A stretch of DNA of 34,006 nt from Rubritepida sp. (GTDB taxonomy: Bacteria; Pseudomonadota; Alphaproteobacteria; Acetobacterales; Acetobacteraceae): positions 1-34,006 of the forward strand of contig JAQGHY010000044.1 of the NCBI GenBank assembly GCA_028291455.1, given 5' to 3'. Shown here one piece after another: positions 1-34,006 of this stretch; position 1 is the stretch's first letter, and every line of letters starts with the position of its first letter. The position numbers and the translations under genes were made by a program. Below the pieces are notes generated by a model. The model searched no databases and was not told where the DNA came from. It worked only from the letters and a program-made list of their open reading frames with translations.

Positions 1-44
1 AACACCCCCGCGGGATCAGACGGCCGGCTGGCGCACGCGCCCGG

Positions 45-1217
45 TTGCGGCTGTTGACCTTCAGCACGCTCTACCCCAACGCGGAGCAGCCGCATCATGG
101 CGTCTTCGTGGAGAACCGGCTGCGGCATCTCGTCGCCAGCGGTGAGGCCAGCAGCACGGTGCTGGCGCCCGTGCCGTGGTTCCCCTCGACATCGCGCTAC
201 TTCGGCCGCTGGAGCCGCTACGCCGCCATCCCCCTGCGTGAGGAGCGGTATGGCCTGGCGGTGCATCATCCGCGCTTCGCCGCGGTGCCGGGGCTCGGCA
301 TGTTCACCGGCCCGCTCGCGCTCTATGCAGCCGCGCGTCGGGCGCTGGCGCGGATGCTGGCGGAGGGGACGCGGTTCGATGCGATCGACGCGCATTACCT
401 CTACCCCGACGGGATCGCGGCTATCCGCCTCGGGCACGAATTCGGGCTGCCCGTAGTGCTGACCGCGCGCGGTTCCGACACGAGCCAATTGCCACAATAC
501 CGGCTGCCGCGCCGCCTGATCCAGGCCGCGCTGCACGAGGCGACGGCGCTGATCGCGGTCAGTGCGGGACTGAAGGAAGGGCTGGTGGCGCTGGGCGCCC
601 CGCCGGACAAGGTCACGGTGCTGCGCAACGGCGTGGATCTCGACGTCTTCCGCCCGCCCGCCGATCGGGTCATGGCACGCGCGGCGCTTGGGCTGGATGG
701 GCGCCCTGTGCTGCTCTCGGTGGGGCATCTGATCGAACGCAAGGGCCATGACCTGATCATCCGCGCCCTGCCGATGCTGCCGGACCATCTGTTGCTCATC
801 GTCGGCGAGGGGCCGGAGCGCAGCGCGCTGCAGACGCTGGCCGAGCGGCTCGGCGTCGCGGACCGGGTGCGGCTTGTTGGCGCGCAGTCGCATGGGGCGA
901 TGCAGCGCTTCTACGGCGCCGCCGATGCGCTGGTCCTGGCCTCCAGCCGCGAGGGCTGGGCGAATGTCCTGCTCGAAGCGATGGCCTGCGGCACGCCCGT
1001 GATCGCGAGCCCGGCCTGGGGCAGCCGCGAGGCGGTCGCCGCGCCGGAAGCGGGGCTGGTGCTGGACGAGACGACGCCCGACACGATCGCCGCCGGTGTC
1101 CGCCGCCTGCTGGCCGCACCGCCCTCCCGCGCGGCGACCCGCGCCTATGCCGAGGGCTTCGGCTGGGCGGAGACGACGGCGGGGCAACTGGCCCTTTTCC
1201 GACAGGTGGTGGGATGA
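45..1217 (+). CDS. Glycosyltransferase family 4 (GT-B fold)
   Basis: 390-aa ORF; MRLLTFSTLYPNAEQPHHGVFVENR N-terminus, LLSVGHLIERKGHDLIIRAL and EGWANVLLEAMACGTPVIAS motifs typical of GT4. Confidence 0.93.
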   Translation: MRLLTFSTLYPNAEQPHHGVFVENRLRHLVASGEASSTVLAPVPWFPSTSRYFGRWSRYAAIPLREERYGLAVHHPRFAAVPGLGMFTGPLALYAAARRALARMLAEGTRFDAIDAHYLYPDGIAAIRLGHEFGLPVVLTARGSDTSQLPQYRLPRRLIQAALHEATALIAVSAGLKEGLVALGAPPDKVTVLRNGVDLDVFRPPADRVMARAALGLDGRPVLLSVGHLIERKGHDLIIRALPMLPDHLLLIVGEGPERSALQTLAERLGVADRVRLVGAQSHGAMQRFYGAADALVLASSREGWANVLLEAMACGTPVIASPAWGSREAVAAPEAGLVLDETTPDTIAAGVRRLLAAPPSRAATRAYAEGFGWAETTAGQLALFRQVVG

Positions 1218-3259
1218 AGCTGACACGCCGGCATGCCATGGCTGTAGTGCCCTTCGCGGCGGTTCCTGCCTGCCAGGGTTATGCGCAATCCGCGGCATCG
1301 TTGCCCTGCGCCTCGCGGCCCGGCGATATCGTCGGGCTGGTGCTGGAAGGCTCGGGCGCACCGGCCGGCACCGTGACCGTCTTCGGCCAGAGCTTCCGCC
1401 AGGGTGACCTGCCGCGTAACGCCTTGCCCGGTGCGCGGACGGAGGACGGACGGCCGCTGACGGTCCAGTGCGACATCAAGACCCGCCACCCCGACGGCTC
1501 CGCGCGCTTCGCCGTCATGGCGCTGGCCGCCCCAGCGCTCGCCCAGGGCGCGCGGGCCGGTGTAGTGCTCACGCGGGAGGGCCAGGCGACGGGTCCGCTG
1601 GACGCGGCACCGCTTCTCGCCCGGCATCGGGCGGAGCTGTCGATCGGCGAGCAGCGAATGGATCTGATCGCCTTGCTGCGCACCGCGTTGGCCGACCCCG
1701 CGCTGCGGCCCTGGCAATCCGGGCCGCTCGCGATCCAGGCGCGGGTCATGGTGCCGGTCACCGGTCTTGCCGTGACCTCGATGCGCCTCGTCGCGGACCT
1801 CTCCGTGCGGGCCGATGGCAGCTTCTGGGCCGACCTTTGGATGCGAAACGACGGCGCCATGCGCGCCGGCGGCGGGGCCAGCCCGGCCTATACCTTGCGC
1901 GTGACGCTGGATGGCCGGGACGCGCTGCGCGCCGACATCGCGCGCCAGCACCAATACACCGGTTGGGGCCGGCTGCTGGGCACCGGCCCGGTGCCGCCCT
2001 CGGTACGGGCGGATGCGGCCTATCTCGCCGATGTCGGCGCCGTGCCGCGCTACGATCTCGGTACCGGCGTGGCGCCCGCGGTGCTCGCCACCATGGGCGA
2101 GGCCGCGCGCACCCCGGGCTGGTCCGCCCCGCTGGGGAACCGCTTCATCCAGCAGGACATGTCCGGCACCGGAGGAAGGCCCGATATCGGGCCCGCCACG
2201 CAATCCCAGGCGGCCTGGCTCATGACCGGGGATCCCCGTGCCGCCGCCTTCGCCATCGGCCAGGCCGAGGCGGCAGGTTCCATTCCCTGGCATTTCTGGG
2301 ACGGCGCCTGGATGGACACGCGCCGCTGGCCGCGGCTGTGGACCGACGGGCGGGGCGGGCCGCCGCCCGGTGGGCTGCTGCAGCCGATCGCCGCCGATAC
2401 CGGCTGGAGCCTGGACTCCGCGCATCAGCCCGATCTCTCGACCGTGCCCTATCTGCTGACCGGCCGCCGCGCCTTCCTGGATGAGATGCAGGCCCAAGCG
2501 AGCTGGAGCGTGCTCGGCCAATGGACCGGCACGCGCGGCACGCCCGACCGGCCGGGCCTGGCGGAGGGCGTGAACATCATTCGCGGCACGCAGGTGCGCG
2601 GCGCCGCGTGGTCGCTCCGCCAGCTCGACGGCGCTGCCTGGGCCAGCCCAGACGACGACGCGATGGTGCCCTGGCTGCGCGCCACGGCCGGGGCCAACTG
2701 GGCCTGGCTGCGCGCACAGCTTCCGGCCTGGACGGCGACGCAGGGCGAGGCGCATGGCTGGATCCCCGGCGAGTACGGCACGCCCGGCCTGCTGCCGCCC
2801 TGGCAGCAGGACTACTTCGCCTCCACGGCCGCCGCCGCCGCCAGGCGCGGCAATGCGGATGCGGGGGCTGTGCTGGCCTGGATGGGCAATTTCCTCGTCG
2901 GCCGCTTTCTTGCCGACCGGCGTGGCTTCCCCCGCAACGACGGCGCTGCCTATCTGCTGGCGATCCGGGCCGATGGCAACGCCGGCGCGCCCTTTCGGAG
3001 CTGGGCGGAAATCGGCCAGGCGACCCGTGCCCGCGGCCTGTCCAACGGCGACGGCTGGAGCAAGACCGGCGGCGACTACGCGCAGCTCGCCTTGGCATCC
3101 CTGGCGATGCTCTCGGATGCGACGGGAGGCGGCGAAGCGCGCGTGGCGTGGCAATGGCTGCGCGCATCCGGCGCGCCCTTCATCAGCCAGGATGCTTTCC
3201 GGCGCGACCCCATCTTCAACATCGTGCCGCGCGGCGAGGCCCGTTCAGCCTGCCGCTGA
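1214..3259 (+). CDS. Uncharacterised exported protein, putative polysaccharide-acting enzyme; paralogous to the N-terminal ~660 aa of the 20448-24275 protein
   Basis: 681-aa ORF; start overlaps the upstream GT4 stop (ATGA). N-terminus MKLTRRHAMAVVPFAAVPACQG is Tat/lipoprotein-like. Shared motifs with 20448 ORF: QGEAHGW(I/V)PGxYG, PPWQQDYFAST, NFLVGRF, TGWSxDxAHQPxLSxVPYxLTG. Confidence 0.85.
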   Translation: MKLTRRHAMAVVPFAAVPACQGYAQSAASLPCASRPGDIVGLVLEGSGAPAGTVTVFGQSFRQGDLPRNALPGARTEDGRPLTVQCDIKTRHPDGSARFAVMALAAPALAQGARAGVVLTREGQATGPLDAAPLLARHRAELSIGEQRMDLIALLRTALADPALRPWQSGPLAIQARVMVPVTGLAVTSMRLVADLSVRADGSFWADLWMRNDGAMRAGGGASPAYTLRVTLDGRDALRADIARQHQYTGWGRLLGTGPVPPSVRADAAYLADVGAVPRYDLGTGVAPAVLATMGEAARTPGWSAPLGNRFIQQDMSGTGGRPDIGPATQSQAAWLMTGDPRAAAFAIGQAEAAGSIPWHFWDGAWMDTRRWPRLWTDGRGGPPPGGLLQPIAADTGWSLDSAHQPDLSTVPYLLTGRRAFLDEMQAQASWSVLGQWTGTRGTPDRPGLAEGVNIIRGTQVRGAAWSLRQLDGAAWASPDDDAMVPWLRATAGANWAWLRAQLPAWTATQGEAHGWIPGEYGTPGLLPPWQQDYFASTAAAAARRGNADAGAVLAWMGNFLVGRFLADRRGFPRNDGAAYLLAIRADGNAGAPFRSWAEIGQATRARGLSNGDGWSKTGGDYAQLALASLAMLSDATGGGEARVAWQWLRASGAPFISQDAFRRDPIFNIVPRGEARSACR

Positions 3260-4237
3260 GTGCCAGGAGCCGAGCCGCAGCAGCACCGCCGCCGCAGCCG
3301 AGCCGAGCGGAGGCGGCAGCATCGCCACCGCCCGCTTCACGCGCTGCGCCCGACCGCGCTCCCGGTCCGGCAGTGCCGTGAAGATGCTCTGCACGGCGGC
3401 GAAGTCCCGGCGGGCGAAGGCGGTGTCCAGCGCCTCGCGCCGGCGCTGGCCGACGCTGGCCGCGATCTCGGCCGCGTAAGGCCGCAGCGAGGGGCGCTGG
3501 GCCAGCACATGCTCGAGGATCGCGGCGTCGCCGAGGTTCATCGCCTGCACGTCGCCCGAATAATTCGTCCCATGCTTGCGGATGCCGACCAGCGGCCGGC
3601 GCACCACGCCGAGTGGGGCATGTTCGGCCAGCCGCAGCATGGTGGCGAAGTCGGTGCCGACCACGCGGCCCACGCTCTCGTCCCAGCCGCCGATGCTGAG
3701 CAGGAACTGCCGCTCGGCCACGAGGCAGGAGGGGAAGAAGGGCTGGAAGCGGATCAGCCGCTCCACGATCGGCCAGTCGAAGGCCGCGCGGTCGCCCCCT
3801 AGCTCACGCATTCCCGACCAAAAGCCGGGCGGGGCTTCGGAGAATTTGTCGCCGGCCTGCCATTGCCCGTCGCGGACGATGCGGAAATTGGCGAAGGCCG
3901 CGCGCAGCTCCGGCTCGGCCTGCCACAGCGCCTGCATCTCCTGAAGCAATTCCGGATGCCAGAGGTCGTCGCTGTCGCAGAAGGCGACGAGGTTGCCGCT
4001 CGCGGCGGCGAGGCCGCGGTTGCGCGCCGCGAGATCACCGGAATTGGGAATGGTCCGCAGCGTGACGCGGGGCGCGTATTGCGTCACCAGCTCCGCCGTA
4101 CCGTCGGTGGAGCCGTCGTCCACGACGATCACCTCCTCCGGCGGGCAGGTCTGGGTCAGCACCGCATCCAGCGTCTCCGGCAGCAGATGCGCCCGGTTGA
4201 AGCTGGGGATGACGACGCTGACGCTGCGGTGGGCCAC
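3245..4237 (-). CDS. Glycosyltransferase family 2
   Basis: GTG start; VSVVIPSFNRAHLLPETLDAVLTQTCPPEEVIVVDDGSTDGT and FCDSDDLWHPE motifs. Confidence 0.93.
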   Translation of the reverse strand: MAHRSVSVVIPSFNRAHLLPETLDAVLTQTCPPEEVIVVDDGSTDGTAELVTQYAPRVTLRTIPNSGDLAARNRGLAAASGNLVAFCDSDDLWHPELLQEMQALWQAEPELRAAFANFRIVRDGQWQAGDKFSEAPPGFWSGMRELGGDRAAFDWPIVERLIRFQPFFPSCLVAERQFLLSIGGWDESVGRVVGTDFATMLRLAEHAPLGVVRRPLVGIRKHGTNYSGDVQAMNLGDAAILEHVLAQRPSLRPYAAEIAASVGQRRREALDTAFARRDFAAVQSIFTALPDRERGRAQRVKRAVAMLPPPLGSAAAAVLLRLGSWHSAAG

Positions 4238-4239
4238 AA

Positions 4240-5184
4240 TCAGCGCGTCCGGCGGAAGACCAGGTCGAGGGTGCCGGAATCCGTAGGGCCCAGCGGCGCC
4301 GTGAGCGCGCGCAGCTTCTCGATGTAGAAGCGCCCTTCATAGGGGTTCTCGATCTCGAAGGGCTCGAATCCCGCCTCGGCGAAGATCGCGAGGAAGGCAT
4401 CCAGCGAACCACCGAACTGCGCCAGCGCCTCGGGATTCACCTCGACCAGGATTTCCACGTCGGACCGCAGCCGGGGCAGCACGTCGCGCATGCCCTGGAC
4501 GACCAGCCATTCGGCGCCCTCGACATCGATCTTGATCAGCCGGGCCGCCAGCAGCGCCGACATCGGAACGATATCGGTCAGGGGCCGGCCTTCCACGGTG
4601 GCCTCGCGCAGGGCGCCGGTGCGCGTGGCCTCGCTCGGCACGATGGTGGTGCCGCCGAGATTGGTGCCGTCGTGCAGGTACACCGTGACCTCGCCGGGCT
4701 TGTCGGTCGCGGCGAGGTTGTAGGTGCGGACGTTATGGATGTCGTTGGCGGCAAGGTTCTCGCGCAGCCGCTTGTGGATCCACGGCGATGCCTCCACCGC
4801 ATGCACCTCGCCGCCCTGGCCGCCCGGCCCTACCAGGCTGGAGGCGAGCAGGGCATGGGTGCCGACATTGGCGCCGATATCGATCACGACGTCGCCCGGC
4901 TTGAGGGCCGCTCGGTAGATGGCGGTGATGGCCGGCTCCCAGACGCCGAAGAAGTAGAGGAAGCCGTGCACGCTGTCGGGGAAGCTGCCCTGAAACCGGG
5001 CGCCGAAGCGCGACCGCGCCTCGATCTCCAGCTTACGCCAAAGGATGTGGCGCCGGACGACGCTGTCCCACAGGCGCAGCTTGCCGAAGCTTCCGGGCAT
5101 GTGCTGGAAATAGGCGCGCAGCCCGGCGCAGGCGGCGCGGATGGCGGCGGTCTTCAGGCCGAGGGGAATGGTGGTCATGGTCAT
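4240..5184 (-). CDS. FkbM family SAM-dependent methyltransferase
   Basis: VVIDIGANVGTHALLAS and LIKIDVEGAEWLVVQGM motifs; internal ATG at 5184 overlaps the upstream GT2 stop (ATGA), so preferred over the longer ORF start at 5265. Confidence 0.9.
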   Translation of the reverse strand: MTMTTIPLGLKTAAIRAACAGLRAYFQHMPGSFGKLRLWDSVVRRHILWRKLEIEARSRFGARFQGSFPDSVHGFLYFFGVWEPAITAIYRAALKPGDVVIDIGANVGTHALLASSLVGPGGQGGEVHAVEASPWIHKRLRENLAANDIHNVRTYNLAATDKPGEVTVYLHDGTNLGGTTIVPSEATRTGALREATVEGRPLTDIVPMSALLAARLIKIDVEGAEWLVVQGMRDVLPRLRSDVEILVEVNPEALAQFGGSLDAFLAIFAEAGFEPFEIENPYEGRFYIEKLRALTAPLGPTDSGTLDLVFRRTR

Positions 5185-6173
5185 CACACGCCCCGCACGG
5201 TAAAGCGTTCGGCCGAGCTGTAGCGCGCGGCACTGTCCGGCGCGGCAGCCGGGCCTCCTGCCCAAAGACGCAGGAATAGCAGGAAGTCGCCCGCCTCACG
5301 CGGATCGATGCTCCAGCCGCGCAGCGCCACGCCCAGCGCCCGCATCCGGTTCCCGGCCATGAGGTTGTTGAGCGCGAGGCCCTTGGTCGCGCTGTAGCGG
5401 GCCCAGCGGATCTCCCGGCGGTAGGGGCGCAGCATCGGGTCGCGCGCGGCGACGCTGTGCATGCGCAGCGATGCTGGGGCCAGGCGCCGAGCATCGGAGG
5501 TGAGGCCCGGGCCGCCGCGCCGCCAGCCATAGCCGTCGGCATCCAGGTAGAACAACGGTGCCTGGGTCGAGAGCTTCGCCAGCAGGAGGAAGTCCTCGTA
5601 GTAGGAGATGCCTTCCGCGAAACCGCCGATGGCGTCGGCGAGCTCTCGCCGGACCAGCGTGGCGCCCAGGTGGATATGGAAATTCGCCAGCAGCATGCGG
5701 GTGAGTGCCGGGCCCTCGAGGCGCTGGACGTCGCTGCCGAGCTGGATGCCGCCGGGGCAGGTGAAGCGGCGCGCCGGCTCCGAAAGGCCGTTGGGCATGA
5801 CGAGGCGGTGGCGCGCGCCGATCCAGCGCGCCTGCGGATGGGCGGATACCAGGGCCTGGAGGCGGGAGATATGGCCCGGCAGCCAGACATCATCCGCATC
5901 GAGGAAGCCGATCCATTCCTCGCGGGCCGAACGCAGCCCCGCGTTGCGGGAGCTGGCGGGGCCGAGATTCCGCGGATTGTGCAGCAGGACGACACGCCGA
6001 TCGGCCGCGGCCAGGGCGGCCATCGCTTCTATCGTATCCGCGCGGCGCGAGGCGTCGTCCACCAGGATTAGCTGGCCGACGGCACCGGACCGGTCGTCGA
6101 GGACGGAGCGGGCGGCGGCGATCAGGAGATGCGGCGGGCTGTCGAAGACGGGACACACGATACTAATCCGCAT
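5184..6173 (-). CDS. Glycosyltransferase family 2
   Basis: MRISIVCPVFDSPPHLLIAAARSVLDD...LILVDDASR...GFLDADDVWLPGH; start at 6173 (MRISIV) preferred to 6200. Confidence 0.92.
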   Translation of the reverse strand: MRISIVCPVFDSPPHLLIAAARSVLDDRSGAVGQLILVDDASRRADTIEAMAALAAADRRVVLLHNPRNLGPASSRNAGLRSAREEWIGFLDADDVWLPGHISRLQALVSAHPQARWIGARHRLVMPNGLSEPARRFTCPGGIQLGSDVQRLEGPALTRMLLANFHIHLGATLVRRELADAIGGFAEGISYYEDFLLLAKLSTQAPLFYLDADGYGWRRGGPGLTSDARRLAPASLRMHSVAARDPMLRPYRREIRWARYSATKGLALNNLMAGNRMRALGVALRGWSIDPREAGDFLLFLRLWAGGPAAAPDSAARYSSAERFTVRGV

Positions 6174-6404
6174 CTTCAAAGCTCCTCTTGAATGGTGCAT
6201 TCTTATTAGCCAACAAATCTCGAATTATCAAATGAAAATCGAATATGCATGTATAAACTGCAGGTAAAAAACCTTAATTAGAGCGATAATTAGAATAACC
6301 AAAAAGATAATTGAAGTAAATAAGATGAATATACACGATTTATACTTGTAAAGATTAGCGTCACAGTGCTTGTTGGGGTCATCCTGCAAGAGGGTTTTAG
6401 AGAC

Positions 6405-7493
6405 ATGGCACAGCTTCTGGTGACGGGTGGGTGTGGCTTCATCGGCTCGCACCTCTGTGAGGCGCTGCTGGCCCAGGGCCACCAGGTCCGCGTGCTGGAC
6501 GACCTCTCGACGGGATCGCCGCGTAACCTCGCCCCGGGCGCGCGGCTCATGGTCGGCAGCGTGAACGATGCCGACGCTGTCGGCCGTGCCATGGAAGGTG
6601 TGGACGGCTGCTTCCACCTAGCCGCCATCGCCTCGGTCCAGCGCAGCACGGAGGCATGGCTCGCCTCCCATCGCTGCAACCTCTCAGGCGCGATTGCGGT
6701 GTTGGAGGCGGCCCGTGCAGGGCGGTCGCGCATTATTCCCATCCCGGTGGTCTATGCTTCCTCGGCCGCGGTCTACGGCATGCCGCTGGCCTGCCCGCTG
6801 GATGAGGACGCGGCGCTCCGCCCGCTTTCGGCCTATGGCGCGGACAAGCTGGGTTGCGAGCTGCATGCCCGCGTGGCCGGGCTGGTGCATGCGGTGCCCA
6901 CGCTCGGGCTGCGCTTCTTCAACGTCTTCGGTCCGCGGCAGGATCCGCTATCGCCCTATTCGGGCGTCATCTCGATTTTCTGCGAGCGCCTCAGCCGGCA
7001 GCAGGGCATCGCCATCCACGGCGACGGCGGCCAGACGCGCGATTTCGTCTTCGTCTCGGATGTGGTGGCGGCGCTCATCGGCGCCATGGGCGCGGCCAGC
7101 CTCGAAGCCCCGGTCTTCAACGTCTGCACCGGGCGGCCGACCTCGGTGCTGGAACTGGCGAAGATGATCGGCGAAGTTTGCGGCACGCAGCCCGCTATCG
7201 ACTACCTGCCCACGCGGACGGGCGACATCCGCCATTCAGTCGGGTCCATGCGGCGTGCCCGCGAGGTGATGGAGCTCGCGCCGTCGTTGGCGCTGGAAGC
7301 CGGGCTGGGCCGGGTTATCGACTGGCTGCGGGCGGGATCGCCGGGCCTGGTGGCGCCGCTGGTCACCCTGCGGCGGCGGGGCAAGACCTCCGGACGCTTC
7401 GTCGCGTCTTCGCCCGCGGCGCGGGAAGGATCAGCCCTGCCACCACCCCAGCAAGCGGGCGATGCCCATCCACAGGGCCACCGAGAGCAATAG
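6405..7493 (+). CDS. NAD-dependent epimerase/dehydratase (UDP-sugar 4-epimerase-like)
   Basis: MAQLLVTGGCGFIGSHLCEALLAQGHQVRVLDDLSTG Rossmann motif; YGADKLGCE catalytic YxxxK; start at 6405 chosen on motif position. Confidence 0.93.
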   Translation: MAQLLVTGGCGFIGSHLCEALLAQGHQVRVLDDLSTGSPRNLAPGARLMVGSVNDADAVGRAMEGVDGCFHLAAIASVQRSTEAWLASHRCNLSGAIAVLEAARAGRSRIIPIPVVYASSAAVYGMPLACPLDEDAALRPLSAYGADKLGCELHARVAGLVHAVPTLGLRFFNVFGPRQDPLSPYSGVISIFCERLSRQQGIAIHGDGGQTRDFVFVSDVVAALIGAMGAASLEAPVFNVCTGRPTSVLELAKMIGEVCGTQPAIDYLPTRTGDIRHSVGSMRRAREVMELAPSLALEAGLGRVIDWLRAGSPGLVAPLVTLRRRGKTSGRFVASSPAAREGSALPPPQQAGDAHPQGHREQ

Positions 7494-7547
7494 GATGACG
7501 CCGAGGGAGAGGCGCCACGACAAGCGTTGCGTCGTTCTCAAGGCCAC
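7431..7547 (-). CDS. Possible small single-pass membrane protein (~38 aa), antisense to the 3' end of the epimerase gene
   Basis: Frame reads (GTG)ALRTTQRLSWRLSLGVILLLSVALWMGIARLLGWWQG-stop: basic N-terminus then a clear hydrophobic helix; GTG start, weak RBS. Confidence 0.35.
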   Translation of the reverse strand: MALRTTQRLSWRLSLGVILLLSVALWMGIARLLGWWQG

Positions 7548-7796
7548 ATGCCGAACTTCGGGCGCGTGGCTGCTCCCAGAGATCGTCCCGACACCCGAGT
7601 CCTCCGAACGTTCATTCGACGAGGACGGTGGCGACGGTTTGCGAAATCTCCAAGTCAAATCTCGCCAGGGAGTAGATCTCTTCAACACGAAAATACTTCC
7701 GCGATATATTCGTAGACGAAGCAGTATAGCAGATCGACAACTGGAAATTCGTAAAATTATTCGACACTTATCTGAAGAATCAGCGGGGTAATCTAC

Positions 7797-9710
7797 ATGT
7801 GTGGTATCGCAGGCTTGTTCCATGCCGTCAAACCGGCGACGCCCGACCACGGGATACTGCAACGGATGGCTGATCTGTTGCAGCATCGCGGGCCGGACGG
7901 CGAGGGATTTCATGTGGAGCCGCATCTTGGGCTGGCCCATCGCCGCCTTGCCATCGTGGATCTCGCCGGCGGCGCGCAACCCATGGCGACCGAGGATGGC
8001 CGCGTCATCATCTCCTTCAACGGGGAGATCTACAACCACGCATCGCTCCGCCAGGAATTGCAGGCCCTCGGCCACCGGTTCCAGACCCGCTCCGATACCG
8101 AGGCCATCCTGCTGGGCTGGCGCGAGTGGGGCGTGGAGGTGCTGCGGCGGATGGACGGCATGTTCGCCTTCGCGCTGTGGGATTCCGAGCAGGGCGAATT
8201 GCTGCTGGCGCGCGACCGCCTCGGCGAGAAGCCGCTGCACTATGCCCGCCTGCCCGACGGCGGCTGGGCCTTCGCCTCGGAGATCCCCGCGCTGCTGGCC
8301 GTTCCCGGCGTCACCGCCCGGCTTGACCCGGCCGGCATCGATGACTTTCTCGCCCTCGGCTACGTGCCGGACCCGGGCACGATCTACGCCGATATCCGCC
8401 GCGTCCCTCCCGCCCATGCCCTGCTGCTGCGCCGCGGCGAGACGCAAGCGGCGACGATCCGCTACTGGCAGGCCCCGACCAGCGCCACCACGGTATCCTC
8501 CGACGCCCCGGAGGAGCTGGCCCGCCGCCTCGACCAGGCCGTGCGGGACCGGCTGATGGCCGACGTGCCGCTCGGCAGCTTCCTCTCGGGCGGGCTGGAC
8601 TCGGGCGCCGTCACCGCGATGGCCGCGCGCTCGCTGAAGGGGATCTCCACCTTCACCATCGGTTTCGAAGGCGCGGCCGACGAGCGGCATGTCGCGGGGC
8701 TGGTCGCCTCTCGCTTCGGCACGCACCACCGCAGCGAGCGCTGCACGGCCGACTATATCGAGGCCGCGCGCAGCCAGGCCCACATCTTCGGCGAACCCTT
8801 CGGCGACCATTCCTCCGTGCCGACGCTCGCGGTCTGCACCATGGCCCGGCGGCATGTGAAGGTTGCGCTCTCGGGCGACGGCGGCGACGAGGTCTTCGCC
8901 GGCTACCGCCGATACCGCTTCCACACCATGGCCGAGGGCATCCGCCGGATGATGCCCTCGGGCATGCGCCGCCGAGTCCTGGGCGGGCTCGCCGCCGCCT
9001 ATCCGGCGATGCACCGCGCGCCGCGCTGGCTGCGCGCCCGCAGCACCCTGACGGAACTCAGCCTGGACAGCGCGCTCGGCTATTACCGCATGGTTTGCAA
9101 AATCCAGCGGGAATCGCGCCAGAGCCTGCTCTCCGCCTCGATGCGCGCATCGGTGGACGGGCACGACCCTTCGCTGCGCTTCGCCGAGCTGATGGCGGAA
9201 TGCGACCCAGACGACTCGCTGCTGCAGGCTCAATATGCCGATCTGCATACCTACCTGCCGGGCGACATCCTCACCAAGCTGGACCGCACGAGCATGGCCG
9301 TTTCGCTCGAAACCCGGCCGCCGATCCTCGCGCATGAGCTGGTGGAATGGGGCCTCGCCCTGCCGGCTTCGCTGAAGCTCCGCAACGGGGTCGGCAAGCA
9401 GGTGCTGCGCGGCGCCATGGCCGGACAATTGCCGACGGAAGTGCTGCATGGCGGCAAGAACGGTTTCGCGGCCTCCATAGGCAACCAGTTCCGCATGCGC
9501 GCGGAAGACGTGCGCCGCCGCCTGACCGGCGAGGCGATGCAGGACTCGGGCCTGTTCGACACGGCCGGCCTGCACCGCCTGGTGGACGCGCATGCGGCCG
9601 GGCAGGGGGATCATTCCCAGGCGCTCTGGCAACTGCTGGTCATGGAGGGCTTCCTGCGGGGGGCCGGCCATGCCGCGGTGCCTGCCCAAGCCCAGCTCGT
9701 GCGGGGCTGA
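7797..9710 (+). CDS. Glutamine-hydrolysing asparagine synthase-like amidotransferase (EPS/XrtA-type cluster)
   Basis: MCGIAGLF with Cys2 nucleophile, HRGPDGEG, SFNGEIYN, and the synthetase PP-loop FLSGGLDSG. Confidence 0.95.
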   Translation: MCGIAGLFHAVKPATPDHGILQRMADLLQHRGPDGEGFHVEPHLGLAHRRLAIVDLAGGAQPMATEDGRVIISFNGEIYNHASLRQELQALGHRFQTRSDTEAILLGWREWGVEVLRRMDGMFAFALWDSEQGELLLARDRLGEKPLHYARLPDGGWAFASEIPALLAVPGVTARLDPAGIDDFLALGYVPDPGTIYADIRRVPPAHALLLRRGETQAATIRYWQAPTSATTVSSDAPEELARRLDQAVRDRLMADVPLGSFLSGGLDSGAVTAMAARSLKGISTFTIGFEGAADERHVAGLVASRFGTHHRSERCTADYIEAARSQAHIFGEPFGDHSSVPTLAVCTMARRHVKVALSGDGGDEVFAGYRRYRFHTMAEGIRRMMPSGMRRRVLGGLAAAYPAMHRAPRWLRARSTLTELSLDSALGYYRMVCKIQRESRQSLLSASMRASVDGHDPSLRFAELMAECDPDDSLLQAQYADLHTYLPGDILTKLDRTSMAVSLETRPPILAHELVEWGLALPASLKLRNGVGKQVLRGAMAGQLPTEVLHGGKNGFAASIGNQFRMRAEDVRRRLTGEAMQDSGLFDTAGLHRLVDAHAAGQGDHSQALWQLLVMEGFLRGAGHAAVPAQAQLVRG

Positions 9711-9711
9711 C

Positions 9712-11241
9712 ATGGCGGTGAGCGACGACGGCAGCATCCTGCTGCGCACCGCGCGCGGGGCCGGATGGGTGATTGCCTGGCGAATGGCCACGCGGCTCAT
9801 GGGCCTCGTGAGCACGCTGATCCTGGTCCGCCTGATGGCGCCGGAGGAGTTCGGACTGGTCGCCCTGGCGGCGGCCTTCGCGGTCGCGCTGGACGTGTGC
9901 CTCGCGCTCGGCGTGGAGGACCAGATCATCCGCGCCGAGGCACCGACACGCAGCCTCTACGACACCGCCTTCACGATCAACCTGCTGCGTGGCGCGGTCG
10001 TCGGCGGGCTGGTGGCGCTGTCCGCCGCTCCGGCCGCGCGGTTCTTCGGCGATCCGCAGCTGGAAGACGTGCTGTTCGCCCTCGCGATCTCGGCGCTGCT
10101 CGCCGGTCTCGCCAATATCGGCGTGGCCGACTTCCGCCGGAACCTGCAATTCCAGCGGGAGTTCATGCTGCAGATCGTGCCGCGGCTGGCGGGGATCGCC
10201 GTCACCATCGGCCTCGCCTTCCTGCTGCGAACGCATTGGGCGCTGGTGGGCGGCATCTTCGTCAACCGCTTCGGCGTCGTGGTCATGAGCTACGCGCTGC
10301 ATCCCTTCCGCGCGCGCCTCTCGCTCTCGGCCTGGAGGGAACTGGCCGGCATCTCCGCCTGGAGCTGGGCGCTCAGCTTCGCCAGCGTCTTGAAGGATCG
10401 TTCGGAAAGCCTGGTGATCGGGCGCGTCCTCGGGACCACGGCCATCGGGCACTACGCCGTCGGCCTGGAGATCGCGACCTTGCCGTCGACGGAGCTGGTG
10501 GACCCGATCTGCCGCGCCTGCATGCCCGGCTTCGCCGCCAGCCGGCGGGCCGGCGAGGATGGCGGCGGGGCCGACTACCTCCGTATCCTGGCCCTGCTGG
10601 CCATGCTGACCCTTCCGGCGGGGCTCGGCATCTCGCTCGTGGCCGCGCCGGTGGTGGCGCTGGCCTTCGGCCAGGCGTGGCTCGAAGCGGTGCCGGTCGT
10701 GATCGTGCTGGGCATCGGCAGCGTCCTAACGCCGCTGGGCAATGTGAGCGGGGCGATGCTCAATGCCCATGCGCGGCTGAGCCAGCTGCTCGGGATCAGC
10801 GTGGCCATCGCGGTGCTGCGCATCGTCCTGCTGGTGGTGCTGACGCCGGGCCTGGGCGTGACGGGCGCGGCGCTGGCCGTGACCGGAGCGGTGGTGGCCG
10901 AGCATCTTTCGACGGTGTTCTTCGCCTTCCGGCTCCTGCGCCTGCGCCTGGTCCGGCTGGGAGGCATCCTCTGGCGGCCCGCTTTGGCGGCGGGGCTGAT
11001 GACGCTCCTGCTGTGGGTGGCCGGGCTTGGCTGGGCCACCGCCCCGGCGAGCTCCGCCGCGGCGGCGCGGGAATTGGCGCCGGCGGTACTCCTTGGCGCG
11101 GGCAGCTATGCCGCGGCGCTTTTCGGCCTCTGGACCCTGGCGGGGCGTCCCCCCGGGGCCGAGGCGGACATGCTCGGGCTGCTGCACCGGGTGGCGGCGC
11201 GGCTGCGCGTGCGTATCCGCCAGAACCTGCCGGCTGGTTGA
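9712..11241 (+). CDS. Oligosaccharide flippase / polysaccharide biosynthesis membrane protein (Wzx/MOP superfamily)
   Basis: Multiple hydrophobic helices; RMATRLMGLVSTLILVRLMAPEEFGLVALAAAF N-terminus typical of the lipopolysaccharide exporter/Wzx family; start at ATG 9712. Confidence 0.9.
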   Translation: MAVSDDGSILLRTARGAGWVIAWRMATRLMGLVSTLILVRLMAPEEFGLVALAAAFAVALDVCLALGVEDQIIRAEAPTRSLYDTAFTINLLRGAVVGGLVALSAAPAARFFGDPQLEDVLFALAISALLAGLANIGVADFRRNLQFQREFMLQIVPRLAGIAVTIGLAFLLRTHWALVGGIFVNRFGVVVMSYALHPFRARLSLSAWRELAGISAWSWALSFASVLKDRSESLVIGRVLGTTAIGHYAVGLEIATLPSTELVDPICRACMPGFAASRRAGEDGGGADYLRILALLAMLTLPAGLGISLVAAPVVALAFGQAWLEAVPVVIVLGIGSVLTPLGNVSGAMLNAHARLSQLLGISVAIAVLRIVLLVVLTPGLGVTGAALAVTGAVVAEHLSTVFFAFRLLRLRLVRLGGILWRPALAAGLMTLLLWVAGLGWATAPASSAAAARELAPAVLLGAGSYAAALFGLWTLAGRPPGAEADMLGLLHRVAARLRVRIRQNLPAG

Positions 11242-11243
11242 GC

Positions 11244-12215
11244 ATGGACCTCGCTCCCATACGGACCGGAATCCGGCCGGTGGCGGTCCACGCCGACACC
11301 TGGAGCGTGGCGGTCTTCGCCCGCAATGAGGCGGCGCGCATCGGCCCCTGCCTGCGCGCGCTGTCGCGTGCCACCGGTGCGGAGCGTTTGCATGTCACGG
11401 TACTGCTGAACGGCACGCAGGACGGTTCGGACGCGACCGCGGCCGCGGCCATGCGCGAGGCCGGGCTGGCGGGCTGCCTCTACGACATTCCCTTCGGCGA
11501 CAAATCGCACGCCATCAACCTCTACCTGCACCGGCTGCGTCCCACGGCGGCGATGCATGTGCTGATGGATGGCTACGCCGAGATCTGGCCGGAGGCGCTG
11601 GCTCTGCTCGCCAGGCGGCTCGCCACCACGCCGGAGGCGCAGGCGGCGGCGGCGGTGCCCAGCACGGGCCGCAGCTCCGCCGCGCTGCGGCGTCACATGC
11701 TGGCAGCACCGGGCCTGCATGGCTCGCTGTTCGCACTGCGCGACAGCTTCGTGGAGCGGCTGACCGCTGCCGGGTACCGCCTGCCGCGCGGCCTCTACCG
11801 GGGCGATGGGCTGCTGGGCTCCATGGTCCTGCACGACCTCGATGCCCTCGGCGGCGGCTGGATCGGCTCGCGCATCGCCGTGGAAGGCGAAGCGAGCTGG
11901 TCCATTCAGCCGGGGCGCGTGTGGCGCTGGCGGGACCTGAGCCGGCACGGCCGCCGGATGCTGCAGCAGGGGCGGGGAAGGCTCGAGCGGACGGCCCTGC
12001 GCGCGGTCATCTACCGCGACGGCTTCGGGGGCCTGCCCGAGGATGCGAACCGCATGGTCCTGGACTGGATCGCGGAGGATCCGCAGGCCCATACCCCGAG
12101 GCCATGGCGGGATCCTTTTGCGCTTGCCGCCCTCGCGCGGATCCGTCAGGCCGGCCCCGGCCCTTCGGCTGAGGAGTTGGAGCCCAGGCTGCTGTTACGG
12201 ATGCCCGGCACATGA
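11244..12215 (+). CDS. Glycosyltransferase family 2-like protein
   Basis: WSVAVFARNEAARIGPCLRAL...VTVLLNGTQDGSDATAA...VLMDGYAEIWPEAL pattern (GT-A-like), start 2 nt after the flippase stop. Confidence 0.75.
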   Translation: MDLAPIRTGIRPVAVHADTWSVAVFARNEAARIGPCLRALSRATGAERLHVTVLLNGTQDGSDATAAAAMREAGLAGCLYDIPFGDKSHAINLYLHRLRPTAAMHVLMDGYAEIWPEALALLARRLATTPEAQAAAAVPSTGRSSAALRRHMLAAPGLHGSLFALRDSFVERLTAAGYRLPRGLYRGDGLLGSMVLHDLDALGGGWIGSRIAVEGEASWSIQPGRVWRWRDLSRHGRRMLQQGRGRLERTALRAVIYRDGFGGLPEDANRMVLDWIAEDPQAHTPRPWRDPFALAALARIRQAGPGPSAEELEPRLLLRMPGT

Positions 12216-13246
12216 GCCCGCGCGAAGGCCAGTCCGCGCACCGCCAGCCCCAGCATGGAGCGGCGCCGCACCATCTCCGCCCAATAGAGTGGCGTCGTGG
12301 CCTGGGCCAGGCTGAGCTTGTAGCGGTCGTCGCCGGCGAGCAGATCGTAGACGGCGTGCCCCGCCTCGACGGCATGTGCGATCGCCATTGCGTGGCAGGT
12401 CAGGCCAGGCTTGCCGTGCGGCCCGGCACCCTCGAGATCGAGACCGCTCTGATAGGCATAGATCCGGCCACGCAGTCGGAAGTTGTAAAGAATTCCGACA
12501 CAGCTTTCGCCGGCTTGCACGCGCAGCAGGTCCACCTCGTCGCGCGCCATCGCGCGGTGCAGCAGCGTCTCGTGGAAGCGGCGCATGAACGGGTCGGCGA
12601 AGGCGCCCGGCTTGCCGCGAGCCTGCCAGCTCCGGTGGTGCAGCGCGATCATGGCCGAGAGCATTTCCAGCGCCTCGGCCTCGGTCCCGGCACGGTGCAT
12701 CTGCGGCGCGCCGTAATGCTTCGCCGAGCGCCGAATCTGGTAGCGGGTATTGGCGCTCAGCAGCTTCAGGTGATCGCCCCCGGATGCGCGGACGGCGGCG
12801 AGATCGACATGCGGCGCCAGACGCTCCTGGCAGCGCAGCGCGATGCCGGGGGTATTCTCCAGCACATCGGCGGGCACGCCGCCCAGGATCAGGCGGCGCG
12901 CGCCCGGCAGATGCGCCGCCGCATGCAGCAGGGCCGCGCGTACTCCAGGGATTCCGAGTGCCAGCGGGCCGTTATGCTCGACGAAGGGGGCATCCAGCAC
13001 GGCATCGCCGCTCTCGCCCAGGTGCAGCCGGCCGCGGCGGCGGTTGAGCAGGGCCAGGCCCACCAGCCGGCCGCCTTGCGTGGCGCGCAGCACCACGGGA
13101 TCGGGAAAACGTTCCTCCACGAGGCAGCCGACCCAGCTCCAGCTCTGGAAGAAGGACAGGTCGGGCACCTCGGCTTCGATGCCACGCCACAGCTCGTCCA
13201 GGCCGGTGAGGCTCTTTTGTTGGGTTACTACGATCTCCACCGGCCG
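12146..13246 (-). CDS. GNAT/FemAB-like acyltransferase (CelD/BcsL-type, EPS-associated)
   Basis: LLSANTRYQIRRSAKHYG...ALEMLSAMIALHHRSWQARGKPGAF...GILYNFRLRGRIYAYQSGLD...YDLLAGDDRYKLSLA typical of the CelD-like GNAT family; start at 13246 (MRPVEIV) or 13276. Confidence 0.85.
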   Translation of the reverse strand, partial: RPVEIVVTQQKSLTGLDELWRGIEAEVPDLSFFQSWSWVGCLVEERFPDPVVLRATQGGRLVGLALLNRRRGRLHLGESGDAVLDAPFVEHNGPLALGIPGVRAALLHAAAHLPGARRLILGGVPADVLENTPGIALRCQERLAPHVDLAAVRASGGDHLKLLSANTRYQIRRSAKHYGAPQMHRAGTEAEALEMLSAMIALHHRSWQARGKPGAFADPFMRRFHETLLHRAMARDEVDLLRVQAGESCVGILYNFRLRGRIYAYQSGLDLEGAGPHGKPGLTCHAMAIAHAVEAGHAVYDLLAGDDRYKLSLAQATTPLYWAEMVRRRSMLGLAVRGLAFARAHVPGIRNSSLGSNSSAEGPGPA

Positions 13247-13293
13247 CATGTTCCGTGCCGCGCTCCAAACCCGCAAGCGAAACCTTCGATACC

Positions 13294-15513
13294 ATGACCG
13301 AACGACAGGTATCCCCGAAGCCGCGCCGCGTGCTGCACGTCCTGAAATACTATCGCCCCGACTTTACCGGAGAAGGCGTTTTCCTGGAGCGGTCGAGCGC
13401 CGTCATGCAGGAGGTCCTGCCCGATGTCGCGCATGATCTCCTGGTCACGCACACGCCGCGCCCGGAAGATAGGATGCCGGCTTGCTCCACCCTCAGCCGC
13501 GTCGCCTATCTCTCGCGCCATCCGCTCGGAACCTGGCGCAGGCAGCTGGCGATGGCGGCGTGGCTCGTCACGCATATGCACCGGTACGACGCGGTGCATT
13601 TCCGCACCCATGCCGACTGGTACTTCGTCAGCTACATCCTGGCACGGCTTGCGGGCCGCAAGCTCGTGCTCTCGGCGACGCTGGACGACAGCGTGCCGGC
13701 GCTGATCGGCCAGTATCGCCCTAGCCTGCGCGGCCTTGCGGCCCGCGGCTTCGGACTGTTCGACGCCTTCGTCAGCAACGGCCCCAAGCTGCTGGAGGAG
13801 ACGCGCAGCGTGTCCGATCCCGAGCGCTGCCACCTGGTGCCCTGCGGCGTCACCATTCCGGCCGCCACGCCCGGCGAACGTGCGCGCATGCGCGCCGAAC
13901 TCGGCATCGGCGCCACCGACCCGGTGCTGCTCTTCGTCGGCGGGCTGTGCGAGCGCAAGGATCCGCTGTTCCTCGTCGAGGCCATGCCGCGCATCCTGGC
14001 ATCGCATCCGCGCGCGCACCTGCTGCTCGTCGGGCCCGAGCTCGAGGCCGACCAGATGCGCGCGCTGCAGGCAGCGATCGACACCTACCGGCTGGGCCGG
14101 CGCGTGATCCTCGCCGGTGAGCAGCTCGATCCGCATCCCTGGTTCGCGGCCTCCGATGTGCTCGTCTTCGCGTCGCGGCTAGAAGGCTTCGGCACCGTCG
14201 TGCCCGAGGCGATGGCGCATGGCCTGCCCGTCGTGGTGCGCCGGCTTGCGGGCGTGAACGACAGCTTCGTGCTGGAGGGCGAAACCGGCTTTTTCTTTGA
14301 GACAGAGGATGGCTACGTGAAGGCGGTCGACGAGCTTCTGGGCAATGCCGATCTGCGTGCCCGGATGGGCGCCGCCGGGCGGCGCCTGACGGCCAGCCGC
14401 TTCGGCATGCGCGGTGCGGCCGCGCGCTATCTCGGCATCTACGGCGCGTCGCCGGCCGTGCCCGAGGAGCCCGCGGAGGAAACCGGGCTCGGCTGTACGG
14501 CCTCCATCCTCGACCGCCGTTTCCACGTCCCCGTGGTTGTGCCGGCCGCGACGCAGCCGCTGCTCATCACCATGGTGGATGCGGAGGAGGCCTTCGACTG
14601 GTCGCGCCCTTTCAGCCGCGACGCCAGCGACGTGACCTCGATGGGCGAGCAATGGCGCGCGCATCGGGTCTTCGAGCGGCATGGCGTGGTGCCGCTCTAC
14701 CTCGCCGATCATCCGGTGGCCGCGCAGAGTTCCGGGCGGGAACCGCTGCGCGACCTGCTGCGCTCGGGCGCCTGCGAGATCGGTGCGCAGATGCATCCCT
14801 GGGTGACGCCGCCCTTCGACGAGGCTCTCGGCGAGCGCAACAGCTTCGCCGGCAACCTGCCGGTCGCGCTGGAACTGGCCAAGGCGCGGCACCTGACGGA
14901 GCTGCTGGGCGAGGCCTTCGGCGAGGCGCCGCGCATCTACCGCACCGGCCGCTTCGGCGCGGGGCCGCGCACCGGCGATATCCTGAAGTCCCTGGGCTAC
15001 CTGGCCGATAGCAGCATCACGCCCTGCTGGCCGCCGGAGGGCGTGGTGCGTCCCTGGCTCTCCGCGCGGCCCTTCTGGGCCGATCGCGAAAGGACGCTGA
15101 TGGAGATCCCCGTCTCCGCCGCGCTGGTCGGGCGCCTGTCGCACGCGACCGGCGTTGCGCCGCTCGTCTTCGGCAAGCGCATGCAGCGGCTGCGCGTCGC
15201 CGGCGCGCTGTCCCGCCTGGGGCTGATGGAGCGCATCCGCCTGAGCCCGGAGGGGATGACGCTGGACGAGGCGAAGCGGCTGACGCGGCACATGCTGGCC
15301 GACGGGCAGCGCGTCTTCGTGCTGACCTACCATTCGCCGTCGCTGGTTCCCGGCAATACGCCCTATGTCCGCACGGACGAGGACCTGAAGCGGTTCCTCG
15401 GCTGGCTCGACGAGTTCTACGCCTTCTTCGCGCAGGAGGCCGGAGGCCGCTTCGGAAGCTGGCGCGACCTGCGGCTCGGCCAACCCACTACGATGGCGCT
15501 GGCAGCGGAGTGA
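13294..15513 (+). CDS. Bifunctional protein: GT4 glycosyltransferase fused to a polysaccharide deacetylase-like (WalW/NodB-superfamily) domain
   Basis: N-terminal half has LLFVGGLCERKDPLFLVEAMPRI and ASRLEGFGTVVPEAMAHGLPVVV (GT4); C-terminal half has LLITMVDAEEAFDWSRPF, EIGAQMHPWVTPPF, YRTGRFGAGPRTGDILKSLGYLADSSITP (deacetylase-like). Confidence 0.85.
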   Translation: MTERQVSPKPRRVLHVLKYYRPDFTGEGVFLERSSAVMQEVLPDVAHDLLVTHTPRPEDRMPACSTLSRVAYLSRHPLGTWRRQLAMAAWLVTHMHRYDAVHFRTHADWYFVSYILARLAGRKLVLSATLDDSVPALIGQYRPSLRGLAARGFGLFDAFVSNGPKLLEETRSVSDPERCHLVPCGVTIPAATPGERARMRAELGIGATDPVLLFVGGLCERKDPLFLVEAMPRILASHPRAHLLLVGPELEADQMRALQAAIDTYRLGRRVILAGEQLDPHPWFAASDVLVFASRLEGFGTVVPEAMAHGLPVVVRRLAGVNDSFVLEGETGFFFETEDGYVKAVDELLGNADLRARMGAAGRRLTASRFGMRGAAARYLGIYGASPAVPEEPAEETGLGCTASILDRRFHVPVVVPAATQPLLITMVDAEEAFDWSRPFSRDASDVTSMGEQWRAHRVFERHGVVPLYLADHPVAAQSSGREPLRDLLRSGACEIGAQMHPWVTPPFDEALGERNSFAGNLPVALELAKARHLTELLGEAFGEAPRIYRTGRFGAGPRTGDILKSLGYLADSSITPCWPPEGVVRPWLSARPFWADRERTLMEIPVSAALVGRLSHATGVAPLVFGKRMQRLRVAGALSRLGLMERIRLSPEGMTLDEAKRLTRHMLADGQRVFVLTYHSPSLVPGNTPYVRTDEDLKRFLGWLDEFYAFFAQEAGGRFGSWRDLRLGQPTTMALAAE

Positions 15514-16256
15514 GCGGCTTGCAGGGTGTTCTGGTCGGCATACTGCTGCCGCCGCTGTTGCTGGCCCTGGTGGGCCTCCTGGCGGGGCTGCTGGCCTGGC
15601 GGGGGCGCCGCTGGGGCGGGCTGGTTGCGGCATTGTGCGCCGTGGCCACTCTGCTGCTGGCCACGCCGCTCGTCTCCGGCGCGCTGATGGCGTCGCTGGA
15701 ACGGGAGGTGGCGCGTCCAGCGTCCGTCCCCGGCGGGGCGCAGGCCATCATCATCCTGGGCGGCGATGTCGCGCATGGGCGCGCCGGCCACGAGGTCGGC
15801 ATGCTGACACTGGAGCGCCTGCGCGCGGGTGCCGCGCTGCAACGCGCGACGGGCCTGCCGATCCTCGTCACCGGCGGCGTGCTGGGCCGGGGCGAGCCAC
15901 CGCTCGCCGCGCTCATGGCGCGCAGCCTGCGCGAGGATTTCAACGTCCCGGTCCGCTGGATCGAGGGCCGCGCGGGCGACACGCGGGACAACGCCGTCTT
16001 CGCGGCGGAGATACTGCGGGCGGATGGGATCGGCGAGGCGCTGCTGGTTACGCATGCCTGGCACATGCCGCGCGCCCTCGGCGCCTTCGCCCGCCGCGGC
16101 TTTCCGGTGCGGGCCTATCCCTTGCGCGTTGCTCCGGCGGACGGTTGGGGAGCCTCGAGCTTCGCGCCACGCCCGGATCATCTGGCCGAAAGCTGGTTCG
16201 CCCTGCGCGAATGGGCGGGGCGCGTGGCCTATGCATTGCGGGATGGCGGGCCATGA
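15510..16256 (+). CDS. YdcF/ElyC family protein (DUF218)
   Basis: GTG start overlapping the upstream TGA (GTGA); QAIIILGGDVAHGR...ILVTGGVLG...EGRAGDTRDNAVFAAEIL...LLVTHAWHMPRALGAF motifs of DUF218. Confidence 0.9.
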   Translation: MSGLQGVLVGILLPPLLLALVGLLAGLLAWRGRRWGGLVAALCAVATLLLATPLVSGALMASLEREVARPASVPGGAQAIIILGGDVAHGRAGHEVGMLTLERLRAGAALQRATGLPILVTGGVLGRGEPPLAALMARSLREDFNVPVRWIEGRAGDTRDNAVFAAEILRADGIGEALLVTHAWHMPRALGAFARRGFPVRAYPLRVAPADGWGASSFAPRPDHLAESWFALREWAGRVAYALRDGGP

Positions 16257-16405
16257 GCGGCTGTCGGAGAAATTTACATATGCGTATCGGGCATCCATCC
16301 GGCCTTGAGAACGTTCTGACGAAACTGAACAATTTTCCTGGCTCGTATTTTGCTTCAGCGGTCCTTGGCTGCCCTTGGCCGGTGAAGATGAAGGAAGCAG
16401 ACAGC

Positions 16406-17539
16406 ATGCCCCGCACCCGCCAGACGCCGCTCGGCCAGCGTGTGGGCCTGCCTCTTCCGTCCAGGCTGCGCCTTCGCCGATCGAAGGCAACGCCGCCGCA
16501 TCCCGTCCGCTTCCACGAGATGCCGCTCCGGACCCTGCCCGACTGGAGCGATGCCTGCCTCTCACCCCCCGACGGCGGCGACATCTTCGCCTCCCGCCTC
16601 TGGTACGGCGCCATCCTGACGCATGCCCTGCCGGAGGGCGCCGAGGCGGTGCTAGCCATGGTCGGCGAGGGCGAGGGCCGCATGATGCTGCCGCTGCTCC
16701 GGGGCCCGGGCGGGCTGCGCAGCCTCACCACGCCCTACACGCTCGAATGGCGTCCGCTCTTCCCCCAGGCCGACCGCTGCGGGAGCCACGCCGCCGGACG
16801 CAGCCTGGGCACCTGGCTGCACCGCCGTCCGCCGATGCGGCTGGAGGCGCTGGATCTGGACGCGCCGGGATTGCCGGCCTTGCTGGCGGGCATTGCCGCG
16901 ACCGGCATCTCCGTTCAGCCCTACCGCCACTTCGGCAATTGGCATGAGCCCTTGGCGGAGGGCGCCGGATGGGACGGCTACCTCGCGGCGCGGCCATCGG
17001 AGTTGCGCAGCACCGTCCAGCGCAAGCTGAAGCGCGCGGGGCGCGAGTTCCGCTTCGAACTGATGGATGTACCCGGCGCGTCGCTGCAGGAGGGCATCGC
17101 CGCCTATGAGGAGGTGCGGGCGCAGAGCTGGAAGCCCGCCGAGCCTTTCCCCGCCTTCGACGCCGCCCTCATGCAAGCGGCAGCGGCAGCCGGCGCGCTG
17201 CGTCTCGGCGTCCTGCGCGACAAGGCGGGACAGCCGCTGGCGGCGCAGTACTGGCTGCTCTCCGGCGGCCGGGCCTGGCTGCTGAAGCTGTGCCATGCCG
17301 AGGCCAGCCGCGCGGCCTCGCCGGGCACCGCGCTCACCGCGCTGATGATCCGCGGGCTGATCGAGAGCGACGGCGTGCGGGAACTTGATTTCGGCCGGGG
17401 CGACGACGCCTACAAGCGGCTCTGGATGTCCCAGCGGCGGCAGAAGATGGGCGTCGAGCTGGCGCATGCCTGGCATCCCACCGGTTTCGTTTCCGTGGCG
17501 CGGCACCGCGTCTCCGGCTGGCTGGGGCGCCACGCATGA
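16406..17539 (+). CDS. GNAT/FemAB-like acyltransferase (CelD-type)
   Basis: SELRSTVQRKLKRAGREFRFEL...LDFGRGDDAYKRLW; start set at ATG 16406, preceded by AAGGAAG at good spacing. Confidence 0.85.
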   Translation: MPRTRQTPLGQRVGLPLPSRLRLRRSKATPPHPVRFHEMPLRTLPDWSDACLSPPDGGDIFASRLWYGAILTHALPEGAEAVLAMVGEGEGRMMLPLLRGPGGLRSLTTPYTLEWRPLFPQADRCGSHAAGRSLGTWLHRRPPMRLEALDLDAPGLPALLAGIAATGISVQPYRHFGNWHEPLAEGAGWDGYLAARPSELRSTVQRKLKRAGREFRFELMDVPGASLQEGIAAYEEVRAQSWKPAEPFPAFDAALMQAAAAAGALRLGVLRDKAGQPLAAQYWLLSGGRAWLLKLCHAEASRAASPGTALTALMIRGLIESDGVRELDFGRGDDAYKRLWMSQRRQKMGVELAHAWHPTGFVSVARHRVSGWLGRHA

Positions 17540-18720
17540 AGATCCTCTACAGCCACCGCATCGGCTCGCGGGACGGCCAAGGCGTGCATCTGGAGGCCAT
17601 GGTGGGTGCGCTGCGCGCCCAGGGCCATGAGGTGCAGCTTGTCGGACCGGCCGGCTTCGACAAGGCCGCGCTGGGCGGCGAGAGCTCGCTGGTGGCGCGG
17701 CTGCGGCGCCTGCTGCCGCGCTGGCTCGCGGAGTTGGCGGAACTCGCCTATGCGGTGCCCGCCACATGGCGTCTGGCGCGGGCCGCCGCGGCCTTCCGCC
17801 CGGATGTGATCTATGAGCGCGCCAACCTCTACCACATCGCCGGGCGTCTCGTGGCCAAGCTGCGCGGGGTGCCGCTGCTGCTGGAGGTGAACGCGCCGAT
17901 GGCCGAGGAGCGCGGGCGCTTCGGCGGGCTGGCCCTGCCGCGGCTTGCCGCCGCGATGGAGCGCTTCTCCTGGCACGGCGCCAGCCGCGCGCTGCCGGTG
18001 ACGGAGGTTCTCGCTGGCCACCTCGTTGCCGCCGGCGTTCCGCGCGAGCGGATCGCGGTGGTGCCCAACGGCATCCACCTGGAGGAATTCCCCGAGGCGG
18101 CGCCGGCGTCCGAGCGCGATCCCCTCGTACTCGGCTTCGTCGGGTTCGTGCGGGATTGGCATGGCCTCGATGTGGTGCTGCGGGGCATGGCGGGCTGGCA
18201 GGGCTCACCGGGACTGTCGCTGGTCGTGGTGGGCGAGGGGCCGGCGCGGGCAGGGCTGGAGCGGCTGGCGGGCGAGCTCGGCATCGCCGACCGGATCCGC
18301 TTCACCGGCCTCGCGGAACGGGCGGAAATCCCGGCGTACATCGCCGGTTTCGACATCGCCCTGCAGCCGGCGGCGGTGGCCTATGCCTCGCCGCTCAAGG
18401 TCTTCGAATACATGGCGGCCGCGCGCGCCATCGTGGCGCCCGATCAGCCAAACCTGCGCGAGGTGCTCGACCACGCCCACAGCGCGTTGCTGTTTGATCC
18501 CGCCGAGCCCGGCGCGTTCTGGCGCGCGGTGGAGCGGCTGGCGCGCGCCCCGGAGCTGCGCCGGCAGCTCGGCGACAACGCCCGCGCCGAGGTGCTGCGG
18601 CGCGACCTCACCTGGGAGGGCAATGCGCGGCGCGTGGTCGCCATCGCCGAGGCGGAGATCGCCACGCTCCGGCGGCGGGACGCGGGGGCGGCCCGCGTCA
18701 CCGCGGCGTCGCGCCGGTAA
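17536..18720 (+). CDS. Glycosyltransferase family 4
   Basis: ATGA overlap with the previous gene; VVPNGIHLEEFPE, LGFVGFVRDWHGLDVVL, SPLKVFEYMAAARAIVAPD motifs. Confidence 0.93.
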   Translation: MKILYSHRIGSRDGQGVHLEAMVGALRAQGHEVQLVGPAGFDKAALGGESSLVARLRRLLPRWLAELAELAYAVPATWRLARAAAAFRPDVIYERANLYHIAGRLVAKLRGVPLLLEVNAPMAEERGRFGGLALPRLAAAMERFSWHGASRALPVTEVLAGHLVAAGVPRERIAVVPNGIHLEEFPEAAPASERDPLVLGFVGFVRDWHGLDVVLRGMAGWQGSPGLSLVVVGEGPARAGLERLAGELGIADRIRFTGLAERAEIPAYIAGFDIALQPAAVAYASPLKVFEYMAAARAIVAPDQPNLREVLDHAHSALLFDPAEPGAFWRAVERLARAPELRRQLGDNARAEVLRRDLTWEGNARRVVAIAEAEIATLRRRDAGAARVTAASRR

Positions 18721-19862
18721 TGGACATGCAGCTGGAAAGCGCTCTCTCGAGCACATGGCTCCCGAATAACGAGGTGCCGCTCGTGCTGCATGTCTTCCCG
18801 AGCTTCGCGGTGGGCGGTGCGCAAGTCCGCTTCGCAGCACTGGCCAACCGTTTCGGCGCGCGCTGGCGGCACGCCGTGGTGGCACTGGACGGGGACGCCG
18901 CTTGCGCCGCGCGCATCGGGCCCGAGGTTCCGCTGACCCTGCTGCCGCCGCCCGACGATTCCGATTGCGGCGTCGTGCGGCGACTGTGGCGGATCCGGCG
19001 GATGCTCCGGCGCATGCAGCCCGACGTGCTGGTCACCGGCAACTGGGGCAGCATGGAATGGGCCGTCGCGAACCGGACCCTCGGCATCCGTCATATCCAC
19101 ATGGAGGATGGCTTCGGCCCCGACGAAGCGAGCACGCAGCTACGCCGTCGCGTTCTCGCGCGCCGCTGGAGCCTGCGCGGCAGCACCGTGGTTCTTCCGT
19201 CCGGCTCGCTGATGCGCATGGCGCGCGAGCAGTGGCGCCTTCCGCCGGCGGGGTTGCGCTACATCCCCAATGGCGTGGACCTGCGGCGCTTTCGCCCCGA
19301 TGGGCCGGTGGCGCCGATCCTTGTCGGGGGAGACGGGCCGCTGATCGGCACGGTAGCGGCGCTGCGGCCCGAAAAGGCGCTGGATCGTCTGTTGCGCGCC
19401 TGCGCCCTGCTGATGCGCGAGGGCACAGCCTTCCGGCTTGCGGTGGTGGGCGACGGGCCGGAACGGGGATCGCTGGAGCGGCTGGCGGCTGAACTGGATC
19501 TCTCCGGGCGGATCGTCTTCACCGGTGCCATTCCAGATCCGGCCGCTGCCTATCGGGCTTTCGATGTATTCGCGCTGTCCTCCGGCACGGAGCAGATGCC
19601 CTTCTCCGTGCTCGAGGCGATGGCGAGCGGCCTCCCGGTGGCGGCGACCGACGTCGGCGACATCAGGGGCATGCTGGCTGTGGAGAACGAGCCTCACGTC
19701 GCCGCGCTGGACGACGGTGCTCTCGCGGCCGGGCTGCGCGGCCTGCTGGTGGACCGGACGCATCGCCAAGTCGTCGGCGCGGCCAATCGCCAGAAGGCGG
19801 TTGCGGTGTTCGACCAGGAGGCGATGTTCCAGGCCTATGCCGATCTGCTTGAGGGCGGCTAG
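18720..19862 (+). CDS. Glycosyltransferase family 4
   Basis: TAATG overlap with the previous gene; VLHVFPSFAVGGAQVRFAALANRF, YIPNGVDLRRF, GTVAALRPEKALDRLLRA, PFSVLEAMASGLPVAATDVGD. Confidence 0.93.
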   Translation: MDMQLESALSSTWLPNNEVPLVLHVFPSFAVGGAQVRFAALANRFGARWRHAVVALDGDAACAARIGPEVPLTLLPPPDDSDCGVVRRLWRIRRMLRRMQPDVLVTGNWGSMEWAVANRTLGIRHIHMEDGFGPDEASTQLRRRVLARRWSLRGSTVVLPSGSLMRMAREQWRLPPAGLRYIPNGVDLRRFRPDGPVAPILVGGDGPLIGTVAALRPEKALDRLLRACALLMREGTAFRLAVVGDGPERGSLERLAAELDLSGRIVFTGAIPDPAAAYRAFDVFALSSGTEQMPFSVLEAMASGLPVAATDVGDIRGMLAVENEPHVAALDDGALAAGLRGLLVDRTHRQVVGAANRQKAVAVFDQEAMFQAYADLLEGG

Positions 19863-20010
19863 GCAAGCCGCGCCTGATGTAGGGGCATTCACGCGCTTCG
19901 CCCCGGAGTAAGCGCAGAATTCCGCCGGGCGCCAGGTTCTGGCGAAAACTGAAGCGGCGCTGTCGGCAAGCTTCCACACCAGCCAGAGGCACCGCCGGGT
20001 TCAGGCAGAG

Positions 20011-20031
20011 AACTCGCGGAATCCGCGAGTT
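20011..20031. promoter_or_regulatory. 21-bp near-perfect palindrome AACTCGCGGA-A-TCCGCGAGTT (operator or hairpin terminator)
   Basis: Two 10-nt arms are exact reverse complements around a single central base; lies in the 585-bp intergenic region after the GT4 gene. Confidence 0.6.
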
Positions 20032-20447
20032 TGAAATCTTCGATACAACCTTAGCGCGAATCTCTACTCACATTTGATGGTGCCGGGCTCGGTGGGGCCG
20101 AATCACCATTGAGCTATCGCCAGTCTTCTCAACTAAGCGGTGCTTTCGGAGGCACAGTTAAAAATCGTTGTCTTGGAGAAGTTCTTTCCACGGCATGCAC
20201 GAATGATAGCCGGTGCGACAATCGATGAAATGTAAAAAATCCTGACAGACGAGAGAGGAAAAAGAACCAAGGAAAAAAAACTTCAGGAATTTCTCTGGCT
20301 TTTGCAGAGATACGTATTCAGATGCAAATTTGATTAACTTAAAGGTAAAATACTGACACTAAGGGATGAGAGTTTACGCTTGGTTTAAATTTTTCCGGAG
20401 GGCACACCGGGTTCTCCAACAACACGCCCTGTTCCCCCGGAGATCGC

Positions 20448-23400
20448 ATGACTGAACTCTCGAATCTCAAGCTTGCTTTTGAAAATGCCGGTGCAGCCAC
20501 CCTGGCATCTGGCGTCGCCACTTTCGGCCAGGTGTTCCTGCCCGGCGAACTCCTCTCGGGAACCGGACTGACCGCTGAATTCGGCGGTGCCAGCCACGAC
20601 GTCCAGCTCGACGTAAAGACCCGATACGATGACGGCTCGGTCAAGATGGCGGTGCTCTCCATCGAACGGCCCGACCTCGCGCCCGGTGCCGCGCTCGACG
20701 TCACGCTCTCCGCCGCCGCGGCAAAGCCCGCCACCGCCATCGACCTCAATCAGGCGCTCGCCAACCATTCCTTCAACGTCGACCTGACCATCCAGGGCGG
20801 CGAGCATGTCAGCGTCGATGTCCTCGCCGCACTGCACGATGCGCTGGCCGACGGGTCCGCCAGCTTCTGGCAAAAGGGCGATCTGGCCAGCCAGGCCCGC
20901 GTCGAGGTCACGCTCGAAGGTTCGCAGCGGTTGGTCTTCGACGTGACCGCCTTCAAGGACGGAGGCTTCGCCGTCGAGGCCCAGTTCAACAACGACGGCG
21001 CCATGGGTGCGACCGGCGGCCGCGTCGCCTACGACCTCGTCGTGACGATGGATGGAAAGCAGGCCGCGGCCGAGACCGTGAACCAGGGCCAGTACCAGAA
21101 CTGGCACGAGAGCTTCTCCAGCAACGCCACCGACGGCGGGCAGGGCACCGGCAGCCCCGAGGCCGGCTGGCTGAACATCCGCCAGGACATCGCCCATCTC
21201 GAGGCGACCGGCGTCGTCGCCAATTACGACCTCAGCCTGCAGATCAATCCCAACCTGCTCGCCGCCTACGCCGCCGCCACCCAGGCCGACGGCTGGGGCG
21301 ATCCGCTCGCGACCAACGGCGTGACGCAATTCATGCCTGCCACCGGAGGCCGCTCCGACATCGGCATTACGACGACCGCCAACACGTCATGGCTGATCAG
21401 CCAGGACGCGCACACCGCCGCCTATGCGCTCGGCCAGGCCGAGACGGCCAGCTCCGTGCCGTGGAACTTCTGGGATGCCAAGAACGACACCTGGCTGAAC
21501 ACCGATGCCTATCCCCAGCTCTGGACGGATTACCGCGGCGGCACCGGCAGCCCTGGTGATCCGACCTCGACCGGCCTGACGCAGCAGGTGGGAGGCGACA
21601 CCGGATGGAGCACCGATCCCGCCCATCAGCCCCAGCTCTCCTTCGTGCCCTATGTGCTGACGGGCGAGCGCTGGATGCTCGATAATCTCGAGGCGCAGGC
21701 CGCCTGGAACATCCTCGGCCAGCAGCCCTCGGTGCGCGGCGACGCCGACGACAACGTGATCAACACCAACCAGGTGCGCGGCGCCGCCTGGGCGCTGCGC
21801 GAAGTGGACGCCGCCGCCTGGGCAGCTCCCGACGGCAGCACGGAGCAGACCTTCTTCCAGCACGCCTCGGATGCCAACTACGCCTGGCTGGTCGCCCAGA
21901 TCCCCAAATGGACGGCCGAGCAGGGCGAGGCGCATGGCTGGGTTCCCGGCAGCTACGGCGCCGACGGCGCCATGCCGCCCTGGCAGCAGGACTACTTCGC
22001 CTCCACCGTGATCGCGGCGGCCGGGCGGGGAAATGCGGATGCGATGACCTTCCTGAACTGGGAGGCCAACTTCCTCGTCGGTCGCTTCACGAGCGAGGCG
22101 CAGGGCTTTCACGCCCACGACGGTGCCACCTATCTGCTCGCCATCAGCGACCCCGTGACCGGTGCCGCCCCCTACACGACCTGGGCTGAGATCGGCGCGC
22201 AGACGGAGGCGCGCGGCTGGAGCAACGGCTTGACGGGATGGGAGCACAGCCAGGGCGACTACCCCCAGCTGGCCCTGGCCACACTTGCCGGCATCTATCA
22301 CCTGACCGGCTCGGCCGAGGCCAAGGCCGCCTATGACGCGCTGATCGCCGATGCCGCGCCGTTCTCCGGCACCAGCGACTACGAGCGCGACCCGACCTTT
22401 GCCATCACGGCGCCGGATGCGTCGTCGCCGCAGACACCGGTCGTACAGGACCCGGCCCATCCCACCCCGACGCCGGACCCCACGCCGGTTCCCGACCCCA
22501 CTCCGGTGCCAACTCCCACTCCCACTCCGGTACCCTCGTCCGGTCTGACGCCGCTCGCCATCATATTGGGCGCCGACAGTTGGCAAGGCGACCCGCTGGC
22601 GGTGATCCGCGTCGACGGCCAGGGGGTGTTCCGCGGCACGATCGCCACCCAGCACGCGGCGGGCGGGCAGCGGCTCGAACTGGGCAACTTCGACGCCCAT
22701 ACCGCCCATACGGTCACGGCCGAATTCCTCAACGACGCCTGGGGCGGTACTGCGACGACGGACCGTAACCTCTACGTTGAATCGGTCCTCGTGAATGGCG
22801 TCGCCACCGGTGACCATCAGGCACTGCTCGATGGCGGAACGGCGAGCTTCGTGCTTGCGGCGGCACCTGTCGCGGTACCGACGCCGGTACCCTCATCCGG
22901 CCTGACGCCGCTTTCCATCGTACTGGGCGCCGACAGTTGGGAAGGCGACCCGCTGGCGGTGATCCGCGTCGACGGCCAGGAGGTGTTCCGCGGCACGATC
23001 GCCACCCAGCATGCGGCGGGCGGGGAGCGGCTCGAACTGGGCAGCTTCGACGCTTATACCGCCCATACCGTCACGGCCGAATTCCTCAACGACGGCTGGG
23101 GCGGTACCGCGACGACGGACCGAAACCTCTACGTGGAATCGGTCCTCGTGAATGGCGTCGCCAGCGGTGACCATCAGGCACTGCTCGAAGGCGGGACAGC
23201 GAGCTTCGTGCTTCCGGCGGCACATGTCGACGTGCCGACCCCGGCCCCCACTCCGATCCCGACCCCGACCCCGGTACCCTCGTCCGGCCTGACGCCGCTC
23301 TCCATCGTACTGGGCGCCGACAGTTGGGAAGGCGATCCGCTGGCGGTGATCCGCGTCGACGGCCAGGAGGTGTTCCGCGGCACGATCGCCACGCAGCACG

Positions 23401-24275
23401 CCGCAGGCGGGGAGCGGCTCGAACTGGGCAGCTTCGACGCCCATGCCGTTCATACCGTCACGGCCGAATTCCTCAACGACGGCTGGGGCGGTACCGCGAC
23501 GACCGATCGAAACCTCTACGTGGAATCGGTCCTCGTGAATGGCGTCGCCACTGGTGACCATCAGGCGATGCTCGAAGGCGGGACGGCGAGCTTCGTGCTT
23601 CCGGCGGCACCCGTAGAGGTGGCGCAGGATGTCCTGCGGGTCGCGATCTCGGGGGACTCCTGGCAGGGCGACGCGAGCTACCTGGTGCTGCTCGACGGCA
23701 AGCAGGTGGGCAGCGGCACGACGAGTGCCTCGCACGCGGCCGGCGCGCTGGAGTTCATCGATCTGAAGGGGGATTTCTCGACCGCCGGGCACGAGTTGAC
23801 CCTGAGCTTCCTGAACGACGCCTGGGGCGGTACGGCCACGACGGACCGCAACCTCTATCTGGACTCCCTCACCCTGAACGGCGTGGACCAGCATCACGCG
23901 GCAAGCCTCCTCAACGGCGGGGATGCGACGTTCGACTTCGGGGGTGCGCCGGCGCCAGCCGCCGGTGTCACCCCGAACGTGATGCGTGTCGCGGCGTCCG
24001 ATCAAGGCGCTTCGCCCACGGTGCTTCTTGTGGACGGCGTGCAGATGGGCGGCGCGCAGGATGCGAGCGTGCCGCAAGCCGGGGCGGCGGAGCTCCATGA
24101 GGTCAAGGGCGACGACGCGGCTGCCGCCCATTCTCTGGCGCTGCAGCTTCTGCAAGGCGACGCCGCCAGCACTGCGGCAAGCAGCAACCTCCATGCAACA
24201 CCGGAGTTCCATGGCGAGGACCAGCAGGTCCATGCGCCGCTCGTGCCTCACAGCGACGCCGTTTTCGCTTTCTGA
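20448..24275 (+). CDS. Large putative secreted polysaccharide-acting protein with C-terminal CBM60/36-like repeats; candidate type I secretion substrate
   Basis: 1275-aa ORF, no N-terminal signal peptide. N-terminal part is paralogous to 1214-3259. Pro/Thr linkers. Repeats (L)GADSWQGDPLAVIRVDGQ...VTAEFLNDAWGGTATTDRNLYVESVLVNGV resemble Ca-dependent xylan-binding CBM60. C-terminus DAVFAF resembles T1SS terminal motifs (acidic then hydrophobic). Confidence 0.85.
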   Translation: MTELSNLKLAFENAGAATLASGVATFGQVFLPGELLSGTGLTAEFGGASHDVQLDVKTRYDDGSVKMAVLSIERPDLAPGAALDVTLSAAAAKPATAIDLNQALANHSFNVDLTIQGGEHVSVDVLAALHDALADGSASFWQKGDLASQARVEVTLEGSQRLVFDVTAFKDGGFAVEAQFNNDGAMGATGGRVAYDLVVTMDGKQAAAETVNQGQYQNWHESFSSNATDGGQGTGSPEAGWLNIRQDIAHLEATGVVANYDLSLQINPNLLAAYAAATQADGWGDPLATNGVTQFMPATGGRSDIGITTTANTSWLISQDAHTAAYALGQAETASSVPWNFWDAKNDTWLNTDAYPQLWTDYRGGTGSPGDPTSTGLTQQVGGDTGWSTDPAHQPQLSFVPYVLTGERWMLDNLEAQAAWNILGQQPSVRGDADDNVINTNQVRGAAWALREVDAAAWAAPDGSTEQTFFQHASDANYAWLVAQIPKWTAEQGEAHGWVPGSYGADGAMPPWQQDYFASTVIAAAGRGNADAMTFLNWEANFLVGRFTSEAQGFHAHDGATYLLAISDPVTGAAPYTTWAEIGAQTEARGWSNGLTGWEHSQGDYPQLALATLAGIYHLTGSAEAKAAYDALIADAAPFSGTSDYERDPTFAITAPDASSPQTPVVQDPAHPTPTPDPTPVPDPTPVPTPTPTPVPSSGLTPLAIILGADSWQGDPLAVIRVDGQGVFRGTIATQHAAGGQRLELGNFDAHTAHTVTAEFLNDAWGGTATTDRNLYVESVLVNGVATGDHQALLDGGTASFVLAAAPVAVPTPVPSSGLTPLSIVLGADSWEGDPLAVIRVDGQEVFRGTIATQHAAGGERLELGSFDAYTAHTVTAEFLNDGWGGTATTDRNLYVESVLVNGVASGDHQALLEGGTASFVLPAAHVDVPTPAPTPIPTPTPVPSSGLTPLSIVLGADSWEGDPLAVIRVDGQEVFRGTIATQHAAGGERLELGSFDAHAVHTVTAEFLNDGWGGTATTDRNLYVESVLVNGVATGDHQAMLEGGTASFVLPAAPVEVAQDVLRVAISGDSWQGDASYLVLLDGKQVGSGTTSASHAAGALEFIDLKGDFSTAGHELTLSFLNDAWGGTATTDRNLYLDSLTLNGVDQHHAASLLNGGDATFDFGGAPAPAAGVTPNVMRVAASDQGASPTVLLVDGVQMGGAQDASVPQAGAAELHEVKGDDAAAAHSLALQLLQGDAASTAASSNLHATPEFHGEDQQVHAPLVPHSDAVFAF
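22529..23627 (+). repeat. Three tandem CBM60-like domain repeats with Pro/Thr-rich linkers (units starting near 22529, 22886 and 23273)
   Basis: Each unit opens with GGTACCCTC(G/A)TCCGG(T/C)CTGACGCCGCT; spacing 357 then 387 bp; units 2 and 3 nearly identical at nucleotide level by eye. Confidence 0.9.
23628..23945 (+). repeat. Fourth, diverged CBM60-like repeat
   Basis: LRVAISGDSWQGDASYLVLLDGKQ...LTLSFLNDAWGGTATTDRNLYLDSLTLNGV. Confidence 0.85.
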
Positions 24276-24281
24276 TGCCAA

Positions 24282-24316
24282 CTCCACGCGCGGGCCATCG
24301 AGGTCCGCGCGTGGAG
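24282..24316 (+). terminator. 15-bp stem hairpin just after the stop codon of the CBM protein gene (no U-tract)
   Basis: CTCCACGCGCGGGCC-ATCGA-GGTCCGCGCGTGGAG; arms pair fully allowing one G-U. Confidence 0.7.
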
Positions 24317-24678
24317 AAGACTGAGCCTCGGCACTGTATGCCGTTGAAGGTAGATTCCGCACCTCCGGACAGCCCATCGCACTCGGGTACAACCAAAGCG
24401 CGTAATGAGGGTGCGAATTGTTAGAGGGCGTCAGGGAAAGATCAGCATCCCTGAGTACTTTCCGATCCTGTCAAGATTCAGCGCATTTATGTAATTTCCT
24501 TGTACTGATCACGGCGACAGCAAACCGCAAGCCGTCATTCAACTATAAGGAAAGCCGCGGATCGGCGTGTTTTGTCTCACACGCTAATCCGCAGGTTGCA
24601 GAAGGAGCGAGAGCTCCCGGCACCATAAACTGCGTCGGCTGACCGGGAAATCGGTCTCCTTCGTCTGAGGAGAGAGAA

Positions 24679-25167
24679 ATGCACGGCAATATCAAACCGA
24701 TTGGGCTCGATGGCCGAATGGATCTCGTCGGCATTCGCCGGGTTCCGATGGATGAGGTCGCAGGCCTCAACAATCGATCGCCGACCTCTGCCGATGCAAC
24801 CGTGGGTGGCCGCATCAAGGAGCTCCGGCGGGCCGCGGGCCATACCCAGAAGCAGGTCGCAAATCTCATCGGGGTCACCGGCGCGCAGTTTCACCGATAC
24901 GAGACCGGCGCGACACGCGTCGCCGCCAGCCGCCTCATGGCCATCGCAGCCGCGCTCGGCACCCGGCCCGAGGCGCTGATCGGCGCGATGGGCAAGGCCC
25001 AGCCGATGATCACCGCCGCTCCGCTCGACGGCGCGGCGACGGATGGGCTGGTCGAGCTGGTCGAGGTGTATGCGACCATCAGCGACCCCCGCCGGCGCCA
25101 CGCGCTCATCGCCTTCGCACGCGTCGTCGCGCGGGCGCAGGGCTCGGACGACCCTGTGGCGGACTAG
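24679..25167 (+). CDS. XRE-family helix-turn-helix transcriptional regulator
   Basis: GGRIKELRRAAGHTQKQVANLIGVTGAQFHRYETGATRVAASRLMAIAAAL; GAGGAGAGAGAA RBS upstream. Confidence 0.93.
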   Translation: MHGNIKPIGLDGRMDLVGIRRVPMDEVAGLNNRSPTSADATVGGRIKELRRAAGHTQKQVANLIGVTGAQFHRYETGATRVAASRLMAIAAALGTRPEALIGAMGKAQPMITAAPLDGAATDGLVELVEVYATISDPRRRHALIAFARVVARAQGSDDPVAD

Positions 25168-25179
25168 CCATGGCCGCCG

Positions 25180-25195
25180 CCGGTGGAAACACCGG
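25180..25195 (+). terminator. GNRA-loop hairpin CCGGTG-GAAA-CACCGG after the XRE gene
   Basis: 6-bp perfect stem with GAAA loop, extendable by CGCC/GGCG after a mismatch; no U-tract. Confidence 0.45.
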
Positions 25196-25372
25196 AGGCG
25201 TAGCTCATGCTCATCGGAATGGCGCCCGCGAGGGCGCATTCGCCTCAAATCACGACTCGCCGCAAACCGGGGCCGCCGCAGGCTGGCCCCGGGCGCGCGC
25301 TCAAGCTCCGTAAGCGCCGGCTGATCCGATCGGACGGCCGACGCGCGACCCCTCCGCAAATTGCAGATCTCC

Positions 25373-28300
25373 CTAAACGGAGGTCATCACGATCCGTATC
25401 AACTCCGGCAGCGAGCGTGCGCCCAGCTTGGACATGATGGCGGCCCGGTGATTTTCCACCGTCCGCTGGCTCAGGTTCAGGTCGGCCGCGATGTTCTTGT
25501 TGGGCATTCCCGCGATGATGCGGTCCAGGATCTCGCGCTGGCGTTCCGTCAGATTGGCGAGCTTGGCCGCATGTTCGCTCTTGGAGGCTTGTTGCCGGGC
25601 GCCATCCGCGATGAGGGCCGTCGCCTTCTCGAGGCTGCGCAGCAGAGCGTCGCCATGGATCGGCTTTTCGATGAAGTCGATCGCCCCCGCCGACACGGCG
25701 CTCACTGCCAGGCGGATATCGCCCCGGCCGGCGATCATGATGGCGGGCAGGCGATGCGCGTTCGGGCGCAGCGCATTCAGCAGCGCCAGCCCGTCCATGC
25801 CGACGATTGCCGAATCGACCAGCACGCAGCCGCGCCGGGTCGGGGTGTCGGCATCGAGGAAGGCCCGCGCGCTGGCGAAGCTTTCGGTGGCCCAGCCCTG
25901 GCCCTCCAGCCACTCGGCGGTGGCAAGCCGCAAAGCGGCGTCGTCTTCCACGATGAAGACGTGCCCTCTCGGTCCTTCGGCGGGTGCGGTGCGGGCCCCA
26001 CGGGCATGCGGAAGCCACCGATGCACCCGGTCCAGCAGGTCCGTGGGATCTATGGGCTTGAGCAAGTGGTCGAAGCTCCGGCCGCTGATACCCTCCAGCA
26101 CCGAAGCCTCAATGTCCTCGCCGGTCAGGAGGATGGCGGCTGGCGGCCGGGCCTGGGCCTGGCCGATGCGACGGACGACATCGAGCCCGGTCATGCCATC
26201 CGACAGGTCGTGATCCGCGATGACGAGGGCGGGCGGATTTTCGAGGGCGAGGCCCATGGCCCGCATCGCGTCGGTTGCCAGCGTGGCCGCGTAGCCGTCG
26301 CGTTCCAGCAGGATGCGCAGCATTTCCCCGAGTTCCAGATCCTCCGCGATGATCAGGATGTGGCGAAGGCTTCCCTTTTCAGGCGTCACGAGCAAGGACG
26401 CGGCGGCAGGCGTGCTTGTCGGCACGTCGATGGCGAAGATCGCCTGGCCCATGGCGCGCGGCTCGACACGGATCGGATGACCCAGCAACTCGGCCAGCCG
26501 CCGCGCGACCTCCAGGCCGAGGCCAAGGGCCTCGCCGCGCTCGACGAGGGGGTGGCCCGCCTGCCGCGTGTCATCGAAGTTGGCGCGCGGCTGCGGAAGG
26601 GGAAGCTGGATCAGGATCTCGATACGCAGGAGGTCTCCCTTCCGGCGGCAACCCAGCAGGATCCTGCCCTTGGGCGTGTATCGCAGCACGGCTGAAATCA
26701 AATTGCGAAGAACCTGCCGCAGCAGCCGGATGTCGCTGATGATCATCCTTTCGCAGGGGACCATCCGCCATTGGAGGCCCCTGGCGCGCGCATGTTCGCC
26801 GAATTCCTTCTCCAGCGTGGCCAGCAGCGTGCCGATCCGAAAGGCCGAGAAGCTGGGATGGACGTTGCCGAGCTCCAGCTGCTCGCTGTCCTGCAGCGCA
26901 TCGAGGATGCCGGACATCACGGCGATGGGACTGTCGAGCCGGCCGATGTCACGGAGCACCTGCGGGTCGCTCACCGTCTCCGCCATGATCTTCTGCAGCA
27001 TGACGATGCTCTGCAGCGGCTGGCGCAGGTCATGACCCGTCGTCGTCAGCAGGCGGGACTTCTCCCGGCTGGCCCGCTCGGCCATGGCCTTGGCGGTCTC
27101 GAGCCCCGACGTGAGCATGACCCGGTCGGTGATGTCCTCCACGGCGAGGAGGGTCCGAACCGCCGGTGCGCCGCCCCTCAGGCGGCTGGCGGCGAGCCGG
27201 AGAGTCCTTCGCCCCCGGGCCGGAAGCGTCACCTCGACGACGCTGTCCTCGATCGTCTCCGGCGTGCCGTCGCGGCTGGTGAGGAAGGACGCCAGCTTCG
27301 GCACCGAGCGCAAAGCGGGTCCCACCAGCACGCGCAGCGCATTCCCGCCGAGCTCACGGTGGGCGCCGAACATCGCGCCGAAAGCTTCGTTGGCGAAGAC
27401 GACCTGCAGGTTCGCGTCCAGCACGATGAGCGGCTGGCGGATCGACTGCACGATATCGGCCGTGGCACCGAGGACGGCCTCGGCATGGCCGGTCGCCTTC
27501 TTTATTTCGGAGATATCCACATAGGTGATCACCACCCCGACGAGGCCCCTCTCGTGGTCGTTGCAGGGCTGGATGCGGCGCATGAGCCAGCTGCCGTCGG
27601 GCCCCAGCACTTCCCTGGCACTCGGCTGCAGGGTCGTGAGCACCGCCCGTGCCTCGTCCAGCAGGCTCGTGTCGCCGGCGAGCGGCGCGATATGGGCCAA
27701 GGGCCGCCCGATGTCGTTGCCGATGATCCGGAAGGGCAGGCGTTCGGAAGGGGTGTAGAAGCGGATGTTCAGCTCGGCGTCCAGAAGGAGCATCGCTACA
27801 CCGGAGCTTGCGAGGATGTTCCTCAGTTCGCCGGAGGCCTGCCGTTCGTCCTGCAGGGCGCGCCGCAGCTGTTCGTTCAGCCCGTCGAGCTCGCGGTTCA
27901 GGCTGGCCTGGTCGTCGCGGGCGGCGATCAGCTCCTCCTGGGCCGACATCGCCTCCTGGCCGTCGAGGTTGGCCTGCTGCTGCACGAAATCCAGTTCGAG
28001 CCTGAGGCTCTCCAACTCGTGCTGGAGGGCCTCGTTCTCTTTCTCCTGATCGGCGATCCGTGACCGGTCCCCCAGATCCGGCAGCTCCACGGGCGTCGCA
28101 CTGCCGGCTGCCGGCGATTCCACGAAGCTGACCAGCATCAGCCCATCATCTTCGTGCTGGACGGGTTGGACACGCAAAGTCACGAGGTCGCCGGCGGAGC
28201 CGTCGTAGGAAGGCATGATGCCGAACGACACCGTCTGGCCCGATCGCCGGGCCTCTGTGATGGCATGCGCGGCGCCGCGCCTCAGCCGCGGCACCAGGAG

Positions 28301-30007
28301 GGCCAGCAGGCGGTTCGTCGGCTCGCCGGCGGGAAGGTCGAGGAAGCGGCCGAGCGGCCCGATCGCAAAGAGCACCCGGCCGGCCGCGTCGATCAGGACG
28401 CTGGGGGGAATGAAGGCGTCGGTCGCGGCGCGGCGGGCCAGTTCGGCGACACTGCGCGGCGCCAGGAGAGAACGCCGGGTGCCCGAGGGCGGGCTGGCCG
28501 CGTCCGGTTCGGAAGGGTTGGCGGCGGTGGGCCACGGGACATTCAGGCGCCGGTAGATGCGCGGCACCGCCGAGACGGCCGTGAAGCCCTGCTCGATGAA
28601 GCGCCCGCTATCCGTGCCGTTGACGCACAGGATGCCGGAACTGTTCAGCGCGAAGTGGAAGAGCGCCAGCAGCTTCGCGCGGGCATTCGGCAGCAGATGG
28701 TTCAGCAGATCGCGGCAGACGATCATGCCTAGGCGCGAGAACGGCGGATCCTTGAACGGATTCTGTGCGCCGAACACCACCATGGCGCGCAGCCTGGGCG
28801 TCACGCGCCATCCGTCGTTTTCCTCGACGAAATATCGCGCGAGCTGTTCTCGGGGAATGTCGCGCCCGAGGTGCCGGGGATACAGGCCCGCCCGCGCATA
28901 AGCTACCGCTGCGGGGTCGATGTCCGAGGCAAAGATCTGCGGCGGGATCGTCCCCTCGACCGCAGCGAGGGCATCGGCCGCCAGCATGGCGATCGTATAG
29001 GCTTCCTCCCCCGTGCCGCATGCCGCCACCCAGATACGCAGCGGCTGCGCTGGTGTGGATGCGGCCAGCATGGGCACCAGATACTTGTCCCGCAGGGCGA
29101 GCAGCGCCTCGCTGTCCCGGAAGAAGCCCCTCATGTTGACGTGGAGGTCGTCCGCCAACGCCTGCGCCTCGCTTTCGTCCGTCTCGAGCGAGGCGAGATA
29201 GGCGGCAGGGGAGGCGGCACCGGCGATCCGCATCCGGCGCTCGATACGCCCCTGGAGCGTGCTGGGCTTGTAGCCCTCCAGGGAAAGCGGCGTCAGCCGC
29301 GCGAGGCTGGCGACGGCGCCCTTCAGCCAGGACGCCTCGGGCGCGACGGATTGGATGCCGACCCGGCTTTCTCCGGCTGCGCGCTCTGCGCACCAGGATG
29401 CCAGGGCTTCGCCGATCTCCGTCGCGGACAATACGCGGTCGGCGAGGCCGGCGGCGATCGCTCCTTCCGGGGTGCCCGATACCTCTTCCCCGTCGAAACC
29501 GGCCGCCGGCGACTGGGCGAAGACATAGCCGCCGCGTTCGCGGATTTCCCGCAGCCCTGGCCAGTTATCCGGACCAGCGCCCGACAACAGGATGGCGACG
29601 GCGCGAGAGGTTTCACTCGCCGCCAACGAGCGAAGGAAGCAGTCGAATGCTGATCCCTGCGGCGCCGGCGTCGCGGAGAAGTGCAGCACGCCGCGCTCGA
29701 GGACGGGTTGGCTGCCGGGCGGCGCGACATGCAGGTGATTGGGCCGGAGCGGAGCGCCTTCCTCCGCCACGACGACGGAGATCGGCGAGTAGTCGGCCAG
29801 AAGGCCGGCCAGCAGGCCCGGATGGAGATTGTGATGCTGGAGGATCAGGACGAATGCCAGGTTCTTGTCGGTCGGCAGGCCCGTCAGCAGGGGCAGGAAG
29901 TCTTCAAGGCTCTCCGCTCCGATGCCGACTACAGCGGCGATTTGTTCAAATCGGGGCCCATTTTCCGACCGCCCATCGGTCAATTCAGGTTTCCGCATCG
30001 AAAGCAC
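25373..30007 (-). CDS. Giant hybrid signalling protein: CheB-like / CheR / coiled coil / PAS / HisKA-HATPase-like / REC / REC / LuxR-type HTH
   Basis: LILQHHNLHPGLLAGLLADYSPISV and LLSGAGPDNWPGLREIRERGG (CheB); IWVAACGTGEEAYTIAML (CheR SAM site); GHDLRQPLQSIVML (H-box); GEALGLGLEVARRLAELLG; ILIIAEDLEL...LVIADHDLSDG...LLKPID (REC1); VFIVEDDAAL...CVLVDSAIVGMDG...IEKPI (REC2); LTERQREILDRIIAGMPNKNIAADLNLSQRTVENHRAAIMSKLGA (LuxR/FixJ HTH). Confidence 0.92.
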   Translation of the reverse strand: MLSMRKPELTDGRSENGPRFEQIAAVVGIGAESLEDFLPLLTGLPTDKNLAFVLILQHHNLHPGLLAGLLADYSPISVVVAEEGAPLRPNHLHVAPPGSQPVLERGVLHFSATPAPQGSAFDCFLRSLAASETSRAVAILLSGAGPDNWPGLREIRERGGYVFAQSPAAGFDGEEVSGTPEGAIAAGLADRVLSATEIGEALASWCAERAAGESRVGIQSVAPEASWLKGAVASLARLTPLSLEGYKPSTLQGRIERRMRIAGAASPAAYLASLETDESEAQALADDLHVNMRGFFRDSEALLALRDKYLVPMLAASTPAQPLRIWVAACGTGEEAYTIAMLAADALAAVEGTIPPQIFASDIDPAAVAYARAGLYPRHLGRDIPREQLARYFVEENDGWRVTPRLRAMVVFGAQNPFKDPPFSRLGMIVCRDLLNHLLPNARAKLLALFHFALNSSGILCVNGTDSGRFIEQGFTAVSAVPRIYRRLNVPWPTAANPSEPDAASPPSGTRRSLLAPRSVAELARRAATDAFIPPSVLIDAAGRVLFAIGPLGRFLDLPAGEPTNRLLALLVPRLRRGAAHAITEARRSGQTVSFGIMPSYDGSAGDLVTLRVQPVQHEDDGLMLVSFVESPAAGSATPVELPDLGDRSRIADQEKENEALQHELESLRLELDFVQQQANLDGQEAMSAQEELIAARDDQASLNRELDGLNEQLRRALQDERQASGELRNILASSGVAMLLLDAELNIRFYTPSERLPFRIIGNDIGRPLAHIAPLAGDTSLLDEARAVLTTLQPSAREVLGPDGSWLMRRIQPCNDHERGLVGVVITYVDISEIKKATGHAEAVLGATADIVQSIRQPLIVLDANLQVVFANEAFGAMFGAHRELGGNALRVLVGPALRSVPKLASFLTSRDGTPETIEDSVVEVTLPARGRRTLRLAASRLRGGAPAVRTLLAVEDITDRVMLTSGLETAKAMAERASREKSRLLTTTGHDLRQPLQSIVMLQKIMAETVSDPQVLRDIGRLDSPIAVMSGILDALQDSEQLELGNVHPSFSAFRIGTLLATLEKEFGEHARARGLQWRMVPCERMIISDIRLLRQVLRNLISAVLRYTPKGRILLGCRRKGDLLRIEILIQLPLPQPRANFDDTRQAGHPLVERGEALGLGLEVARRLAELLGHPIRVEPRAMGQAIFAIDVPTSTPAAASLLVTPEKGSLRHILIIAEDLELGEMLRILLERDGYAATLATDAMRAMGLALENPPALVIADHDLSDGMTGLDVVRRIGQAQARPPAAILLTGEDIEASVLEGISGRSFDHLLKPIDPTDLLDRVHRWLPHARGARTAPAEGPRGHVFIVEDDAALRLATAEWLEGQGWATESFASARAFLDADTPTRRGCVLVDSAIVGMDGLALLNALRPNAHRLPAIMIAGRGDIRLAVSAVSAGAIDFIEKPIHGDALLRSLEKATALIADGARQQASKSEHAAKLANLTERQREILDRIIAGMPNKNIAADLNLSQRTVENHRAAIMSKLGARSLPELIRIVMTSV

Positions 30008-30313
30008 CCCAGCACCCTCTTGTGATCCTCCGATAACGGCTCGCCGAAACAGCAGAGAGCCAAATTAGTTCCAAATAATAAAGGAAAAAATATGAAAATG
30101 TCCCTAAGACAGTCCGTTGGGTCGTATTAAAATGACAAAAATGCGCTGTAGTTCAAAACCATTATTTTACTGTAGCCACTATGACCAGAACGCAAAAGGA
30201 TTCGTCCCGGCTAAGATGCCTGGTCGTTTTGGGTTGTATCGTATGTAGCGCGGCCGCCGTGCCCGCTGGAGATCCTCCTCCCTAACTTCGCTCATCCTCG
30301 CAGGCACGCCGAA

Positions 30314-30341
30314 AACCGGCCCGCCGCGAAGCGAGCCGGTT
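30314..30341 (-). terminator. Putative terminator downstream of the T1SS operon
   Basis: AACCGGC...GCCGGTT inverted repeat with internal CGC/GCG; minus-strand 3' side followed by TTC; about 24 nt beyond the HlyD-like stop. Confidence 0.55.
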
Positions 30342-30364
30342 CCCGCCGGACATGGCAGCCTCAG

Positions 30365-31720
30365 CTATTGCTCGTGGAACGCCCGGGCCAGGCTGTCCTT
30401 CAAAGGCTGCATCAGGTAGCGCCAGAAACTACGCTGGCCGATCTGGACATGTCCCTCCACCGGCATGCCGGCGACGAGCACGACATCGGGCAGGGCCGCC
30501 AGCTGGTCCTCGTCGATCCGGATATGGGCGCGGAAGTAGGGCGGGCGGCCTTGCGGCTCGGTCGTCACGTCGGCGGCGACGAAGGTCACATGCCCGTGCA
30601 AAACCGGGATGAGCCGCTGGCGGAAGGCCGGCAGCCTGACCTCCGCGGGCAGACCCATATGGACCACATCGATGTCAGCGGGCTGGATGTTCACCTCGGC
30701 CACCAGCCGGTCCTGCACCGGAACCAGATCCATCGCCGGATCGCCGGCGCGGATGACGGCTCCCACGGTGAACTGGCGGAGATTGAGGATGGTGCCGGCC
30801 TCGGGCGCCACCATCTCCCGCCGCGCGGAGATATCGGCCGCGGCGCGCATGCGCTCCTCGGTATCGGCCAGCTTGCCCGCGACGTCGCGGGCTTCGGTGC
30901 CGATTTCCTGCTGCCGCTGGTCCCGCGCCTGGGCGATGCCGTTGCGCGCCTCGGCGATGGCGCCGTTCGCCCGCTGCACCTGCCCCTGCAGATCCAGCGC
31001 CTGCCCATCGAGCCCGGCCAGGGCGCGCTGCAGGGCCAGCAGCTCCGGCACGCGGGCGAGGCCCTGGCGCACGAGACCGCTGCGCATCACCTCCTCCTGC
31101 CGCATGAGCTCGCGCTGGCGGCGTGTCGCCTCCAACTGTCCCTCGGCGCCGGAGATCACCGCCTGCTGCTGCGTCACGCGGGATTCCAGCACGAGAAACT
31201 GACTGGCGAGGTTCGCGGCGCGGGCCTCGAACAAGGCGCGCTGGCCGGTCATCGCCTCCTGCGCGCGGATGTTGTCCGATGCCGTCATCTCCGCGGGGAA
31301 GGCGACGGCGGCGGCGCGCATCGTCTCGGCGTCTAGCCGGGCCATCTGCGCCATCAGCCCGAAGCGTTGCGCGCGCAGCCCTTCGAGGGTCGCGCCGGAC
31401 TGCACGTCGTCGAGCCGCATGACCACCTGGCCAGCCTCGACCCGAGAGCCGTCGCGCACCAGGATCTCTCGGATGATGCCGCCTTCGAGGTGGGACAGCG
31501 TGCGGCGCGTGCCCTCGACCTTGATCACGCCAGGCGCGATCGCGGCCTCCGCCAGCGGGGCCAGGACGGCCCAGCTCATGAAGCCGCCGAAGAAGCCGAT
31601 CATCACGACCAGCCCGCCCACGACCAGGCCGCCGGTGCGGGGCCGCTGCGCATCCAGCATCGGGTTGAAGGTCAGGCCGATGGCCGGCCGATGGTTCATG
31701 TTCTCGAGCCTGGTGCTCAT
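30365..31720 (-). CDS. Type I secretion periplasmic adaptor (HlyD/PrtE family)
   Basis: GFFGGFMSWAVLAPLAEAAIAPGVIKVEGTRRTLSHLEGGIIREILVRDGSRVEAGQVVMRLDD and C-terminal GMPVEGHVQIGQRSFWRYLMQPL; ATGA overlap with the ABC gene. Confidence 0.95.
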   Translation of the reverse strand: MSTRLENMNHRPAIGLTFNPMLDAQRPRTGGLVVGGLVVMIGFFGGFMSWAVLAPLAEAAIAPGVIKVEGTRRTLSHLEGGIIREILVRDGSRVEAGQVVMRLDDVQSGATLEGLRAQRFGLMAQMARLDAETMRAAAVAFPAEMTASDNIRAQEAMTGQRALFEARAANLASQFLVLESRVTQQQAVISGAEGQLEATRRQRELMRQEEVMRSGLVRQGLARVPELLALQRALAGLDGQALDLQGQVQRANGAIAEARNGIAQARDQRQQEIGTEARDVAGKLADTEERMRAAADISARREMVAPEAGTILNLRQFTVGAVIRAGDPAMDLVPVQDRLVAEVNIQPADIDVVHMGLPAEVRLPAFRQRLIPVLHGHVTFVAADVTTEPQGRPPYFRAHIRIDEDQLAALPDVVLVAGMPVEGHVQIGQRSFWRYLMQPLKDSLARAFHEQ

Positions 31721-33444
31721 CGTGCATCCTCCTTCGCGGGAGCTATCAACGGTGCTTGCGATGGCGGCGCGAGCAGGCGGCGCATCACTTCTTCGCGCGG
31801 GCCGAGGATCGAGACAGCCCCGCCCTTCAGCAGCAGGACCTTGTCCACCCCCTGCACCAGCGCGGGCCGGTGCGAGACGAGGATCACGGTCACGGCACGC
31901 AGCTTGAGTTCGTCCAGCGCATGGCCCAGCGCCATCTCGCCGTCGCGGTCAAGGCTGGAGCTGGGCTCGTCCAGCACGACCAGCTTGGGGTTGCCGAACA
32001 GGGCGCGTGCCAGCCCGATCATCTGCCGCTGCCCCCCCGAGAGATGGGTTCCGCCGTCGCCGATCTCGGTGTCGTAGCCGTCCGGCAGGCCCAGGATCAT
32101 CTCATGGCAACCGGCGATGCCGGCGGCCTCGAACACCGCCTCGGGTTCGGCCTCGCCCATGCGGGCGATGTTGCGGAAGACCGTGCCCTCGAAGAGCTCC
32201 ACATCCTGCGGCAGATAGCCGACATGGCGGCCGAAATCCTCACGCTGCCAGAGGAAGACATCCGCGCCGTCCAGCCGGACATTCCCCGCCGAGGGCTGCG
32301 CCACGCCGATCAGCAGGCGGATCAGCGTGGTCTTGCCGGCGGCGGAGGGGCCGATGATGGCGAGGGATTCGCCGGCCGCGAGGGTGAAGCTCACCCCCTT
32401 CACCGCGGCTTCGTTGCGTCCGGGGAAGACGAAGGAAACGCGATCCGCCGCCAGCTTCCCGGTGGGATCGGGCAGGCGCATGCCCTCGGGCCGCAGGCGC
32501 GGCAGGCCGAGGAAGGCCTGCAGGCGGCGGTAGGATTGCCGGGCCTGGACGAGTTGCTTCCACGAACCGATGAGCTGCTCCACTGGGGCCAGGGCGCGCC
32601 CCATGATGATGGATGCCGCGATGGAGGCGCCGGCCGTCAGCTCCTGCTGCAGCACCAGCCAGGCGCCGATGCCGAGGATTCCGATCTGGATCGCGAGGCG
32701 GCTGAATCGCGTCGTCCCCACGATCCAGCCCGCCCGGTCCGCCGCGCGGGACTGGGGAGGCAGCATCCGGGCCACGCCCTCCCGCCAGCGCATCAGCACC
32801 GCGGGCAGCATGCCCATGCTGTCGATGACCTCGGCGTTGCGGCCGATCGCGTCGGCCCGGCGCTGGCTGGCCATGGCGGCGGTATTGGCCTCGCGCAGGA
32901 ATTTCGCGGTCACGGCCTCGTTGAGCAGGGTCAGCGCCAGCAGCAGGACCGCGCCGCCCAGCGCGATGGCGCCCAGGATCGGATGCAGCAGGAAGATCAC
33001 CGCCAGGTAGACCGGCACCCAGGGCACGTCATAGACGGCGAGCATGCCGGGCGAGCCCAGGTAGCCGCGCGTGACGGCCAGATCGCGGAGCGCCTCCATC
33101 CGGTAGGGGCGGCCGCGGAGCTGGGCTTCCAATGCACGGGCAAAGCCCTCGGGCGCCACCCGGTGCTCCACCCAGCTCGCGACACGCTGCATGATGGCGG
33201 ATCGGATCGCATCCAGGACCGCGAAGATCAGGATGGCGAAGATGGCGATCAGCGTGAGGTAGAGCAGGGTGTCCGTGTTGCGGGTGGTGAGCACCCGGTC
33301 GAAGACCTGCATCATATAGAGCGACACGGTGAGCTGCAGCAGGTTCGCCACGCCCGAGAAGGTGCCGACCAGCAGGAACAGCCCGCGGCAAGACGCGAGG
33401 GCGCGCGCGAGCACGGTGTCGTTGGGGGTATTGGGATTTCGCAT
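31717..33444 (-). CDS. Type I secretion ABC permease/ATPase (PrtD family)
   Basis: FSGVANLLQLTVSLYMMQVFDRVLTTRNTDTLLYLTLIA; Walker A GPSAAGKTTLIRLL; signature LSGGQRQMIGLARAL; Walker B KLVVLDEPSSSLD; start at ATG 33444 (MRNPNTPND). Confidence 0.95.
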   Translation of the reverse strand: MRNPNTPNDTVLARALASCRGLFLLVGTFSGVANLLQLTVSLYMMQVFDRVLTTRNTDTLLYLTLIAIFAILIFAVLDAIRSAIMQRVASWVEHRVAPEGFARALEAQLRGRPYRMEALRDLAVTRGYLGSPGMLAVYDVPWVPVYLAVIFLLHPILGAIALGGAVLLLALTLLNEAVTAKFLREANTAAMASQRRADAIGRNAEVIDSMGMLPAVLMRWREGVARMLPPQSRAADRAGWIVGTTRFSRLAIQIGILGIGAWLVLQQELTAGASIAASIIMGRALAPVEQLIGSWKQLVQARQSYRRLQAFLGLPRLRPEGMRLPDPTGKLAADRVSFVFPGRNEAAVKGVSFTLAAGESLAIIGPSAAGKTTLIRLLIGVAQPSAGNVRLDGADVFLWQREDFGRHVGYLPQDVELFEGTVFRNIARMGEAEPEAVFEAAGIAGCHEMILGLPDGYDTEIGDGGTHLSGGQRQMIGLARALFGNPKLVVLDEPSSSLDRDGEMALGHALDELKLRAVTVILVSHRPALVQGVDKVLLLKGGAVSILGPREEVMRRLLAPPSQAPLIAPAKEDAR

Positions 33445-33732
33445 ACGGTCATGGCCGGGACGGGCGTTCGCCCGCGTCCAGCATCTCTCCAAGCTGCATC
33501 CGGGCGCGAAGCACGGCTGTGGATCAGGGCGGCCGTCTGGTCTCCAGCGCGATCTGATTGGCTGGAAACCGTCGTCCGAACCTTCGTCCACGCCGCGCCT
33601 GGCGACCGAGGGGGGTGCGAGGGGATCGCTCCGCCGGGTTCAAGTCCGGGCTGGTTTCCGGCTCAATCACGGAGAACGCAAGAATAACGGGGCAGGATTC
33701 TGAGGAACTTTACAACTTCGCGCGACGAAAAA

Positions 33733-33760
33733 GGGCCGGCACGCAGATGCGCGCCGGCCC
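33733..33760 (-). terminator. Rho-independent terminator for the PEP-CTERM gene
   Basis: GGGCCGGC...GCCGGCCC 8-bp stem (plus CGC/GCG); on the minus strand followed by TTTTT (AAAAA at 33728-33732); lies just beyond the stop at 33786. Confidence 0.85.
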
Positions 33761-33785
33761 CCTTAGGATGCCGATGAACCAGAAA

Positions 33786-34006
33786 TCAGTTCAGGCGGCG
33801 GCGGCGCGCGGCGGCGAGGCCAAGCAGGCCGGCACCGAGGATCGCGAAGCTCGCGGGCTCCGGCACCGGGGTCGGGGCCGTGATCCGCGCATAGAGCCCG
33901 ATGTTGTTGGAACCGCCCTCCTGGCTGATGAAGGAACTGGTCAGGGTGTTGCCGTTGTTGGTGGAGAAGCCCAGCAGCTCGATGGTGTAGGCCACTCCGG
34001 CGACCG
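33786..34006 (-). CDS. PEP-CTERM sorting-domain protein, C-terminal part (5' end outside window)
   Basis: ...ITAPTPVPEPASFAILGAGLLGLAAARRRRLN: VPEP motif, hydrophobic helix, Arg-rich tail. Frame stays open to the window edge; the listed start is only an internal GTG. Confidence 0.9.
   Translation of the reverse strand, partial: VAGVAYTIELLGFSTNNGNTLTSSFISQEGGSNNIGLYARITAPTPVPEPASFAILGAGLLGLAAARRRRLN

Follow-up and report, generated by a model that had tools for sequence, protein, structure and literature searches.

The gene at positions 20448 to 24275 of Rubritepida sp. contig JAQGHY010000044.1 probably encodes an exopolysaccharide (EPS)-active enzyme that joins a PL26-like domain to CBM60 modules, lacks a leader, has lost its RTX repeats and is exported through its C-terminal end by a type I secretion system (T1SS), most likely the PrtD/HlyD pair at 30365 to 33444 of the same window. 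By the window we mean the whole stretch of DNA analyzed, 34,006 nucleotides in length. What we computed were the leaderless architecture, the absence of RTX, domain swapping, a nested phylogeny, a C-terminal motif, synteny and the co-occurrence of T1SS genes.

The forward-strand open reading frame (ORF) 20448 to 24275 is genuine and encodes 1275 amino acids. Its ATG at 20448 is the first start available in frame, none lying upstream, and a Shine-Dalgarno-like GGAG stands just 5' of it. The protein begins MTELSN, contains no cysteine and has a pI of 4.28. Inspection and comparison with its family revealed no cleavable N-terminal leader; leaders were called by eye from the sequence, aided by a crude score of hydrophobicity. 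The product is not an RTX protein, as neither a PF00353 match nor GGxGxD was found in it. Four CBM60 modules (PF16841) were detected (E = 4.9e-41; 139.6 bits against a gathering score of 28.2), and their conserved core reads LNDxWGGxxxxDRN. A profile built from these four recovered a fifth, degenerate copy at residues ~1175 to 1275 (14.7 bits), which forms the C-terminus of the protein. A preliminary description of this DNA had proposed a 1275-residue protein without a signal peptide, with Pro/Thr linkers, four CBM60-like repeats and the C-terminus HSDAVFAF, and without RTX nonapeptides; our analysis bears out each of these points and adds the decayed fifth module. The protein is laid out as follows:

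20448..22400, forward strand: N-terminal domain of ~650 amino acids, a RIFT-like beta-rich barrel followed by an (alpha/alpha) toroid; putative polysaccharide lyase or hydrolase (AlphaFold, Foldseek, homologues)
22401..22541, forward strand: Pro/Thr-rich linker (translation)
22542..22865, forward strand: CBM60 copy 1 (PF16841 profile match)
22899..23222, forward strand: CBM60 copy 2 (PF16841 profile match)
23286..23609, forward strand: CBM60 copy 3 (PF16841 profile match)
23622..23948, forward strand: CBM60 copy 4 (PF16841 profile match)
23970..24272, forward strand: degenerate CBM60 copy 5, with the LNDxWGGxxxxDRN core gone and the last strand retained (profile match)
24249..24272, forward strand: C-terminal HSDAVFAF, candidate end of a T1SS signal, a D-x-hydrophobic-aromatic ending as in RTX-bearing sisters and not as in signal-peptide paralogues

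The N-terminal half had been described simply as leaderless, which is correct, but residues 1 to 651 also make up a conserved domain of ~650 amino acids (the N-domain). Homologues of this domain occur in 26 of 150 sampled Acetobacteraceae genomes, their genes are located within glycosyltransferase-rich EPS clusters, and the named relatives belong to Acetobacteraceae-type genera, including Roseococcus, Rubritepida and Roseomonas. A Pfam search with the window copies of the N-domain returned no match, and its profile had no informative hit among PDB sequences. In the AlphaFold model (pLDDT 76.8, pTM 0.83), a beta barrel on the N-terminal side is followed by a toroid of helices on the C-terminal side. 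When it was compared with the PDB using Foldseek, the sole clear match, with E = 3.1e-6 and a probability of 1.0 but a low TM-score of 0.27, was a PL26 exo-rhamnogalacturonan lyase. This enzyme, PcRGLX (5xqg), combines a RIFT barrel with an (alpha/alpha) toroid, the architecture putatively assigned to the N-domain, at 10% identity and a low TM-score. Because of this fold match, and because PcRGLX_1st (Pfam) gives a weak, below-cut-off match in the homologues L014 and L115, the N-domain is probably a polysaccharide lyase or hydrolase. Its predicted substrate is the cell's own EPS.

The window also contains a paralogue that serves as an internal control:

1214..3259, forward strand: N-domain paralogue with a Tat-like signal peptide and no tail (homology, leader inspection)

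This paralogue is 45 to 49% identical to the N-domain of the 20448-24275 protein. Among complete homologues, the signal-peptide copies end no more than about 15 amino acids past the domain, contain cysteines and are mostly neutral to basic, whereas the leaderless copies carry acidic tails of 160 to 970 amino acids. The tails of leaderless copies hold RTX repeats, CBM60 together with RTX, or CBM60 only, and the signal-peptide paralogues have neither module. PF00353 matches mark the RTX tails of L009, L014, L115, L116, L113 and L076; the match lies slightly under the cut-off in L044, L114 and L117, and none was detected in the leaderless tail of L112. The RTX-tailed copies L009, L041 and L076 match our protein in having a homologous leaderless N-domain (55 to 64% identical) and in the kind of residues at the C-terminal end, but they have an RTX block, M10_C-like in L009 and L076, where our protein has CBM60. 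L111 combines CBM60 and RTX, and in L007 a single CBM60 precedes RTX-like repeats whose scores stay under the Pfam cut-off. In the domain tree, a single change separates the CBM60-only copies from all others: they make up one clade with 83/78 support, and 86% of the bootstrap trees give them one origin. The clade is nested among leaderless, mainly RTX-bearing lineages, and L007, the mixed copy, is the labelled one closest to it. The simplest history on this tree, whose root is not settled, would be loss of RTX within a leaderless, RTX-bearing lineage.

The Tat-like leader of the same-window paralogue raises the alternative that the protein leaves by Sec or Tat from a missed start codon, or else through lysis or another non-classical release. 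We consider this very unlikely. The start at 20448 is already the first in frame and is preceded by its GGAG; every sister copy is leaderless at the aligned position; and a cysteine-free protein with an acidic tail is unlike the signal-peptide copies.

We then searched the last eight positions of the tails for an acidic residue followed by a hydrophobic and an aromatic one (D-x-[hydrophobic]-[aromatic]). Such an ending was present in 9/10 CBM60-only tails and in 6/6 near RTX tails, compared with expectations of 0.21 and 0.16, respectively, from shuffling the last 120 amino acids, and in 0/12 signal-peptide copies and 0/8 distant leaderless RTX copies; these counts are descriptive and not a test, because the pattern was picked after some of the tails had been viewed. 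The distant RTX copies probably use a different ABC exporter. HSDAVFAF, whose type of ending is non-random and common to the near RTX sisters, is a candidate end of the uncleaved C-terminal export signal, ~60 residues long, that marks T1SS substrates of this kind.

Part of this motif is the last strand of CBM60 itself, because internal copy 4 ends GDATFDF, and DAVFAF might thus be merely the final beta-strand of a terminal module without any role in export, the protein taking another exit route or staying inside. In line with this, the terminal CBM60 of L032, L037, L038 and L039 runs to the very last residue, and many leaderless CBM60 proteins from genomes without PrtD above the cut-off end otherwise (..QHFTVNVP). 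We regard this reading as unlikely, since the ending outlasts decay of the module and is common to the RTX sisters. The body of copy 5 is only 33 to 35% identical to intact terminal modules, whereas 5 to 6 of its last seven residues agree, and L042 repeats the pattern of a decayed terminal CBM60 with a preserved end. Moreover, L033 and L036 carry a separate tail of 23 to 33 amino acids beyond the last CBM60, ending TDHIFIS and NTDQVFIG, respectively.

The same genome contains a second gene of this family, on contigs C156 and C298, with an N-domain 91 to 97% identical in the parts seen. Because the gene is split across two contig ends, we infer, rather than observe, that the two fragments are one. 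No CBM60 was detectable in it, and it ends PHTDAIFS nonetheless. We disfavored the view that it represents the window locus in another strain, as its flanks are unlike the window genes.

It had also been speculated in the preliminary description that the tandem CBM60s, once outside the cell, fold in a Ca2+-dependent way and thereby take over the role of RTX as folding trigger or ratchet. The four intact modules with their conserved core, the description of CBM60 by Pfam as a Ca-dependent family, the absence of RTX from the CBM60-only clade and the Ca2+-induced folding of RapD, a Ca2+-binding cargo of PrsDE (PMC9298526), all speak for this idea, and the intact modules may bind Ca2+; a search of the CBM60s against PDB sequences returned no match. 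However, the number of CBM60s among cargo-like copies ranges from 0 recognizable to 5, and CBM60 and RTX occur together in the intermediates. The idea is further weakened because the near-identical second gene has lost recognizable CBM60s yet keeps the ending. A ratchet of this kind is thus improbable, and the CBM60s look like binding modules added to the export signal and not like its motor.

Downstream of the enzyme gene, the window contains the following:

24679..25167, forward strand: HTH (Xre-type) regulator (Pfam; synteny in L032 and L042)
25373..30007, reverse strand: CheB-CheR-PAS-histidine kinase-REC-LuxR hybrid regulator, syntenic, between the predicted cargo gene and the T1SS
30365..31720, reverse strand: HlyD-type T1SS adaptor (TIGR01843, 339 bits; cut-off 209)
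31717..33444, reverse strand: PrtD-type T1SS ABC permease/ATPase (TIGR01842, 680 bits; cut-off 510); the ORF is extendable to 33591

The prtD and hlyD genes are intact, full-length and overlap by 4 bases, so that the complete pair reported earlier is confirmed by scores over both curated cut-offs. The accompanying description of this one pair, with no other obvious substrate in the window, has to be corrected at genome scale: a second full PrtD/HlyD pair lies on contig C232 and one RTX protein on contig C258. No TolC-like outer-membrane gene was found in the window, and a genome-wide search for this component detected about six TolC-like OEP-family proteins, possible TolC partners, on six contigs. 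Two Roseococcus genomes, those of R. pinisoli and Roseococcus sp. SYP-B2431, keep the gene order glycosyltransferases-enzyme-HTH-CheBR hybrid-HlyD-PrtD. Adjacency of enzyme and PrtD/HlyD is confined to three close genomes (window, L032 and L042), and elsewhere the T1SS is far away. PrtD above the cut-off was found in 10/10 genomes with the close leaderless clade versus 27/140 others (Fisher p = 3e-7, phylogeny ignored). Roseomonas-like genomes have PrtD as a rule; it is a single-copy system in many relatives that lack the enzyme and usually non-adjacent where the enzyme is present. We rejected a PrtD dedicated to this cargo, as PrtD is widespread in enzyme-less genomes. The T1SS is more like PrsDE of Rhizobium, which serves several cargoes, than like a pair reserved for one.

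The predicted export of the enzyme via a PrsDE-like T1SS is well supported by these comparisons, because two other genomes also have PrtD/HlyD next to the enzyme gene and all ten sampled genomes with the clade encode a PrtD. The neighboring pair is not necessarily the only exporter, since the genome has two. The protein could be T1SS cargo exported by the C232 pair, or by both, with the neighboring pair working mainly for other cargo, and the non-adjacency of the T1SS in most enzyme-bearing relatives fits such an arrangement. This is possible, if rather doubtful: adjacency is kept in the window, L032 and L042, and the enzyme-less congeners G044 and G124 have one PrtD each, which groups with the C232 copy and not with the window copy (modest support, long branches). 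Of the original proposal of a non-RTX cargo of the neighboring T1SS, the cargo assignment is well supported, by RTX-bearing orthologues, by signal-peptide paralogues that carry neither RTX nor CBM60, by the ending and by adjacency. The protein has no leader and no RTX but keeps the C-terminal ending of its relatives, and is therefore probably exported by the neighboring T1SS.

The CBM60 module was found in 41/150 Acetobacteraceae genomes, our own included, versus 2 other genomes of a 200-genome sample of the phylum (Fisher p = 1e-14). The N-terminus could be read in ~53 CBM60 ORFs; one of them (L153) has a clear leader, and three others are ambiguous by the crude score. Cysteine is scarce in, and GGxGxD absent from, most CBM60 ORFs. 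One could tentatively propose that CBM60 generally takes the place of RTX in those carbohydrate-active enzymes of Acetobacteraceae that are leaderless and exported by T1SS, its last beta-strand having been co-opted as C-terminal secretion signal; many CBM60 ORFs come from genomes without PrtD over the cut-off, and there the tails end differently. Among the papers searched, none dealt with CBM60 together with type I secretion.

In the mechanism we propose, the enzyme would be synthesized with no Sec/Tat leader, and a PrsDE-like T1SS of the PrtD/HlyD/TolC type, most likely that of the syntenic pair, would recognize its C-terminal end ..DAVFAF and export it in a single step. Outside, the PL26-like barrel and toroid would act on EPS, and the CBM60 modules would keep the enzyme on the polysaccharide. 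The enzyme would descend from leaderless, RTX-tailed members of its family that lost their RTX block, and the C-terminal signal would now be provided by the terminal CBM60 or be what is left of it after decay.

The family amounts to a natural experiment in which one catalytic domain is predicted to take the Sec/Tat route in some copies and T1SS in others, with RTX or with CBM60 plus RTX in the tail, while further copies carry CBM60 only. It allows one to ask what a T1SS cargo needs after RTX loss and which C-terminal residues a PrtD-type ABC reads. Beyond this family, it draws attention to the many leaderless CBM60 enzymes of Acetobacteraceae and to possible EPS remodeling by T1SS-exported enzymes outside rhizobia.

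Non-RTX cargo of T1SS is established: RTX motifs are missing from ~25% of the T1SS substrates that have been validated (PMC8861453). PrsDE secretes the EPS glycanases PlyA and PlyB, termed non-RTX (PMC3034196), with plyA adjoining prsDE (PMC2275737), and also exports the Rap proteins, which bind Ca2+ and EPS (PMC9298526). T1SS cargo that processes EPS and has no RTX is thus already known. In Rhizobium leguminosarum, leaderless non-RTX EPS-processing enzymes and a multi-cargo PrtD/HlyD-type T1SS, with plyA beside prsDE, form the arrangement that we predict here, and our protein very probably works like PrsDE cargo. It differs from PlyA/PlyB in its PL26-like N-domain and CBM60 modules. RapA and RapD are comparable to the predicted CBM60 cargo in being T1SS cargo with Ca2+-dependent polysaccharide-binding modules, but theirs are Ra/CHDL cadherin-like and not CBM60, and RapA2 and RapD have no enzyme domain. 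What is new here, as read from sequence and fold comparison, is a different enzyme fold, CBM60 in the place of Ra/CHDL or RTX, and an evolutionary replacement that is visible within one family.

Between the gene for the leaderless 1275-aa enzyme and the T1SS genes, the window encodes a 1544-aa CheB-CheR-PAS-histidine kinase-REC-REC-LuxR fusion (25373-30007, minus strand). Its synteny is kept in L032 and L042, the two Roseococcus loci, and the fusion may be the regulator of the enzyme/T1SS locus. Sharing the EPS cluster with the enzyme is a 681-aa paralogue of its N-domain (1214-3259, plus strand) with a Tat-like leader, which is possibly of the lipoprotein type; the same gene neighbours surround L043 and L045.

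The Rubritepida genome itself (G000) carries a second enzyme gene, apparently split over the end of contig C156 (L073) and the start of C298 (L072). Its N-domain is almost the same as that of the window enzyme, whereas its tail has decayed and has no recognisable CBM60. In L007, a leaderless N-domain copy (G088:C1:78458-80388), an in-frame TGA or frame break lies close to the N-terminus, possibly reflecting decay or a sequencing error.

Across Acetobacteraceae, dozens of CBM60 proteins lack a leader (L082-L110 and L126-L166), several with GH16-like N-termini. Many are hosted by genomes without a PrtD match over the cut-off (G017, G018, G041 and G108). A distant N-domain gene without a leader, at G039:C829:15715-21171, has an ABC transporter gene approximately 2 kb away on the same strand; the TIGR01842 match of this transporter falls below the cut-off. 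This is a second, independent case of an N-domain gene adjoining a T1SS-like ABC gene.
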